From contig JAGVMP010000012.1 in the NCBI GenBank assembly GCA_020053735.1, positions 62,001 through 126,000 on the forward strand: a stretch of 64,000 bases of DNA, given 5' to 3'. This document shows, piece by piece, positions 1-64,000 of this stretch (the first letter of the stretch is position 1; every line of letters starts with the position of its first letter). The position numbers and the translations under genes were made by a program. The notes below the pieces were generated by a model. That model saw only the letters and a list, made by a program, of their open reading frames with translations. It was not told the DNA's origin and made no database searches. The DNA is from Pseudomonadota bacterium. GTDB taxonomy: Bacteria > Pseudomonadota > Gammaproteobacteria > Burkholderiales > Methylophilaceae.

Positions 1-857
1 TTCGCTAGCCAGGCATTGGCAGTTTTTTCATAATGTGTACCATCCCAACGCCAGCGCTGGATTAGCTTTAAATTGTCCTGGAAATGTAGTGGTAAATCGT
101 CACTCGGCATCATGCCACCACTAAAAAAGAATCGGCTCATCCAATCCCCGTCATTCTGAACTTCAAATGCGTAAGGCGTGTTGCGATGCACAAAAATATG
201 CTTAAAGAATTTCCCACCAGTATTTAGCCAGCTAGCGACCTTGCCATACAGCACTTGGTAATTACGCATATGCTCAAACATTTCAACGGACACGATACGA
301 TCATAGCTAGACGGCGCTTCGAATATATTCATGTCTGCCGTGATAATGTTCAGATTAGTGATGCCGCGCGACTTGGCGGTATTCATAATATATTCACGTT
401 GTGAATTTGAATTTGAAACGCCAGTGATACTGGCTTTTGGATATTTTGCAGCCATCCAAAGTGAAAGTGAGCCCCAACCACAGCCCAACTCCAAAATCGT
501 TTGGCCGTCATGCAAATCGGCATGGTCACAGGTTTGTGTCAATGCCAACACTTCAGCCTCATCTAAGGTTTGCGTATCGGGCATCCAAAAACAACTGCTA
601 TATTTGCGGTTAATCCCTAAGCAATAATGAAAAAAATCCGCTGGAACTTCATAATGTTGCGCATTAGCAAGCTCAGGTAGCGGGGCAATGGCTGCGCCAT
701 TCATGGCTGCAATAAATTGTGTCATTTGCGCCATGCCAATTTCAGAATTGTTTGCTGAAATTTCTACTAAGCGTTGTTTAACCAACTGCCGAATACCTTG
801 CCGTACAATAGAATCAGGCAAGCTGCCTGACTCTGCTAATTTTATGGCTAAACCCAT
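1..857 (-). CDS. CFA-synthase-family SAM methyltransferase (partial, C-terminus off window)
   Basis: SAM-dependent methyltransferase of the cyclopropane-fatty-acid synthase superfamily. I translated it from the reverse strand starting at ATG 855-857; 285 codons are present and the 3' end lies beyond base 1. SAM motif I is ELGCGWG (residues 123-129), followed by the family signatures TGVSNSNSQREYI and VEMFEHMRNY. The region resembling SAM-dependent coclaurine N-methyltransferase of plants is striking (YSSCFW, FFFSGGMMPSDDL, FQDNL). Known family roles are methylene transfer to membrane lipid double bonds or N-methylation; the substrate here is unknown. It lies 75 bp downstream of a sigma/anti-sigma pair on the same strand, so it is probably the output gene of that unit. 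Family assignment is firm, substrate is not. Confidence 0.88.
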   Translation of the reverse strand, partial: MGLAIKLAESGSLPDSIVRQGIRQLVKQRLVEISANNSEIGMAQMTQFIAAMNGAAIAPLPELANAQHYEVPADFFHYCLGINRKYSSCFWMPDTQTLDEAEVLALTQTCDHADLHDGQTILELGCGWGSLSLWMAAKYPKASITGVSNSNSQREYIMNTAKSRGITNLNIITADMNIFEAPSSYDRIVSVEMFEHMRNYQVLYGKVASWLNTGGKFFKHIFVHRNTPYAFEVQNDGDWMSRFFFSGGMMPSDDLPLHFQDNLKLIQRWRWDGTHYEKTANAWLA

Positions 858-932
858 TTACTGCTTTCTAAAAAAAATTAAAAAATTAATACAAACTAAC
901 TAAGCTTCAAGTAAAAATCTAAAGTGCAAAGC

Positions 933-1628
933 TTAGGTCTTGGTCATTCTGCCTTGATACAGCACTGCACCCGTTGGTTGGCCAGTAGGTGACCCGCCCA
1001 CGGGCTCTAAGCTAACGGCTAACAACCCAGTTGCCATCTGTGGGATTAATTCCACAGGCACTTTAAATACACTCGTGCCTTGTTGCGGCAATAATCCTAG
1101 AGAAATCGGTTTAGATTTGTCTGCGGGTAATAGCCATAATTCAAACGCGTTATCTGGCTTGATTTGTAGGCTAGTCAGTGCACGTACTTTAATCTCAATA
1201 TCTGTTGGTGAATGTTTGGTTTCATCTAAAAACCAACCAGCCTCTGCCTTTTCTGTTGCTAACAAGGCCACAGCAGTAGGGGCAATATCTTCTAAAGGCT
1301 TAGGAGATTGAATCACCAAGAAAGTTGCAATTGATACCGCCATAGTGGTAGATAAAAATGCCAAACCTTTCCACCAGCTACTATTTTGAGTTTTAGCTGT
1401 ACTAAATAAACGATTTTCGATGTTATGCCATACCTTTTGGGGAGGCTGGGTGGCTGGCACAGTATCCGCTAGCAAATGCATATGTGACTCCCACCAGTGA
1501 AAGGTTTGTGCTATATCAGCACGTTGCGTTAATAACTGCTCAAAACGTCTTCGCGCAGCACCTTTTAACGTGCCTAAAATATATTCCGTGGCAAGCATAT
1601 CGGCTAGTAGTGGATTGTCGTATCTCAT
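933..1628 (-). CDS. RskA-type anti-sigma factor
   Basis: Membrane-anchored anti-sigma factor of the RskA (anti-sigma-K) family, 231 aa. The N-terminal cytoplasmic part (about 1-80) begins with the family pattern LATEYILGTLKGAARRRFEQL. A single transmembrane helix follows at about 87-107 (WWKGLAFLSTTMAVSIATFL), then a periplasmic RskA C-terminal domain with FELWLLPADKSKPISLGLLP. Such proteins hold an ECF sigma factor at the membrane until a signal releases it. Its start overlaps the sigma-factor stop (ATGA at 1625-1628), which indicates translational coupling. Its signal is not evident from sequence. Confidence 0.9.
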   Translation of the reverse strand: MRYDNPLLADMLATEYILGTLKGAARRRFEQLLTQRADIAQTFHWWESHMHLLADTVPATQPPQKVWHNIENRLFSTAKTQNSSWWKGLAFLSTTMAVSIATFLVIQSPKPLEDIAPTAVALLATEKAEAGWFLDETKHSPTDIEIKVRALTSLQIKPDNAFELWLLPADKSKPISLGLLPQQGTSVFKVPVELIPQMATGLLAVSLEPVGGSPTGQPTGAVLYQGRMTKT

Positions 1629-2191
1629 GCAGACACTCCTTGCAAACAGCTTTTAAGGGATTGCAAACCACGCCTAATCCACGTTTTAACTGTGCCTAGA
1701 GGTTGCGCTAAATGGGTTGCCAGTTGTTCATGCGGCATGCCATGAAAATAGCTTAGCGCAATGGCTTGGCGTTGCAGTGGTGCAAGTGTGCTCATGCAAT
1801 TTAACAGTGCTTTAGATTGACTTTGTTCAGTGGCTTTTTCTAATGGGCCTAAGTCATCCGAAGCCCAATCGTCCATACTTTGCTCATCTAACAGTTGTGA
1901 CTCTTTAGGCATTGCGCGGAGTAAATCAAAGCATTTGTTACGCACTATGGTCGTCATCCAGGTCATCACAGCCGCTTTTTCTGGGCGATAATTTTGCGCG
2001 TGGTGCCAAATATTAATGAAGGCATCTTGCAGAGCTTCCTCAGCTAAATCGCGTCGACTCAAGATGCGCAGTGACAAGCCAAATAACTTGGCGGAAGTTG
2101 CCTCATATAGCGCTTGAAAAGCTGCGCGGTCGCCCTGACCGCTTAAAGCCAGTAAGTGAAATAGCTCTTCTGATGATTTTGTTTGCTTCAT
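1625..2191 (-). CDS. ECF-type RNA polymerase sigma factor (SigK-like)
   Basis: Group IV (ECF) sigma factor, 188 aa. Region 2 is at about 20-90 (AFQALYEATSAKLFGLSLRI, LAEEALQDAFINIW, MTWMTTIVRNKCFDLLR). Region 4 is at about 125-180 with the helix-turn-helix LSYFHGMPHEQLATHLAQPLGTVKTWIRRGL. The pattern matches the SigK/RskA class. It is the first gene of a three-gene unit (sigma, anti-sigma, CFA-type methyltransferase) and stands divergently from a quinoprotein gene across a 308 bp region. Autoregulation is likely for this class, but I could not identify its promoter motif. Confidence 0.93.
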   Translation of the reverse strand: MKQTKSSEELFHLLALSGQGDRAAFQALYEATSAKLFGLSLRILSRRDLAEEALQDAFINIWHHAQNYRPEKAAVMTWMTTIVRNKCFDLLRAMPKESQLLDEQSMDDWASDDLGPLEKATEQSQSKALLNCMSTLAPLQRQAIALSYFHGMPHEQLATHLAQPLGTVKTWIRRGLQSLKSCLQGVSA

Positions 2192-2499
2192 AATATTTAA
2201 TCCACTAACTAATATTGGATACTACCCTAATTTTTATTTCTGATTACTGCGGCAAGTAAAATAATGTTGATACTACTTGTTTAATCATTGGTTGCTAGGT
2301 TGGGTTCCTGTGCTTGGTCTATAAATCTAGTTACGAAAATTTTATAGAAATAGATGCAGCAATATAAAAAAATAATGATTTTGTTTGCCACTTAACTTGT
2401 TATGCAAAAGAGGCCATTCAAATATTAACGACAATATATGCAATCTCTATACAAATCGGTATACTTTGTAGAATTATTCATTTTAGTTGAGTAAAAAAT
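2192..2499. promoter_or_regulatory. divergent intergenic region, sigma factor / quinoprotein
   Basis: AT-rich region of 308 bp between two divergent genes. Near the rightward gene there is a TATACT at 2460-2465 that could be a -10 box, without a good -35. Near the sigma gene AATATT occurs at 2192-2197 and again at 2211-2216. No gene or clear operator was seen. The promoter call is weak. Confidence 0.35.
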
Positions 2500-4284
2500 A
2501 TGTATAAGTCTTTGAAGGTGGGGTTAGTCATTGGTTTTATGACGCTTGTTGCGTGCGGGGGTGCCAGTTACACCACGAATAATTCAAGTGCAGAGGCTAA
2601 TGACTGGCCTAGTTTTGGGCGCGATTACAGTAGTCAGCGCTTTTCGCCTGTTACACAAATTAATACGCAAAATGTCAACCACTTGGCACAAGCTTGGGTA
2701 TATAAAAGCGGCGTCACAGCAAGCTTTCAGGCCACGCCCATCGTACAAAATGGCGTGATGTACTTATCACTGCCGTTTAACCATGTGGTGGCACTGGATG
2801 CCAAAACTGGCAAAGAATTATGGCGCTATAACCATGATAAACGCGCCGATTGGAAAATGTGCTGCGGGCCCGCAAATAGGGGCGTGGCAGTGGCAAATGG
2901 TAAAGTGTTTATTGGCACAGTGGACGCGCGTCTCATCGCCCTTAACGCAACGACGGGTGCAAAAGAGTGGGATATTGACGTGGTAGAAGGCGCAATTACT
3001 ACTGAAGGTCAAGATGCGCTGAACAAAGACGACCCGAATAGTGCGCGTAAAGTGACGGGTGGCACTGGCATAGGCATCGCCATGGCGCCCGTGGTATATA
3101 AAGGTAAAGTCATCGTCGGTATCACTGGTGTGGGTTACGGTTTGCATATCGACAACCCGACAGCAGATGCGCCATTGGGCGCGGTCATCGGCGTGGCAGG
3201 GCGCTTTGGTCGGCCTGGCTTTTTAGCCGCTTATGATGTGAATAACGGCAAGCGTATCTGGCAGTTTGACACAATTCCTGCCAATGGCTGGGAAGGCAAT
3301 TTCACCGAATTCACCGAAGATGGTGTGCAGTTTAATCGCGATGTGGCGCAAGAAAAGGCTGATTTGGCTAAGTACCCTGACTCGGCGCGCTTTGGCGGCG
3401 GCTCAGCTTGGAGCACACCTGCAATTGATGTCAAAAGTGATACTTTGTTTTTTGGCACTGGCAATCCAAGCCCGCAAATGAACGATATCTCGCGGCCTGG
3501 GGACAATTTATATACCGTTTCCTTAGTTGCACTAGATGTAAATACGGGTGAGCGCAAGTGGCATTATCAGCAAGTACCACATGACTTATGGGGTTATGAC
3601 TTAGCCAGTCCGCCTGTGCTTTTTGACTACCATTTAAATGGCAAAAACATTGCCGCAGTGGGACAGGCCAGCAAAACCGGTTGGTTTTATATTCATGATA
3701 GAGCTACAGGCAAATTGCTCAAAAAATCGGATGCATTTGTGCCGCAACAAAATATGTTTAAAAAAGCTACCTTTGAAGGCACCACCGTTTATCCGGGTAT
3801 CTTAGGAGGTTCAAATTGGTCGCCTGTGAGTGTGGATGAGGGAAGTCAACGCGTTTTTATTGCAGGCATCCACGCACCGATTAAATATACGCTACACGAA
3901 ACACCCGCTAGCAATGGCAAGCCTGCAATTCGCTATGCTGCCAGTGAGCCCACGCAAGACCCGCGCTGGGGTTTGTTATCCAGCATTGATTTAGCAACTG
4001 GCAAGATCGTTTGGCAAAACAAAACTGCGCAACCATTAATTGGTGGTGTGCTGGCCACGGCAGGTGGTTTGGTATTTATGGGTGAGGGTGAAGGCAACTT
4101 TAACGCTTACAACAGCCAAACGGGTGAGCTATTGTGGCAAGCCAAATCAGAATTTGGCGTGAATGCACCGCCGATTACTTACAGCATAGATGGCACACAA
4201 TATATTGCAGTGGCAAGCGGTGGCAATTCGATATTTGGTTACAAACAGGGTGACGCCGTATTGGTGTATGCGTTACCAAAGTAG
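2500..4284 (+). CDS. PQQ-dehydrogenase-family quinoprotein, lipoprotein, atypical active site
   Basis: Eight-bladed beta-propeller of the PQQ-dependent alcohol/methanol dehydrogenase family, 594 aa. A lipoprotein signal ends with the lipobox LVAC (Cys19), so the product is probably attached to a periplasmic membrane face. Adjacent cysteines at 121-122 (the vicinal disulfide of the family), Asn322 in GTGNPSP and several tryptophan-docking motifs support the fold. By eye the metal-ligand Glu of the family aligns with Arg235 (AGRFGRPG). The catalytic Asp, first D of the XoxF DYD motif, aligns with Gly365 in HDLWGYDLAS; Asp367 remains. There is no CxxCH haem domain at the C-terminus. It is not XoxF or MxaF; substrate and even catalytic activity are uncertain. 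Confidence 0.85.
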   Translation: MYKSLKVGLVIGFMTLVACGGASYTTNNSSAEANDWPSFGRDYSSQRFSPVTQINTQNVNHLAQAWVYKSGVTASFQATPIVQNGVMYLSLPFNHVVALDAKTGKELWRYNHDKRADWKMCCGPANRGVAVANGKVFIGTVDARLIALNATTGAKEWDIDVVEGAITTEGQDALNKDDPNSARKVTGGTGIGIAMAPVVYKGKVIVGITGVGYGLHIDNPTADAPLGAVIGVAGRFGRPGFLAAYDVNNGKRIWQFDTIPANGWEGNFTEFTEDGVQFNRDVAQEKADLAKYPDSARFGGGSAWSTPAIDVKSDTLFFGTGNPSPQMNDISRPGDNLYTVSLVALDVNTGERKWHYQQVPHDLWGYDLASPPVLFDYHLNGKNIAAVGQASKTGWFYIHDRATGKLLKKSDAFVPQQNMFKKATFEGTTVYPGILGGSNWSPVSVDEGSQRVFIAGIHAPIKYTLHETPASNGKPAIRYAASEPTQDPRWGLLSSIDLATGKIVWQNKTAQPLIGGVLATAGGLVFMGEGEGNFNAYNSQTGELLWQAKSEFGVNAPPITYSIDGTQYIAVASGGNSIFGYKQGDAVLVYALPK

Positions 4285-4286
4285 AT

Positions 4287-4338
4287 AAAATACATGCTCT
4301 GGAAGCCAGTATCCATGCGGCTCACAGGGCACGTATTT
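4287..4338. repeat. dispersed palindromic repeat, copy A (possible terminator)
   Basis: Copy of a family whose consensus is an arm ATGCTCTG, a core close to AAGCCAATATCCATGCGG and an arm CAGAGCAT. Here the arms extend to AAAATAC / GTATTTT with G-U pairs, giving a long hairpin just after the quinoprotein stop codon, where it may act as a transcription terminator. Confidence 0.8.
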
Positions 4339-4359
4339 TAAAGCCAAGTTAAGGCAGAT

Positions 4360-5025
4360 TTAACTATTTGCTTTATTGCTGGCGGCAAGCCCAACCAAGT
4401 GCGAAATCACAACCGTAATATACATCACACCGCTAAACATTTGAATTGAGGCGATGGCACGCGATTGCGGGCCCACGGGCAATAGGTCGCTCAGCCCAGT
4501 GCCCGATTGCAAGCTGAAACTGAAAAATAACAACTCTATCCAGCTGCGCAATTGCGTCGCTGACGCGCCACCAGAGATGCTATCTGGGTAAATTTGCTGG
4601 CACACCGAGTAAGCCAGCGCAAAGCCCCACACTAGTAGCGTAAACGTGGCGCCTGCGGCGTAAAGCTCATCCAAAGTCACAATATCGTCTTTAAACATAT
4701 ACATGACTAAGCTAGTAGCAGCGTAAAAATATAGCAAACTTTCAAAGGCATGCGCCCAAACTAAAAGCTGCGCTTGCCCACCGAATATTGCTAGTAGCGA
4801 CGTACTAATAGACGCTGAAACCAACACAAAACCAATCCAGCTTGTAGCGGGAGAGCGATAGACAACCCAAACCGCCAAAATCGGCACAATCAAACCCAAG
4901 CAATTAAAAATAAGATGACTGGTGCTTGAATCCGTCATAAATCCATAACATAAAACGCTGAGCAACTGCACACATAGCAGCATGGCAAATGGAAATTGCT
5001 TAAAAAATAAGATGGTTTTTTGCAT
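4360..5025 (-). CDS. ion-channel-like integral membrane protein
   Basis: Hydrophobic protein of 221 aa with about six transmembrane segments. The last 55 residues have the layout of a two-TM ion-channel pore (Ion_trans_2): pore-helix segment LLFFSFSLQ, a filter-like loop SGTGLSD (174-180), LLPVGPQSRAIASIQMFSG and a final helix ending SHLVGL. The potassium filter TVGYGD is not present; the loop aligns with it but differs. It could be a channel with altered selectivity or a non-conducting relative. It converges with the quinoprotein gene and has no obvious operon partner. Confidence 0.7.
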   Translation of the reverse strand: MQKTILFFKQFPFAMLLCVQLLSVLCYGFMTDSSTSHLIFNCLGLIVPILAVWVVYRSPATSWIGFVLVSASISTSLLAIFGGQAQLLVWAHAFESLLYFYAATSLVMYMFKDDIVTLDELYAAGATFTLLVWGFALAYSVCQQIYPDSISGGASATQLRSWIELLFFSFSLQSGTGLSDLLPVGPQSRAIASIQMFSGVMYITVVISHLVGLAASNKANS

Positions 5026-5194
5026 GTGAGCATTTAGCCTTAAATTCGTTAAGGAGCCACTTTATAAGTGCATGAGCAACTTTGCAAGTAAGTCATTATC
5101 TAGGTAAGCGTATAATTTAGATGGCCGCGTACTAATTTGCTTTCATTTATTTGTGTTTATTCATTAGTAACAGCCTAAAAGGCTATAAAAGCGT

Positions 5195-5223
5195 TTGATT
5201 AATCAACGCTTTTTGTCTATAAT
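5195..5223 (+). promoter_or_regulatory. sigma-70 promoter of the rpsF operon
   Basis: TTGATT (5195-5200) and TATAAT (5218-5223) are separated by 17 bp, a near-consensus sigma-70 promoter 68 bp upstream of the rpsF start. An imperfect palindrome around GCGTTTGATTAATCAACGC overlaps the -35 and could be an operator or the end of an earlier transcript. Confidence 0.75.
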
Positions 5224-5290
5224 CGCGACTCTTTCAAACCTTGCCATACTTCATCCGCATTGAAGGTGGCTTTAACCACAAGGAGATTAC

Positions 5291-5680
5291 ATGCGTCATT
5301 ACGAAGTAGTATTTATCGTCCATCCGGACCAAAGCGAGCAAGTGCCTGCGATGATTGAGCGTTATCGCGCGCAAATTGCAGCTAGCGGCGGCACCATGCA
5401 CCGCTTAGAAGATTGGGGTCGTCGTCAATTGGCTTACCCAATTCAAAAAATCCACAAAGCACATTATGTGTTAATGAACATTGAGTGCAGCCTAGAAGCA
5501 CTGGCTGAACTGGAGCACGGCTTTAAATTTAACGATGCAGTGATTCGCCACTTAACCATGGGCACAAAAACTGCAGTAACTGCAGCCAGCCCAATGATGA
5601 AAGAAGAAAAATCACGTAACGTGATCAATCGTGACGAAGCGCCAGCCAAGCCAGCAGTTGCTGAGGTTGCGGCTGTATAG
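5291..5680 (+). CDS. rpsF: 30S ribosomal protein S6
   Basis: Small-subunit protein bS6, 129 aa. The N-terminus [21 protein letters not shown], the motif [19 protein letters not shown] and [11 protein letters not shown] are typical. The C-terminal tail rich in Ala, Glu and Lys is somewhat longer than the minimal protein. SD sequence AAGGAG lies about 7 bp before the ATG. First gene of rpsF-priB-rpsR-rplI, which pairs bS6 with its ribosomal neighbour bS18. Confidence 0.98.
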
Positions 5681-5977
5681 TTGAATAGTTTAGCGCTGAG
5701 TGGGGTGGTGGTTGGCTTAGAGGCCATACGCTACACGCCAGCAGGCATACCGTTGTTGAGTTTTGTGTTGCAACATACCTCGGAACAGACTGAGGCGGGC
5801 TTAAGAAGAAAAGTGGAATGTGAAGTGAATGCGGTTGCACTAGGAAATATTGCGACGGAACTAGCAAACAGCAACATTCAATTAGGTTCAAATGTTAGAG
5901 CTAAAGGCTTTTTGGCCAAGCGTAGCGCAAAAAGTACACAGCTGGTTTTTCATATAGAAAAGTTAGAAAAAATTTAG
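5681..5977 (+). CDS. priB: primosomal replication protein N (PriB)
   Basis: Single-stranded DNA binding OB-fold protein of the PriA-PriB-DnaT replication-restart system, 98 aa. [20 protein letters not shown] followed by FVLQH matches the PriB N-terminus, and the gene occupies the classical place between rpsF and rpsR. The TTG start directly follows the rpsF stop (TAG 5678-5680), which implies translational coupling. Sequence is diverged from E. coli PriB as usual for Betaproteobacteria. Confidence 0.93.
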
Positions 5978-5987
5978 GAGTTACACC

Positions 5988-6221
5988 ATGGCAAGAGAAA
6001 TGTATAAACGCCGCCGTTACTGCCGTTTTAGTGCAGAAGGCATTAAAGAAGTAGATTATAAAGATGTCGATTTACTTAAAGATTTCATCTCAGAAAACTT
6101 TAAAATTATTCCAGCCCGTATGACTGGCACAAAAGCCAGATACCAACGCCAACTGACTACAGCGGTAAAACGTGCACGCTTTTTGGCATTGTTACCATAC
6201 ACAGACAAACACCCAGGTTAA
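5988..6221 (+). CDS. rpsR: 30S ribosomal protein S18
   Basis: Small-subunit protein bS18, 77 aa, normal length. [31 protein letters not shown] and [19 protein letters not shown] are the family hallmarks. AGGAG lies 7 bp before the ATG. It follows priB after 10 bp and shares the operon with its partner bS6. Confidence 0.98.
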
Positions 6222-6256
6222 GCCTGGGGTTAATTTAGGCATTATAGGAAAATATT

Positions 6257-6706
6257 ATGCAAGTAATTTTATTAGAAAAAGTCGCAAACCTAGGCACGTT
6301 GGGCGATATCGTTAAAGTTAAAGACGGCTTTGGCCGCAACTTTTTGATTCCACAAGGCAAAGCAGAACGTGCATCAGAGGCTAACAAAGCTGAATTTGCT
6401 GCACGCCGTGCAGAACTTGAAAAACAACAAGCTGACATTTTGGCTGCTTCAACAGCACGCGGTGCAAAATTAGCCGGTTATGTGTTAACAGTCGCGCAAA
6501 AAGCTGGTGTAGATGGCCGTTTATTCGGTTCTGTGACCAATGGCGACATTGCCGAAGGCCTTAAAGCTGCTGGTTTTGAAGTGGTTAAAGCTGAGGTGCG
6601 TATGCCTACTGGCCCACTTAAAATGATTGGTGATCATGCAGTCACTGTAGCGTTACACCACGATGTGGTGGTAGATATTACTGTCACAGTAGTTGGCGAA
6701 GCTTAA
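6257..6706 (+). CDS. rplI: 50S ribosomal protein L9
   Basis: Large-subunit protein bL9, 149 aa, full length. The N-terminal domain [19 protein letters not shown] with [16 protein letters not shown] is joined by a long helix (residues about 40-75) to the C-terminal domain ([20 protein letters not shown]). Last gene of the rpsF operon, followed by a large nested inverted repeat and then a terminator. Confidence 0.98.
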
Positions 6707-6709
6707 AAC

Positions 6710-6820
6710 TAAAAGTATCGTCGCAACACTTTGTTGTTTTCATAAAAATAACTGCTTACATATACCCCATATGCGGCGCAGTTATTTTACTTAACGCCTC
6801 GTTTTGCCTAGATACTTTTA
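6710..6820. repeat. large nested inverted repeat after rplI
   Basis: The outer arms TAAAAGTATC (6710-6719) and GATACTTTTA (6811-6820) are perfectly complementary. Inside them AAAATAACTGC (6745-6755) pairs with GCAGTTATTTT (6778-6788), and CATAT...ATATG sits at the tip. The two halves keep similar spacing, so the whole 111 bp can fold as one long interrupted stem. Function is unknown; it could be a mobile palindromic element or a structured RNA. Confidence 0.7.
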
Positions 6821-6843
6821 ATTTTTAATAGTAGGAAAATTTT

Positions 6844-6875
6844 AAAAGGCTGCTTCTGCAGCCTTTTGCTTTTTA
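6844..6875 (+). terminator. rho-independent terminator of the rpsF operon
   Basis: Perfect stem AAAAGGCTGC / GCAGCCTTTT with a TTCT loop, followed by GCTTTTT. It separates the ribosomal operon from dnaB. Confidence 0.9.
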
Positions 6876-6941
6876 AGTTATGCGCGTTACTAAATTAAAT
6901 AAACCACTTCTTAAGTCATAGAAGCTGTACGCGCATCGGGG

Positions 6942-6947
6942 TATAAT
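6942..6947 (+). promoter_or_regulatory. -10 box immediately upstream of dnaB
   Basis: A perfect TATAAT ends only 6 bp before the dnaB ATG (6954). A transcript from it would start at or next to the ATG, so dnaB may be read from a leaderless mRNA. No good -35 at 17 bp and no Shine-Dalgarno sequence were seen. Confidence 0.5.
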
Positions 6948-6953
6948 CTGCGC

Positions 6954-8336
6954 ATGACAGATGATCAATTAGACGCACTTAAACTTCCCCCACATTCCAT
7001 CGAAGCCGAGCAATCGGTGATTGGCGGTTTGTTGCTAGAGAACGAGGCGCTGGACAAAATTGCCGATATTTTAAGTGCACAAGACTTTTATCAGCACGAC
7101 CACAAAACCATCTTTCAACACATCGGCAAGTTGATTGAGCATAACCGCCCAGCTGATATTGTGACGGTGGCAGAATCGCTGGAAAGCACCGCGGAGCTTA
7201 GTCAAGTAGGCGGTATCGCCTATTTGGGTGCATTAGCGCAAAATACACCTACCGCAGCCAATATTCGTCGTTACGCCGAGATTGTGCGCGAGCGCGCCAT
7301 TATGCGTAAGCTGGTCGTTGTGGGTTCTGGTATTGCCGATAGCGCCTACAACCCGAATGGACGGGATGCGCAGCAGTTACTAGATGAAGCTGAAGCCAAA
7401 ATTTTCCAAATTGCCGAAGGCGGGCAACGTAGCAGCCAAGGCTTTCAAGACATTAAAGAGCTGTTGCCGCAAGTAGCCGAGCGCATTGATATGCTATTTT
7501 CGCGCGATAATCCAAGCGATGTAACAGGCATTCCCACTGGCTTTAGCGACTTAGACAGCATGACCTCTGGTTTTCAGGGTGGCGATTTAATTATTGTGGC
7601 AGGGCGACCCTCGATGGGTAAAACGGCATTTTCGCTGAATGTGGCCGAGAATGTGGCGTTGGATACCGGCTTACCAGTGGCAGTATTTTCTATGGAAATG
7701 GCTTCAACCCAACTTGCCATGAGGATGATAGGTTCGGTTGGCCGACTGGACCAGCACCGTATGCGCACAGGGCGGTTGGAAGACGAAGACTGGGAAAAGC
7801 TCACTACAGCGCTGGGGCGGTTGAACGAAGCACCGATTTTTATTGATGAGGGTGCAGGCTTGAGCAGCTTTGATGTGCGTGCTAGGGCGCGCCGTTTGCA
7901 TCGCCAAACGGGTAAACTGGGGTTAATCGTAGTTGATTACTTGCAATTGATGTCAGCCCCTGCAGGCAAGCAAGGCGAGAATCGTGCAACAGAAATTTCT
8001 GAAATTTCGCGTTCATTAAAGGCATTGGCCAAAGAGCTGGATTGTCCAGTGGTAGCACTTTCGCAGCTAAATCGGTCTGTAGAGCAACGCCCCGATAAAC
8101 GCCCTGTCATGAGCGATTTACGCGAATCTGGCGCGATTGAGCAAGATGCTGATTTGATTTTATTTATCTACCGTGATGAAGTGTACAACCCGGATAGTGC
8201 CGATAAAGGCACTGCGGAAATTATTATTGGCAAGCAACGTAACGGCCCGATTGGCCGCGTACGCTTAACATTTATTGGCGAACATACCCGTTTTGAAAAC
8301 TTCGCCAATACAGGCTATATGCCAGATAACTATTAA
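6954..8336 (+). CDS. dnaB: replicative DNA helicase
   Basis: Hexameric 5'-3' replicative helicase, 460 aa. N-terminal domain starts PPHSIEAEQSVIGGLLLENEA. The RecA-like ATPase domain shows Walker A GRPSMGKTAFSLNVAE, SMEMASTQLAMRM, Walker B LIVVDYLQLM and the loop VALSQLNRSVEQRPDKRPVM with DLRESGAIEQDAD. Length is normal and no intein is present. It follows the rpsF operon, the usual neighbourhood in Proteobacteria, and radA comes 17 bp later, probably on the same transcript. Confidence 0.98.
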   Translation: MTDDQLDALKLPPHSIEAEQSVIGGLLLENEALDKIADILSAQDFYQHDHKTIFQHIGKLIEHNRPADIVTVAESLESTAELSQVGGIAYLGALAQNTPTAANIRRYAEIVRERAIMRKLVVVGSGIADSAYNPNGRDAQQLLDEAEAKIFQIAEGGQRSSQGFQDIKELLPQVAERIDMLFSRDNPSDVTGIPTGFSDLDSMTSGFQGGDLIIVAGRPSMGKTAFSLNVAENVALDTGLPVAVFSMEMASTQLAMRMIGSVGRLDQHRMRTGRLEDEDWEKLTTALGRLNEAPIFIDEGAGLSSFDVRARARRLHRQTGKLGLIVVDYLQLMSAPAGKQGENRATEISEISRSLKALAKELDCPVVALSQLNRSVEQRPDKRPVMSDLRESGAIEQDADLILFIYRDEVYNPDSADKGTAEIIIGKQRNGPIGRVRLTFIGEHTRFENFANTGYMPDNY

Positions 8337-8353
8337 CAAGCACAATCATTTAC

Positions 8354-9733
8354 TTGGCAAAAGCAAAAACTATCTATAGCTGCACTGAATGTGGCGCTAG
8401 CGAACCAAAATGGCAAGGCCAATGCCCTGCATGCTTGGCTTGGAACACGCTAGTAGAAAGCATTGAAGAATCTGGCACTTCAACCAACCGTTACGCCAAT
8501 AAATTCGAGGGGTTAGCCGCTTCCAGCCAATTACAAAAATTAAGTAGTATCAAAGCCGCTGATATTGAAAGAACGCCAACAGGCATTAGCGAATTTGATC
8601 GCGTGTTAGGCGGTGGCTTGGTAGAAGGCGGGGTAGTGCTGATTGGTGGCGACCCTGGCATTGGTAAATCTACCTTACTTTTACAGGTACTATGCCATTT
8701 AGGTAAATCTAGCCAGGCTATTTATGTGAGCGGGGAAGAGTCACCACAGCAAATCGCCATGCGTGCCAAGCGCTTGGGCTTGGATGCTAGCCAGGTTGAA
8801 TTGCTAGCTGAAATCAACCTGGAAAAAATTCTTGCTACGCTGCAAACGCATAAACCTAACATTGCAGTGATTGATTCGATTCAAACCGTCTATTCTGAAG
8901 CGTTGCAATCCGCACCTGGTTCGGTGGCGCAAGTGCGCGAATGCTCTGCGCAACTGACACGATTGGCTAAGCAACTTGGTGTTACAGTGATTCTGGTCGG
9001 GCATGTGACCAAAGAAGGTTCGCTAGCAGGGCCAAGGGTTTTAGAGCATATTGTAGACACGGTTTTATATTTTGAAGGTGATCAAAACTCTTCATTTAGG
9101 TTAATTCGTGCTTTTAAAAACCGTTTTGGCGCCGTTAACGAGCTGGGCGTATTCGCCATGACAGAACATGGGTTGCGCGAAGTATCTAACCCGTCCGCCT
9201 TGTTTTTATCGCACCACGAAGGCCAAGTTGCAGGTAGTTGCATCACAGTCACGATGGAAGGTACACGCCCGCTGTTAATCGAAATTCAGGCACTAGTAGA
9301 TGAAAGTCACGCGCCCAGCCCAAAACGCTTAGCGACTGGACTTGAACAAAACCGTTTGGCTATGCTGTTAGCAGTGCTAAATCGCCATGCGGGTATTCCA
9401 TGTTTTGACCAAGATGTATTTATAAACGCAGTCGGTGGCGTAAAAATCTCTGAGCCAGCAGTGGATTTGGCAGTCATATTATCTATTGTTTCTTCTTTAA
9501 AAAACAAGCCACTAGATTCTAAACTTATTGTGTTTGGTGAAGTTGGGCTTGCGGGAGAAGTACGCCCTGTGCAAGGCGGACAAATACGCTTAAAAGAGGC
9601 GGCAAAGCTAGGGTTTACCAAGGCCATTGTGCCAAAAGCGAATGCACCTAAATCTAACTCACCCCAATCCAAAATCGCAGGCTTAGAAGTGATTGCGGTA
9701 GAGCGTTTAGAACAAGCACTTAGGCAACTGTAA
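8354..9733 (+). CDS. radA: DNA repair protein RadA
   Basis: RecA-like helicase that promotes branch migration in recombination, 459 aa. Four-Cys zinc finger CTECGASEPKWQGQCPAC at about 10-27, Walker A GGDPGIGKSTLL at about 94-105, the RadA-specific KNRFGAVNELGVF, and a Lon-protease-like C-terminal domain (KISEPAVDLAVILSI, GEVGLAGEVRPV). The start chosen is TTG at 8354, since it gives the conserved MAKAKTIYSC N-terminus. Confidence 0.97.
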   Translation: MAKAKTIYSCTECGASEPKWQGQCPACLAWNTLVESIEESGTSTNRYANKFEGLAASSQLQKLSSIKAADIERTPTGISEFDRVLGGGLVEGGVVLIGGDPGIGKSTLLLQVLCHLGKSSQAIYVSGEESPQQIAMRAKRLGLDASQVELLAEINLEKILATLQTHKPNIAVIDSIQTVYSEALQSAPGSVAQVRECSAQLTRLAKQLGVTVILVGHVTKEGSLAGPRVLEHIVDTVLYFEGDQNSSFRLIRAFKNRFGAVNELGVFAMTEHGLREVSNPSALFLSHHEGQVAGSCITVTMEGTRPLLIEIQALVDESHAPSPKRLATGLEQNRLAMLLAVLNRHAGIPCFDQDVFINAVGGVKISEPAVDLAVILSIVSSLKNKPLDSKLIVFGEVGLAGEVRPVQGGQIRLKEAAKLGFTKAIVPKANAPKSNSPQSKIAGLEVIAVERLEQALRQL

Positions 9734-9739
9734 AAATTC

Positions 9740-9768
9740 AGCCTAAGCTGTGCTAGTTAGGCTATTGT
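9740..9768 (+). terminator. weak hairpin after radA
   Basis: AGCCTAA (9740-9746) pairs with TTAGGCT (9757-9763), followed by ATTGTTT. It is a short terminator-like hairpin after the radA stop. Confidence 0.45.
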
Positions 9769-9829
9769 TTAACGATTAAGATTAATATATATTTCTTAGA
9801 GAATTTTTAGCTTTTATTAAAGGTCATGT

Positions 9830-10717
9830 ATGTTTCATCAAGCAACACTTCCGATTACCATGGAAGACGGCGTTTATCTGAACGCAAAAGAGGCAAAACA
9901 GTTTGGGGAAAATTTAAGTGGGGGCTATTGCTTTGCAGAGCCATTTCCACACATTGTGATTGATAATTTTTTACCTGAAGCGCTTATTAATAAAATCATC
10001 GATAACTTTCCTACTGAAGGATTACAGGGTGATGTGGTGTTTAATGGCGGATATGCAGGCTTGCACAAGAGGCAAATAATGCCTGCGGACTGCAACGGCT
10101 TTATTCGTGAGGTATTTGGTTTCTTTAACTCGCATGCGATTGTTGAATTCTTACAGTCGCTCACTACTATTCCATCGCTAATTCCTGACCCTTATTTTGT
10201 TGGGGGTGGCTTTCATGAAACAACGGTAGGCGGAAAACTTGGCATACACGCAGATTTCAGAATCAATGATACCTTGCATTTAAATCGTCGTCTCAATGTG
10301 ATTATTTATCTTAACAAAGACTGGAAAGATGAATATGGTGGCCATCTAGAGCTTTGGGATAAAAAAATGCAGGGTAAAGTGCATACCATCGCTCCAGTGT
10401 ATAACCGCTGTGTCATTTTTAATACGGATGCCGATAGTTTCCATGGACACCCTGACCCACTGACTTGTCCTGAAAATGTTAAAAGAAGATCACTGGCGCT
10501 GTATTATTACACGGCTTCAAAGCGTATCTATGAAGACACCGTAGCACATTCAACCATGTATAAAGCGCGTCCTGACGACGATGCTGCAACTAGAAAAGAA
10601 GTGCGCGAGATGGTATTTGATAATTATTTGAGAGACTTAACCCCGCCTATATTTTATCGAATATTCAGAAGGGTTAAGGATAAGTTTAGAAGAGAAAAAA
10701 GTAAGATAAGTTATTAA
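9830..10717 (+). CDS. 2OG-Fe(II) oxygenase
   Basis: 2-oxoglutarate and iron dependent dioxygenase of the prolyl-4-hydroxylase-like type, 295 aa. The double-stranded beta-helix core shows the HxD pair in GIHADF (His140, Asp142), LNVIIYLNKDW, the distal His in ADSFHGHPDPL (His205 or His207) and the 2OG-binding Arg in RRSLALYYYT. Related proteins occur near polysaccharide or modification genes, but here it stands alone between radA and the convergent hpnE. Substrate is unknown. No signal peptide is seen, so it is probably cytoplasmic. Confidence 0.85.
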   Translation: MFHQATLPITMEDGVYLNAKEAKQFGENLSGGYCFAEPFPHIVIDNFLPEALINKIIDNFPTEGLQGDVVFNGGYAGLHKRQIMPADCNGFIREVFGFFNSHAIVEFLQSLTTIPSLIPDPYFVGGGFHETTVGGKLGIHADFRINDTLHLNRRLNVIIYLNKDWKDEYGGHLELWDKKMQGKVHTIAPVYNRCVIFNTDADSFHGHPDPLTCPENVKRRSLALYYYTASKRIYEDTVAHSTMYKARPDDDAATRKEVREMVFDNYLRDLTPPIFYRIFRRVKDKFRREKSKISY

Positions 10718-10744
10718 TTGCAAATCTTTTATTCATATATTACT

Positions 10745-12073
10745 TTACGTATTACATACCAACTCAGCACAAGCTAGCCCGCTACGTACTGCACCTTCTA
10801 TAGTAGCAGGGTAGTCTGCATAAGTATAATCGCCAGCCAAGTATAGCCCCGCATAAGAGGTTAAGTTAGCGGGTCGCGGCAAATTTACGTCACAGGAAAA
10901 GGTCGCGCGCTTCTCCGCAATTACTTTGTGCCATAGCGGTTTAATCAGTTGCGGAAAAGCATCGCGTAGCTCTTGCGCCACCCGCAATGCCAGCGTATCT
11001 TGTGTGTATTGTTGATGTTTACCCTCTGCACTAATAATCACCGCCATAAGACCGCTTTGGCCGCATAATATGCCACGATCAAACACCCACTGACTTACCC
11101 CACCGACCATGCCCAGCATAGGTTTTGGCAGTGTGATGTCGCGTTCATACTGCAAATAAATCGTGTAGATGGGTTGATAATCATAACGATCGGTTTGTTG
11201 TGCGGCAAATTCCAGCTTGGGTAGTTCGGTAATGACATTCCTTAGCCGTACTGGCGAAATGGCAACAATGACATGACTCGCTTTAAATTGTGCCTCTTTG
11301 GTGTACACAACGTAGCCATTTTTGTCTGTTTTGATACTTTTGACGCGCTGATTAAGTACTATTTTTGCACCGTGTTTTTTGAGATAACTTTCAATCGGCT
11401 GCGAAAATAGCTGCGATAAATCCTGCTTCGGCAGCAAAAAATCGCTATTCTGCTTGCTGCTAAATGTGTCTTTTAGCACATTTAAAAATATTTTGCTGCT
11501 GGCCAGGTTAATTGGCGTGTTAAGTGCGGCGAGACATAATGGTTCCCACAACAGCTTAACCACGTTGCTAGATTGTTGATTCTGTTGTAAGAAATCAGCA
11601 AGTGGGCTATCTATAGCAAGCTGGTATTCACTGTTTTTTAGGTGCAACATAAACCGAACAACTGCGATGCGTTCACGCCAACTCAGACCTTGGCAGCTTA
11701 AGAATCCAAATAGTTGGTTTAAGGGTGCAGGTAAATAACTAGGTATATTCAGTTTAAATACGGTTTTATTGCCATCGCGCTGTGCTAAATTTTGTATTTC
11801 TAGACTTAACGGTATGCGCATAAAGGCATCATGCGCATTAATGCCAACTTGCTCGAGTAGTTTTAAAGTTTCATGATAAGCCCCCAGCATAATATGCTGG
11901 CCGTTGTCTAGTTGTACGACTTGGCTGTTAAATTCAATGGCGACGCTACGTGCACGACCACCTAATTGACCAGCGGCTTCTAGCAGTATCACTTTGATAC
12001 CTCTGGAAGCCAATGTGGATGCGGCTGCCAGGCCTGCCATTCCCGCTCCAATAATAATCACGTGTTTAGCCAT
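10745..12073 (-). CDS. hpnE: hydroxysqualene dehydroxylase (squalene-associated FAD desaturase)
   Basis: FAD-dependent amine-oxidase-fold enzyme of 442 aa that converts hydroxysqualene to squalene. The N-terminal dinucleotide motif is IIGAGMAGLAAASTLASRG with LLEAAGQLGGRARS. The C-terminal FAD motif is YLAGDYTYADYPATIEGAVRSG. It is last in hpnC-hpnD-hpnE, the three-enzyme route from two farnesyl diphosphates to squalene. Only 7 bp separate it from hpnD. Confidence 0.93.
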   Translation of the reverse strand: MAKHVIIIGAGMAGLAAASTLASRGIKVILLEAAGQLGGRARSVAIEFNSQVVQLDNGQHIMLGAYHETLKLLEQVGINAHDAFMRIPLSLEIQNLAQRDGNKTVFKLNIPSYLPAPLNQLFGFLSCQGLSWRERIAVVRFMLHLKNSEYQLAIDSPLADFLQQNQQSSNVVKLLWEPLCLAALNTPINLASSKIFLNVLKDTFSSKQNSDFLLPKQDLSQLFSQPIESYLKKHGAKIVLNQRVKSIKTDKNGYVVYTKEAQFKASHVIVAISPVRLRNVITELPKLEFAAQQTDRYDYQPIYTIYLQYERDITLPKPMLGMVGGVSQWVFDRGILCGQSGLMAVIISAEGKHQQYTQDTLALRVAQELRDAFPQLIKPLWHKVIAEKRATFSCDVNLPRPANLTSYAGLYLAGDYTYADYPATIEGAVRSGLACAELVCNT

Positions 12074-12080
12074 GTTTTAT

Positions 12081-12920
12081 CTATGTATATTTGAAATAAG
12101 TTCTTGCTGCCAACATGAACTTGCGTAAAGCTGGCAGAGAGGTTCTACTATTGAGCACCTTCTCAGCGCTATCGGCTTTAATTTCACGCAATAGGGTGCG
12201 ATAAATCGCCGCCATCATCAGGCCAGTACGTTGCTGTTTTGCATCTTCAGCGGGCAGTTCGTGCAAAGCCTTGTCGTAATAACTTTCTGCACGCTCAATT
12301 TGAAACTCAATGAGTTCTTTTACCGCAGGTGTTTCGCGGCTTTGCAAAATGTCATCTTCGCTCACTTTCGCCTTACGAAGTTCGTCTAGGGGCAAGTAAA
12401 TACGGCCTCTACGCGCATCTTCGCCCACATCACGAATAATATTAGTGAGTTGAAACGCCATGCCTAAGTCATGTGCATATTTAAGCGTTTTACGATTTTT
12501 AAACCCGAAAATGCTGGCAGATAGCAGGCCAACCACACTCGCCACGCGGTAACAATATAATTGCAACTGCTTAAAATCTTCGTAGCGATTGAATTTTAAA
12601 TCCATTTCCATACCATCAATAATCTCTAAAAAGTGCTCTTGAGCGAGATTAAACTGCTGCACAAACGGCTGTAAAGCTTTAGTAATAGGGTGTTGTGGGG
12701 TGTCGGCGTATAAATTATACACTTCACTTTTCCACCAATTTAGCTTAGCCTGAGCCACGCTGTAATCGGTGCATTCATCTACCACATCGTCCACTTCGCG
12801 GCAGAATGCGTAGAGTGCGGTCATGGCATTGCGCTGAGTTTTTGGTAAAAAAATAAAGCTCACAGTAAAACTGGAGCCACTTTGTGCAGCTTTTTGTTTG
12901 CAGTACTCTAATGGCGTCAT
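12081..12920 (-). CDS. hpnD: presqualene diphosphate synthase
   Basis: Squalene/phytoene-synthase-fold prenyltransferase, 279 aa, which condenses two farnesyl diphosphates into presqualene diphosphate. Asp-rich motifs are FCREVDDVVDE (about 40-50) and LTNIIRDVGEDARRGRIYLP (about 157-176). It lies between hpnC and hpnE. Phytoene synthase is the alternative from fold alone; the neighbouring hpnC and hpnE favour HpnD. Confidence 0.93.
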   Translation of the reverse strand: MTPLEYCKQKAAQSGSSFTVSFIFLPKTQRNAMTALYAFCREVDDVVDECTDYSVAQAKLNWWKSEVYNLYADTPQHPITKALQPFVQQFNLAQEHFLEIIDGMEMDLKFNRYEDFKQLQLYCYRVASVVGLLSASIFGFKNRKTLKYAHDLGMAFQLTNIIRDVGEDARRGRIYLPLDELRKAKVSEDDILQSRETPAVKELIEFQIERAESYYDKALHELPAEDAKQQRTGLMMAAIYRTLLREIKADSAEKVLNSRTSLPALRKFMLAARTYFKYT

Positions 12921-12945
12921 GAACCCAGTGCCGTCATTTAAAAAT

Positions 12946-13890
12946 TTATCGCAACAGTGCGTTAAGTAAGATCACTGGCCAATCCCAAGTTTGCAACGTT
13001 GGACGGTGTTTAAATACGTCGCCGCGCACGTTTTTAAGCTTATAAATGACGCGCTCTCCACCAGCAATGATCATGCGCATTTCAAGCCCCATACGGCCTG
13101 GCAAAATATGCGCTAACGGCTTACCTTCTTTTAACAGGGCTTCTGCGCGCTCTATATTAAACAGCATGAAACTCTCCCAATGCCTATTCACATGCTGGCT
13201 GGCAATTTGGGCTTCTGTCACGCTATAGGCTTTCATTTCATCTTGGCACAAATAGATGCGACTTTTATGAAACTCGTTTTCAAAATCAATCGCAACATCT
13301 TGATAAAAATTGATAAGCTGTAACGCAGTGCAAATTTTATTGGAGTAGATTAAATTTTCAGGCGTGGCTTTGTCAAACAAGTGTAGTAACAAGGTGCCAA
13401 TTGGGTTGGCCGAGCGACGACAGTAATCCAACACTTCATAAAAATTAGCGTAGCGCTCTTTAGTGACGTCCTGGCCAAATGCATCCAGCAGATCATAAAA
13501 TGGCTCAAGCGGCAGATTGTACTTGCGAATAGTAGCGCTAAGCTCGTTAAAAAATGGCGATTTTGTTTTGCCATTATCACGAATTAAATCAAGCTCTAAC
13601 TTAAAGCCATGCAATTTTGCTAAACGCCAAGCTGGCTTGTGATGGCCTTCGTCAGCAAAATCATCCGCTTGTCGTGCAAAGGTGTAGATAAGTGCTATGG
13701 GGTCGCGCAAATGCTTAGGCAACACAAATGAAGCCACGGGGAAATTTTCGTAATGCTGCTGAGTTAAGCTAAGACTATCGTCCAGACTTAAATCAAGCGC
13801 ACTTTTGCTGCCAATTTTGCTATTGGTCACATTAAAAATGTCGGAATCAATCGCCATAATTGCAAGTATGACATAAAACAGTGTCGACAT
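12946..13890 (-). CDS. hpnC: squalene synthase HpnC (hydroxysqualene synthase)
   Basis: Second squalene/phytoene-synthase paralogue, 314 aa, that converts presqualene diphosphate to hydroxysqualene. Motifs are HYENFPVASFVLPKHLRDPI, FARQADDFADEGH and LINFYQDVAIDFENEFHKSR. The family normally begins shortly before HYENFPVAS, so the true start may be the second ATG near 13857; neither candidate has a clear Shine-Dalgarno sequence. First gene of hpnCDE. No squalene-hopene cyclase gene is in the window. Confidence 0.9.
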   Translation of the reverse strand: MSTLFYVILAIMAIDSDIFNVTNSKIGSKSALDLSLDDSLSLTQQHYENFPVASFVLPKHLRDPIALIYTFARQADDFADEGHHKPAWRLAKLHGFKLELDLIRDNGKTKSPFFNELSATIRKYNLPLEPFYDLLDAFGQDVTKERYANFYEVLDYCRRSANPIGTLLLHLFDKATPENLIYSNKICTALQLINFYQDVAIDFENEFHKSRIYLCQDEMKAYSVTEAQIASQHVNRHWESFMLFNIERAEALLKEGKPLAHILPGRMGLEMRMIIAGGERVIYKLKNVRGDVFKHRPTLQTWDWPVILLNALLR

Positions 13891-14019
13891 ATAACTAGCA
13901 CGCTATAAAACCAGTGCGGCATAAATATGCAAACCCTAAGGCAAAAGCCGCCTGCATGCGCTACAATAAGCTAAATGTATAGCCAATAATGGCTAGGAAT
14001 TCATCATGTTAGGTAGACT

Positions 14020-14769
14020 ATGTTAGGTATCATAGGGGGCACTGGCCTTACTCAATTACGTTGCTTGCAAATAAGCCGGCGAGAAATTGCTCGCACACCT
14101 TATGGTGAGGCTTCTCATCCACTTATTTTTGGCAATTTAGCAGGCGTAGAAGTGGTTTTTTTGGCGCGACATGGCGCAGGACATACAATTCCGCCACATG
14201 CAGTAAACTATCGCGCTAACATGTGGGCTTTGCACGCAGCAGGGGCGCGAAGTGTGTTGGCTATTGCTACGGTTGGCGGCATTGATGGTCAACTCAATGC
14301 AGGCGATGTTGTACTGCCAAATCAGTTGATTGACTATACGCATGGTCGCAATAATACTTATCACGATGGTATTGAGCTGCCGGTTAAGCATATAGACTTT
14401 ACCGAGCCGTATTCGAGCCAATTGAGGCAAGCTTGCAAGCTTGCTGCGGCCAACATTAAGCAACCTTTGGTAGAAACAGGCGTCTATGCCTGTGTGCAAG
14501 GCCCGCGGCTAGAAACCGCAGCAGAAATTAACAAGCTAGAGCGTGATGGAGCCACAATTGTCGGGATGACAGGCATGCCTGAAGCGGTGTTGGCGCGTGA
14601 GTTAGATATGCATTATGCCGCACTATGCCCAGTGGTGAATCATGCGGCTGGACGAGGTGATAGCAGCAAGGGGATTAACTTTGCAGAGATTAGTGCGAAT
14701 TTAGCACGCACCATGCAAAGCGTGTGTGGATTAATAGAGGAGATTGCGCGTGTAAACGCACAAACTTAA
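14020..14769 (+). CDS. mtnP: S-methyl-5'-thioinosine phosphorylase (MTAP family)
   Basis: Purine nucleoside phosphorylase of the MTAP/PNP family, 249 aa. LGIIGGTGLTQL, FLARHGAGHTIPPHAVNYRA, VYACVQGPRLETAAEI and GMTGMPEAVLARELD are all visible. From memory it resembles the Pseudomonas methylthioinosine phosphorylase (HIDF and LIDYTxGR region) more than classical adenosine-specific MTAP, so it may act in methylthioadenosine salvage after deamination. The start follows a tandem ATGTTAGGTA; the upstream ATG at 14006 leads to a stop within seven codons. def follows after 13 bp. Confidence 0.9.
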   Translation: MLGIIGGTGLTQLRCLQISRREIARTPYGEASHPLIFGNLAGVEVVFLARHGAGHTIPPHAVNYRANMWALHAAGARSVLAIATVGGIDGQLNAGDVVLPNQLIDYTHGRNNTYHDGIELPVKHIDFTEPYSSQLRQACKLAAANIKQPLVETGVYACVQGPRLETAAEINKLERDGATIVGMTGMPEAVLARELDMHYAALCPVVNHAAGRGDSSKGINFAEISANLARTMQSVCGLIEEIARVNAQT

Positions 14770-14782
14770 CTAGGCTAAAAAC

Positions 14783-15316
14783 ATGGCAATTAAAACCGTA
14801 TTACGCATGGGTGAGCCACTGTTATTACAACAGGCACAGCCTGTTACCGCCTTTAACACCCCAGAATTACATGCACTCATTGAAGATATGCAAGATACCA
14901 TGCAAGCCATGGATGGCGCCGGCATTGCAGCCCCGCAAATTGGCGTGAGCTTGCAAGTGGTGATTTTTGGCGTTGGGGCGAATCCCCGCTACCCAGATGC
15001 CGAGCTAGTACCTTATACGGTACTAATTAACCCAACTTTAAACTTTATCGGTGACGAAATAGAAGAGGACTGGGAAGGTTGTTTATCAGTGCCAGGTATG
15101 CGCGGCGTGGTGCCGCGTTATACGCGTCTGCATTACACAGGCTTTGATCAGTTCGGCAATAGCATCGATAGGTTGGTGAGTGGCTTTCATGCCCGCGTCG
15201 TACAGCATGAGTGCGACCATTTGCAAGGTATTCTATACCCGATGCGTATCACCGATTTGAGTCAATTTGGCTTCACCGACGTGCTGTTTGCAGGGCAAAA
15301 TATTGTTGATGACTAG
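14783..15316 (+). CDS. def: peptide deformylase
   Basis: Metalloenzyme removing formyl from the initiator methionine, 177 aa. All three motifs are present: GAGIAAPQIGV, EGCLSVPG with the metal-binding Cys, and QHECDHLQG with the HExxH-like His ligands. It is separated from mtnP by 13 bp and probably cotranscribed. The protein lacks the usual def-fmt neighbourhood, so another deformylase gene may exist elsewhere. Confidence 0.96.
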   Translation: MAIKTVLRMGEPLLLQQAQPVTAFNTPELHALIEDMQDTMQAMDGAGIAAPQIGVSLQVVIFGVGANPRYPDAELVPYTVLINPTLNFIGDEIEEDWEGCLSVPGMRGVVPRYTRLHYTGFDQFGNSIDRLVSGFHARVVQHECDHLQGILYPMRITDLSQFGFTDVLFAGQNIVDD

Positions 15317-15340
15317 ATGTTCAAGCCCAATATTTTTGGG

Positions 15341-15346
15341 TATAAT
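15341..15346 (+). promoter_or_regulatory. -10 box of the tRNA-Ser gene
   Basis: TATAAT at 15341-15346 is followed by the GC-rich discriminator GCGCGC and lies 25 bp before the tRNA, the usual layout of stringently controlled tRNA promoters. The -35 is weak. Confidence 0.65.
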
Positions 15347-15370
15347 GCGCGCTTCGTTTCAAAAGTAATA

Positions 15371-15460
15371 GGAAGAGTGGCAGAGCGGTTTAATGCTACA
15401 GTCTTGAAAACTGTCGTGGGTGCGAGCCCACCGTGAGTTCGAATCTCACCTCTTCCGCCA
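15371..15460 (+). tRNA. tRNA-Ser (UGA anticodon)
   Basis: A 90-nt class II tRNA with encoded CCA. Acceptor stem GGAAGAG pairs with CTCTTCC. The anticodon loop CTTGAAA gives anticodon TGA (Ser, UCA codons). A long variable arm (TCGTGGGTGCGAGCCCACCG) and the T-loop GTTCGAATC are present. Confidence 0.97.
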
Positions 15461-15483
15461 AATTTTAAGTATGCAATTTTCAG

Positions 15484-15515
15484 TGCCGCTTCATAGCAAG
15501 CGGCATTTTATTTTT
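15484..15515 (+). terminator. terminator after tRNA-Ser
   Basis: Perfect stem TGCCGCTT (15484-15491) / AAGCGGCA (15498-15505) followed by a long T-rich tract. Confidence 0.85.
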
Positions 15516-15548
15516 ATTTTTATTTTTAATGATTTTAAAGGAATTCTC

Positions 15549-15824
15549 ATGAGCCAAATTCAAATTGATCACAATCCAACCCCAGAAAAATTGAAAGAAC
15601 TCGGCGTTTCTAGCTGGTCAATTTGGGATTGCGCACCGTCTAAATTTCCACTTGATTTCAGCATGACAGAGAGCGCCTATGTACTTGAAGGTGAGTTTAC
15701 AGTAACACCACAAGGTGGCGAAAAAGTGACTATTAAAGCGGGTGATTTTGTGGTGTTTCCTAAAGGTATGAAATCACAATGGGAAGTGATTAAACAACTG
15801 AAAAAACACTACAAACATTCATAA
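15549..15824 (+). CDS. small cupin protein, copy 1
   Basis: Single-domain cupin of 91 aa (DUF861, EutQ-like). ATG at 15549 is chosen since AAAGGAATTCTC lies just before it; an upstream in-frame extension would run through the tRNA and its terminator. Motifs SWSIWDCAPSKFPLDF, AYVLEGEFTVTPQGG and IKAGDFVVFPKGM are the family core. Members often bind a metal or a small carbon compound; the function is not established. A second, similar gene lies 90 bp downstream, so the pair arose by tandem duplication. Confidence 0.85.
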   Translation: MSQIQIDHNPTPEKLKELGVSSWSIWDCAPSKFPLDFSMTESAYVLEGEFTVTPQGGEKVTIKAGDFVVFPKGMKSQWEVIKQLKKHYKHS

Positions 15825-15872
15825 TCTTTAGCCCACATAGGTAATTGCATTTTTATGCAGTAAGCATACAAT

Positions 15873-15898
15873 AAGCCTCCGTATGGGAGGTTTGTTGT
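15873..15898 (+). terminator. terminator between the two cupin genes
   Basis: Stem AAGCCTCC / GGAGGTTT with a GTATGG-type loop, then TGTTGTTTT. The downstream gene therefore probably has partial readthrough or its own promoter. Confidence 0.65.
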
Positions 15899-15914
15899 TT
15901 TAAGGAGCATTAAA

Positions 15915-16199
15915 ATGAATAACATTTTAAATGTGACTGTAGAAAAACCCGATGCCAGTAAACTTGCAGCGCTAGGTGTAAACAGCTGGCCGACTTGGTC
16001 TAAAGAAGTGTCTAAATTTCCGTGGAGTTATAATTCGCAAGAAGTCGCCTATATTTTAGAGGGTGAAGTGACTATAACGCCAAAAAATGGTGGTGCGCCA
16101 GTAACTTTTGGCGAGGGTGATTTAGTGACATTTCCTGCAGGTTTATCTTGCTTGTGGGAAGTGAAAAAACCACTACGTAAGCATTATCACTTTGATTAA
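15915..16199 (+). CDS. small cupin protein, copy 2
   Basis: Cupin of 94 aa, paralogue of the gene just upstream. It shares LAALGVNSWPTWSKEVSKFP, AYILEGEVTITPKNGG, GEGDLVTFPAGLSCLWEVKK and a basic C-terminus ending KHYHFD. AAGGAG lies about 7 bp before the ATG. The two copies differ enough at DNA level that the duplication is old. Ligand and role are unknown. It converges with glnD across a palindromic repeat. Confidence 0.85.
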   Translation: MNNILNVTVEKPDASKLAALGVNSWPTWSKEVSKFPWSYNSQEVAYILEGEVTITPKNGGAPVTFGEGDLVTFPAGLSCLWEVKKPLRKHYHFD

Positions 16200-16222
16200 G
16201 GCTAGATGAGTATTTTTGCAGG

Positions 16223-16260
16223 TGCTCTGAAAGTCAATATCTAAGGGACTCGCAGAGCAT
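16223..16260. repeat. dispersed palindromic repeat, copy B
   Basis: Diverged 38 bp copy (TGCTCTGAAAGTCAATATC to CGCAGAGCAT) between the convergent cupin 2 and glnD genes, flanked by T-rich tracts. It could terminate both transcripts. Confidence 0.75.
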
Positions 16261-16285
16261 ATTTTTAGGCCACGTGTTTTATTAG

Positions 16286-18877
16286 TTACAAGCGCAACAG
16301 CTCTTCTTCTAATATAGTGAGTTGCGTAGTTGCTAACGTTGCGCCTTGTTTACCAGAAACCAAAAAACTATCTTCGGCGCGATTACCCAGTGTATTGATT
16401 TTGGCATTGTGCAAATCTATCCCCAGTTGCAAAAATATAAACGCAACTTTTGCTAACAGACCAGGGCGGTCACCTGTCACTATCTCAATCGTGTGATATA
16501 TCGTGTGTTGATGATTTTGTTGTTCAGCATAAATGTTAATTTGCGTGCTAAACGGTGTGTGTTTTACTTGCCTGCTGATTCGACCTTCTAACGGCGCTTC
16601 TATATCGGAAGTGATGATTTTTTCAGTTAATTCGTTTTCAATAAATTTTAATAGGCCACTGTAACTAACTGACTTACCTGATTGATCTAAAACACTAAAA
16701 CTATTCAAAGCATAGCCATGTTGTGTGGTGTATATTCTGGCTTCTACAATGCTGTAGGCCATTCGGTCAAAAAAGTTACAAATGCGTGCAAACAAATCAT
16801 CTTGGTCTTTGCTGTAAATCATGACTTGTATGCCATCACCATTGGGACTTAAGCGCGCACGTACAATCGGCTTGTCGCTCTGCACATGGGGGGTAAGCAA
16901 GCGGCTTTGCCAAGCGATTTCGTCGCTTTCATAACGCGTAAAATAGGCAGTACCCAGCTTACTCCAAAGCGCTTGGTAGGATTGCGTGCTCAGGCCGTAC
17001 TTATTCAGTTTATCAGCCGCTTCATCTTGTCTGATATGCGCAATTTGTTGCGCATTAAAACTTTCATCATTCAGCACACGTCTGGTTGCGTAGAACAAGT
17101 TCTCTAACAACCGAGCTTTCCATGCATTCCAAACGGCAGGGCTGGTGCCACGAATATCAGCTACTGTCAATAAATACAAGGCATTCAGCCGTGTTTCTGT
17201 TTTAACAAGCTGCGCAAATTGCATAATCACATTGGTATCAGATAAATCAGATTTTTGTGCGGTACTGGACATTTTTAAATGTTGCTCAACCAGCCAAGCA
17301 ACTAAATGCGCGTCCTCTTTGGGCAGGCCGTGAAGCTTGCAAAAGCGCTTTGCATCTTGCGTGCCTAATGTAGAGTGATCTCCACCACGGCCTTTGGCGA
17401 TATCGTGAAACAGCGCAGCAAGATAGAGCAGGTGAGGTTTTTCGAAAGCCGCAAACAATTGACTGCACAGGGGAAACTCGTGCTTCAACTCTGGCTTGGC
17501 AAATCGACGTAGGTTAGCCAGTACGTTTAAAATATGCTCGTCCACGGTATAAACATGAAATAAGTCGTGCTGCATTTGACCAACAATTTTGCCAAAAGCA
17601 GGAATGTATTGACCTAAGATGCCATAACGATTCATGCGGCGTAAAGAATGGTTTACGCCTCTAGATTGTGACAATATATTGATAAACAGTGCTTTATTTT
17701 CGTTAGATTCTCTAAATTCTCGATTCACCAACTTTTTCACGCGCTGCAATTGGCGTATTAAATTGGCGCCCATGCCTTCTAATTCGGGGTGTTGCTGTAG
17801 CAGTAAAAAGCTTTCTAAAATTGTTGCTGGCTGCTGTTGCAAAGTACGTGCTGTTTTGGCTTGCAGCCACTGATCATGCGCTTCAAAATTGGCGCTTACC
17901 GGCGTGATTGTAGCAACAGTTTTAGTTAAAGTAGTTTCTAAAGTTTTAACAAGTATCTCATTGATTAAACTAATATACTTTACGCTTCTGTAGTAGCTCT
18001 GCATAAGCTGTTCACTGGCGCGTTTACGTGGATTGGTAACAAACTCCAAATTAGCTGCTAATTCATTTTGAAAATCAAATAGCAACCGATCTTCGCGTCT
18101 TTTGGCCAAGTAGTGTAGACGTATACGTAGCGTTTGCAAATTGCGTTGGTGGCGTTTTACTTGACGCAACTCTAAGCTGGAAATAAGTTGATTTTTGGCT
18201 AGTTCCTGCCAACTTTTACCTAAACCTTGGCTGTGCGCCAGCCACAAAATCATGTGCAAATCGCGCAATCCGCCTGGGCTCTCCTTAATATTAGGCTCTA
18301 AATTATAGGCAGTATCGTTAAACTTAGCGTGACGATTGTTTTGCTCTTTAAATTTGGCTGCAAAAAATTCGGCAGGGCGCATTTGTGCATTAACTGCACT
18401 TAAAAATGCATCAAACTGTGCTTTGCTGCCCGCCAAATAACGTGCTTCTAGTAGATTTGTTTGTACCGTCACGTCATTGCTCGCTTCGTTCAAACATTCA
18501 TGCTGCGTGCGCACGCTGTGACCAACATTTAAGCCAATGTCCCATAATAGGCCAATCAGCGCTTCAATTTTTAGGTTTTCATCTTCGGTAAGTTGCTCGG
18601 GCAGTAAAATGAGCAAGTCGATATCGGAATATGGAAATAGCTCGCTACGGCCATAACCACCTACGGCGATTAAGCCACAGTCTTCATGGATATTGGCTCG
18701 CAGCCATACCGTTTTAAGTAGCTTGTCGATAAGTTGCGTTTGATTTTTTAGTAAACGTGCTGGGTTTTTATGCAGTAAAAAGTCAGCTTCAATGGCAGCT
18801 TGCTGGGCTTTTAAATCGCTGCGTAGCGCTTGCAACTCACTGCGAGAATTTGGGCTGACGGGTAGGGCTGCTGACAT
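16286..18877 (-). CDS. glnD: [protein-PII] uridylyltransferase / uridylyl-removing enzyme
   Basis: Nitrogen sensor that uridylylates and deuridylylates PII proteins, 863 aa. The nucleotidyltransferase motif is GGYGRSELFPYSDIDLL (73-89). The HD phosphohydrolase motif is LFHDIAKGRGGDH (HD at 491-492). Two ACT domains fill the last 180 residues (PNGDGIQVMIYSKDQDDLFA; EIVTGDRPGLLAKVAFIF). All parts appear intact. It is immediately downstream of map (7 bp), the usual order in this class. Confidence 0.97.
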   Translation of the reverse strand: MSAALPVSPNSRSELQALRSDLKAQQAAIEADFLLHKNPARLLKNQTQLIDKLLKTVWLRANIHEDCGLIAVGGYGRSELFPYSDIDLLILLPEQLTEDENLKIEALIGLLWDIGLNVGHSVRTQHECLNEASNDVTVQTNLLEARYLAGSKAQFDAFLSAVNAQMRPAEFFAAKFKEQNNRHAKFNDTAYNLEPNIKESPGGLRDLHMILWLAHSQGLGKSWQELAKNQLISSLELRQVKRHQRNLQTLRIRLHYLAKRREDRLLFDFQNELAANLEFVTNPRKRASEQLMQSYYRSVKYISLINEILVKTLETTLTKTVATITPVSANFEAHDQWLQAKTARTLQQQPATILESFLLLQQHPELEGMGANLIRQLQRVKKLVNREFRESNENKALFINILSQSRGVNHSLRRMNRYGILGQYIPAFGKIVGQMQHDLFHVYTVDEHILNVLANLRRFAKPELKHEFPLCSQLFAAFEKPHLLYLAALFHDIAKGRGGDHSTLGTQDAKRFCKLHGLPKEDAHLVAWLVEQHLKMSSTAQKSDLSDTNVIMQFAQLVKTETRLNALYLLTVADIRGTSPAVWNAWKARLLENLFYATRRVLNDESFNAQQIAHIRQDEAADKLNKYGLSTQSYQALWSKLGTAYFTRYESDEIAWQSRLLTPHVQSDKPIVRARLSPNGDGIQVMIYSKDQDDLFARICNFFDRMAYSIVEARIYTTQHGYALNSFSVLDQSGKSVSYSGLLKFIENELTEKIITSDIEAPLEGRISRQVKHTPFSTQINIYAEQQNHQHTIYHTIEIVTGDRPGLLAKVAFIFLQLGIDLHNAKINTLGNRAEDSFLVSGKQGATLATTQLTILEEELLRL

Positions 18878-18884
18878 GAAAGAA

Positions 18885-19681
18885 TTAAGTAAGTACAGGC
18901 CTTGCAGGCGACCCCGCAGAAAGCGTCATCACCTCAAATCCACTATCAGTCACTAAAATCGTATGCTCCCACTGTGCCGACAAACTGCGGTCCTTGGTGA
19001 CGATGGTCCAGCCATCTGGCATTTGTTTAATATCGCGCTTGCCTGCGTTGATCATCGGCTCGATGGTAAACATCATGCCTGCTTTAAGTTTTAAACCGGT
19101 GCCAGGGCGACCGTAGTGTAAAACTTGCGGCTCTTCGTGGAATTTTTTACCAATGCCATGGCCACAAAATTCACGCACTACGCTAAAGCCATTTTTTTCT
19201 GCAAAGCTTTGGATAGCATAACCAATATCACCAAGTGTCGCGTCTGGCTTCACTTTCTGGATACCTATCCACATGGCTTGGTAAGTCAGCTCACACAGCC
19301 TTTTAGCTTGAATGGACACTTCACCCACCATGAACATGCGCGAGGTATCACCATGGTAACCATTTTAATCACGGTGACGTCAATATTCACAATGTCACCA
19401 TCTTTTAATACCTTATCGCCCGGCACGCCATGGCAAATTTGATGATTGACAGAGGTGCAAATGGATTTAGGGTAGGGTGTGTGACCATCTGGCGCGTAAT
19501 TTAAAGGCGCAGGAATTGCTTTTTGCACGTCTACAATATAATCATGGCACAGTTGGTCAAGCTTCTCTGTGGTGACCCCATGCACCACAAGCGGCGTAAT
19601 GTAATCAAGCACTTCAGAAGCTAGCCTGCCTGCAATGCGCATAGCAGCAATATCTTCAGCGTTGTTGATGGTAATGGTCAT
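18885..19681 (-). pseudogene. map: methionine aminopeptidase, one-base frameshift
   Basis: Type I methionine aminopeptidase split between two frames. The first segment (19681 down to about 19364) reads MTITINNAEDIAAMRIAGRL up to NIDVTVIK. The second (from about 19363 to 18885) continues as DGYHGDTSRMFMVGE in another frame. Restoring one C on the plus strand between 19363 and 19364 (one G in the coding strand after ATTAAA) rejoins them. The metal ligands are all present across the two parts: the Asp pair in NIDVT and GDTSRMF, His in GHGIGKKFHEEP, Glu in FTIEPM and QWEHTIL. The break is therefore very recent or a sequencing error. map is usually essential. Confidence 0.9.
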
Positions 19682-19892
19682 AGTGATGGGTGTGTTAGTA
19701 TGTAACTGAATTTTAGCATAGCTAGCACATAGAGATAATGCAGTTAAGCAAGCCGCAAGCGCTTTTTTTAAAAATTTTGCCCAGATTCATTTATAATTCA
19801 TCAAACTGCAATAATACTGATTTTGTATCATATTTCAGTTCACAGTCATATTTTTAAAACTCAATAATATAATAATTAATTAAAGGTTTATT

Positions 19893-21041
19893 ATGCAGGG
19901 ACAGGGGATTGATCGACTGAAAACAGCATTAAAAAACTACGTTTTACCTTCATATAGATTCGAAATTAGACAAAAAGTAGGTCAACTCAAACATTTTTTA
20001 GCCAGCTTAAACTGTTTTAAATGGCAGCATTTTTCGTTCCCACTTAGCGAAACTAATTTAACTACCGTGCATTATAAAGGCCGACCAGAAAATAAAGCGA
20101 TGCTGATAGCCTTGCTGGGTGCAGACTCAGCGATATCTTATCCAACCATACCAAGTGGTCATCAAGTTTATGTGACTGAGCACCCAATGCGGGATGCAAT
20201 TTGCATCCCTTTCGCTTTAATTAGCATTGTAAAATTGGGTCGTTCCATTGAGGATATTGTTGCCAGTTATTCTAAAAGCTTGCGTCGGTCTATCAACTCT
20301 GAACGTCCAAACTATCGCTATCTAGCCGTTGACTGCATAGATAAAATTAATGCGATTGAAAATAATATGCTCAAGCCTTATGCTACGGCACGACACGACG
20401 GTGGTGCCGCCCAGCTAGAACCAGGTGTCGTGCAAAAATTCGCTCAAAAAGCCCACGGCAGGTTAGATGTGTTGTTACGGGGTGATGAAGAGGTAGGTTG
20501 TCACCTTGGAAACCCATATACACGCAAAGGTAAGCGCTATTGGCATGTCAATCGCTTGGGTTATCCTAGTCATGTATTTTTAGATTACAAACGCTGGGGC
20601 GAGGTAAATTCAATTAATCTACACTTAGCGCTAGAAGCTGCAATTGAAAATGGTTATGACTATTGCGATTATGGCGTGAGTATGGCCAAGCCAGGGCATG
20701 GTTTAATCGAATGGAAGCGCCGCCGCAGAGGTTTTTTGGGTACGCATGATAATTTTAAATATTTTTATATGAAACTGCCAAAAACTGGTGGGGCACAGTT
20801 TTTATGGGATGCTCCCGTGTTTGGTGTCGAGGGTGGCAAACCCACACTACACTTGGGCATTCCAGAAGGAAAATCAGAAGAAGAAATGCTGGCACGCTAT
20901 CACGAAATGGGCTATGGCGGGCTTTACAAGGTGTATTTAGATTGCGTTAAGCCACCAAGTGCGCAGTTTATTGAATCTATCCGTGCGTTGTATGCTAATC
21001 AAGACCCTCAGCCTTTAATCATAAGTTACATAGTGGGTTGA
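19893..21041 (+). CDS. FemAB/GNAT-like acyltransferase, substrate unknown
   Basis: Protein of 382 aa with no signal peptide. The central part resembles GNAT-type acyltransferases of the FemAB/CelD group: IVASYSKSLRRSINSERPNYRY, then a second half with YDYCDYGVSMAKPGHGLIEWKRRRRG, comparable to the family's YDFxxS...FKxxxG signature. It precedes an OafA-type O-acyltransferase by only 3 bp, so the two probably form a pair for modification of an envelope polysaccharide or lipid. This role is inference; exact substrate cannot be read from sequence. Confidence 0.6.
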   Translation: MQGQGIDRLKTALKNYVLPSYRFEIRQKVGQLKHFLASLNCFKWQHFSFPLSETNLTTVHYKGRPENKAMLIALLGADSAISYPTIPSGHQVYVTEHPMRDAICIPFALISIVKLGRSIEDIVASYSKSLRRSINSERPNYRYLAVDCIDKINAIENNMLKPYATARHDGGAAQLEPGVVQKFAQKAHGRLDVLLRGDEEVGCHLGNPYTRKGKRYWHVNRLGYPSHVFLDYKRWGEVNSINLHLALEAAIENGYDYCDYGVSMAKPGHGLIEWKRRRRGFLGTHDNFKYFYMKLPKTGGAQFLWDAPVFGVEGGKPTLHLGIPEGKSEEEMLARYHEMGYGGLYKVYLDCVKPPSAQFIESIRALYANQDPQPLIISYIVG

Positions 21042-21044
21042 ACC

Positions 21045-23048
21045 GTGCAATATAGAAGAGAAATTGATGGGTTGCGTGCCCTCGCCGTTATACCCGTGTT
21101 GTTGTTTCACGCGGGGTTTCAAAGCTTTAGCGGTGGCTATATTGGCGTGGATATTTTCTTTGTTATCAGCGGTTACCTCATCACTTCCATCATTATTAAC
21201 GATCTGCACGCAGGCACATTTTCCATCTTGAAGTTCTATGAGCGACGTGCGCGACGCATATTACCTGCTTTATTTTTAGTGATGTTTGTTAGCCTGCCGT
21301 TTGCTTATTTGTGGATGTCGCCAACAGGTTTGCATGATTTTTCTAAAAGTGTCATCGCGGTTTCGTTATTTTTATCTAATATTTTGTTTTGGAAAGAGGC
21401 GGGCTATTTTGCCACTGCCAACGAGTTAAAACCACTATTACACACATGGAGCCTAGCAGTAGAAGAACAGTATTACGTGCTATTTCCACTATTTTTAATG
21501 TTGGCTTGGCGATTTGGCCAACGTTGGATCATTAGCCTCTTATTTGTGGCAGCGCTAGCAAGTTTAGCAGTCTCCGAATGGGCGCTAGCGCGTTACATCT
21601 CGGCCTCATTTTACTTATTACCCACACGTGGTTGGGAGCTGCTCATAGGTGCATTGGCCGCTTTTTATCTATTCTCAAATACTAATACAAATGAAAAACC
21701 AACGCATCTTCGACTAGCTGCCTACCAAGCCGCAAGCTCTATGGGTTTGCTGCTGATTACATATGCCGTATTTGCTTACGATAAATTCACACCTTTCCCC
21801 GGCGTAAATGCGCTGTTGCCGACGATTGGTGCGGTGTTGATTGTGTTGTTTGCCAACACACAAACGTTGGTTGGTAAGCTATTGGGTAGTAAATGGTTGG
21901 TAGGCATTGGTTTAATTAGCTATAGCACTTATTTGTGGCATCAACCGCTGTTTAGTTTTGTTCGCCATGGCAGCATTCAAGAGCCGAGCAAAATAGTGTA
22001 CTTACTGCTAATTTTAGTTTCATTATTGCTGGCATATCTGACTTGGAAGTTTGTCGAAACACCGTTTAGGAATAAAAACATAGTTAAGCGAAAACAAATA
22101 CTTTGGTTTGGCTTGATAGGCAGCCTATTTTTTATCGCAGTCGGCTTGGTTGGAATTTATAACAAAGGCTTCGAAAAACGTTTTAATATGCCAACATCGC
22201 TCAGTAGCTCATTCGATTTAACACCAGCGGCTTGGGGCTGCTTTGATAAACCCCAAGCACATACCAGAAGTGATTGGCTCTGCGATATAGGCTCTAAGCA
22301 AGCAAAGCCAAGCTTTATTGTGTTCGGTGATTCACACGCAAGATCTATGTTTGATGCTTTTAGCGAGGCTGGAAATCAAGCAAACAAACATGGGGTATAT
22401 ATTGGCGTGAGCGGTTGTACCGCGTTTTTGGATATTTACAAGCTGCATAAAGATGAGATTGATGTAGATTGCAATTTAATCAATAAAAGAGTTTATGAAT
22501 ATGTAAAAGCCAATAAAATTAGTAAAGTATTTTTAATAGGTAAGTGGTCTTGGTACACCCATGGTGACTACGATGGTCTCAACGGGGCTTGGATAGGTAT
22601 CACTAAAGACAGCAAAAGAGAAAAAGCTTTATCGCGCCTTGCATTTGAGGCGGGACTAAAACAGACGGTGGCTGCTTATGCCAGTATTGGTGTGCAGTTA
22701 TATATTGTTGAGCAAGTGCCAGTGCAAAGGCTAGACGTTAAAGATTTATACTACAAAATATATGCCAGCAATCATCAAGATGACCAGAAAAGTGTGCCTG
22801 AAAGCATCCGCGAGTTATCTGTTTCTAAGCAGCAGCATATACAACTACAATCATTTGTAAGCCCACTGTTTAAGCAACATGCACAGGCAGGGCAGTTAAA
22901 CTTGATTAACTTTGATGATATTTTTTGTGATGCTGAAAAATGTTTAATTGGTACTGATAAGTACGCCTATTACTTTGATAGCAATCATCTCACTACCACA
23001 GGTGGGCGCATGGTGGTGGGTGAATTAGTTAAACATATCCAAAAATGA
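21045..23048 (+). CDS. membrane O-acyltransferase with C-terminal SGNH domain (OafA type)
   Basis: Acyltransferase_3 family, 667 aa. YRREIDGLRALAVIPVLLFH and GGYIGVDIFFVISGYLI are the N-terminal signature, and about ten transmembrane helices follow to residue ~365. A periplasmic SGNH hydrolase-like domain has the nucleophile block FIVFGDSHARSMF and the Asp/His block DSNHLTTTGGRMVV. Such proteins O-acetylate O-antigen or exopolysaccharide sugars. The start is GTG at 21045, 3 bp after the previous stop. Confidence 0.9.
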   Translation: MQYRREIDGLRALAVIPVLLFHAGFQSFSGGYIGVDIFFVISGYLITSIIINDLHAGTFSILKFYERRARRILPALFLVMFVSLPFAYLWMSPTGLHDFSKSVIAVSLFLSNILFWKEAGYFATANELKPLLHTWSLAVEEQYYVLFPLFLMLAWRFGQRWIISLLFVAALASLAVSEWALARYISASFYLLPTRGWELLIGALAAFYLFSNTNTNEKPTHLRLAAYQAASSMGLLLITYAVFAYDKFTPFPGVNALLPTIGAVLIVLFANTQTLVGKLLGSKWLVGIGLISYSTYLWHQPLFSFVRHGSIQEPSKIVYLLLILVSLLLAYLTWKFVETPFRNKNIVKRKQILWFGLIGSLFFIAVGLVGIYNKGFEKRFNMPTSLSSSFDLTPAAWGCFDKPQAHTRSDWLCDIGSKQAKPSFIVFGDSHARSMFDAFSEAGNQANKHGVYIGVSGCTAFLDIYKLHKDEIDVDCNLINKRVYEYVKANKISKVFLIGKWSWYTHGDYDGLNGAWIGITKDSKREKALSRLAFEAGLKQTVAAYASIGVQLYIVEQVPVQRLDVKDLYYKIYASNHQDDQKSVPESIRELSVSKQQHIQLQSFVSPLFKQHAQAGQLNLINFDDIFCDAEKCLIGTDKYAYYFDSNHLTTTGGRMVVGELVKHIQK

Positions 23049-23058
23049 TATAAAATTA

Positions 23059-23098
23059 ATGCCCTGCAAGTCGCATGGGTGTTGGTCTGTAGGGCAGA
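23059..23098. repeat. dispersed palindromic repeat, copy C (inverted)
   Basis: Reverse-orientation copy (arms GCCCTGCAAG and CTGTAGGGC) between the convergent acyltransferase and TonB-receptor genes. A terminator role is plausible. Confidence 0.75.
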
Positions 23099-23136
23099 TT
23101 GTTTTGCTCGTGTCTTTAAAACTGTCAAAAAAGTCG

Positions 23137-25167
23137 CTAAAAATCAGCGCGGGCACCAATCAATACAGATCGTTCACCAGCTGGTGCAATATCTTTTAAG
23201 AAAGACGCATGCTCGCGAATCTCGTCATCTAGCAAATTATTGGCTTTGGCGAATAACTCTATATTGAGTTTTCCAGTATTAATTAAACCGCCTAATTTGT
23301 AAGCCATAATCGCGCTGACGTTGGTGTAGCCGTCGGTAGCCAGTTCATTATCTGCAGTGTTGTTTTGTTTAAAGGCACGCAACACATCTAATTTTGCACT
23401 AAAAGAGCCTTTTGCATAGCGCAAGCCAGCGCCTAACCTTACCGGGGCAACACGCGGCAAGTTGTCGTTATTCCGTGTATCTTTGGCATGCACATAATCG
23501 CCGCGCAGACTTAAATCCCAATGGCTGGCAATATTAAACTTGTCCTCAGCTTCTAAGCCTTTAAACGTGGCGGGCACCGCGCTGAATTGCGCAATTGGCA
23601 GGTTAGAGATGGCGTCAATACTTCCCGTATCAAACAAGCCAATAAAATTGCTAAAGCGAGTGTAATAAGCCCCTAGGCTAAAAGAGTTTCTGGCACCTTT
23701 CCAGCGAATTTGCGCATCAATCCCATTGGACTTTTCTTTATCAAAATTGCTGTTGCCCACTTCAAATTGGCCTGTAGCAATATGTGCGCCGTTGGCATAC
23801 AGCTCAAAATAGCTAGGCGCACGCTCATTGTGCGATAAATTGCTGGTGAGTGACCAATTTGGGTTGATATTGTATAAACCGCCCAGCGCAAAACTATTGG
23901 GGTTAAAGCTGTTATTTTGCCCTGCACCAAATACTGGACTCGCTTTGGAATCAACTGTGGTATGCCCTAGTCGACCACCAAAGGTAATTTTGTGCTTAAG
24001 CTCGTCATTACCAAGCGGCAACTCTTCATACAAATACAGCGCTTTATTTTGCGTATTCACGTTAGGCACAAATGCCTCATCACCGAGTGCGGCAAAATTG
24101 GTATTGCTAAATTGGTAGCCTAATACGCCTTGTACAGGGCCGATGTTGCTGTGACCAAGCTCTAAGCCACCCTCTAAACCGCGATTAGTAAATGTTGTTC
24201 CCACTTCAGTGCCTTCAAGCTCTTGATGTTTGTAATCAGTATGTGCCATGCGAAATTTTGCACGATTTACAATACTCCCCAAATCTTTGAATTCGCTCGC
24301 CAACTCCCAGCGTTCGCTGTTCATGTCAATACGGACATCTTCTTCAGCCACTACGCCATAGTTGCTGTCTAATACGGAGTACGACAGGCCGATATAGCCT
24401 TTATCAAAAGTGAGCGAGGCACCCAAGGCGCCACCATCGCTTCCAGCGCTGCTATTGACTAACTTGCCTTTGTTGCTACGCGGCGTACCATCAGCTTCAC
24501 TTTTACGGCGGCTTAGAGCAAACCCAGGAATATCTAAATCGCTACTTTTACGGTTGTATATATCACCATGAATGGCAAACGTGCCATTACCAATGTCAAT
24601 TACAGCTGCCCCATTGCGTGTGCTGTCTGCGCCGCCAAAACGGGTTTCAGCACGACCGATAATGCCATCCAATTTCTCAGTGGGGATGCGGTGGTCAATC
24701 GCGTTCACTACGCCACCCATGGCGCTGCCGCCGTACAACAGCGCAGCAGGCCCGCGCACCACGTCAATCTGCTCAATAATCAATGGGTCAATAGTGACAG
24801 CATGGTCTGGGCTTAAACTAGAAATATCTAATGTACCAATTCCATTTTGCATAATTTTCACGCGCTCGGCATCTAGCCCACGAATCACCGGGCGCGACGC
24901 ATTTGGACCAAATTGGGTGGCAGTCACGCCTGGTATACCGTTTAGCGTTTCGCCCAATGTGCTTTCTCGGCGCAAACTTAACTCACGGCCATTCAGCACA
25001 GAAACGGGTACCACCAGTTCGTCGGAGCCAACGCCCAACGGATTGCCGGTTACTGCAACTGGTGCTAAATCGATATTTTCGGCAGCAAACGCAGGTTGAA
25101 TAAATGTAACCTGAATAAACAAATTACTGATGGCGAGCGCCATCAATTTTTTTGGTAAAAAAACCAT
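23137..25167 (-). CDS. TonB-dependent outer-membrane receptor (ZnuD-like)
   Basis: Outer-membrane beta-barrel transporter of 676 aa with a signal peptide (cleavage near QPAFA-AEN). The plug domain shows TLGETLNGIPGVTATQFGP, RPVIRGLDAERVKIMQNGIG and VDVVRGPAALLYGGSAMGGV-type signatures. The barrel ends with a C-terminal aromatic residue (GARADF), as required for BAM assembly. The overall pattern resembles zinc receptor ZnuD and relatives. A small His/Cys-rich exported protein is encoded 62 bp upstream in the same direction, which supports metal uptake. The ligand is inferred; no Zur box was recognised. Confidence 0.88.
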   Translation of the reverse strand: MVFLPKKLMALAISNLFIQVTFIQPAFAAENIDLAPVAVTGNPLGVGSDELVVPVSVLNGRELSLRRESTLGETLNGIPGVTATQFGPNASRPVIRGLDAERVKIMQNGIGTLDISSLSPDHAVTIDPLIIEQIDVVRGPAALLYGGSAMGGVVNAIDHRIPTEKLDGIIGRAETRFGGADSTRNGAAVIDIGNGTFAIHGDIYNRKSSDLDIPGFALSRRKSEADGTPRSNKGKLVNSSAGSDGGALGASLTFDKGYIGLSYSVLDSNYGVVAEEDVRIDMNSERWELASEFKDLGSIVNRAKFRMAHTDYKHQELEGTEVGTTFTNRGLEGGLELGHSNIGPVQGVLGYQFSNTNFAALGDEAFVPNVNTQNKALYLYEELPLGNDELKHKITFGGRLGHTTVDSKASPVFGAGQNNSFNPNSFALGGLYNINPNWSLTSNLSHNERAPSYFELYANGAHIATGQFEVGNSNFDKEKSNGIDAQIRWKGARNSFSLGAYYTRFSNFIGLFDTGSIDAISNLPIAQFSAVPATFKGLEAEDKFNIASHWDLSLRGDYVHAKDTRNNDNLPRVAPVRLGAGLRYAKGSFSAKLDVLRAFKQNNTADNELATDGYTNVSAIMAYKLGGLINTGKLNIELFAKANNLLDDEIREHASFLKDIAPAGERSVLIGARADF

Positions 25168-25229
25168 AATAAAACCCTCAAAAAAATAGAAAATATCAGC
25201 GTGCTAAATAGCCGCTGAGAAATATTTAT

Positions 25230-25553
25230 TTAGCTGAGGGTAGGCGGGGCGCGGGCTGCGTAAGCAGTGCGGTGTTGAGATGAAAGTTGGTTTGAAAGCG
25301 GTGTGCTTGCAACAAAACTGGCTTGCAAGGCAGTGAATACAAAAGTTTGTGCAAGCAGGCCGCCTGTAATTTTGGCAAAACTAATACATTGTGCGCATTG
25401 CTCGCTGTTCGTGTTCTTATCTTGCTTGCTTGAGTCTTGCTGGCTGTGGCTGACCAAATCTTTTACATGGCTATTTTCATGCGTAACTGCGCCAATTTGC
25501 GCAAACGCAAATAAGAAAACTAACGCAATATGTATGGAAAGCCGTTTAAACAT
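25230..25553 (-). CDS. small exported His/Cys-containing protein
   Basis: Protein of 107 aa. N-terminal signal-like segment MFKRLSIHIALVFLFAFAQIGAV, then a His-rich stretch (THENSHVKDLVSHSQQ) and a CAQC motif, followed by a second hydrophobic segment. The layout resembles DUF2946-type small periplasmic proteins that often precede metal receptor genes. It is probably cotranscribed with the TonB receptor downstream. A role in metal handling is inferred. Confidence 0.6.
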   Translation of the reverse strand: MFKRLSIHIALVFLFAFAQIGAVTHENSHVKDLVSHSQQDSSKQDKNTNSEQCAQCISFAKITGGLLAQTFVFTALQASFVASTPLSNQLSSQHRTAYAARAPPTLS

Positions 25554-25638
25554 CTTTTTAAGATAGCATAAAATACTTGCTTATTTGAATGGTTTTTAGA
25601 ATTATTATTCAAGAGAACTTGTAAACACCTAATAAAAG

Positions 25639-25677
25639 ATGCCCTGCGAGGCAATATCCATGCGGTCTGCAGGGCAG
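25639..25677. repeat. dispersed palindromic repeat, copy D
   Basis: Arms ATGCCCTGC and GCAGGGCAG around a core GCAATATCCATGCGG, one base shorter than the consensus core. It lies in the divergent region between the small exported protein and rpsB. Confidence 0.8.
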
Positions 25678-25799
25678 GTATTCTTAGATAAATTAAAATG
25701 CCTGATAGCTTTATTAAGCTATACTCAAACAGTCACTTAAAGCTAGCAAACTCAAGCGGTTAGTGCTATTATTCGGCCTCTGCAATTTTGTAGAAAATT

Positions 25800-25909
25800 A
25801 ATGTAGTAAAAATAACTACACAGCCCCGTACAGGGTGTTTACAACTTAATAAATAAAAAAGTGTAAATATTGTGGGCGTGTGTAAATTTAACCCTTACAT
25901 GGAGTCATT
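25800..25909 (+). promoter_or_regulatory. structured 5' leader of rpsB
   Basis: The region before rpsB holds GTAGT/ACTAC (25803-25819), a CCCC-GTACA-GGG hairpin, and TTTACA...TGTAAA arms. rpsB leaders in other Proteobacteria bind S2 for feedback control; whether this is the same motif cannot be judged by eye. Confidence 0.35.
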
Positions 25910-26674
25910 ATGTCAGTAACTATGCGTCAAATGCTAGAGGCCGGTGTTCACTTTGGCCACCAAACCCGTTATTGGAACCCAAAAATGGCAGAGTACATTT
26001 TCGGTGATCGTAACAAAATTCATATTGTAAACCTTGAAAAAACCTTGCCATTGTTTGAAGATGCGATGAAATATACGCGCACATTGGCAGCCAACAAGGG
26101 CCGTATTTTATTCGTCGGCACCAAGCGCCAAGCCCGCGATATTGTAAAAGAAGAAGCCGTGCGCGCAGGTTGTGCTTATGTTAATCATCGTTGGTTAGGC
26201 GGGATGCTAACCAATTTCAAAACGGTTAAACAATCAATCAAACGTTTGCACGACTTTGATGCGATGTTGTTAGACGGCAGCTTAGAAAAATTCGGCAAAA
26301 AAGAAGCGCTTGGTTACAAACGCGAAATCGAAAAATTAGAGCGCTCAATCGGTGGCATTAAAGAAATGGGCGGCTTGCCAGATGCGATATTTATTATTGA
26401 TGTAGGCCACGAAAGTGGCGCCATTACTGAAGCAGCTAAATTAGGCATTCCAGTGATTGGCGTTGTGGATACTAACAATTCACCAGACGGCGTGGCTTAT
26501 GTGATTCCAGGCAACGACGATTCCTCACGTGCGATTCGCTTGTATGCACGTGGCATGGCTGATGCGGTGTTGGATGGTAAAGCAAATGCGATTACTGAAT
26601 TGGTAAAATCTGCTAAAGAAGACGTTACGTCTAATACGGTAGAAGTTGCGGCTGAAGCAGTAGCAGCTGAGTAA
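25910..26674 (+). CDS. rpsB: 30S ribosomal protein S2
   Basis: Small-subunit protein uS2, 254 aa. [59 protein letters not shown] and [17 protein letters not shown] are the typical motifs. GGAG lies before the ATG. First of rpsB-tsf-pyrH-frr; a strong terminator after it suggests that tsf expression is partly independent. Confidence 0.98.
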
Positions 26675-26685
26675 TAGTTGCAATT

Positions 26686-26713
26686 AAAAAGGGGCGTATA
26701 GCCCCTTTTTCTA
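26686..26713 (+). terminator. terminator/attenuator between rpsB and tsf
   Basis: Perfect stem AAAAAGGGGC / GCCCCTTTTT with GTATA loop and T-run. In many bacteria such a hairpin reduces, but does not abolish, readthrough into tsf. Confidence 0.9.
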
Positions 26714-26754
26714 TTTAAAAAATATACGTTAAATATACCTTTTAGGAGCTAAAA

Positions 26755-27642
26755 ATGGCTGAAAGCATGATTGAAATCTCGGCAAGCATGGTAAAAGAGT
26801 TACGTGAGCGCACCGATGCGCCGATGATGGATTGTAAAAAAGCACTGACAGAAGCTGAAGGCGACATGACACGTGCAGAAGAAATTTTACGTGTACGTTT
26901 TGGCAATAAAGCCAGCAAAGCTGCAGGTCGTGTAGCAGCTGAAGGTACTGTGGGTGTATCTATTGCAGCGGATGGTAAAACTGGTGCGATGATTGAAGTG
27001 AATAGTGAAACTGACTTTTGTGCAAAAAATGAAGACTTTTTAGCATTTACCAGTGAGTTAGCAGGTATTGTTGCGGCAAATAATGCGGCGGATATTACTG
27101 CTGTTGGTGCATTAGCGATGAGAAATGCTACGGTAGAAGAAACCCGCGCGCAATTAGTGGGAAAAATTGGCGAAAACATTACACCACGTCGCTTCGTCAA
27201 AATTAATGCAGCTGGCAAATTGGCTAGCTACGTACATGGCAGCAAAATCGGGGTGTTGGTGGATTTGGTTGGTGGTGATGATACATTGGCCAAAGATATT
27301 GCCATGCACATTGCGGCGGCAAAACCAAAATCACTCGATGCTAGCGGCATTTCACAAGATTTAATTGACGCTGAGCGCCGTGTAGCCATTGAAAAAGCCA
27401 AAGAAGCGGGCAAGCCAGAAACAATGCTGGAAAAAATTGCAGATGGTACTGTGCAAAAATTCTTAAAAGAAGTGACTTTGCTCAGTCAAGTGTTTGTTAA
27501 AGATGACAAATTTACCATTGAGTCATTATTAAAATCTAAGGGCGCATCAGTCGCTTCTTTCACTATGTACACAGTAGGTGAGGGCATTGAAAAAGCGGTA
27601 GTAGATTACGCTGCAGAAGTTGCGGCAGCCGCTAAGGTTTAG
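26755..27642 (+). CDS. tsf: translation elongation factor Ts
   Basis: Nucleotide exchange factor for EF-Tu, 295 aa. The N-terminal UBA-like domain has [20 protein letters not shown], followed by [21 protein letters not shown]. The core shows [33 protein letters not shown] and [20 protein letters not shown]. Normal length; AGGAG precedes the ATG. Second gene of the rpsB cluster. Confidence 0.98.
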
Positions 27643-27654
27643 TTTCAGCGTATA

Positions 27655-27685
27655 AAAAAGTGGACTTTGAGTCCACTTTTTTTTC
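27655..27685 (+). terminator. terminator after tsf
   Basis: Stem AAAAAAGTGGACT / AGTCCACTTTTTT with a short loop and run of eight T. Confidence 0.92.
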
Positions 27686-27773
27686 GCCATGACTTCTATA
27701 ATTTGTCTTAAAAACCGAGCAAACACGCCTAGTTTGTGATTAAATAAGCAAACTTAAAATTACTGGGAAACGC

Positions 27774-28487
27774 ATGGCAAAACCTGCATTTAAACGCATC
27801 TTACTTAAACTTTCTGGTGAAGCGCTGATGGGCGAAGACCCTTATGGTATTAACCGTGCGACGATTACTGACATCGTGGTGCAAGTGAAAGATATTGTTG
27901 AGTTAGGTGTTGAAGTAGGTATCGTCATTGGTGGAGGTAATATTTTTCGTGGCGTGGCACCAGCGGCTGAGGGCATGGATAGAGCTACTGCAGATTACAT
28001 GGGCATGCTGGCGACGGTAATGAATGCATTGGCACTGCAAGATGCGATGCGTCATGTGGGTGTTGAAGCGCGCGTACAAAGTGCGCTAGGCATTGAGTTT
28101 GTTGAACCTTACGTCCGCGCAAAAGCCTTGCGTGCGCTAGAAAAAGGGCGTGTTGTAATTTTTGCTGCAGGTACGGGGAATCCTTTCTTTACCACAGATA
28201 CAGCGGCGGCGCTGCGTGGCATGGAAATTGACGCGGAAATCGTACTCAAAGCCACCAAAGTAGATGGTATTTATACGGCAGATCCTAAAAAAGACCCGAA
28301 AGCTGCCAAATACGACACCGTGACATTTGATGAAGCTATCCAAAAAGACTTAAAAGTGATGGATGCGACAGCATTTACCTTGTGTCGCGACCAAAAACTA
28401 CCGATTGCGGTATTTAATATTTTTAAAGCGGGCGCACTCAAAAAAGTTGTAATGGGTGAAAAAGAAGGTACTCGGGTAATTGTATAA
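27774..28487 (+). CDS. pyrH: UMP kinase
   Basis: Amino-acid-kinase-fold uridylate kinase, 237 aa, making UDP from [49 protein letters not shown] and [19 protein letters not shown] are diagnostic. It follows the tsf terminator with its own upstream region of about 90 bp and precedes frr in the conserved order. Confidence 0.98.
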
Positions 28488-28523
28488 AAGTGATTGTTAA
28501 AAAAGATTTAGTTGGGGAATAAT

Positions 28524-29081
28524 ATGTTAGAAGATATAAAAAAAACGGCAGATGCCAAAATGCAAAAGTCATTAGAATCGTTAAAAAATGACCTTGCAAA
28601 AGTTCGTACAGGTCGTGCCCATACTGGCTTGCTAGACCATGTGATGGTGGAGTACTACGGTAGCATGGTGGCGATCAATCAAGTAGCCAATGTGAATTTG
28701 GGCGATGCGCGCACCATACACGTACAGCCTTACGAAAAAAATATGATAAGCAAAGTGGAGAAAGCCATTCGCGATTGCGATTTAGGCTTAAACCCTGCTA
28801 CGAATGGTGATCTGGTGCGTGTGCCTATGCCTATGTTGACAGAAGAGCGCCGTCGCGATTTGACTAAAATAGTACGTGGCGAGGCCGAAGGCGCTAAGGT
28901 GGCGATCAGAAACGTGCGACGCGATGCCAATGACACATTAAAAAAATTGCTTAAGGATAAAGAAATCAGTGAAGACGACGAACGCCGTACTCAGGATGAA
29001 GTGCAGAAGCTCACGGATAAAACGGTGCTAGAAGTGGACAGATTGCTCGCTGCTAAAGAAACCGATTTGATGGCTGTTTGA
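28524..29081 (+). CDS. frr: ribosome recycling factor
   Basis: Splits post-termination ribosomes with EF-G; 185 aa when started at ATG 28524, which is the standard family length. [15 protein letters not shown]-type motif ([15 protein letters not shown]), [35 protein letters not shown] and [18 protein letters not shown] are present. An in-frame TTG at 28512 overlaps the GGGG Shine-Dalgarno sequence and is not a likely start. Confidence 0.97.
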
Positions 29082-29113
29082 TTAGCCAGGCTAATTTAAT
29101 TTAGGCAAACCTA

Positions 29114-29881
29114 ATGGGTTTATTTTCCAGCTCTACGCAAACCATCCCGGTCTCAGGAGAAGTGCCAAGTCATATCGCAGTGATTATGGATGGCAATGGC
29201 CGATGGGCTAGAAAGCGCTTTCTGCCCAGGGTTGCTGGGCATAAGCGTGGTGTAGAAGTCGTCCGCGGTTTAGTCAAGCAGTGCGCAAAACTCAATGTAA
29301 AATACCTGACATTATTTGCCTTTAGCAGCGAGAATTGGCGCCGGCCAGAAGATGAGGTGTCTTTTTTGATGGGTTTGTTTATGGATTCGCTTAAACGCGA
29401 AGTGACCAAGTTGCATGAAAATAATATTCGTTTAGTTTTAATTGGCAATCGCAGCAAATTTAGTACTGAATTGGTGACACAAATAGAACTGGCAGAAGAA
29501 TTAACTGCAAAAAATACTGGTTTAACGCTAACCATTGCCGCTAATTATGGTGGGCGCTGGGATATTTTAAATGCCACCAATCAAATGGTCAGCAAAAATG
29601 CGATTAAACACCCCGGAAAAGCTGACTTTACCGAAGAAGATTTAGCGCCGCATTTGGCCATGCACTATGCAACAGAGCCTGATTTATTTATCCGTACTGG
29701 GGGCGAAAAACGCGTGAGTAACTTTTTGCTTTGGCAATTGGCCTACACTGAGTTTTATTTTACCGATACGCTGTGGCCAGATTTTGATGAGAAAGCCTTT
29801 CAACTCGCCATTCAATCCTATCAACAGCGTGAGCGGCGCTTTGGTCGAACCAGTGAACAGTTAGCTAGCTCCAATGCTTAA
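29114..29881 (+). CDS. uppS: undecaprenyl diphosphate synthase
   Basis: Cis-prenyltransferase making the C55 lipid carrier of peptidoglycan and polysaccharide synthesis, 255 aa. IAVIMDGNGRWARKR with the catalytic Asp, VAGHKRGVEVV, TLFAFSSENWRRPEDEV and PDLFIRTGGEKRVSNFLLWQ are hallmarks. It begins the lipid part of the cluster, 32 bp after frr. Confidence 0.97.
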   Translation: MGLFSSSTQTIPVSGEVPSHIAVIMDGNGRWARKRFLPRVAGHKRGVEVVRGLVKQCAKLNVKYLTLFAFSSENWRRPEDEVSFLMGLFMDSLKREVTKLHENNIRLVLIGNRSKFSTELVTQIELAEELTAKNTGLTLTIAANYGGRWDILNATNQMVSKNAIKHPGKADFTEEDLAPHLAMHYATEPDLFIRTGGEKRVSNFLLWQLAYTEFYFTDTLWPDFDEKAFQLAIQSYQQRERRFGRTSEQLASSNA

Positions 29882-29918
29882 CTCAAATTATGTTTAAAAA
29901 TCATGCTTAACCTATCTA

Positions 29919-30728
29919 ATGCTTAAGACTCGCATCATCACTGCGTTAATTTTGGTTGTTGTTTTTATTCCTGCATTATTTATGCTCTCTAATACCTATT
30001 GGGCTTATGGCATGTTGGCATTGACTCTAGTGGCCTTAAATGAGTGGGCTGGCATGATTCAATTACCCACTAAACAGCGTGCTATTTATTTGGCTGTTGC
30101 TGCTATGGCAGGACTAATTGCAGTACAGATGCTGGAGCAGCAAGGTTTTCACTGGTTTTTCTTCAAATCACTTAACGTTTTTTTTGTTGTCGCTTTATTT
30201 TGGACGTTGATTGTGCCAATCTGGCTAGCTAAGAAATGGATACTTAGCAAATACGTGCTAGCATTGCTGGGGCTTTTGTTGATGGCATCTGTTTGGGTCG
30301 CTCTTATCTGCGCTAAAGGTGCAGACCCAAGACTGTTGCTAGCGCTAGTTGCAACAATTTGGATTGCCGATAGTGCGGCTTATTTTGCTGGGAAAAAATT
30401 TGGTAGACACAAACTCGCACCCAGTATTAGTCCAGGCAAAACATGGGAGGGCGTGCTGGGTGCGCTGATTGCAGTCACTATTTATGGGGTTATTTTGTAT
30501 TTAGCATTTAACATCAACAGCTTGGCCATATTCCCTGCACTATGGCTAATCACTGGCTTTGGCGTCATTGGTGACTTATTTGAATCTATGTTAAAACGCC
30601 AAGCCAATATGAAAGATAGCGGCCAAATATTGCCTGGTCACGGTGGTATCTTAGACCGTATTGATGGCATCATCCCAAGCCTGCCCATCGCCATTTTAAT
30701 GATTTATGCCTACAATTTGTGGTCCTAA
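29919..30728 (+). CDS. cdsA: phosphatidate cytidylyltransferase
   Basis: Integral membrane CDP-diacylglycerol synthase, 269 aa with about seven helices. The C-terminal signature includes SPGKTWEGVLGALI, IGDLFESMLKRQANMKDSG and LPGHGGILDRIDG. It supplies phospholipid head-group chemistry. It sits between uppS and dxr in the conserved order. Confidence 0.95.
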   Translation: MLKTRIITALILVVVFIPALFMLSNTYWAYGMLALTLVALNEWAGMIQLPTKQRAIYLAVAAMAGLIAVQMLEQQGFHWFFFKSLNVFFVVALFWTLIVPIWLAKKWILSKYVLALLGLLLMASVWVALICAKGADPRLLLALVATIWIADSAAYFAGKKFGRHKLAPSISPGKTWEGVLGALIAVTIYGVILYLAFNINSLAIFPALWLITGFGVIGDLFESMLKRQANMKDSGQILPGHGGILDRIDGIIPSLPIAILMIYAYNLWS

Positions 30729-30742
30729 AAGATATATAAAAC

Positions 30743-31963
30743 ATGACAGTGCAAAATATCACTATTTTAGGTAGCACGGGTACCATCGGTAAGCAAACAT
30801 TAGATGTGATTGCTCGCCACCCTAGTCTATATAAGGCTTACGCGCTTGCCGCCAACAGTAATGTAACAGCACTTTTTGAACAATGCGTGCAATACAAACC
30901 CAGCTATGCTGCGATGTTGAGCGAAAAAGCCGCTCATGAGTTACGTAGCCAATTAAAAGCATATGGCAGTAATACCCAAGTATTATCAGGCATCAGCGGT
31001 TTAGAGCAAATTTCCAGTGACGACATAGTAGATAGTGTAATGGCGGCTATTGTTGGGGCAGCTGGCTTGAAGCCTGCCATGGCTGCGGCTAAAGCGGGTA
31101 AGCGCATATTGTTGGCAAATAAAGAAACACTGGTGATGGCGGGCAGTTTATTTATGCAGGCAGTCAAGGCCGGTGGGGCAACTTTGTTGCCGATTGACAG
31201 TGAGCATAATGCAATATTTCAAGTGATGCCACCAACAAGTGCTAACTCATTGGCTACTGGCGATATGCAGGCAATGGGTGTTAAAAAAATCATTTTAACC
31301 GCATCTGGCGGGCCATTTAGAGGCTACACGCAAATACAATTGGAAAACGTGACGCCTGAGTTAGCTTTAAAACATCCTAATTGGGTGATGGGCGCAAAAA
31401 TCACCATTGACTCTGCCAGCCTGATGAATAAGGGGCTGGAGGTGATTGAGGCGCATTGGCTATTTAATGCAAAACCCAATCAAATCGACGTCGTAGTGCA
31501 TCCGCAAAGTGTCATTCACTCCATGGTGGAATACGTTGACGGCAGTGTGTTGGCACAACTGGGCAACCCAGATATGCGCACGCCGATTGCCTATGCTTTG
31601 GCTTATCCCAATCGTATTGATTCTGGTGTGTCTTCACTCAATTTGTTGGAAATCGCTAAGTTAGAATTTGAAGTGCCCGATACTAAGCGCTTTCCATGTT
31701 TACAATTGGCTTATGATGCGCTTGCACTGGGCGGCACTGCGCCTACCATCCTCAATGCCGTCAACGAAGTAGCAGTAGCGGCGTTTTTAAGTAAACAAAT
31801 TCACTTTTTAGACATCCCCAAATTGATTGCAAACGCGCTAGACAATATTTCAGCCGAACCTGTATCGTCGCTAGCACAACTCATTGAAGTGGATACAACA
31901 GCAAGGCACTTTGCCGAAGCGAATATCTCAAAAAATAACACAAGGCTTATAGCAACCGCATGA
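30743..31963 (+). CDS. dxr: 1-deoxy-D-xylulose 5-phosphate reductoisomerase
   Basis: NADPH enzyme making 2-C-methylerythritol 4-phosphate for isoprenoids (including precursors of undecaprenol and squalene), 406 aa. ITILGSTGTIGKQTLDVI, LLANKETLVMAG, LLPIDSEHNAIFQ, LTASGGPFRG, MGAKITIDSASLMNKGLEVI are all typical. Its last bases overlap the rseP start (ATGA at 31960-31963). Confidence 0.97.
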   Translation: MTVQNITILGSTGTIGKQTLDVIARHPSLYKAYALAANSNVTALFEQCVQYKPSYAAMLSEKAAHELRSQLKAYGSNTQVLSGISGLEQISSDDIVDSVMAAIVGAAGLKPAMAAAKAGKRILLANKETLVMAGSLFMQAVKAGGATLLPIDSEHNAIFQVMPPTSANSLATGDMQAMGVKKIILTASGGPFRGYTQIQLENVTPELALKHPNWVMGAKITIDSASLMNKGLEVIEAHWLFNAKPNQIDVVVHPQSVIHSMVEYVDGSVLAQLGNPDMRTPIAYALAYPNRIDSGVSSLNLLEIAKLEFEVPDTKRFPCLQLAYDALALGGTAPTILNAVNEVAVAAFLSKQIHFLDIPKLIANALDNISAEPVSSLAQLIEVDTTARHFAEANISKNNTRLIATA

Positions 31964-33348
31964 TGACGCTAGTTGCATTTATTGTCACCATCGGGTTATT
32001 AGTCACCATCCACGAGTATGGCCATTTCCAGGTGGCGCGCTGGTGTGGCGTCAAAGTGCTTAAGTTTTCAATTGGCTTTGGTAAACCTTTATGGCAAAAG
32101 ACCTTTGGCAAAGATAAGACGCAATTTGTATTGGCTGCAATTCCGCTAGGTGGCTTTGTAAAAATGCTCGACGAGCGTGAATTAAAAGCAGAGCAAGAGG
32201 CCAATCCAGAACAACCAAAAATCAATTATTCTGATGCGGAGTTGCAACGCGCGTTTAATCGGCAAACTGTTTGGAAGCGCATCGCGATTGTTATTGCAGG
32301 GCCACTAGCAAATTTACTGCTGGCGATTGTGCTGTATTGGGGATTGTTTATGCTGGGCGTTACAGGCACGCGGCCTATAATTGGTGAGGTGGTGAGTAAC
32401 GGGCTGGCAGCTCAAGCCAGCTTAACCTCTGGCGAAGTTATACAAAAAATCAATGGTGAGCCTGTAAGTTCTTGGCAAGAAGCGCGTTGGATACTGCTAG
32501 AAGAATCACTGGAAAATAAAAGTGTAGAAATTGAAGCCATCAATCAAAACAATGAGTTGTTTCAACATACCTTGAGCTTTGCAGGCCTTAATAATGACAG
32601 CGAAGTTGATGTGCTTAAAAAAATTGGTGTAGAAGAATATAGACCATCTATCCCTGCGGTGATTGGTGAGATTCTGCCTGACAGCGCCGCAGAAATAGCA
32701 GGTTTTAAAGCAGGCGATAAAGTTATGAGTATAGATGGGGTGACGATTACCGATTGGGAACAAGTAGTGAATATCGTCAAAACCAGCCCGAACAAAAAAC
32801 TCTGGTTTGAAATTGAACGCGCGCAAAAAACCTTGCGTATTGCTGCAACGCCTGAAAAAGTAAAAGAAGATAGCAAAAGTGTGGGCCGCATGGGCGCAGC
32901 AGTGAAGATAGACCAAAAAGAATTGGACAAATTATTGGTGGAATTCAATTATTCACCATTGATAAGCTTGCAAAAGGCAGTGAGTAAAACTTGGGACACC
33001 TCAGTTTTTAGTCTTAAAATGCTTGGCAAAATGCTGTTAGGGCAAGTGTCGTTAAAAAGCATTAGTGGCCCAGTCACCATCGCCGACTATGCTGGAAAAA
33101 GCGCCAATATGGGCCTAAAAACGTTTTTGAGCTTTTTAGCTTTGGTCAGTATTAGCATTGGCGTACTTAACCTTTTGCCAATACCAGTGTTAGATGGCGG
33201 CCATTTGATGTATTATACGGTTGAGATTTTTAAAGGCTCACCAGTCTCAGAAAACATCATGCTGGCAGGTCAAAAAATAGGCTTTGCTATACTCGGCTTG
33301 CTGATGACGTTAGCGTTATTTAACGATTTTAACAGGCTGTTTACTTGA
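31960..33348 (+). CDS. rseP: RIP zinc metalloprotease RseP
   Basis: Site-2-type intramembrane protease of 462 aa that cleaves anti-sigma factors and signal-peptide remnants. The zinc motif is VTIHEYGHFQVARW (HExxH). Two PDZ domains occupy about 115-300 (EVIQKINGEPVSSWQEAR; AGFKAGDKVMSIDGVTITDW). The third ligand is in NLLPIPVLDGGHLMYY. Overlap with dxr implies coupling. In this genome RskA at the left of the window is a possible substrate, but that is speculation. Confidence 0.96.
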   Translation: MMTLVAFIVTIGLLVTIHEYGHFQVARWCGVKVLKFSIGFGKPLWQKTFGKDKTQFVLAAIPLGGFVKMLDERELKAEQEANPEQPKINYSDAELQRAFNRQTVWKRIAIVIAGPLANLLLAIVLYWGLFMLGVTGTRPIIGEVVSNGLAAQASLTSGEVIQKINGEPVSSWQEARWILLEESLENKSVEIEAINQNNELFQHTLSFAGLNNDSEVDVLKKIGVEEYRPSIPAVIGEILPDSAAEIAGFKAGDKVMSIDGVTITDWEQVVNIVKTSPNKKLWFEIERAQKTLRIAATPEKVKEDSKSVGRMGAAVKIDQKELDKLLVEFNYSPLISLQKAVSKTWDTSVFSLKMLGKMLLGQVSLKSISGPVTIADYAGKSANMGLKTFLSFLALVSISIGVLNLLPIPVLDGGHLMYYTVEIFKGSPVSENIMLAGQKIGFAILGLLMTLALFNDFNRLFT

Positions 33349-33355
33349 TAGATTT

Positions 33356-35713
33356 TTGCTTGATAGACTATTTCATCAAATATGGACACATAATTTGTTT
33401 ACAGTGAATCATTTATTTAAAACGCGACATATTCCCGCACTCATTTTTGCACTATTTAGCCAACAAGCGCTTGCACTAGAGCCGTTTGTGATTAAAGACA
33501 TTCGTGTAGAAGGCTTGCAACGTACCGAAGCGGGGACAATATTTACTTATTTGCCCGTGCAAGCTGGTGATGTGATGAGCGACGAAAAGGCCACGCAAGC
33601 GATTAAATCGTTGTATAACACAGGTTTTTTCAAAGATGTACGCATTGAAGCTGATGGTGATGTGCTGGTGGTGACGGTGCAAGAGCGTTCGGCCATTGCA
33701 AAGATTGATTTTAGTGGCAATAAATCATTTCCTTCAGACAAAATGACTGAAGGTTTGAAGCAGATTGGTATTTCTGAAGGCTTGATATTTGATAAATCCC
33801 AACTAGATCGCGCCGAACAAGAAATTAAGCGCCAATATTTAGCACAAGGTAAATATGGCGCTACGGTTAAAACAGTGGTTTCTCCTTTAGAGCGCAACCG
33901 CGTGGCTGTGAAGTTTGAGATTGAAGAAGGTATTGTTGCCAAGATTCGCGACATCAATATTGTAGGGAATAACGTATTTACTACCGAAGATTTGCGCGCC
34001 GAATTTCTGTTGACTACGCCAAACTGGATGAGCTGGTGGAATAAAGACGATCAATACTCTAAGCAAAAACTTACCGCAGATTTAGAAACGCTGAAGTCAT
34101 TTTATATGAATCAAGGATATTTAGAGTTTTCGATAGATTCTACGCAAGTGTCTATCTCACCTGATAAACAAGACATTTACATTACCGTTAACGTCACCGA
34201 AGGTGAAAAGTACACTATTAGCGATGTCAAACTAGCAGGTGAGTTGCAAGTGCCAGAAGAAGAGCTGAAGCCTTTGGTTAAAATCAATAAGGGCGATACC
34301 TTTAATCGCCAATTAGTCACAGAAACCAGCAAAGCGATTAGTGACAGACTGGGCAACGAAGGTTATGCGTTTTCTAATGTGAATGCAATCCCAGAAATTA
34401 ATAAACAAGACCACACCGCCGCTTTTACTTTTTTTGTTGATCCTGGCAAACGTGTATATGTACGCCGTATTAATTTAACTGGCAACACGCGCACACGTGA
34501 TTCAGTGTTGCGCCGCGAAATGCGTCAATTGGAGTCTGCATGGTACGCAGGAGATAAAATTAATCGCTCTAAAGAGCGTTTAGTTAGATTGCAATACTTT
34601 GATACGGTAGATTTAGAAACGCCTGCCGTGCCTGGCACCACCGACCAAGTCGATTTGAATGTGAATGTTACCGAAAAATCGACTGGTAGTATTCAATTTG
34701 GTGCTGGTTTATCAAGTAGTGATGGTGTGGTATTGGGTGTGACCATCAATCAACCTAACTTCTTAGGGACAGGTAACCGCGTGAATACGCAAATTAACAC
34801 CAGTAAAATAAATACCATCTATTCACTATCATTTACCGATCCTTACTTTACGCCTGATGGCGTCAGTAGAGGGTTTGATGTTTATAGACGTGATTTAAAT
34901 ACGAGATCTAATAACAATATCGGTACCTACAGCAGTCAATCTTATGGCGTGGGGGTGCGTTTTGGCTTACCCCTAAGCGAGAAAGACTTTCTCTCAGCAG
35001 GCTTGACGGCTGATTTTACTAAAGTAGATTTATCCAGTGATAGCCCAAAGCAATATTTAGATTTTTGTGGCAACAGCAGCGGTTGTAACAGCGACTCTTT
35101 ACAGCTTTCCAGCTCATGGACACATGATTCACGTGACAACACGCTATTCCCAAACAAAGGCGTACTACAAAGATTAACGGCAGAAGTTTCCTTGCCAGTG
35201 CTTGATTTAGAGTATTACAAAATTGATTATAAACATTCTTGGTTTAAAGAAGTGACTAAAGATGTGACGTTTATGCTGAATGGTGAGCTAGGTTATGCTG
35301 ATTCTTATGGCGATAAAGAATATCCGTTCTTTAAAAACTTTTATGTGGGTGGTGTAAACTCTGTACGTGGTTATGATAATGGCTCGATTGGCCCACGCGA
35401 TTTTGATCCCGGCACGAATAGAGATTTTGCAGTAGGTGGCACTACGCGCATTGTCGGTAATGCTGAGGTATTCATACCCGTACCATTGATTAAGAAATCT
35501 TCACAGTTTCGCTTAAGTGCATTTGTGGATGCTGGCAATGTGTACGGCAATAATGAGAGTATTAATCTAGGCGAGATAAGATACGGTGCAGGCGTGGGTG
35601 TAAGTTGGTTCTCTCCATTCGGTCCATTAAAGCTAGTGTTTGCTAAAGCGCTGAACGCGAAAGATACCGACGATACGCAAACCTTGCAATTCCAACTCGG
35701 GTCCCAATTTTAA
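33356..35713 (+). CDS. bamA: outer membrane protein assembly factor BamA
   Basis: Omp85 protein inserting beta-barrels in the outer membrane, up to 785 aa. Five POTRA domains span about 45-440 (starting EPFVIKDIRVEGLQRTEAGT) and a 16-strand barrel follows with the NFYVGGVNSVRGYDNGSIGP lid motif (VRGY) and a C-terminal Phe (GSQF). The TTG at 33356 gives an overlong leader. GTG at 33404 gives a cleaner signal peptide (FKTRHIPALIFALFSQQALA) and is the more likely start. Confidence 0.95.
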   Translation: MLDRLFHQIWTHNLFTVNHLFKTRHIPALIFALFSQQALALEPFVIKDIRVEGLQRTEAGTIFTYLPVQAGDVMSDEKATQAIKSLYNTGFFKDVRIEADGDVLVVTVQERSAIAKIDFSGNKSFPSDKMTEGLKQIGISEGLIFDKSQLDRAEQEIKRQYLAQGKYGATVKTVVSPLERNRVAVKFEIEEGIVAKIRDINIVGNNVFTTEDLRAEFLLTTPNWMSWWNKDDQYSKQKLTADLETLKSFYMNQGYLEFSIDSTQVSISPDKQDIYITVNVTEGEKYTISDVKLAGELQVPEEELKPLVKINKGDTFNRQLVTETSKAISDRLGNEGYAFSNVNAIPEINKQDHTAAFTFFVDPGKRVYVRRINLTGNTRTRDSVLRREMRQLESAWYAGDKINRSKERLVRLQYFDTVDLETPAVPGTTDQVDLNVNVTEKSTGSIQFGAGLSSSDGVVLGVTINQPNFLGTGNRVNTQINTSKINTIYSLSFTDPYFTPDGVSRGFDVYRRDLNTRSNNNIGTYSSQSYGVGVRFGLPLSEKDFLSAGLTADFTKVDLSSDSPKQYLDFCGNSSGCNSDSLQLSSSWTHDSRDNTLFPNKGVLQRLTAEVSLPVLDLEYYKIDYKHSWFKEVTKDVTFMLNGELGYADSYGDKEYPFFKNFYVGGVNSVRGYDNGSIGPRDFDPGTNRDFAVGGTTRIVGNAEVFIPVPLIKKSSQFRLSAFVDAGNVYGNNESINLGEIRYGAGVGVSWFSPFGPLKLVFAKALNAKDTDDTQTLQFQLGSQF

Positions 35714-35814
35714 TCTGGTTCATTAAAAATTATTACAGTACGTTTACCAAATTTAATAGTAAAATTGCTTAATAGGCATTGTGCGTGGCGCATAAAAGAG
35801 TGAAGGGATTTAAA

Positions 35815-36330
35815 TTGAATTTTCAGTCTAAGATTTTATTACCTAACGTTTTATTGTTAGTAGCATTCTTGTTTTCAGCCAGCTTAGATGCCGCAGAGCT
35901 TAAGATAGGCTATGTGCAAGTAGATAAAATCTTGCAAGAAGCACCTCAAACTGCAGAAAGTGGTAAAAAACTTGAGCGCGAGTTTGGCCCAAAATCGCAA
36001 GAGTTAGACCGTATGCAAAAGCAGATTCGGGACATTGAAGCTATGCTAGACAAAGATAGGCTCACAATTTCTGAAACAGATCGCCGCAACAAAGAGCGCG
36101 ATGTGTCTAACTTAAAAATCGAGTTTCAACGTAAACAGCGTGAGTTGCGTGAGGATATTAACTTGCGTAAAAATGAAGAGCTCGCTAGCCTGCAAGACCG
36201 CATTAATAAGGCCGTGCAGACAGTATCAGAAACTGATGGTTACGATTTAGTGGTCTATGGTGGCGTAGCCTATGCCAGCAAGAAAATTGATATTACCGAC
36301 AAAGTGCTCAAGCTACTAGGTAAAAAATAG
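35815..36330 (+). CDS. ompH: periplasmic chaperone Skp/OmpH
   Basis: Periplasmic chaperone carrying unfolded outer-membrane proteins to BAM, 171 aa with TTG start at 35815. This start has a GAAGGGA Shine-Dalgarno sequence 7 bp upstream and gives a clear signal peptide (KILLPNVLLLVAFLFSASLDA). The mature part begins ELKIGYVQVDKILQEAPQ and has a long coiled coil (about 50-130) typical of Skp tentacles. It lies between bamA and lpxD as usual. Confidence 0.92.
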   Translation: MNFQSKILLPNVLLLVAFLFSASLDAAELKIGYVQVDKILQEAPQTAESGKKLEREFGPKSQELDRMQKQIRDIEAMLDKDRLTISETDRRNKERDVSNLKIEFQRKQRELREDINLRKNEELASLQDRINKAVQTVSETDGYDLVVYGGVAYASKKIDITDKVLKLLGKK

Positions 36331-36359
36331 TATTTAAATCTGCGGTATGAAAACTCCAC

Positions 36360-37427
36360 ATGCAACCGAATTTATCGCTCCAGCAAATCGTTCAACAACT
36401 TGGTGGTTCTATATCAGGCAGTCCTGACACGCAAATATTCCGTGTTGGCTCGTTGGCGTTGGCGCAAGTTGGCGCCATTGCTTTTTTTAACGATACTAAA
36501 TATAAAATACAGCTAAGTAATTCAGCCGCAAGTGCCGTCATTATTCGGCCTGAGCATGCGGATTTAACCGACTTACCTAAAATTATTACCGATAACCCAT
36601 ACGCTTACTTTGCAAAGTTATCACAATTGCTAAATCCTGCTTTTGCCGCAGCTAGAGTGGTGCATACCAGTGCTGTGATTGATGCAACCGCTGAAGTGCC
36701 TAAAGGCTGTAGTATAGGCGCTAATGTTGTCATTGAGACTAATGTAAGGCTAGGCAACAATGTCACGATTGGTGCTGGTTGTGTGATTGAGCGAAATTCA
36801 AGTATTGCAGATAACACTATTTTAGAAGCAAATGTAACCATTAAACATGGTACGCAAGTAGGCAAAAACTGTCATTTATTTTCAGGCTGCGTTATTGGCA
36901 ACGATGGTTTTGGCTACGCAGAAGAAGCCAATAACGGTAAAAACCGCTGGGTAAAAATTCCGCAAGTTGGGCACGTTGTGATACATGATTTCGTTGATAT
37001 CGGTGCCAATACTACTATAGACCGTGGTGCAATCGACGATACCGTAATTGAAGAGGGCGTAAAATTAGATAATTTAATTCAAATTGCCCACAATTGTCGC
37101 ATAGGTGCACACACGGTGATTGCTGGTTGCGTAGGCATTGCAGGTAGTGCAGTTATTGGTAAGCACTGTAAAATTGGCGGGGCGGCTATGATTTTAGGGC
37201 ATTTAACGATTGCTGATGACGTGACCATTTCCCCAGGGAGTATGATCATGCGCTCTATACACAAGGCGGGCACTTACACAGCGCTGATGCCCTCACAAGC
37301 ACATGAGGATTGGCTAAAAACTGCTGCAAATATTCGCCACTTAAGTCCCCAACTGAGCCAATTAACAGATAAAATAAAAGCCTTAGAGCAGATGGTTGCA
37401 ATACTGACTGCTGATAAAAAAACATAG
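36360..37427 (+). CDS. lpxD: UDP-3-O-acylglucosamine N-acyltransferase
   Basis: Third step of lipid A synthesis, 355 aa. An N-terminal uridine-binding domain is followed by hexapeptide repeats forming a left-handed beta helix (about 110-310) with catalytic His in [19 protein letters not shown] and GNDGFGYA. The C-terminal helices carry [18 protein letters not shown]. Second-to-none difference from family length. It directly precedes fabZ (10 bp). Confidence 0.96.
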
Positions 37428-37437
37428 AGAATCTAAA

Positions 37438-37905
37438 ATGACAGACATTGCATCATCCAGTATGGACATTCACGAAATCCTCGATCATTTGCCGCACCGT
37501 TACCCATTTGTATTGATTGACCGCGTGGTTTCGATGGAAATTGGTAAAGAAATTACAGCGCTAAAAAATGTGAGTGTGAATGAACCATTTTTCCCTGGGC
37601 ATTTCCCTTATCATCCTGTCATGCCAGGCGTGCTCATTGTAGAAGCCATGGCGCAGGCGGCCGCCATACTGTCATTTAAAACCATGGGTAGCAAGCCAAC
37701 CGATGACTCTGTGTACTATTTCGCTGGAATAGACAGTGCACGCTTTAAAAAGCCAGTGTCACCTGGCGACCAGATTATTTTAAATGTAAAAATTGACCGT
37801 ATTCTAAAAGGTATATGGAAATACACAGGCGTAGCTACGGTAGATGGCGTAGTGGTAGCAGAGGCGAGCATGATGTGTATTTTAAAAGCCATTGATAAAA
37901 AATAA
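37438..37905 (+). CDS. fabZ: 3-hydroxyacyl-[ACP] dehydratase FabZ
   Basis: Hot-dog-fold dehydratase of fatty acid elongation, 155 aa. [18 protein letters not shown] has the catalytic His; [24 protein letters not shown]-type motif carries the second residue ([10 protein letters not shown]). Located between lpxD and lpxA, where it balances phospholipid and lipid A supply by competing for hydroxyacyl-ACP. Confidence 0.97.
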
Positions 37906-37986
37906 AAACATAAAATTAAAAATTTTATGTTTATCAAATAATTAAAATTATAAGTTAAAGTAATCTCTTAAATTAAAAACAAAAGT

Positions 37987-38769
37987 ATGTCATCTGTAAA
38001 AATTCACCCCAGTGCTATCATTGACCCTAAAGCCGAGCTGGATTCCAGCGTAGAAGTAGGTGCCTTCACCACGATTGGTGCAGGCGTTAAGGTGGGTGCA
38101 GGTACACGTATTGGTAGCCATGTGGCATTAAAAGGCCCAACCAACATTGGTAAAAACAATCAAATCTTTCAATTTTCATCCTTGGGCGAGCAACCGCAGG
38201 ACAAAAAGTATAAAGATGAGCCCACAGCCCTAGAAATTGGCGATAACAACACCATTAGGGAGTTCTGCACCTTTAATCGTGGCACAATTCAAGATAAAGG
38301 CGTCACCAAAATCGGTAATGACAACTGGATTATGGCCTATGTGCATATTGCACACGATTGCACTATTGGCAACAACACCATCATGGCCAACAATAGCTCG
38401 CTGGCAGGGCACGTGGATATTCACGATTACGCTATTTTGGGCGGGTTTACGCTGATTCATCAATTCTGTAAAATTGGCGCGCATGTGATTACTGCAGTGG
38501 GTTCGGTGGTGTTTAAAGATATTCCGCCTTACGTGACCGCCTCAGGTTATGACGCACAACCGCATGGCATCAACGCTGAAGGCCTTAAACGGCGCGGCTT
38601 TGATGCTGATACCATCTTGCAAATCAAACGCGCTTACAAAGCGCTGTATCGTAATAGTTTAACCTTAGAAGAAGCCAAACTAGAATTGGCCGAGATGCAA
38701 AAAAGCTGTAAAGAAATCAATTTATTAAGCGAATTTTTAACAAGCAGTAATCGCGGCATAATTCGTTAA
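37987..38769 (+). CDS. lpxA: UDP-N-acetylglucosamine acyltransferase
   Basis: First step of lipid A synthesis, 260 aa. Left-handed beta helix of hexapeptides; catalytic His in MAYVHIAHDCTIGNNTIMAN, substrate motif GFTLIHQFCKIG, and the C-terminal helical domain from INAEGLKRRGFDADTI. It is 81 bp after fabZ and precedes lpxB. Confidence 0.97.
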   Translation: MSSVKIHPSAIIDPKAELDSSVEVGAFTTIGAGVKVGAGTRIGSHVALKGPTNIGKNNQIFQFSSLGEQPQDKKYKDEPTALEIGDNNTIREFCTFNRGTIQDKGVTKIGNDNWIMAYVHIAHDCTIGNNTIMANNSSLAGHVDIHDYAILGGFTLIHQFCKIGAHVITAVGSVVFKDIPPYVTASGYDAQPHGINAEGLKRRGFDADTILQIKRAYKALYRNSLTLEEAKLELAEMQKSCKEINLLSEFLTSSNRGIIR

Positions 38770-38807
38770 TAAATATATGTTTCGCTAACCTTTTTTATAA
38801 GTGTGGT

Positions 38808-40031
38808 ATGCCAAAAATTGCAATTGTAGCCGGCGAGGCTTCTGGGGACTTGCTGGGGTGTCATTTGATGCGTGCGCTCAAAGCGCAACGTAGCGATTTA
38901 ACTTTTATCGGCATTGCCGGGCCAAAAATGGCGGCCGAAGGCGCCAAGTCTTTATTCCCCATCGAAAAACTTTCTGTGCGCGGCTATGTGGAAGTGCTAA
39001 CCCATTTATATGGCTTGCTAAAATTACGTAAAAGCTTACTCAAACAATTGCTGGCCGAAAAACCCGATATTTTTATTGGTGTGGATGCGCCAGATTTTAA
39101 TTTTTGGCTAGAACGTCAACTTAAAAAACGCGGTATCCCAGCCATTCATTACGTTAGCCCATCAATTTGGGCATGGCGCGGCGGGCGTATGGGTAAAATT
39201 AAACGCGCGGTGTCGCATATGTTGGCGCTGTTTCCGTTTGAGCCAGCCTTATACGAAAAAGCCAAGGTGCCCGTTACCTTTATAGGCCATCCGCTAGCTG
39301 ATGAAATACCCCTAAAGCCCAGCAAACAGGAGGCGCGTGATTTGCTTAAGATTGAAAATGGCAAATTTGTAGTGGCCATGCTGCCTGGTAGCCGTCAATC
39401 CGAAGTGCAGCAACATGCAGATCTATTTGTTAAAACTGCGCTCATGATTCACCAAGATAATTCAAACACACAATTTTTAGTCCCGCTCATTACCCGCGAA
39501 ACGCGGCAGATTTTCGAGCAGGCGCTGTATAAAAATCTGCAAGAAAAAATGGCTTTAGAAAAAGTAAGCTTAGAGAAAAATCAGCAGGATAAAGCTGAGA
39601 CTGATAGCTTGAGTTCAGATCATGTAAACTTAGAACATTTGCAACTCGACATCTTATTTGGCCACGCGCACGATGCCATGGAGGCCGCCGATGTGGTGTT
39701 GGTCGCTTCTGGCACCGCCACGCTAGAAGCGGCGCTCCTTAAGCGCCCGATGGTGATTACCTACCGCATGCCAACGCTAAGCTGGTGGATATTGAAGCGC
39801 ATGAATTATTTGCCGTATGTGGGGCTACCCAATATTTTAGCGGGCAAATTTGTGGTGCCAGAGTTGCTGCAAAAAGAAGCCACGCCACAAAAACTGGCCG
39901 ATGCCGTGTCATTATTGTTGGTAGATAAAACCCGCATCAAAGAAATCGAGCAGGAATTTACCAGCATTCATAAAAGTTTAAAGCAAAACAGCGCTAAAAA
40001 AGCGGCGCAAGTGGTGTTGAGTTATTTATGA
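38808..40031 (+). CDS. lpxB: lipid-A-disaccharide synthase
   Basis: Inverting glycosyltransferase (GT19) forming the lipid A disaccharide, 407 aa. IAIVAGEASGDLLGCHLM, FIGVDAPDFN, YVSPSIWAWRGGR, MLPGSRQSEV and VASGTATLEAALLKRPMVI are diagnostic. It is about 25 residues longer than E. coli LpxB, mainly through a charged Lys/Glu-rich insertion near residues 240-275 (QEKMALEKVSLEKNQQDK). The insertion looks like a solvent-exposed loop. Confidence 0.95.
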   Translation: MPKIAIVAGEASGDLLGCHLMRALKAQRSDLTFIGIAGPKMAAEGAKSLFPIEKLSVRGYVEVLTHLYGLLKLRKSLLKQLLAEKPDIFIGVDAPDFNFWLERQLKKRGIPAIHYVSPSIWAWRGGRMGKIKRAVSHMLALFPFEPALYEKAKVPVTFIGHPLADEIPLKPSKQEARDLLKIENGKFVVAMLPGSRQSEVQQHADLFVKTALMIHQDNSNTQFLVPLITRETRQIFEQALYKNLQEKMALEKVSLEKNQQDKAETDSLSSDHVNLEHLQLDILFGHAHDAMEAADVVLVASGTATLEAALLKRPMVITYRMPTLSWWILKRMNYLPYVGLPNILAGKFVVPELLQKEATPQKLADAVSLLLVDKTRIKEIEQEFTSIHKSLKQNSAKKAAQVVLSYL

Positions 40032-40047
40032 CATACAAATATTCTCT

Positions 40048-40120
40048 CCGTCATTCCGTGCTTGACACGGAATCCAGTGACTTTAGCGACGCTGGATACC
40101 GACTTTCGTCGGCATGACGG
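40048..40120. repeat. MITE-like palindromic repeat before rnhB
   Basis: Terminal inverted ends CCGTCAT (40048-40054) and ATGACGG (40114-40120), with an internal hairpin TTCCGTG-CTTGA-CACGGAA and a second TACCGACTTTCGTCGGCA hairpin. This matches the widespread type of dispersed repeat beginning CGTCATTCC. It ends only 10 bp before the rnhB ATG. Confidence 0.75.
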
Positions 40121-40130
40121 CAGTAGGTTT

Positions 40131-40718
40131 ATGCAACTTATATGCGGTGTAGATGAAGCAGGGCGAGGCCCCTTAGCTGGCAGCGTATATGCGGCGGCGG
40201 TGATATTAGATGTGAATAATCCGATTGAGGGCTTGGCGGATTCTAAAAAACTCTCTGAGAAAAAACGCGATTTTTTAAGCGCCGAAATTAAAACTAAAGC
40301 GCTGGCATGGGGTATTGCCAGTTGCACCTGCCAAGAAATCGATGAAATCAATATACTTCAGGCTAGTTTGCTAGCCATGAAACGCGCCATAGAGGCCATG
40401 CAAGCACAATTCAATATCACGCCAGATATGGGTGAAATATTAGTACAGGTAGACGGCAACAAATGCCCCAAAATCAGTTTGCCCTGCGAAGCAATAGTGA
40501 AGGGCGATAGCAAAGTACAAGCCATTTCTGCTGCATCTATTTTGGCGAAAGTTGCACGCGATGCTGAATTGTATGAACTAGATAAACAATACCCACAATA
40601 TGGCTTTGCGCAACATAAAGGCTACCCAGCACCTAAACATTTATTGGCTTTACAGGCACATGGCATTTGCCCACAACATCGTTTGAGTTATGCGCCAGTA
40701 AGAGCTTTGTTAGTTTAG
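40131..40718 (+). CDS. rnhB: ribonuclease HII
   Basis: Endonuclease removing RNA from RNA-DNA hybrids and ribonucleotides from DNA, 195 aa from ATG 40131. The conserved N-terminus is [20 protein letters not shown] with the DEGR-type active site; [23 protein letters not shown] and [13 protein letters not shown] follow. An in-frame upstream start would read through the palindromic repeat and is rejected. Last gene of the lipid A cluster. Confidence 0.95.
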
Positions 40719-40782
40719 TCTTGCAGGCACAGTTAGGGTAGCATTAGCCTCAAAGCTTACTGGAAATGACTTAGGTAACAAT

Positions 40783-41215
40783 TTAACTCTTGATGTTGTC
40801 TTGTAAGTGCCAAAACACTAAATATATTGCCAGTGGTATTGCCCACACATAGAGCCAAAACATGAATGCAAAAAATACTGCTGAAACTCCACCTGCAGCT
40901 GTTCCAATCAATGGCAATATTCCAGTGGCATTTGCGATTCTGAAGCCAGTAATAAGTCATTATGGCTAACGAAGCCCATGCGACAAGCGGCAAGAATCCA
41001 ACAATTAACCCCGTACTTACAAACATAAGGGAGGATAAGGCGCCAAATCCTACAAAGCACCACGAAACAAATGCTATTACAAATCGGTTACCTGAAGTTT
41101 GTTGGGTTTTATAAGCCTCACATTTGGGACATTGATTTGTAGTTCTAAACTCATCCCAGTGTTTATCTGCTTCTGTGAACTGAAAATTACATTTTTTACA
41201 AGTTTGTGTACGCAT
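40783..41215 (-). pseudogene. zinc-ribbon membrane protein, probable frameshift
   Basis: Hypothetical protein. The N-terminus has a two-CxxC zinc ribbon (TCKKCNFQF, TNQCPKCEAY), then hydrophobic helices (FVIAFVSWCFVGFGALSS; GLIVGFLPLVAWASLAIM). As read directly, the last 65 residues become Cys/His/Asn-rich and unlike a membrane protein. In another frame the same DNA encodes NATGILPLIGTAAGGVSAVF and FFAFMFWLYVWAIPLAIYLV, ending at TAA 40783. One indel near 40960-40975 would join these. It is either a broken gene or a sequence error. Function unknown. Confidence 0.65.
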
Positions 41216-41234
41216 AGTAGAACTAATCCTTAAT

Positions 41235-41969
41235 TTAAGCCAACAACAAAAACACCGTTGGTTTTTTATGTAAATCTGGCAAAGTACTTTGTTTCCACTC
41301 GCTGATGCGTTTCGTTACTATCATTTCATCTGGCAAGCTAATCTGCGAGGCAATAGACAGGCGGGTATTGGCATTGCAAGTAGTTAAAATCGCTTCTAGC
41401 ATATGCTGGTTACGGTAGGGCGTTTCGATAAAAACTTGCGTCTCGTTGTGGGTTTGTGAGCGTTTTTCTATTTCTTTCAGCTTTGCATTGCGCGCTTGTT
41501 TATCCACTGGCAAATAACCTAAAAACGCGAATTGCTGACCGTTTAAACCGCTTGCCATTAAGCTTAATAAAATAGAACTTGGCCCAACAAATGGCACGAC
41601 TTTTATATTTTTTTGATGCGCCAGAGCCACTAATTTCGCACCTGGGTCGGCCACACCAGGGCAACCAGCGTCGCTCATTAGCCCAACATCTTGGCCTTTA
41701 AGCAAAGGTGTCAGTAGGGCGGTGATATCTTTATCTTGCGTATGTTCGTTAAGCAAATTTAACGTGAGTTCGCGCACAGGTTTGGCGGTTTTAATGGCAC
41801 TTAAAAATTGGCGGGCTGACTTTTCACTTTCTACCACAAAATGCTCAAGGGCTTGGACAGTTTTAATCACATCTGGCGGCAAGCTTGTAGGTAGAAGGGC
41901 AGCGATATTGTCATCGCCTAGCGTGACGGGGAGAAGGTAAAGCGTGCCGCTTGAGGTTTTGTTAGCCAT
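41235..41969 (-). CDS. tetrapyrrole-methylase-family SAM methyltransferase (RsmI-like paralogue)
   Basis: Protein of 244 aa in the COG0313 group. LYLLPVTLGDD at the N-terminus, GLMSDAGCPGVADPGAKLV (compare the SDAGTPxISDPG of RsmI), VVPFVGPSSILLSLMASGLN, FAFLGYLPVD and QVFIETPYRN are visible. It is shorter than RsmI (about 280 aa) and lacks RsmI's C-terminal domain, so the 16S rRNA C1402 role should not be assumed. No operon partner besides the minus-strand gene 19 bp downstream. Confidence 0.85.
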   Translation of the reverse strand: MANKTSSGTLYLLPVTLGDDNIAALLPTSLPPDVIKTVQALEHFVVESEKSARQFLSAIKTAKPVRELTLNLLNEHTQDKDITALLTPLLKGQDVGLMSDAGCPGVADPGAKLVALAHQKNIKVVPFVGPSSILLSLMASGLNGQQFAFLGYLPVDKQARNAKLKEIEKRSQTHNETQVFIETPYRNQHMLEAILTTCNANTRLSIASQISLPDEMIVTKRISEWKQSTLPDLHKKPTVFLLLA

Positions 41970-42000
41970 ATTGGCTATTGTACGTAATTAACAATGCGCC

Positions 42001-42079
42001 GTCATTGCGAGGAATAAAATGACGAAGCAATCCATGTGCACTTTTTGGATTGCCGCGTCGCTACGCGCCTCGCAATGAC
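42001..42079. repeat. MITE-like palindromic element
   Basis: Perfect 12-bp terminal inverted repeats GTCATTGCGAGG (42001-42012) and CCTCGCAATGAC (42068-42079). Inside, GCAATCC pairs with GGATTGC. The whole 79 bp folds into a hairpin and encodes nothing. The GTCATTGCGAGG ends recur in dispersed repeats of many bacteria. Confidence 0.85.
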
Positions 42080-42131
42080 AGCTAAACATTTCAATTAATT
42101 TGATAGTTAGTTAAGCACGCCGTTAAAAGAC

Positions 42132-42170
42132 ATGCTCTGCAAGCCAATATCCATGCGGCCTACAGAGCAT
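42132..42170. repeat. dispersed palindromic repeat, copy E
   Basis: Best-preserved copy: ATGCTCTGCAAGCCAATAT continuing to CCATGCGGCCTACAGAGCAT, with perfect 8-bp arms ATGCTCTG/CAGAGCAT. It lies downstream of the DUF4139 gene, in a 265-bp gap also holding the 79-bp palindrome. Confidence 0.85.
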
Positions 42171-42234
42171 CTAAAAACGCTCGTACTAATTAGTTTAATT
42201 TAACTTAATGTTTAGCTGTTAATATTTTAACTAT

Positions 42235-43695
42235 TTAATACTTTACTACCGCCCTGTAAGTCAATGTGGTGGTGCTTTCCGCAGGAATATCGATTTTCCA
42301 TACCGCTAAATGGCTGTTGGCTTTGTTGTGCGGATGACTTTCAGAGATGATTTTCCAATCGCCGCTAATCGGTTCTTGCACGGTTACCGTTACTTTTTGT
42401 TTTTTAGCATTTTTAAGCACCAGCTCAAACGCGCTTTCATAAGCGTTGGTGTTTTTGCTAGGGCGCGGCAACACTTTAAAATCAGTTTGTTTTTTGTCAG
42501 CAGTTACATCAAACGCTTCACCCAGTTTTAAGCGCACACTTTCGTTTTTTGGGGTGTGGTCAATGTTATCTTCACCGACAAATTGCGCGTTACCTTGGCT
42601 ATCTTTTTTGTAGACACGCAGCACGCCTTTAGGCAATGGCATGCCAAGTTTACTGGCTTCTTTGTTGTCAAACTCAACAAATACGCCCACTTTCATCTTA
42701 GTGCCAATTTCGCCATATTGGCCCATGTAGTAGTAATCCGCACCGCGCAACACTAACTCTTTGCGCGCTGGCACGCCCGTAGCAGATAATAGTGCGACTT
42801 GCTTGGTTTGCGCTTCGAGAATATTGGTGGGGCGATCTAGCGTGTATAAATGGTATTCCAACAGGCTTTCTTCCGCCATCGGCGCTGCGGCATCCGCCGC
42901 CATGCTTTCCATGCGCATATTTTTTGTCATTGGGCGCAAGTTTTGCTGCACGCGGTTGACATCGCCCGCCACCAGTTGCAGTTTGGCATTTTTATAACTG
43001 GCGCCGCTGGTGTTGGTAAGCGTCACCCAGCCCGATAAATCGAGTTTATCTTCTTTATCGTTCAGCTCGGCTACATAGTCAGCCTTCCAGCCCAAGCCGC
43101 CAGTGAGGTAACTTAATTCAACCGTTTGCTCAGTTACGCCTTTATTGTTGATTTGCGTCACCAGAGTAGGTCTATCGCGCAAATTAGCAGGCACATCGTC
43201 ATAGACAATTCGGCCCGGTAGGCCAGTTTCAATGCGATTGCCCACCTTAAGTACTACACCATTATTGGCAGCCAGAACGGTGGCTTGCTCAACTGTTTCT
43301 GCTCCAGTTTGTGGATGGACTTTAACAATGCCCACTTTTTTGCCAACATATTTTTCTAGCATTTTTTGTGGAGTGAGCAAATCAAAATCAAAGTTTTGTT
43401 CTAACAGACTCAGGCTGCCAGGTGCATTAATACTACGTAATAGTGCGGTTTCAGGGCGCATTTGTGCGCTCACATCACGTAGTGCCAATGCATTTAAACC
43501 GGATTTAATACTGACTTTTCGCGTATCTTTTACCAGAGCTAAATCTTGGTTATAGATGGTGACTGCCACACTTTGTTGGTCGTCGAGCGTGCTGCGTGAT
43601 TCGGCGAGGGTAGTGTTTTGATTATTTTCTACTGCAAATGCGCCAAAAGAGATAAGTGTGCTGATGGCAATCGCAAGAAGGCGAGGTTTAAACAT
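42235..43695 (-). CDS. DUF4139-containing exported protein
   Basis: Protein of 486 aa from ATG 43695, which has GGAGA 7 bp upstream and gives a signal peptide (MFKPRLLAIAISTLISFGAF, cleavage near AFA-VEN). An earlier in-frame ATG at 43734 would place 13 extra residues before the signal and is rejected. The N-terminal part SVAVTIYNQDLALVKDTR and the middle block VELSYLTGGLGWKADYVAEL with LSGWVTLTNTSGASYKNAKL are the DUF4139 signature. Members are beta-rich secreted or periplasmic proteins of unknown biochemical function. It stands between Maf and two repeats. Confidence 0.85.
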   Translation of the reverse strand: MFKPRLLAIAISTLISFGAFAVENNQNTTLAESRSTLDDQQSVAVTIYNQDLALVKDTRKVSIKSGLNALALRDVSAQMRPETALLRSINAPGSLSLLEQNFDFDLLTPQKMLEKYVGKKVGIVKVHPQTGAETVEQATVLAANNGVVLKVGNRIETGLPGRIVYDDVPANLRDRPTLVTQINNKGVTEQTVELSYLTGGLGWKADYVAELNDKEDKLDLSGWVTLTNTSGASYKNAKLQLVAGDVNRVQQNLRPMTKNMRMESMAADAAAPMAEESLLEYHLYTLDRPTNILEAQTKQVALLSATGVPARKELVLRGADYYYMGQYGEIGTKMKVGVFVEFDNKEASKLGMPLPKGVLRVYKKDSQGNAQFVGEDNIDHTPKNESVRLKLGEAFDVTADKKQTDFKVLPRPSKNTNAYESAFELVLKNAKKQKVTVTVQEPISGDWKIISESHPHNKANSHLAVWKIDIPAESTTTLTYRAVVKY

Positions 43696-43765
43696 GAAAG
43701 TCTCCAGAAAGGTGGTGATTCTAAAACGGGGCACCCTATGATTCGTTGACGCGCTTGCTTGGTAC

Positions 43766-44347
43766 CTATATCACGTTAACATTTTCGTTCTGCAACATGG
43801 TAATCAGCTTAATCAATGGTAAACCAATCAATGCGTTTGGATCTTCGCCCAGCATGCGTTCAATCAGCGCAATGCCTAAGCCTTCCGATTTAGCGCTACC
43901 TGCACAGTGATAAGGTTGCTCTTTGGCAAGATAGTTTTCAATTTGTTCGTCAGTCAGTTGCCTGAAGCGTACCAGATATGGCACCACTTCCGCTTGCATA
44001 TTGCCTGTGGTGGCGTTGTATAAACATAATGCGCTGTGAAAAGTGACTTCACGCCCGCGCATTTTTTGCAGTTGCTTGGTGGCGTTTGTATGATTAAGAG
44101 GCTTGCCAAGCTGTTCGCCATCTAGCGTCGCTACTTGATCACAGCCTATAACCAATGCATGTGGGTAATCGTTACCCACTTTTCTGGCTTTTACTTGGGC
44201 AAGGCGCAGTGCGGTTTCTTGCGGCTTTTCTCCCTCTAGCGGGGTTTCATCGACATGTGGAGAAACGCCACTAAACGGGATTTGCAGTTTAAGCAGCAGT
44301 TCACGCCGGTATTCAGATGAAGACGCTAAGATTAAAGTTTGTTTCAT
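43766..44347 (-). CDS. maf: Maf-family nucleotide pyrophosphatase (YceF type)
   Basis: Nucleoside triphosphate pyrophosphatase of 193 aa. The P-loop-like start [17 protein letters not shown], the [20 protein letters not shown] region, [18 protein letters not shown] and [19 protein letters not shown] match the YceF subfamily, whose members prefer 7-methyl-GTP. Maf/YhdE (dTTP/UTP) is the alternative. It lies downstream of the pyruvate carboxylase B terminator. Confidence 0.92.
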
Positions 44348-44386
44348 TATTTTTTTGATAAAAATATAGTGACTAAGGTGTTATTA

Positions 44387-44419
44387 AAAAAGCCGACAAA
44401 GACATTCTGTCGGCTTTTT
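44387..44419 (-). terminator. terminator of the pyruvate carboxylase operon
   Basis: Stem AAAAAGCCGACA / TGTCGGCTTTTT with a 9-nt loop; T-tracts on both sides, so it can work on the minus strand after the oadA-like gene. Confidence 0.88.
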
Positions 44420-44451
44420 GCTTTTTATTCAAACGAAAAATTTTAAATTGA

Positions 44452-46305
44452 CTATTCTGGCTGCACTTCCAGTAACGATTCATCTGGCGTTACGTTATCG
44501 CCTTTAGCCACGTGCACTGCAACCACAGTGCCAGTAGTAGAGGCTTGAATCTCATTCTCCATTTTCATCGCCTCAATCACCAGCACACCGTCACCAGCCT
44601 TGACTTTATCACCCACTTTTACTTTTACTGCCACAATCGTACCTGGCATGGCGGTGGTAACACAGCCCGCATGATGTGGACGAGGGCGGCCGCTAGAGGT
44701 TGCGCCCGTTTTTTTCTTACCACTGCTTTTATTGCCAGTGCTGACGCCGTTCGCTGAAACTTCAATTTCGTCTAGCGTTTCTACAATCACTTCCTCTGCA
44801 ACACCGTCCACTGAAACGTAGAATGGACGTTGCTCTTCACCTGCATGGCCGCTGCCTGTAAGTTTAATATGGAAAGTTTCACCATGTAATGTGACATTGA
44901 ACTCGTTTGGCGCAAAGCGTGCAGCGCTGGTATTCGCTGTTTCTTTGGTTTGCAGCGGCTCAACTTTTAAGCTGCCTGCATTACGCTCTTGCAAGAAAGT
45001 TTGGCCAATATCAGGGAACATGGCATAGGTTAAAACATCCTCCTCTGATTTTGCGATTCGCTCAGATTCAGCTTGTAATCTAGCCATCTCAGGTGCTAGC
45101 AAATCGGCAGGGCGGCAAGTTATCACCTCAGCATCACCCACAGCTTTAGATTTAACGCTGGCGTTTACTGGCGCAGGTGATTGGCCGTATTGACCTAAAA
45201 AGTAATTTTTTACTTCATTGGTTACCGATTTGTAGCGCGCACCTGTCATGACGTTTAATACGGCTTGTGAGCCGACAATTTGTGAAGTTGGCGTGACTAG
45301 AGGCGGGTAGCCTAAATCTTCGCGTACGCGCGGAATCTCAAGTAGCACTTCATCCATGCGATGCAAAGCGCCTTGCTCTTTTAATTGATTCGATAGGTTT
45401 GAAATCATGCCACCTGGCACTTGGTTAACCAACACGCGAGTATCTACACCAGTAAATTCGCTTTCATATTGCCAATATTTTTTACGCACTTCGCGGAAAT
45501 AGGCAGTGATTTCTTGCAGCTTGGCTAAGTCAATCCCAGTGTCGTATTTGGTACCTTGTAAGGCAGCCACCATACTTTCAGTTGAAGGATGACTGGCACC
45601 TTCGGCAAATGAAGAGTTGCAGGTATCAATAATCGATGCGCCATTTTCGACTGCTTTCATCAGCGCAATGCTGGCAAAACCAGAAGTCGCATGGCTGTGG
45701 ACATGAATAGGCAAGCTAACTGCAGATTTGAGTGCTTTAACTAAATCGCCCGCAGCAGTTGGAGTGAGCAGGCTGGCCATGTCTTTAATACCAATGCTAT
45801 CTGCACCAATGTCTTCTAGCTGCTTGGCCATGGCCACAAAGTAGTCGATATCGTGCACTGGGCTGGTGGTGTAAGAAAGCGTGCCAATGGCATGCTTTTT
45901 CACTTTTTTAACGGCCTTAATCGCTTCGCGCAAATTGCGCACATCGTTTAGTGCATCAAAAACGCGGAATACATCCACACCGTTATCGGCAGATTTTTGC
46001 ACAAACGCATGCACCACGTCATCTGAATAATGGCGATAGCCCAGTAAGTTCTGGCCGCGTAATAACATGTTGATTTGGCTGTTAGGCAGGGCTTTGCGCA
46101 ATTTAGTTAAGCGCTCCCAAGGATCTTCTTTTAAAAACCTAACGCAAGCATCAAAGGTTGCGCCACCCCAAGCCTCTATTGACCAAAAGCCAATCGCATC
46201 AAGCTGCTTGCAGATTGGCAACATGTCTTCGGTGCGCATACGCGTGGCGATAAGGGATTGATGGCCGTCGCGTAAAACCAGTTCTGTAACGTGTATTTTG
46301 CTCAT
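44452..46305 (-). CDS. pyruvate carboxylase subunit B / oxaloacetate decarboxylase alpha-like
   Basis: Carboxyltransferase with biotin-carrier domain, 617 aa. The TIM-barrel part begins VTELVLRDGHQSLIATRM and carries EAWGGATFDACVRFL, YRHYSDDVVHAF and the DSIGIKDMASLLTP region. A PYC-OADA conserved domain follows, then an Ala/Lys/Ser-rich linker and a biotinyl domain ending with VLVIEAMKMENEIQAS (biotin Lys in MKM). The partner biotin carboxylase gene lies just upstream and no membrane beta or gamma decarboxylase genes are nearby, so an anaplerotic two-subunit pyruvate carboxylase is more likely than a sodium-pumping decarboxylase. Confidence 0.9.
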   Translation of the reverse strand: MSKIHVTELVLRDGHQSLIATRMRTEDMLPICKQLDAIGFWSIEAWGGATFDACVRFLKEDPWERLTKLRKALPNSQINMLLRGQNLLGYRHYSDDVVHAFVQKSADNGVDVFRVFDALNDVRNLREAIKAVKKVKKHAIGTLSYTTSPVHDIDYFVAMAKQLEDIGADSIGIKDMASLLTPTAAGDLVKALKSAVSLPIHVHSHATSGFASIALMKAVENGASIIDTCNSSFAEGASHPSTESMVAALQGTKYDTGIDLAKLQEITAYFREVRKKYWQYESEFTGVDTRVLVNQVPGGMISNLSNQLKEQGALHRMDEVLLEIPRVREDLGYPPLVTPTSQIVGSQAVLNVMTGARYKSVTNEVKNYFLGQYGQSPAPVNASVKSKAVGDAEVITCRPADLLAPEMARLQAESERIAKSEEDVLTYAMFPDIGQTFLQERNAGSLKVEPLQTKETANTSAARFAPNEFNVTLHGETFHIKLTGSGHAGEEQRPFYVSVDGVAEEVIVETLDEIEVSANGVSTGNKSSGKKKTGATSSGRPRPHHAGCVTTAMPGTIVAVKVKVGDKVKAGDGVLVIEAMKMENEIQASTTGTVVAVHVAKGDNVTPDESLLEVQPE

Positions 46306-46363
46306 AATTTTATTTCTTTATGAAAATTACTGGGTGTTAAATGATTAAATGTGAAATAGCATG

Positions 46364-47782
46364 CTAAATACCTTCATGCGCTGCAATCGCTGCGGAAATC
46401 GCAGCCGCAATCAATTCAGGCGGTAATTCTGTTGCATAGTTGGTGAGCTCTGGGTGACTTTCTACAAAGCTGGTATTGAAGTTAGCAGCCTTAAAATCCG
46501 GATGCTTCATAATTTCTTGATAATAGGGGATGGTCGTTTTAACGCCATACACCACCATATCGCCCAGCGCACGGCGACCGCGCTCAACCACGCCTTCCCA
46601 ATCCAGTGCCCACACTGTGAGCTTGGCACACATCGAGTCGTAATAAGGCGGAATCACATAGCCTGAGTAAATGGCAGCATCCATGCGCACGCCAGGGCCA
46701 CCAGGTGAATAATAGCGGGTAATTTTGCCAAAACTGGGCAAAAAGTCATTTTTAGGATCTTCCGCATTAATGCGGTATTCCATGGCAAACCCGCGAAAAC
46801 TAATTTCACTTTGTTTGTATTGCAGCGGCAGACCATAAGCAATGCGGATTTGTTCTTGCACGATATCCACGCCAGTAATAGTCTCGGTGACGGTATGTTC
46901 TACTTGCAAGCGTGTATTCATTTCCATAAAGTAAAATGTATCGCTCGAATCAAGCAAAAATTCTACTGTGCCTGCATTTTCGTAGCCTACCGCTTTAGCT
47001 GCCTTAACAGCTAAATCACCAATATATTCGCGCTGTGCTTGATTTAATTGCGGTGAGGGTGCGATTTCAATGAGTTTTTGATTGCGACGCTGGATTGAGC
47101 AATCACGCTCAAACAAATGAATCACGTTACCTTGGCTATCTGCCATTACTTGCACTTCAATATGGCGCGGTGTAACGACACATTTTTCTAAAAATACTTC
47201 AGGTTTACCAAAGGCTTTGCTGGCTTCAGAAATGACACGGTCGTAATTACCTAACAACTCTTTCTCAGAGTCGCAACGGCGAATGCCGCGCCCACCACCG
47301 CCGTTAGTGGCTTTAAGCATCACTGGGTAGCCAATTTTATTAGCAAGTGCCACAGCTTCATCTAAATTTGCCAAGTTACCATCACTACCAGGTGTGCAAG
47401 GGATACCCGCGCTAGTCATGGCTTTGCGCGCTTCAATTTTATCGCCCATCTGGCGGATTACCGATGCGCTAGGGCCGATAAACTTGATGCCGCGACGTGC
47501 GCAGATTTCGGCTAGCTCAGGGTTTTCTGATAAAAAACCATAGCCTGGATGTAGTGCATCACAACCTGCGGCGACGGCGACATTGACAATATTGTGTGCG
47601 TTAAGATAGCCCGCAACTGGGTCGGCACCTAAATTGTAGGCTTCATCCGCTTTTTTCACGTGCAGAGCATGGCGGTCGGCATCGGCATAAATGGCAACAG
47701 ATTTAATGCCCATTTCAGAGCAAGCGCGTACAATACGCACTGCAATTTCACCCCGATTAGCCACTAGAATTTTTTTGAACAC
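46364..47782 (-). CDS. biotin carboxylase, pyruvate carboxylase subunit A
   Basis: ATP-grasp biotin carboxylase of 472 aa. GTG at 47782 is chosen as it gives FKKILVANRGEIAVRIVRAC, the normal family N-terminus; an upstream ATG at 47845 adds 21 unrelated residues. ATP-grasp motifs NGGGGRGIRRCDSEKEL, EKCVVTPRHIEVQVMADSQG, FMEMNTRLQVEHTVTE are intact. It is 58 bp upstream of subunit B. AccC of acetyl-CoA carboxylase is the alternative, but the neighbour points to pyruvate carboxylase. Confidence 0.9.
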   Translation of the reverse strand: MFKKILVANRGEIAVRIVRACSEMGIKSVAIYADADRHALHVKKADEAYNLGADPVAGYLNAHNIVNVAVAAGCDALHPGYGFLSENPELAEICARRGIKFIGPSASVIRQMGDKIEARKAMTSAGIPCTPGSDGNLANLDEAVALANKIGYPVMLKATNGGGGRGIRRCDSEKELLGNYDRVISEASKAFGKPEVFLEKCVVTPRHIEVQVMADSQGNVIHLFERDCSIQRRNQKLIEIAPSPQLNQAQREYIGDLAVKAAKAVGYENAGTVEFLLDSSDTFYFMEMNTRLQVEHTVTETITGVDIVQEQIRIAYGLPLQYKQSEISFRGFAMEYRINAEDPKNDFLPSFGKITRYYSPGGPGVRMDAAIYSGYVIPPYYDSMCAKLTVWALDWEGVVERGRRALGDMVVYGVKTTIPYYQEIMKHPDFKAANFNTSFVESHPELTNYATELPPELIAAAISAAIAAHEGI

Positions 47783-47912
47783 AACTTTAGCCTTAAAATT
47801 ACAACGCCTGAAAATAACAACCTGCAAAGCGCTAGAGTATAACACGCAAGCGCACTGTGAGGGATATGCAGCAGGCTAAAAACAGTTTAAAAAATCTTTG
47901 GATTTATGAAAA

Positions 47913-48395
47913 ATGACGCAAAAATCTTTGATTATTAACAACTTAGAATTCGCAATAAATCGACTCAAGCTAAGTGATAGTTTGACGACTGCTCAGCTGC
48001 CACGCTTGGCAGAATTACTGGTTAATCAGGAAAAAACACATGTTCAGTTTCAATTGTCGGGCACTGGCAAGCAGTTTCGTCAGCCTAGCCTGCATTTAAA
48101 TATAAAAGCTAACTTAGCTGTTACTTGCCAGCGCTGTTTGGATGAAATGCTAGTAAATTTGAATTTAAACTTCGATTATTTAGTTAGCAGTACAGAAATA
48201 AGTGAGGCTGAAGAAAATGATGAAATTGATTGGCTGGAAGCAAATCATGAGATGGATGTGGGTGAGTTAATAGAAGATGAGTTGCTATTAGCATTACCAA
48301 TTGCTCCTACCCACGCACACGATTGCAGTAAACTTAATACCCAAAGCGGCGATAAACCTAACCCATTTGCGGCGCTAAAAGGCTTAATAAAATGA
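47913..48395 (+). CDS. yceD: DUF177 protein YceD
   Basis: Protein of 160 aa of the YceD/DUF177 family. The core motif LAVTCQRCLDEMLVNLNLNF with CxxC and the acidic end (EANHEMDVGELIEDELLLAL, LPIAPTHAHDC) are typical. The family is linked to 23S rRNA accumulation and always precedes rpmF. rpmF follows here after 148 bp. Confidence 0.93.
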   Translation: MTQKSLIINNLEFAINRLKLSDSLTTAQLPRLAELLVNQEKTHVQFQLSGTGKQFRQPSLHLNIKANLAVTCQRCLDEMLVNLNLNFDYLVSSTEISEAEENDEIDWLEANHEMDVGELIEDELLLALPIAPTHAHDCSKLNTQSGDKPNPFAALKGLIK

Positions 48396-48431
48396 TGTTG
48401 GCTTTGTAATTTAATAATAATTGCTAAGTTA

Positions 48432-48461
48432 TTGATTTACATTAGGCGGCAATTCTATTAA
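48432..48461 (+). promoter_or_regulatory. putative promoter of rpmF
   Basis: TTGATT (48432-48437) and TATTAA (48456-48461) with an 18-bp spacer, 82 bp before the rpmF ATG. It is a reasonable sigma-70 match in the gap after yceD. Confidence 0.5.
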
Positions 48462-48543
48462 AATGCGCGCTTAATTTTAGTTGTACTATTTCTAGCTACA
48501 TATTTTAAGTAACAGTGTTTTAGCAAAATTTTGGAGTATTCAC

Positions 48544-48723
48544 ATGGCAGTTCAACAAAACAAAAAGTCACCTTCTAAACGTGGCATGCACCGCTCACAT
48601 GACTTTTTAGTCAATCCGCCCTTGGCAGTAGAGCCAACGACTGGCGAAACACATTTGCGTCATCACATTAGCCCAAGTGGCTATTACCGTGGTCGCAAAG
48701 TTGTTGCGGCAAAAGGCGAGTAA
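48544..48723 (+). CDS. rpmF: 50S ribosomal protein L32
   Basis: Large-subunit protein bL32, 59 aa, translated directly from the sequence: [20 protein letters not shown], then [17 protein letters not shown] near the end. The zinc-binding Cys of some L32 proteins are absent, so it is the Cys-free type. Shine-Dalgarno GGAG lies 8 bp upstream. It belongs to the yceD-rpmF-plsX-fab cluster, which links ribosome and membrane synthesis. Confidence 0.97.
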
Positions 48724-48751
48724 TTAACGCTTTTGTTGGTGCTTGACAGTT

Positions 48752-48772
48752 ACGCCGCGCAGTGCGCGGCGT
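48752..48772 (+). terminator. GC-rich hairpin after rpmF
   Basis: Perfect stem ACGCCGCGC / GCGCGGCGT with an AGT loop. There is no real T-run behind it (TTGCACG), so it may be an mRNA-stabilising hairpin or attenuator rather than a full terminator. Confidence 0.55.
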
Positions 48773-48899
48773 TTGCACGTCTAAGCATATACATCACTCA
48801 TGAACAACTACACTTTAATGCCCTTATCTCTGCCAATTGCAAGCAACTTCACATTCACGCGTGTCATTGACATTTGCGTCATAAAAACATCTAATTAGT

Positions 48900-49946
48900 A
48901 TGATGGATATTACAATCGCAATTGACGCAATGGGTGGAGATCATGGCCCACATGTCACCGTTCCCGCCGCGCTCGCCGCACTTAAAGCCGACAATCAGCT
49001 CAACATTGTGCTGGTTGGTCTTGAAGATGCGATTCAAGCCGAGCTAAAGGCTCACAAAGCAAGCACTAGCCCAAATTTGCGCATTCATCACACTACCGAA
49101 GTAGTGTTAATGGATGAATCACCACAAAGCGCACTTAAAAATAAAAAAAATTCCAGCATGCGTGTGGCCATCAACTTAGTCAAATCTGGTGAGGCGAATG
49201 CTTGTGTAAGCGCTGGTAACACAGGTGCGCTTATGGCAACAGCACGATTTGTGTTGAAAACTTTACCAGGTATTGATCGTCCTGCGATTGCTTCTGCGTT
49301 GCCTTCTGAAAAAGGCAATACTTATATGCTAGACCTTGGCGCAAACGCGGATTGTACGGCTGAGCAGTTGCTGCAATTTGCAGTGATGGGCGCTATGCTG
49401 GTCAGCTGTGTTGAGCACAAACCGAATCCCACCGTAGGCTTGTTAAATATTGGCTCTGAGGATATTAAAGGCAATGAAGTAGTGAAGCAGGCCGCCGAAT
49501 TATTGCGCGCTAGCCATCTCAATTTTTATGGCAACGTGGAAGGTGATGACATATTTAAAGGTACCGTGGATGTGGTGGTCTGTGATGGCTTTGTGGGTAA
49601 TGTTTCATTAAAAACTACCGAAGGCTTGGCGCATATGATGGGCAAATTTTTAACGCAAGAATTTAAACGTAACTGGCTGACTAAAATAATGGCTTTAGGC
49701 GCTATGCCCGTATTAAATGCCTTTAAGAAGCGGCTAGATCCACGCCGTTACAATGGCGCAAGTTTTTTAGGGTTGCGTGGTATTGTGGTTAAAAGTCATG
49801 GTGGGGCAGATGAAATCGCGTTTTATCATGCTATTCATGCAGCAATTGAGGAAGCACGCAGCGGAGTGTTAAATAGAATTACGCAGCAATTAGAAATTGA
49901 ACACTTACAGCCTAGCATGGCGAATGTGTCGGAAGAGGTTGTATAG
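48900..49946 (+). CDS. plsX: phosphate acyltransferase PlsX
   Basis: Acyl-ACP:phosphate acyltransferase making acyl-phosphate for phospholipid synthesis, 348 aa. [78 protein letters not shown] and [17 protein letters not shown] are typical. Its stop overlaps the fabH start by one base (position 49946). Confidence 0.96.
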
Positions 49947-50899
49947 TGTCTAATAAGCTTTACTCAAAAATCGCAGGTACAGGTAGTTATTTACCTGAAA
50001 AAATCCTTACTAATAAAGATTTAGAAACCATGGTAGATACTACTGATGAGTGGATTTTTACCCGCACCGGTATACGCGAACGCCACCTTGCAGCAGAAGG
50101 TGAGTTTACCAGTGATTTGGCGTTGGAAGCCGCTAAGAATGCCATTTTCAGTGCAGGTATAACGGCTAGCGATATTGATTTGATTATCGTGGCGACGACG
50201 ACACCTGATAAAGTTTTTCCCAGCGTAGCGACCATATTGCAACGCAAATTAGGTATCGCCGGTTGCCCAGCCTTCGATATACAAGCGGTATGTAGCGGTT
50301 TTGTCTATGCGTTGGCAACGGCCGATAATTTTATCAAAACAGGCGCTGCTAAATGTGCATTGGTATTGGGTGCCGAGACATTTTCGCGCATTGTAGATTA
50401 CACCAATAGAAGCAACTGCATATTGTGGGGCGACGGAGCTGGCGCAGTCATTTTGCAAGCCAGTGAATCGCAAGGGGTGATTTCGACCCATTTACACGCC
50501 GACGGCAACTATGAAAATATGCTGCATGTGCCACGTAGTGAGACTGGTCGCGACACAGTGGTGATGGAAGGCAATGCGGTGTTTAAAATGGCGGTGAATA
50601 CACTCGATCAAATCGTGGATGAAGCGCTCGCTGCCAACGGCATGCAAAAAAGTGATATTGATTGGCTGGTACCACATCAAGCCAATATTCGTATTTTGCA
50701 AGCCACCGCTAAAAAACTCGATATGAGCATGGATAGGGTGGTTGTCACAGTAGATAAACATGGCAATACTTCAGCCGCATCGATTCCACTTGCGCTAGAT
50801 GTTGCAGTACGTGATGGCCGCATCAAACGCGGTGACGTCATCCTAATGGAAGCGTTTGGTGGCGGCTTTACTTGGGGCAGTGCCCTGATAAAGTATTGA
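49946..50899 (+). CDS. fabH: 3-oxoacyl-[ACP] synthase III
   Basis: Initiating condensing enzyme (acetyl-CoA plus malonyl-ACP), 317 aa. The catalytic triad is visible: Cys in [13 protein letters not shown], His in [12 protein letters not shown] and Asn in [35 protein letters not shown] begins the protein and [15 protein letters not shown] ends it. GTG start at 49946, coupled to plsX. Confidence 0.97.
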
Positions 50900-50940
50900 G
50901 TGTAGTGTTTGAATTAAGAACTAATTAGGTTTTTTAATAT

Positions 50941-51894
50941 ATGAGTAAATTTGCATTTTTCTTTCCCGGCCAAGGCTCACAATCAGTCGGCATGATGGCA
51001 GGGTTTTTGAGTGAATCTGGTGATAACGCCATCATTAAACAAACCTTCGTTGAAGCATCTGACATCCTAAAAACCGATTTTTGGGCGATGGCGACGGAAC
51101 CGAATGAGCTACTGAATCAAACTCAGCACACGCAACCACTGATGCTAACAGCAGGTATTGCCACTTATCGGGCTTATATGCAAGCAGCCCAAAATAAAAG
51201 TGCCCCGCAAGCCAATATCCATGCGGGTCATAGCCTAGGTGAATATACTGCTTTGGTGGCTGCGAATGCTTTGAGCTTTGCCGATGCATTACCGCTAGTA
51301 AAATATCGTGCGGAAGTAATGCAAAGCGCCGTACCGGAAGGGGTAGGCGCAATGGCGGCCATATTAGGCTTGGATGACGATATTGTGCGTACAGTATGCG
51401 CAGAAGCGGCACAAAATGAAATATGTGAAGCAGTGAATTTTAATTCACCCGGTCAAGTAGTGATTGCAGGCAATAAAGCAGCGGTGGAACGGGGCATGGA
51501 AATTGCCAAGGCAAAAGGCGCAAAACGCGCACTGCCGCTACCCGTCAGCGTGCCTTCGCATTGCGCATTGATGAAGCCTGCGGCAGAAAAGCTAGCAGAG
51601 TACTTAAAAACGGTGACCATCAGCACACCACAAATTCCTGTGATTCATAATGCAGATGTAGCGTCATACAGTGAGTCGGATAAAATTAAAGACGCATTGG
51701 TGCGCCAATTGTATTCACCTGTGCGCTGGGTAGAAACAGTGCAGGCGATTCACACACAAGGCATCACAAACGCAGCAGAGTGCGGCCCAGGCAAAGTATT
51801 AGCTGGTTTAACGAAAAGAATCGTCGCTGAGTTTCCATGTGTGGCATTCACCAGCAACGAAGCGGTTTTAGAGTTTATTCAAAATAATAGTTAA
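50941..51894 (+). CDS. fabD: malonyl-CoA:ACP transacylase
   Basis: Loads malonate on ACP; 317 aa. FAFFFPGQGSQSVGMMAGF, the nucleophile elbow AGHSLGEYTALVA, VNFNSPGQVVIAGNKAAVER, LPVSVPSHCALMKPA and AECGPGKVLAGLTKRIV are all present. Directly before the elbow the DNA 51201-51226 matches the dispersed palindromic repeat and encodes SAPQANIHA; the loop here is about 4 residues longer than in E. coli FabD. The enzyme otherwise looks intact. Confidence 0.97.
   Translation: MSKFAFFFPGQGSQSVGMMAGFLSESGDNAIIKQTFVEASDILKTDFWAMATEPNELLNQTQHTQPLMLTAGIATYRAYMQAAQNKSAPQANIHAGHSLGEYTALVAANALSFADALPLVKYRAEVMQSAVPEGVGAMAAILGLDDDIVRTVCAEAAQNEICEAVNFNSPGQVVIAGNKAAVERGMEIAKAKGAKRALPLPVSVPSHCALMKPAAEKLAEYLKTVTISTPQIPVIHNADVASYSESDKIKDALVRQLYSPVRWVETVQAIHTQGITNAAECGPGKVLAGLTKRIVAEFPCVAFTSNEAVLEFIQNNS
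51201..51226 (+). repeat. dispersed palindromic repeat, partial copy inside fabD
   Basis: TGCCCCGCAAGCCAATATCC ATGCGG differs by one base from a composite of intergenic copies, and GCAAGCCAATATCCATGCGG is identical over 20 bp to copy E. The right arm is not recognisable (GTCATAGCC). It is in frame within the fabD coding sequence. Confidence 0.75.
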
Positions 51895-51936
51895 CAATTA
51901 ATTATAAACAAATCAAATAGTTAAAAGGTTTATTTT

Positions 51937-52683
51937 ATGTCAAATCTCACTAATCAGATCGCTTTAGTCACCGGCGCAAGCCGTGGTATAGGCGCAGCTA
52001 TTGCGCAAGAGCTAGGTAAGCAGGGTGCCACATTGATTGGCACGGCTACTAGCGTCGGTGGTGCTGACAATATCAATGCCAGTCTGAAAGCGGCAGGTAT
52101 TACTGGCATGGGGATTGCGCTGGATGTAAACGATGCGGCGCAAATCGAGGCGGTTTTAGCTGAAATTGCCAGCAAGTTCGGCGAAATCACTATTCTAGTG
52201 AATAACGCAGGTATCACGCGCGATACTTTGTTGATGCGGATGAAAACTGAAGATTGGGATGCCGTTATATCAACTAATTTAACATCCGTTTACAGAATGA
52301 GCCAAGCGGTGTTGCGTCCCATGATGAAAGCACGTACAGGCCGTATCATTAGTATTTCAAGCGTGGTCGGCCATATGGGCAATGCTGGCCAAACCAATTA
52401 CGCTGCAGCTAAGGCAGGTATGGCTGGCTTTACCAAATCGTTGGCGGCAGAAGTTGGTAGCCGTAACATTACCGTGAACTGCGTGGCACCCGGCTTTATT
52501 GATACAGATATGACGGCCGAATTGCCAGAGGCGATTAAGACGAAAATGCTTGAGAATGTACCACTAGGCAGACTAGGCAATGTGAATGAAATTGCGGCAA
52601 CCGTGGCATTTTTGGCCAGCCCCAGCGCAGCTTATATTACGGGTGAGACGATACATGTAAATGGCGGCATGTACAGTGCTTAA
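51937..52683 (+). CDS. fabG: 3-oxoacyl-[ACP] reductase
   Basis: Short-chain dehydrogenase of 248 aa reducing 3-ketoacyl-ACP with NADPH. The cofactor motif is VTGASRGIGAAIAQELGKQG; NNAGITRDTLLMRMKTEDWD, active-site Ser in SISSVVGHMGNAGQTNYAAA with YxxxK, and the FabG C-terminus AYITGETIHVNGGMY are present. Located between fabD and acpP. Confidence 0.97.
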   Translation: MSNLTNQIALVTGASRGIGAAIAQELGKQGATLIGTATSVGGADNINASLKAAGITGMGIALDVNDAAQIEAVLAEIASKFGEITILVNNAGITRDTLLMRMKTEDWDAVISTNLTSVYRMSQAVLRPMMKARTGRIISISSVVGHMGNAGQTNYAAAKAGMAGFTKSLAAEVGSRNITVNCVAPGFIDTDMTAELPEAIKTKMLENVPLGRLGNVNEIAATVAFLASPSAAYITGETIHVNGGMYSA

Positions 52684-52734
52684 CACCAACGCTTAAATAT
52701 TTGAGATTTTTTGTAAGTATTTTTGTAACAACTT

Positions 52735-52762
52735 TTGTATTTGGGCATAGTTTTGCTAGAAT
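52735..52762 (+). promoter_or_regulatory. promoter of acpP
   Basis: TTGTAT (52735-52740) and TAGAAT (52757-52762) with a 16-bp spacer, 46 bp before the acpP ATG. acpP commonly has its own strong promoter. Confidence 0.6.
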
Positions 52763-52807
52763 ACGCACTTAGCTGAAAGAGCTATTTTTAATTAAAGGGG
52801 TAAATAG

Positions 52808-53044
52808 ATGTCTGACATCGAACAACGTGTTAAAAAAATTGTGGCTGAACAATTAGGCGCAAATGAGGCGGATGTTAAAAATGCATCATCATTCGTTGAT
52901 GATTTAGGTGCTGATTCACTCGACACAGTAGAGCTAGTGATGGCGCTTGAGGAAGAATTTGACTGCGAGATTCCAGACGAAGAAGCAGAAAAAATCACTA
53001 CAGTGCAATTAGCCATTGATTACATCAATACTAACCTCAAATAA
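52808..53044 (+). CDS. acpP: acyl carrier protein
   Basis: Carrier of growing acyl chains, 78 aa, strongly acidic. The 4'-phosphopantetheine Ser is in [21 protein letters not shown]-terminus [26 protein letters not shown] Shine-Dalgarno sequence precedes the ATG. A hairpin separates it from fabF. Confidence 0.98.
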
Positions 53045-53053
53045 ATTCATACC

Positions 53054-53080
53054 TCAGCCCTCACTAGAGGGCTGATTTCT
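53054..53080 (+). terminator. hairpin between acpP and fabF
   Basis: Stem TCAGCCCTC / GAGGGCTGA with a short loop, followed by TTTCTATTCTTTT. It likely terminates most acpP transcripts, giving more ACP than FabF. Confidence 0.75.
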
Positions 53081-53096
53081 ATTCTTTTACACAAAT

Positions 53097-54332
53097 ATGA
53101 CCGCTAAACGCAGAGTTGTGATTACAGGCTTGGGCGTGGTGTCGCCAGTGGGTATCGGCACACGAAACGCTTGGGCAAACCTCATTAAAGGCCAATCTGG
53201 CATTATTCGCATTACCAAATTTGACCCTAGCGCTTTTTCTAGTCAAATTGCCGGTGAGGTAAAAAACTTTAATGTAGAAGACTTTTTGCCAGCTAAAGAT
53301 GCGCGCCGCATGGATACTTTTATTCAGTATGGCTTAGCGGCTGGGATTGAAGCATTCAAAGACTCTGGCATAGAAGTCACCGAGCAAAATGCAGAGCGTA
53401 TCGGCGTGTCGATTGGCTCAGGCATTGGCGGTTTGGGGCTGATTGAATCGACCAATGATAATTACGATGAAGGCGGACCACGCAAAATTTCACCGTTCTT
53501 TATCCCAGGCACCATTATTAATATGATTTCGGGAAATTTAAGCATTATGTTTGGCTTAAAAGGCCCGAATGTGGCGATTGTGACCGCATGTACCACAGGC
53601 ACGCACTCAATCGGTGATGCAGCACGTATGATTGAATATGGCGATGCCGATGTGATGGTCGCAGGGGGTGCTGAAGCGGCAATTACTGAGCTTTCTGTTG
53701 GCGGTTTTGCTTCTGCTCGCGCATTATCAAACCGCAATGATGATCCTGCAACTGCCAGCCGCCCATGGGACAAAGACCGTGACGGCTTTGTCATAGGCGA
53801 GGGCGCAGGTGTACTGGTGCTGGAAGAGTACGAACATGCAAAAGCACGCGGCGCACGCATTTACGCTGAGTTGTCCGGCTATGGCATGAGTGCGGACGCC
53901 TATCATATGACTGCGCCAAATATGGATGGCCCGCGTCGTTCTATGGTAAACGCACTAAAAAATGCAGGCATCAATCCTGAGGATGTACAGTTTATGAACG
54001 CACATGGCACGTCTACACCATTAGGCGACGCCAACGAAACCAACGCCATTAAAGCGACATTTGGCGACCATGCTTATAATTTGGTGGTGAACTCAACTAA
54101 ATCGATGACAGGCCACTTATTAGGTGGTGCTGGTGGTCTAGAATCAGTATTTACCGTGCTTTCTATCTACAATCAAATCTCTCCGCCTACCATCAACATT
54201 TTCAACCAAGACCCAGAGTGCGATTTAGACTATTGCGCTAATACGGCACGCGATTTAAAAATAACCTACGCGCTAAAAAATAACTTTGGCTTCGGTGGAA
54301 CAAATGGAAGTCTGGTGTTTAAAAAGATATAA
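53097..54332 (+). CDS. fabF: 3-oxoacyl-[ACP] synthase II
   Basis: Elongating condensing enzyme KAS II, 411 aa. [20 protein letters not shown] starts it; the catalytic Cys is in [18 protein letters not shown], and the two His are in [15 protein letters not shown] and [27 protein letters not shown] ends it. No clear Shine-Dalgarno sequence precedes the ATG, which is 17 bp from the hairpin. Confidence 0.97.
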
Positions 54333-54367
54333 GTTTTCAAGAAAATATAGCCATTCACTATTTTATT

Positions 54368-54392
54368 AAGCCTGCTTTTGCAGGCTTTTTTA
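54368..54392 (+). terminator. terminator after fabF
   Basis: Stem AAGCCTGC / GCAGGCTT with a TTTT loop and T-run. It ends the fatty acid cluster. Confidence 0.9.
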
Positions 54393-54452
54393 TTACCAAA
54401 AATTTTGCAGCTGGCTTTTTAAAACGCTTGGCCTATGGTTTAATGCTAGCTC

Positions 54453-55304
54453 ATGGCGCATACGCATTTATATCTTGTAAACGGCAGTTTTAATCAGGCT
54501 ATCTCGCCGTTTGATCGCGGCTTCGCTTATGGCGACGGCGTGTTTCGTACCATTAAGATGGTCGGTGGTTTGCCAGAGTACTGGCCGCAACATTATCAAA
54601 AACTGGTGGCCGATTGCGCCGCAATTAACATCGTCTGTCCCAGCGCAGAATTGTTGATGAGTGATTTATCACAACTATTTCTAGCCGATTCTGAAACTGA
54701 AAACCATGCGGCAGTGGCTAAAATTATCATCACACGCGGCGAAGGTAATCGCGGCTATACACCGCCCGCCATTACGGCACCAATGCGTGTTGTATTGAAA
54801 TCGGATATGCCAGAATACCCCGAAAAACGATTCAGCGATGGTATTAACTTAACGGTGTGCGAAACGCGCTTGGCTGCGCAACCTAAACTAGCTGGCATCA
54901 AGAGTCTAAACCGCCTAGAAAATGTGCTGGCACGCATGGAGTGGAACGACTCGACGATTGCCGATGGCATCATGCTGGATATGAACGATAACGTCATTGA
55001 ATGCACAGCAGCTAATATTTTTGCCCGCTTTGATGATACATTGATTACTCCTGACTTGCGGCAATGTGGAATCGCTGGCATAACTCGGCAACGCATTACT
55101 GAGCTTGCACCCACACTGTCGCTTAATATCTCTGTAGAAATGTTTGGTTTGGAAAAATTGTGCCGAGCAGATGAGGTGGTGATTTGCAGCAGCCTGTATG
55201 GGGCGTGGCAAGTAAAAACCGTGCAAGTTAGCGAGACTCAACAAAAAAGTATTAAAGCAGGCGCTCTGGCAATCAATATTCGTGCGGCTCTCAGAGCATT
55301 ATAA
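54453..55304 (+). CDS. pabC: aminodeoxychorismate lyase
   Basis: PLP enzyme of fold type IV, 283 aa, forming p-aminobenzoate for folate. YLVNGSFNQAISPFDRGFAY GDGVF-type start, the PLP Lys in LAGIKSLNRLENVLARMEWN, and DMNDNVIECTAANIFARF are typical. A branched-chain or D-amino acid aminotransferase is the fold alternative; the position between fabF and mltG fixes PabC. Confidence 0.93.
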   Translation: MAHTHLYLVNGSFNQAISPFDRGFAYGDGVFRTIKMVGGLPEYWPQHYQKLVADCAAINIVCPSAELLMSDLSQLFLADSETENHAAVAKIIITRGEGNRGYTPPAITAPMRVVLKSDMPEYPEKRFSDGINLTVCETRLAAQPKLAGIKSLNRLENVLARMEWNDSTIADGIMLDMNDNVIECTAANIFARFDDTLITPDLRQCGIAGITRQRITELAPTLSLNISVEMFGLEKLCRADEVVICSSLYGAWQVKTVQVSETQQKSIKAGALAINIRAALRAL

Positions 55305-55305
55305 A

Positions 55306-56313
55306 ATGATACGGCTGATTAAATATGCGATTTTAATAGCTGCAATCTTAGTGTTGAGCTTTGGTGCGTGGCTGTTTATATATGCCAGAACACCGCTCAA
55401 TTTGAGCCCGCAAGCGCAAGAAATCAGTATTAAGCCTAAAAGCAGCTTAAAAAGCATTGCCAACCAGCTGGTTGAACAGCGAGTGATTGCCAACGCTTTG
55501 CCGTTTATCATTTTGGCGCGCGTGCTGGGCAAAGAGCCTTATTTACAAGCTGGCGACTACACGCTGAATAAAAATGTTTCAACTTATCAACTCATGCTGT
55601 CGCTGAATCACGGCAAATCGACACAAGGCAGCATTATTTTTATTGAAGGTAAAACCTTTAAGCAAATGCGTACAAAATTAGCCAAGAATGATGCAGTGAA
55701 AAACACCATTAATGGTTTAACTGACGCAGAAATTATGCGTTTGGTGGGCAAAGGCGAAAAACATCCAGAAGGTCTATTTTTCCCTGATACTTTTTACTTT
55801 GACCGCAACACGGCAGATACTATTTTACTAAAGCGCGCTTATGACAGCATGCAGGCTAAACTTAAAGTTGCTTGGGCGAATCGTGCGCCAAATTTGCCTT
55901 ATAAAAACAGTTATGAAGCACTGATTATGGCGTCGATTATTGAGAAAGAAACAGGGAAAGCCAGTGAACGACCCATGATTTCTGGCGTGTTTTTGAACCG
56001 TTTGCGTATCGGCATGCGTCTACAAACCGACCCGACAGTGATTTATGGCATGGGCGACAACTTTGATGGCAATATTCGCCGTAAAGATTTGACCGCCGAT
56101 ACACCTTACAATACTTATACCCGCGATGGCTTACCACCAACGCCGATTGCCATGCCTGGCTTAGCTGCCATTGAAGCAGCGTTGCATCCGGAAAAAACTA
56201 AAGCGCTGTATTTTGTAGGGAAGGGTGACGGCAGCCACGCATTTAGTAACTCATTGCTAGAACATAACCAGGCTGTGGCAAAATATCAACTTAATCAAAA
56301 AAAGAAAAAATAA
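55306..56313 (+). CDS. mltG: endolytic murein transglycosylase MltG
   Basis: Inner-membrane lytic transglycosylase (YceG family) that ends glycan strand growth, 335 aa. One N-terminal helix (LIKYAILIAAILVLSFGAWL), a LysM-like segment, and the catalytic Glu in ASIIEKETGKASERPMISGV followed by FLNRLRIGMRLQTDPTVIYG. ATG 55306 just after the pabC stop is chosen; an in-frame GTG at 55282 inside pabC is less likely. Stop and tmk start overlap at 56313. Confidence 0.94.
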   Translation: MIRLIKYAILIAAILVLSFGAWLFIYARTPLNLSPQAQEISIKPKSSLKSIANQLVEQRVIANALPFIILARVLGKEPYLQAGDYTLNKNVSTYQLMLSLNHGKSTQGSIIFIEGKTFKQMRTKLAKNDAVKNTINGLTDAEIMRLVGKGEKHPEGLFFPDTFYFDRNTADTILLKRAYDSMQAKLKVAWANRAPNLPYKNSYEALIMASIIEKETGKASERPMISGVFLNRLRIGMRLQTDPTVIYGMGDNFDGNIRRKDLTADTPYNTYTRDGLPPTPIAMPGLAAIEAALHPEKTKALYFVGKGDGSHAFSNSLLEHNQAVAKYQLNQKKKK

Positions 56314-56936
56314 TGGCGATAGCATCTAAAAAACGCGGTAAATTTATCACGCTAGAAGGCATGGATGGCGCAGGCAAAAGTACGCACATTCCGACTATTA
56401 TTGCAGCACTTAAGGCGCGTGGTATTGAAGTGGTATCTACGCGAGAGCCAGGCGGAACAAGGCTTGGTGAGCAATTACGCGCTTTGTTATTGCACGATGC
56501 AATGCATGCAGAAACCGAAACTTTGCTGATGTTTGCAGCACGGCGTGAGCATATTGAAACGGTGATAACGCCCGCTTTAAAGCGCGGTGCTTATGTGTTA
56601 TCTGACCGTTTTACTGACGCAACCTATGCTTATCAGTGTGGTGCAAAAGGTGTTTCCGCTAGCAAGATTAAGCAACTGGAAAAGTGGGTGCAAGGCAAAT
56701 TACAGCCAGATTTGACACTGCTTTTTGATGTGCCTGTCGAAATTAGCATGAAGAGACTGATTACGGCGCGCGAGCCTGATAAGTTTGAACGTGAAGACGC
56801 AAAGTTTTTTGAGAAATTACGCTCGGCTTATTTAACGCGTGCAGAAGAAAATCCAACACGTTTTCGTGTGATAGATGCAAATCAAGCCTTAGATAAAGTT
56901 AAAGTAATAGTTGAAAATATAGTTTCAACCATATGA
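56313..56936 (+). CDS. tmk: thymidylate kinase
   Basis: dTMP kinase, 207 aa. P-loop in GKFITLEGMDGAGKSTHIP, the DRX motif in YVLSDRFTDATYAYQCGAKG and STREPGGTRLGEQLRALLL. It overlaps mltG by one base and precedes holB. Confidence 0.97.
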   Translation: MAIASKKRGKFITLEGMDGAGKSTHIPTIIAALKARGIEVVSTREPGGTRLGEQLRALLLHDAMHAETETLLMFAARREHIETVITPALKRGAYVLSDRFTDATYAYQCGAKGVSASKIKQLEKWVQGKLQPDLTLLFDVPVEISMKRLITAREPDKFEREDAKFFEKLRSAYLTRAEENPTRFRVIDANQALDKVKVIVENIVSTI

Positions 56937-56965
56937 TTGTTAAATAATAAAATGTAACTATAAAA

Positions 56966-57970
56966 ATGTACTCGTGGCAAAATAAACAGTGGCAACATAT
57001 CATGCAGCAGGGCGCCCAGTCGCCAAACTCAAAGCTGCCGCATGCGCTGTTATTACGTGGCCGTGCCGGTATTGGCAAACAGGATTTTGCACTTGATGTG
57101 GCTAAAGCAATTTTGTGCCAACAATCGAGCGAACAACAGCCCGCATGCAACAGTTGCCCCAGCTGCAGTTGGTTTGCTGAGGGCACGCACCCAGATTTTA
57201 TGTTGATTGGTGCAGAGGACAGTGATGACGCTGAAGAAGTGGTCAAGAAAAAAACCACTAAAAAAAGCCAAATATCTGTGGCAAAAATACGTCAACTCAT
57301 TGATTATTTGACACTTTCCAGCCACCAAGTGAACGGCTATCGCGTGATTATTATTTCGCCTGCAGATATGCTGAATGGCGCGTCTGCCAATGCCTTACTA
57401 AAAATGTTGGAAGAGCCACCTGCAAAAACTTTGTTTTTGTTGGTTACTAGCCAACCGCAGCGCTTGTTAGCCACCATTACCAGTCGCTGCCAGGCCATCG
57501 ATATGCCGCTGCCAAGCAGGGCAGAAGCACTTGCATGGCTGACTTCACAACAAGTCACGCAGGCCGAAACTGCGCTTGACTTAGCAGGTGGCGCACCATT
57601 GCTAGCGCTGCAAATGGCTGAGGAGGGCGAAGTTGGCACCAGCCTGCTCAAAAATCTTGCCCTTGGGGCTAAGCTGGATCCATTTACCTGCGCACCTTTA
57701 TTTTTGGGATTGGGCATGGAGCGTGCTATTGAAACCCTGCAAAAATGGCTGTTCGACATGCAAGCTTACAAGCTCGCGCAGGTTTTGCGCTACCACGCGC
57801 AACAAGCTAATGCTTTGCAAGCTTTGGCTAAAAGCGTAAACTTACCCCTATTATTACGTTTTCAAGACACATTACTTGAAGCAAAAAAGACGGCGAATCA
57901 TCCACTTAGTAATGAAGCGCAATTAGAAAATATATTGCTACAATATACTAAGATTTTTAAGGTAAATTAG
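56966..57970 (+). CDS. holB: DNA polymerase III subunit delta'
   Basis: Clamp-loader subunit, 334 aa. HALLLRGRAGIGKQDFALDV is the P-loop-like motif, a zinc module carries CNSCPSCSWF, and SANALLKMLEEPPAKTLFLL with TSQPQRLLATITSRCQAIDM gives the SRC sensor motif. An Asp-rich insertion (GAEDSDDAEEVVKKKTTKKS) lies before the first AAA core strand. Confidence 0.95.
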   Translation: MYSWQNKQWQHIMQQGAQSPNSKLPHALLLRGRAGIGKQDFALDVAKAILCQQSSEQQPACNSCPSCSWFAEGTHPDFMLIGAEDSDDAEEVVKKKTTKKSQISVAKIRQLIDYLTLSSHQVNGYRVIIISPADMLNGASANALLKMLEEPPAKTLFLLVTSQPQRLLATITSRCQAIDMPLPSRAEALAWLTSQQVTQAETALDLAGGAPLLALQMAEEGEVGTSLLKNLALGAKLDPFTCAPLFLGLGMERAIETLQKWLFDMQAYKLAQVLRYHAQQANALQALAKSVNLPLLLRFQDTLLEAKKTANHPLSNEAQLENILLQYTKIFKVN

Positions 57971-58006
57971 TACTATTTAAGAGATTATTTAAGGCATCAG
58001 CTCAAT

Positions 58007-58384
58007 ATGAATATACAAGCCAATACCGACCAAATTAAAGATGCAAGCAACAAGCCCGGCGTACTCTCGCTGGCGATTAAAGAAAAATCTGCGCTGTATG
58101 CTGCTTTTATGCCTTATGTAAAAGGTGGCGGTTTATTTATACCCACTAATAAAAATTTTAAAATTGGCGAAGAAGTATTTATGCTGCTGAGCTTGGTAGA
58201 TGACCCAATGAAACTAAAAGTGGTGGGCAAAGTGATTTGGATTACGCCTTCCCCACAAGCCAACCGACCACAAGGCATTGGCGTGCAATTCAGCGAAAAA
58301 GATGGTGGCTTAGAAGTGAAAAACAAAATTGAGGCTCTATTGGGTGGTGCATTAAAAACCAATCGCGCTACGCACACCATGTAA
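58007..58384 (+). CDS. pilZ: type IV pilus PilZ protein
   Basis: PilZ-domain protein of 125 aa. AAFMPYVKGGGLFIPTNKNF, EEVFMLLSLVDDPMKLKVVG and PQGIGVQFSEKDGG match the pilus-assembly PilZ found between holB and tatD in pseudomonads. The RxxxR and D/NxSxxG residues that bind c-di-GMP are not seen, as in the founding pilus PilZ. It suggests that the organism makes type IV pili. Confidence 0.9.
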   Translation: MNIQANTDQIKDASNKPGVLSLAIKEKSALYAAFMPYVKGGGLFIPTNKNFKIGEEVFMLLSLVDDPMKLKVVGKVIWITPSPQANRPQGIGVQFSEKDGGLEVKNKIEALLGGALKTNRATHTM

Positions 58385-58395
58385 GCTTCCATTGA

Positions 58396-58436
58396 GCAGC
58401 CCTGAAAGCCAATACCCATGCGCCTTACAGAGCATG
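58396..58436. repeat. dispersed palindromic repeat, copy F
   Basis: Core GAAAGCCAATACCCATGCG with arms GCCCTG and TACAGAGCAT, just after the pilZ stop and 32 bp before tatD. Confidence 0.75.
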
Positions 58437-58467
58437 CTTTTATGTCACGTATCATTTTAACCAGAAT

Positions 58468-59247
58468 ATGATGTTAGTCGATTCCCACTGTCACCTTAAT
58501 TTCTCCGAGTTCACCGACAACATGAGCACGGTACGCGAGCAAATGCAAGCATCAGAAGTTGGCCATGCGCTGTGCGTGTCAGTTACTTTAGATAAATTCC
58601 CTGAAGTACTTAGCTTGGCTGAGCAATTTGAAAACTTTTATGCCTCTGTTGGCGTACACCCAGACTACGAAGATATTGAAGAACCTAGTGTGGAAACGCT
58701 CGTCAGACTAGCTCAGCACCCAAAAATAGTCGCCATTGGTGAAACTGGGCTGGATTATTTCCGTCTGACAGGCGATTTAGAATGGCAGCGCGAGCGCTTT
58801 CGCACGCACATACGCGCGGCTGTTTTGGCGGATAAGCCCTTGATTATTCACACCCGCAGCGCAGCAGAAGACACTTTACGCATTATGCAGGAAGAGGGTG
58901 CCGATAGAATTGGAGGGGTGATGCATTGCTTTACGGAGAATTTAGAGGTGGCACTAGCTGCCATTGAAATGGGCTTTTATATCTCGTTTTCGGGCATTGT
59001 CACCTTTAAAAATGCAACTCAAATCAAGGAAGTAGCACAGGCAATTCCACTCAACAAAATATTGGTTGAAACAGATTCACCCTACCTAGCGCCAGTGCCG
59101 TTTCGTGGCAAAACCAATCAGCCTGCTTACGTCAAATATGTAGCGCAAGAAATTGCCAATTTACGCGGCATTAGCTTAGAGGAAGTGATGCACGCCACCA
59201 CACAGAATTTTTTTAGTTTGTTTAAGCACGCAGTGCCAGTTCAATAA
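58468..59247 (+). CDS. tatD: TatD-family metal-dependent hydrolase
   Basis: TIM-barrel DNase/hydrolase (YcfH type), 259 aa. Metal motifs are VDSHCHLNF, AIGETGLDYFR, LIIHTRSAAEDTL, GGVMHCFTEN and VETDSPYLAPVPFRGK. The cytoplasmic TatD/YcfH group shows 3'-5' DNase activity in some members. It follows pilZ and shares a base with the next gene (TAATG). Confidence 0.94.
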   Translation: MMLVDSHCHLNFSEFTDNMSTVREQMQASEVGHALCVSVTLDKFPEVLSLAEQFENFYASVGVHPDYEDIEEPSVETLVRLAQHPKIVAIGETGLDYFRLTGDLEWQRERFRTHIRAAVLADKPLIIHTRSAAEDTLRIMQEEGADRIGGVMHCFTENLEVALAAIEMGFYISFSGIVTFKNATQIKEVAQAIPLNKILVETDSPYLAPVPFRGKTNQPAYVKYVAQEIANLRGISLEEVMHATTQNFFSLFKHAVPVQ

Positions 59248-60026
59248 TGCAACTCACCATGTTAGGCGTAGGTTCCAGCGCAGGTACGCCAGTAGTAGGC
59301 TGTAGCTGCGCAACTTGTGTATCGACTAATGTACGCAACAAGCGCTCACGCTGCTCCAGCTTAATCACGCTGGATTCAGGCGAAAATATACTGATTGATA
59401 CTGGCCCAGATTTACGCAGCCAAGCTTTGCGTGAAAATATTAAACGGGTTGATGCCGTGCTTTATACGCACACGCATGCAGATCACCTGCATGGCATAGA
59501 CGATTTACGTGCCTTCTGCCAAATCCAGCGTTGCCAGATTCCTTTATACGCCAAAGATGATGCAGTGGCGCATATCACCCAAAAATTTGGCTATGCCTTG
59601 CGGGAGCCAATGGCAACTTTTTGGGATTTACCCGTATTGCGCATTGAAACCATCTCTGCGCCATTCAAATTGTTTGGCGCGGGTGTTACACCAATTCCTG
59701 TGCAACATGGCAGAAGTCAAATTTTCGGCTATCGGATTGGGAATATGGCCTATATGACCGATGTATCTGAAATTCCGGAGTCTTCGTTTGCATTGCTTCA
59801 AGGTTTGGATATCTTATTGATTGATTGTCTGCGCGAAGCAGCACACCCCACGCATATTAATATTGAACAAAGCTTGGCTTACATAAGTCGTATCAATGCA
59901 AAACAAAGCTATATGATTCATATGACACATGAATTAGAATACGCAACGTTAACCAACATGTTGACAAGTAAACTTCAAAAAGATGTATTTGTAGGCTTTG
60001 ATGGCTTAAAATTAATCTTTAGTTGA
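59247..60026 (+). CDS. MBL-fold metallohydrolase (PhnP/YycJ-like)
   Basis: Metallo-beta-lactamase-fold hydrolase of 259 aa. MLGVGSSAGTPVVGCSCATC at the N-terminus carries Cys as in PhnP-type phosphodiesterases. Metal motif THTHADHLHGIDDLR (HxHxDH), third His in PIPVQHGRSQIFGYRI, TDVSEIP, and a C-terminal MIHMTHELEY. Cyclic or nucleotide phosphodiester substrates are known in relatives; the substrate here is not known. Overlaps tatD by one base, so translation is coupled. Confidence 0.88.
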   Translation: MQLTMLGVGSSAGTPVVGCSCATCVSTNVRNKRSRCSSLITLDSGENILIDTGPDLRSQALRENIKRVDAVLYTHTHADHLHGIDDLRAFCQIQRCQIPLYAKDDAVAHITQKFGYALREPMATFWDLPVLRIETISAPFKLFGAGVTPIPVQHGRSQIFGYRIGNMAYMTDVSEIPESSFALLQGLDILLIDCLREAAHPTHINIEQSLAYISRINAKQSYMIHMTHELEYATLTNMLTSKLQKDVFVGFDGLKLIFS

Positions 60027-60110
60027 TAGTCATGCATAGGCCAAGTCAACAAAATGGCTTAGAACGCGTTAAATTAAGTAATCATTCATTTAAGGGTATA
60101 AGGGTAAAAA

Positions 60111-60488
60111 ATGCTAAGTAATTTAGTTACATTTAAGAGAATTTTATTAGGGAGCCTTGTCTTGGGCATGCTTGCTACAAGCCAAGTGTTTGCGGCAGGT
60201 AAAACTTATACAGAAGATGAATTTATCTCCAATTTTAGTGGTAAGTCAAAAAAAGTAATTACGGCCAAATTAGGTAAACCAGGTAAAACACAGTTATCTG
60301 TAAAGCCTAGCAACGCCGCAGCAGTCACTGGTAAGAACCTAGATGATAAGAAAAATAAACCTGTTAAAGTTGAGATGTGGTACTACAGCAACGTTGTGAA
60401 GTACGATTCAAAACGCACGTATAAAGAAACAGAGCTAACTTTTGTGAATGACCGCGTAATGAATATCGCGTTTTTCAATAACAGGTAA
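60111..60488 (+). CDS. small secreted protein, BamE/SmpA-like pattern
   Basis: Protein of 125 aa with signal peptide (LGSLVLGMLATSQVFA-AGK). The mature part has EDEFISNFSGKSKKVITAKL followed by GKPGKTQLS, later EMWYYSNVV and LTFVNDRVMNIAFFNN. That order (helix, LGKP, W-Y strand, strand with N-R-V) resembles the BamE/SmpA-OmlA fold, but the match is by eye. Function unknown. Followed by a good terminator. Confidence 0.65.
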   Translation: MLSNLVTFKRILLGSLVLGMLATSQVFAAGKTYTEDEFISNFSGKSKKVITAKLGKPGKTQLSVKPSNAAAVTGKNLDDKKNKPVKVEMWYYSNVVKYDSKRTYKETELTFVNDRVMNIAFFNNR

Positions 60489-60509
60489 GACGTTGTTTCT
60501 CGTTGCTTC

Positions 60510-60543
60510 AATAAGCCAAGCCTAAACGCTTGGCTTATTTATC
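60510..60543 (+). terminator. terminator after the secreted protein gene
   Basis: Stem AATAAGCCAAGC / GCTTGGCTTATT with a CTAAAC loop and T-rich tail. Confidence 0.88.
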
Positions 60544-60647
60544 ATTTAATCCACGCTATTAATTCATTAAGTGCGTCATCGTACATACAAGGCTTCCCGT
60601 AGAGCATAACCTTAATATCGTTTAAACACTATTAAAGGAGAATTCTC

Positions 60648-60896
60648 ATGGAAAAATTCAATGTTTGGAAAATTTTAGTATTATTTACTTTCGTCCTTTG
60701 TGTAGGATGTAATGGGTCAAAACCTCAAGGTGGTACCGACACAGGAGCTGGTGGTACTCAGGCAGAGGTCTCTGGTACAGGAGATGCTACTAGTGGCGCT
60801 GGGACAGGAACCGGCGGTACAGAGACAGGTGGTGCTGGTACAGGAGATGCTACTAGTGGTGCTGGGACAGGAACTGGCGGTACTCCAGAAAAATAG
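60648..60896 (+). CDS. small Gly/Thr-rich repeat lipoprotein
   Basis: Protein of 82 aa. A signal ends with lipobox LCVGC (Cys21), followed by a low-complexity region with two copies of GTGDATSGAGTGTGGT. AAAGGAG lies 8 bp before the ATG. The DNA repeats are 47 bp with two differences and a 63-bp period. No family recognised. It might be cargo or flanking DNA of the transposon that begins to the right. Confidence 0.6.
   Translation: MEKFNVWKILVLFTFVLCVGCNGSKPQGGTDTGAGGTQAEVSGTGDATSGAGTGTGGTETGGAGTGDATSGAGTGTGGTPEK
60774..60883 (+). repeat. direct repeat in the lipoprotein gene
   Basis: Unit 60774-60820 recurs at 60837-60883 (47 bp, two C/T changes). Period 63 bp, equal to 21 codons, so copy-number change would keep the frame. 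Confidence 0.85.
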
Positions 60897-60936
60897 TCAT
60901 GTTCGTTATTTGGATGTTCTAGTTCACTTTAAACTC

Positions 60937-60963
60937 AAAAAGCCCCGAATAGGGGCTTTTCGC
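60937..60963 (+). terminator. terminator after the lipoprotein gene
   Basis: Stem AAAAGCCCC / GGGGCTTTT with GAATA loop. It is the last clear feature before the transposition genes. Confidence 0.88.
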
Positions 60964-61114
60964 GCGCTAAAGTAATTGTTTTTACAGTTAAAATTTTTAA
61001 CCAATTGATAAATATAGGCATATAATAATTCGTCAGTGTTTATCTAAGTGTTTAATATAAAGATAAACTCTTTCATGTTTCGCTTTTTGTTACATTCAAT
61101 CATTCGAGAAGAAT

Positions 61115-61795
61115 ATGATTGCTAATGAACACAATTTAGACGAATTGTTAGAACCGCAAAACTTTAAGCGGGGAAACTACACTGCCCATTTATACGCGCC
61201 ATATTCAATAAAACTCCACCGTAGAGTTTATGTATACGGCCATGACAATTATGATGTTTGGGTCATGCTCGAAAGTGATCCCTTAATTGCCACTTACAAC
61301 GAACGCGTTCCAAAGATTCCCATAGTAGTTGATGGCGATAAAGCGGTAAATAAGTCCCCATCCTTCATCTCAGTAAATCACGATAATAGTGTTTTTTTTC
61401 ATACTACTCTCAAAGATGAACCACCTGATTCCAGCTTGATTGCATGGTCTGCATTTACAAAAACTAACGGATATGGGTATAAAAATTGGACAAAAAGCAT
61501 TTTAACTCTCAACAAGTTAAAAATTGATAATTTCAAAAAATTACTCCGATACACAAGCATGGCAGGAAGTGTTGAGAATTACACACTCGAAAATCAAATT
61601 CTTTCTGAGATTAGCGCTGTCAGAAAAATAATATTTTCAAGAATTATTAACCAGTTCCCGTTATCAGATCCCGAAGAAGTTAAAGCCTCAATAGCACGCT
61701 TAATACTTTCCGATAAAGTTTACAGTGATTTACATCTGCTTCCCTTCAGCATGCTGACCGAGGTCTCTGCATATCATGAATTCAATAAACCTTAA
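61115..61795 (+). CDS. TnsA-like transposition protein, nuclease residues apparently lost
   Basis: Protein of 226 aa placed directly before tnsB. The segment RRVYVYGHDNYDVWVMLESD, then PLIATYNERVP, then SPSFISV aligns by eye with the TnsA PD-(D/E)xK nuclease core (SDLELAVFLSLEW...REQFP...STDFLV...QVK). The three catalytic positions fall on Asn45, Ser83 and about Thr98 instead of Glu, Asp and Lys. So it may be a nuclease-dead TnsA kept as a bridge to TnsB/TnsC. The C-terminal half is a helical region of unknown similarity. Its end overlaps tnsB by 20 bp. Family assignment rests mainly on position and a short alignment. Confidence 0.6.
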   Translation: MIANEHNLDELLEPQNFKRGNYTAHLYAPYSIKLHRRVYVYGHDNYDVWVMLESDPLIATYNERVPKIPIVVDGDKAVNKSPSFISVNHDNSVFFHTTLKDEPPDSSLIAWSAFTKTNGYGYKNWTKSILTLNKLKIDNFKKLLRYTSMAGSVENYTLENQILSEISAVRKIIFSRIINQFPLSDPEEVKASIARLILSDKVYSDLHLLPFSMLTEVSAYHEFNKP

Positions 61796-63683
61796 TAAAA
61801 GACTTCACCACGGTTTACTAGATATTGATAACTGGATACTTCCTGAAGTGCTGGGAATGGATGAAGCATCGAAAAAAGATTTTGAAACCAAAAAATCCGC
61901 TTTGATCCAGTATGTTCAGGGTAGCTCTTTCGCTGAAATTAAGAAGCTCACTGGAGTTAGTAGACAACATCTGCACTATCTAATTAAGCGTTGTACTGAA
62001 ATTGATGATAAAGGTAATACATTAGGATATTTTGGACTCATCAAGTGGAAACACATTAGCAAAAGAAATGAAAAACTAGAAAAATTGGAAGATGGCAAGG
62101 CGGTGGCTGGCTCATTGCAGGCGCTATTCAAGAGACATGAAAGTCTTGAGAAAGCAATGCGGAAACTGATTTTAGAGCAGATACCACCAGATTCAACTAA
62201 AACCAACACTCGAATTACCTGGCATCATATCCATAATATTTTTCTGCAGGAATGTACAGCATTAAAAATATCCCCTCCGTCATATCCATTCTGCAGTGAC
62301 TCGAATGGCAAAGCCTCATTAATAGCTTGGGGTAAGAAAATTCAGAATCACCACAAAACAATAGGAGAGTTTCATCCACATTCTGAAAAAGCAAAAGCTC
62401 CACCTAGTCGATGCTTCGAGCGTGTAGAAGAAGATGGCCATTTCATTGATGTAAATTGGACTGTAGAGGTGCAAGGACTAAATGGAGAAGGAATTATAAA
62501 TTGCAAAGTATCTAGGCTTTGGTTAATTGCATTACTTGAATGTAAAAGTACTGCAGTCATTGGCTACAGCATTTCACTGGGTAGAAATTACAATGCATCA
62601 GATGTTGCAATGGCCGTCAGAAGCAGCTTAGTTCCATGGAAGCCACGTCAACTATCAATTTCTACAATTGCTTATAAACCTGGAGAATGCCTACCAAATG
62701 CACTCATGCCAGAATTAAGCTATGTTTGTTATGATGAATTGTGGCTTGACAACGCCAAAAGTCAGCTAAGCGATCTTTTTTTAACTGTGCTTGAAAGAAG
62801 CATAAATGCCGTTCCAGTATTTGGTCCCAAAGAGTCCCCGAATGTAAGACCTCGAATCGAGCAAATGTTTGATTTGTTGGAGGAAGCCGGTATACATTGT
62901 CTGGATGGTACGACAGGATCTAATCCTAAAGATCCGAGAAAATCTAACAAAGATAAAGACCAATACTTTTTAAAATTAGAAGGAATATACGATTTAATCG
63001 ATTTACTGATTGTAAGATATAACACTGGCATTGCGCCTGGTACGACAATTAGTAGAAATGAGGTGCTAAAAAGAGCTGTTGAGAGAGAAACTAGCATTTT
63101 TAGGCAAGTACCCCTCAGTAAACGAAATAATTGTATTGAATATTCAATCTATGATGAAGTGGTCATAGGAGTCGAGCGGAATACTCCAGTTGTGCGTTGG
63201 AAGAATGCGAGATATTACGGCAAAGGACTAACTGGCAACCTTGTTGGCAGAGAAATACTTATCATGGCGAAGTCCGCAGATATTCGTGAAATAGAAGCAC
63301 TGCTTCTTGGGGATGGGAAGCCATTAGGCACTCTCATAGTAGAGCGCAGATGGCGAGATACTGCCCATACTTTATTTTCTCGCTCGGCAGCCAGAAGGGC
63401 AATGACTAATAACAGCTTTATTAGTCATGCGGCTGATATACCTCTTGCTTTCCGTAAACATATGGAGCATGAGGCTAAAGCCAAGTCAACCCAGCAAAGA
63501 ATCTTAGCCAGACTTCACAAAGAACAAGAGGCAAGCTCTGAAACTGATGCTGGAGCAAATAAAAAGCCCAACCATCTAAACCATGAGGCTTCAGATAAAG
63601 TCAGTCCCAGTGATTTGCAAGATAATAAAAAGTTAGATGAATTAGATGCGCTGATTAAAAACTATCGTACGGTTTACAAATAA
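61776..63683 (+). CDS. tnsB: TnsB/TniA-like DDE transposase
   Basis: RNase-H-fold (rve) transposase of 635 aa. N-terminal HTH near residues 50-70 (FAEIKKLTGVSRQHLHYLIK). The DDE triad is Asp225 in GHFIDVNWTVEV, Asp325 in CYDELWLDNAKSQ and Glu362 in NVRPRIEQMFDLL (100 and 37 residue spacings). A Mu-type C-terminal beta-barrel follows (about 470-540), then a charged tail (residues 570-635) likely to contact TnsC. The enzyme should be able to cut 3' ends and join strands. Start ATG lies inside the previous gene. Confidence 0.92.
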   Translation: MNSINLNKRLHHGLLDIDNWILPEVLGMDEASKKDFETKKSALIQYVQGSSFAEIKKLTGVSRQHLHYLIKRCTEIDDKGNTLGYFGLIKWKHISKRNEKLEKLEDGKAVAGSLQALFKRHESLEKAMRKLILEQIPPDSTKTNTRITWHHIHNIFLQECTALKISPPSYPFCSDSNGKASLIAWGKKIQNHHKTIGEFHPHSEKAKAPPSRCFERVEEDGHFIDVNWTVEVQGLNGEGIINCKVSRLWLIALLECKSTAVIGYSISLGRNYNASDVAMAVRSSLVPWKPRQLSISTIAYKPGECLPNALMPELSYVCYDELWLDNAKSQLSDLFLTVLERSINAVPVFGPKESPNVRPRIEQMFDLLEEAGIHCLDGTTGSNPKDPRKSNKDKDQYFLKLEGIYDLIDLLIVRYNTGIAPGTTISRNEVLKRAVERETSIFRQVPLSKRNNCIEYSIYDEVVIGVERNTPVVRWKNARYYGKGLTGNLVGREILIMAKSADIREIEALLLGDGKPLGTLIVERRWRDTAHTLFSRSAARRAMTNNSFISHAADIPLAFRKHMEHEAKAKSTQQRILARLHKEQEASSETDAGANKKPNHLNHEASDKVSPSDLQDNKKLDELDALIKNYRTVYK

Positions 63684-63692
63684 GGGGTTCCC

Positions 63693-64000
63693 TTGGTAGA
63701 CGCTCAAACTTTAGAACACACAAAATTAAGCACACGTTTATTGGCTGGGCGTGATTTTTTGGTAAAAACGCCACAGTGTGTAAGTTATCTCAAGCAAATG
63801 CATACATGGCTCACAACAGGTTCGCAGGGTGCTTTAGTACATGGCAGACCTAGGTTAGGTAAAACATCTGCTACTCGGTGGGTGTTAAAAGTGATACCTA
63901 ATTTAATTGGTAACTTTCCTGTGGTTGAAGTCCCAATTAGAGACCAACATATTGCATCTGAGAGAGCGTTCTTCCAACATTTATTGCGATGTATTAAGCA
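63693..64000 (+). CDS. tnsC: TnsC/TniB-like AAA+ ATPase (5' part)
   Basis: First 102 codons of an AAA+ regulator of Tn7-like transposition, cut by the window edge. Start is TTG at 63693, with AAGGGG upstream and 9 bp after the tnsB stop. Walker A is ALVHGRPRLGKTSATRWVL. The family's VPIRDQ-like strand follows (VVEVPIRDQHIASERAFF). It should bind target DNA and recruit TnsB. Confidence 0.87.
   Translation, partial: MVDAQTLEHTKLSTRLLAGRDFLVKTPQCVSYLKQMHTWLTTGSQGALVHGRPRLGKTSATRWVLKVIPNLIGNFPVVEVPIRDQHIASERAFFQHLLRCIK

Follow-up and report, generated by a model that had tools for sequence, protein, structure and literature searches.

The fabD gene of a Methylotenera genome (2.44 Mb; G000 below, with G001-G014 denoting the other Methylotenera genomes) contains, within its reading frame, a run of bases that also lies in an intergenic palindromic repeat of the same window, the 64,000-nt stretch of DNA analysed here (Table 1). 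This raises the question of how a dispersed DNA repeat came to specify residues of a conserved enzyme. A sequence-only reading of the window had proposed that a mobile or copied repeat became part of the gene, and the observations behind that proposal stand. The 20-mer GCAAGCCAATATCCATGCGG is exact at both 51207-51226 and 42139-42158; the bases at 51201-51226 (TGCCCCGCAAGCCAATATCCATGCGG) fit the family composite (TGCYCTGCAAGCCAATATCCATGCGG) at 25 of 26 positions; and they are in frame, coding for QANIHA immediately before GHSLGEY in a loop that we take to be about four residues longer than that of E. coli FabD. Chance is ruled out as the source of the match, with six matches at up to three mismatches in the window and a mean of 0.01 in 100 shuffles.

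Table 1. Motif copies and accompanying features in the 64,000-nt window
Feature	Positions	Strand	Remarks
Intergenic palindromic copy, convergent genes	4294..4332	+	2 mismatches to 20-mer; orientation reversed in G001
Weak possible copy, antisense in hpnE (10745-12073, minus)	11998..12036	+	4 mismatches; may be a chance match
Weak intergenic copy past glnD 3' end	16222..16260	+	6 mismatches, arms kept
In-gene copy in glnD, sense	18682..18701	-	3 mismatches; codes RANIHE
Weak intergenic copy, convergent ORFs	23059..23097	-	6 mismatches, arms kept
Intergenic palindromic copy	25639..25677	+	2 mismatches
Second dispersed-type palindrome (CGTCATTGCGAGG...CCTCGCAATGACAG)	41998..42082		37-nt arms, 73% complementary; adjoins the 42132 copy
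Intergenic palindromic copy	42132..42170	+	Holds exact 20-mer; loop inverted at same site in G001
fabD, ACP S-malonyltransferase	50941..51894	+	TIGR00128, E 1.7e-103
A-rich left flank within lengthened fabD loop	51193..51200	+	Prolongs match: 30/34 positions from 51193
In-gene copy in fabD (left arm and core)	51201..51226	+	Exact 20-mer; 25/26 to composite
Weak copy in last codons of pabC (54453-55304)	55261..55299	+	6 mismatches, arms kept
Intergenic copy	58397..58435	+	3 mismatches
Pair of adjoining 63-nt repeat units	60730..60855		75% alike

The repeat belongs to a large family. A search of G000 with its 18-base core (AAGCCAATATCCATGCGG) at up to three mismatches recovered 205 copies, or about 0.08 per kb, with 103 on the forward and 102 on the reverse strand, as against 1 and 0 for a reversed-pattern control. 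The motif thus has no strand bias, and its copies, 17 of them exact and 49 with one mismatch, are spread across many contigs. Among 149 genomes (G000 and 148 relatives) the 18-mer is amplified only in Methylotenera, where core counts define motif-rich species (G000 205, G001 146, G013 101, G004 98, G010 93, G002 and G009 69 each, G005 58, G006 57, G003 32) and motif-poor ones (G007, G008, G011, G012 and G014, 6-15); other genera have at most 18. An exact 16-mer (GCCANTATCCATGCGG) is found in 10 of the 15 Methylotenera genomes; all five motif-poor species lack it. In a FastTree phylogeny of concatenated plsX-fabH-fabD-fabG, nine motif-rich species form a clade (support 0.94 and 0.95) and the motif-poor species a neighbouring clade (support 1.00). 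A tree of FabD alone nests the motif-poor clade inside the motif-rich species; the longer four-gene alignment was preferred, and G006 is in neither tree. A known RNA family was rejected as the identity of the motif, Rfam at gathering thresholds having returned only a tRNA in the window. The exact 26-mer is absent from viral contigs, and one intergenic copy searched against plasmids gave a single weak match (E 0.7). Among open-access papers, none mentions both Methylotenera and an uptake sequence, and none contains the 14-mer CAATATCCATGCGG.

The anatomy of the family was studied in 93 copies with at most two mismatches in loci fetched from G000. No ORF of at least 100 aa covers 54 of these; 35 lie in ORFs of 150 aa or more, and the other 4 fall between these limits. 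By simple gene calls, 37 are in genes, 29 in convergent gaps, 24 in codirectional gaps, 1 in a divergent gap and 2 at locus edges. For comparison, the window itself has 3 convergent, 22 codirectional and 6 divergent gaps. Of the intergenic copies, 53 have a gene end beside them, and in 34 of these a stop codon precedes the copy by 15-60 nt. From this distance and the number of convergent gaps it follows that intergenic copies are placed where terminators sit. The motif can be written roughly as AAAA-n4-ATGCYCTGC-AAGCCAATATCCATGCGG-CTTnCAGRGCA-n4-TTTT, with the intergenic consensus AAAA....ATGCCCTGC AAGCCAATATCCATGCGG CTTnCAGGGCA....TTTT. The best intergenic example could form a 13-bp stem with the loop AATATCCATGC, and a T-tract follows the stem (T at +33 to +35). 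Stems fold in all four intergenic copies tried (z -2.2 to -5.9), and the fabD copy gave z -0.94; covariation between the arms was not significant. By these sequence features the intergenic copies are terminator-like, with a predicted stem and a T-tract soon after the stop codon.

Copies within genes have another character. Their strongest regularity is one of frame: 24 of the 35 read as x-L-Q-A-N-I-H-A, giving ALQANIHA-like peptides, and the remainder comprise 8 antisense copies, six of which share a frame (A-W-I-L-A), and 3 that are read in further frames. All six frames of the core are free of stop codons. The 24 same-frame copies preserve the A-tract, left arm and core but not the right arm; at least seven of the nine outer pairs are retained in only 6 of the 35 in-gene copies versus 31 of the 54 intergenic ones. 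The host genes include hscA, a TsaC-type gene, hrcA, pth, fmt, purL, bioA, clpB, moaA, dnaG, trpD, prmC, folC, rnr, dnaE, polA, waaF, recJ, ddl, fabD and glnD, as named from a scan of 30 proteins in which two lacked a match at 1e-10 and some others matched only under the curated cut-off. The glnD orthologue of G010 carries the exact 16-mer, coding QANIHA, and peptide readings point to further in-gene copies in secA and trhO of G013, rnr of G010, and rnr, trhO and nagZ of G004.

Whether such copies were inserted or written into existing codons was examined in 13 of the 35, picked for clear function, whose orthologues were aligned from motif-rich G001, G004, G013 and G010 and motif-poor G007 and G011; RecJ was not found in G013, nor PrmC in G004. 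The alignments show codon replacement: GLQASIHAGFE in MoaA of G000 faces GLQASIDAGFE in G007, ALEASIHAVRG in ClpB faces ALEAAVTAVRG, LQPAWILAAKAD in Ddl faces LKAAYALAAEAD, and QANIHAGHS in FabD faces QPSIFAGHS. In the 26 alignments to G007 and G011, a gap falls within the six core residues once (FabD against G011, a four-residue difference that can be placed several ways), and within the span from -10 to +15 residues ten times. The mean motif score, out of 26, is 23.9 in G000, 22.5 in G001, 21.4 in G013, 21.3 in G004 and 21.2 in G010, against 15.2 in G007 and 15.6 in G011, where the background, taken as the best score on the opposite strand, is 14.4 (sd 1.3). The sense synonymous differences that set G000 apart from G007 and G011 number 46, of which 44 are toward the motif, none away and 2 neutral, a tally that is inflated because G000 was chosen for matching. 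For the same reason the scores of the other motif-rich species make a fairer test, although these species have ancestry in common with G000. As judged from these alignments, the genic cores compared very probably arose by substitution at existing codons and not by insertion.

The fabD gene itself conforms to this. Its motif is lineage-specific: neither the five motif-poor Methylotenera species (e.g. GKQPSIFAGHS) nor the other genera read have it in fabD, and among the genomes read no distant relative was found that has the same fabD codons and no such intergenic repeats. The fabD of G001 has the entire core with zero extra residues (GGPQANIHAGHS), and partial matches of unchanged length occur in G010 (GGLQPSICAGHS) and G003 (GLQASVHAGHS). 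The motif is missing from fabD in motif-rich G002, G005 and G009, G005 having five residues inserted inside the site. The loop of G000 is four residues longer than that of its sister species G001; these residues sit just upstream of the core, where the G013 loop is longer too, and they form an indel distinct from the core itself. The longer A-rich loops raise the extended 34-position match to 30 in G000 and 29 in G013, versus 27 in G001 and G004, and this outer extension, consisting of the left arm and A-tract, may have been copied from another copy. Because the core arose by substitution at existing codons, fabD captured no mobile repeat at the core. The part of the original proposal that survives is therefore the membership of the stretch in the family of the intergenic palindromes, while its insertion at the core does not. 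Nor is fabD a singular capture: it is one among about three dozen in-gene copies in the 93 examined.

We favour, at a probability of about one half, the explanation that fabD holds one copy of a motif that resembles an uptake signal and has spread by drive. Cells of one Methylotenera clade, throughout whose genomes the motif has spread, would prefer to take up and recombine motif-bearing DNA in natural transformation, so that alleles nearer to the motif would accumulate, as proposed for the USS of Haemophilus and the DUS of Neisseria. Between genes the motif is a palindrome placed like a terminator; within genes, on this explanation, its left arm and core were written into existing codons by substitution, chiefly at places where the protein can accept ALQANIHA or, antisense, AWILA. 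The reader of the motif would be a type IV pilin.

Like the USS of Pasteurellaceae and the DUS of Neisseriaceae, the Methylotenera motif is repeated genome-wide and has no strand bias; its role in uptake is inferred. Unlike them, it is longer and looser, with palindromic arms. USS and DUS occur at about 1 per kb, and the roughly tenfold lower density of the Methylotenera motif (about 0.08 per kb) counts against uptake. USS and DUS are spaced more regularly than random placement would give; for the Methylotenera motif the evidence from spacing is mixed. Its coefficient of variation is not lower (1.31 versus 1.14 for random placement, P 0.87; 51 copies on 6 contigs), though short gaps are scarce in the same set (1 of 45 below 1.5 kb versus 12% expected, P 0.018). 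According to one study (PMC1626085), USS pass the same gap test, prefer non-coding DNA, have many copies in genes and lack strand bias; the Methylotenera motif is similarly enriched between genes, with many in-gene copies formed by substitution. The same study reports that perfect USS and DUS copies outnumber those with a single mismatch, the reverse of the 17 exact and 49 one-mismatch 18-mers seen here, which we also count against uptake. A second study (PMC2346458) describes an in-gene orientation bias and a debated role as terminators, paralleled here by the bias of frame in genes and the terminator-like intergenic copies.

The competence machinery gives a divided picture. ComEC was detected in 13 of the 15 Methylotenera genomes, DprA in 15 (14 over the cut-off) and PilM in 14, and these genes do not separate motif-rich from motif-poor species, again a point against uptake; the two genomes in which ComEC was not found, motif-rich G004 and G006, are incomplete. 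The motif-rich G013, a 1.4-Mb MAG that is 87% complete, has ComEC and DprA and gave neither a pilin (PF07963) match nor a strong one to PilM. It seems to have lost type IV pili, and either the loss is recent or it counts against uptake; the motif copies of G013 show no clear excess of decay over those elsewhere in the genus. A 220-aa pilin-like protein of G000 (A370) exists in a Cys-containing type in six motif-rich species (G000, G001, G002, G004, G009 and G010) and in another type in motif-rich G005 and the five motif-poor species; G003, G006 and G013 are outside this comparison. Its mean identity is 81% among motif-rich pairs (21 pairs) and 63% among motif-poor pairs (10), where the concatenated Fab proteins give 87% and 92%. 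The split into types may reflect phylogeny only, and on these comparisons A370 is a candidate receptor that serves only as a lead. A second family in the receptor comparison (B373), for which 3 of 13 loci gave no sequence, is probably a mixture of paralogues.

Among the alternatives, the one that survives best, though we consider it rather unlikely, is that the motif is a binding site for a putative chromosome-organising, replication or termination protein. The motif would then be maintained by selection acting site by site, and not by an uptake bias, as hairpins between genes and as plain sites within them. The greater length and looseness of the motif relative to uptake motifs, its persistence in the apparently pilus-less G013, the terminator-like placement between genes and the lack of even spacing all accord with such a site. 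It would, however, require strong selection at hundreds of separate sites, altering residues of enzymes such as FabD, ClpB and RecJ, and the equal use of both strands and the scatter of copies over many contigs also speak against it.

An explanation closer to the original proposal, in which a mobile palindromic element (MITE- or RPE-like) was inserted or copied to give the intergenic copies, and perhaps the outer parts of some genic ones, is unlikely, and it draws on the evolution of the intergenic sites. Twelve intergenic copies of G000 were searched for in orthologous 3' regions, a score of at least 21 defining a copy, and one was present in 7 of the 10 G001 regions, in 3 of the 11 from G010, and in none of the 22 from G007 and G011. 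The loop is reversed in G001 at two window sites, 42132-42170 (against L341) and 4294-4332 (against L333); since the flanks are conserved at the former, the loop was inverted, as if turned round between its arms. An insertion is likely at locus L089, where G000 has a spacer of about 140 nt and four relatives have one of about 10-50 nt. Three G000 loci (L073, L077 and L085) bear a long form of about 110 nt, with outer arms GATGCCCTGCAA / TTGCAGGGCATC or near, and an inner hairpin ACCAGCTnnAGCTGG adjoining the core; the G010 site orthologous to L085 has the short form. The long form may be a mobile parent or a composite, and the short and long forms have their outer arms in common. Mobility is also favoured by arms that form a conserved palindrome without significant covariation, by the longer fabD loops of G000 and G013 that prolong the match, and by the ten alignments with a gap near but not in the core. 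Against these points, the genic cores in all 13 genes match homologous codons, with no insertion to account for them, relatives have partial matches of the same length, and viral contigs lack the exact 26-mer. Rickettsia palindromic elements, which lengthen host proteins by insertion, are likewise palindromic repeats found between genes and in frame within them; the genic core here instead replaces existing codons, with no in-frame lengthening at the core. The short, high-copy intergenic hairpins recall REP elements with their RAYT transposase, yet about 40% of the examined copies are in genes, and a search for the Y1 transposase family (PF01797) found members in 2 of the 15 Methylotenera genomes and none in G000, on which ground RAYT was rejected as the mover of the motif.

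A last alternative is that the family of intergenic terminators is real but the matches inside genes, that in fabD among them, are a codon-usage coincidence at ANIHA-like peptides. This is highly improbable and already disfavoured by the clade comparison. Some motif-poor orthologues are motif-like to begin with (MoaA LQASIDAG scores 19 in G007 and G011, and FolC 18). Against it, there are 205 copies and one in the control, genes unrelated to one another share the same codons over about 27 bases, and the motif-poor sister species score near background.

Returning to uptake-driven spread, the broader proposition, which we advance tentatively and at somewhat less than even odds, is that a Methylotenera clade evolved a self-DNA recognition signal independently of Neisseriaceae and Pasteurellaceae, in the form of a long, hairpin-borne uptake motif that has recoded dozens of core enzymes, including FabD. 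If true, this would be a third independent case, and the sister motif-rich and motif-poor species would allow the origin, drive and cost of such motifs to be followed directly. Whatever the function of the motif, conserved enzymes have been rewritten in step with a motif at the level of DNA.
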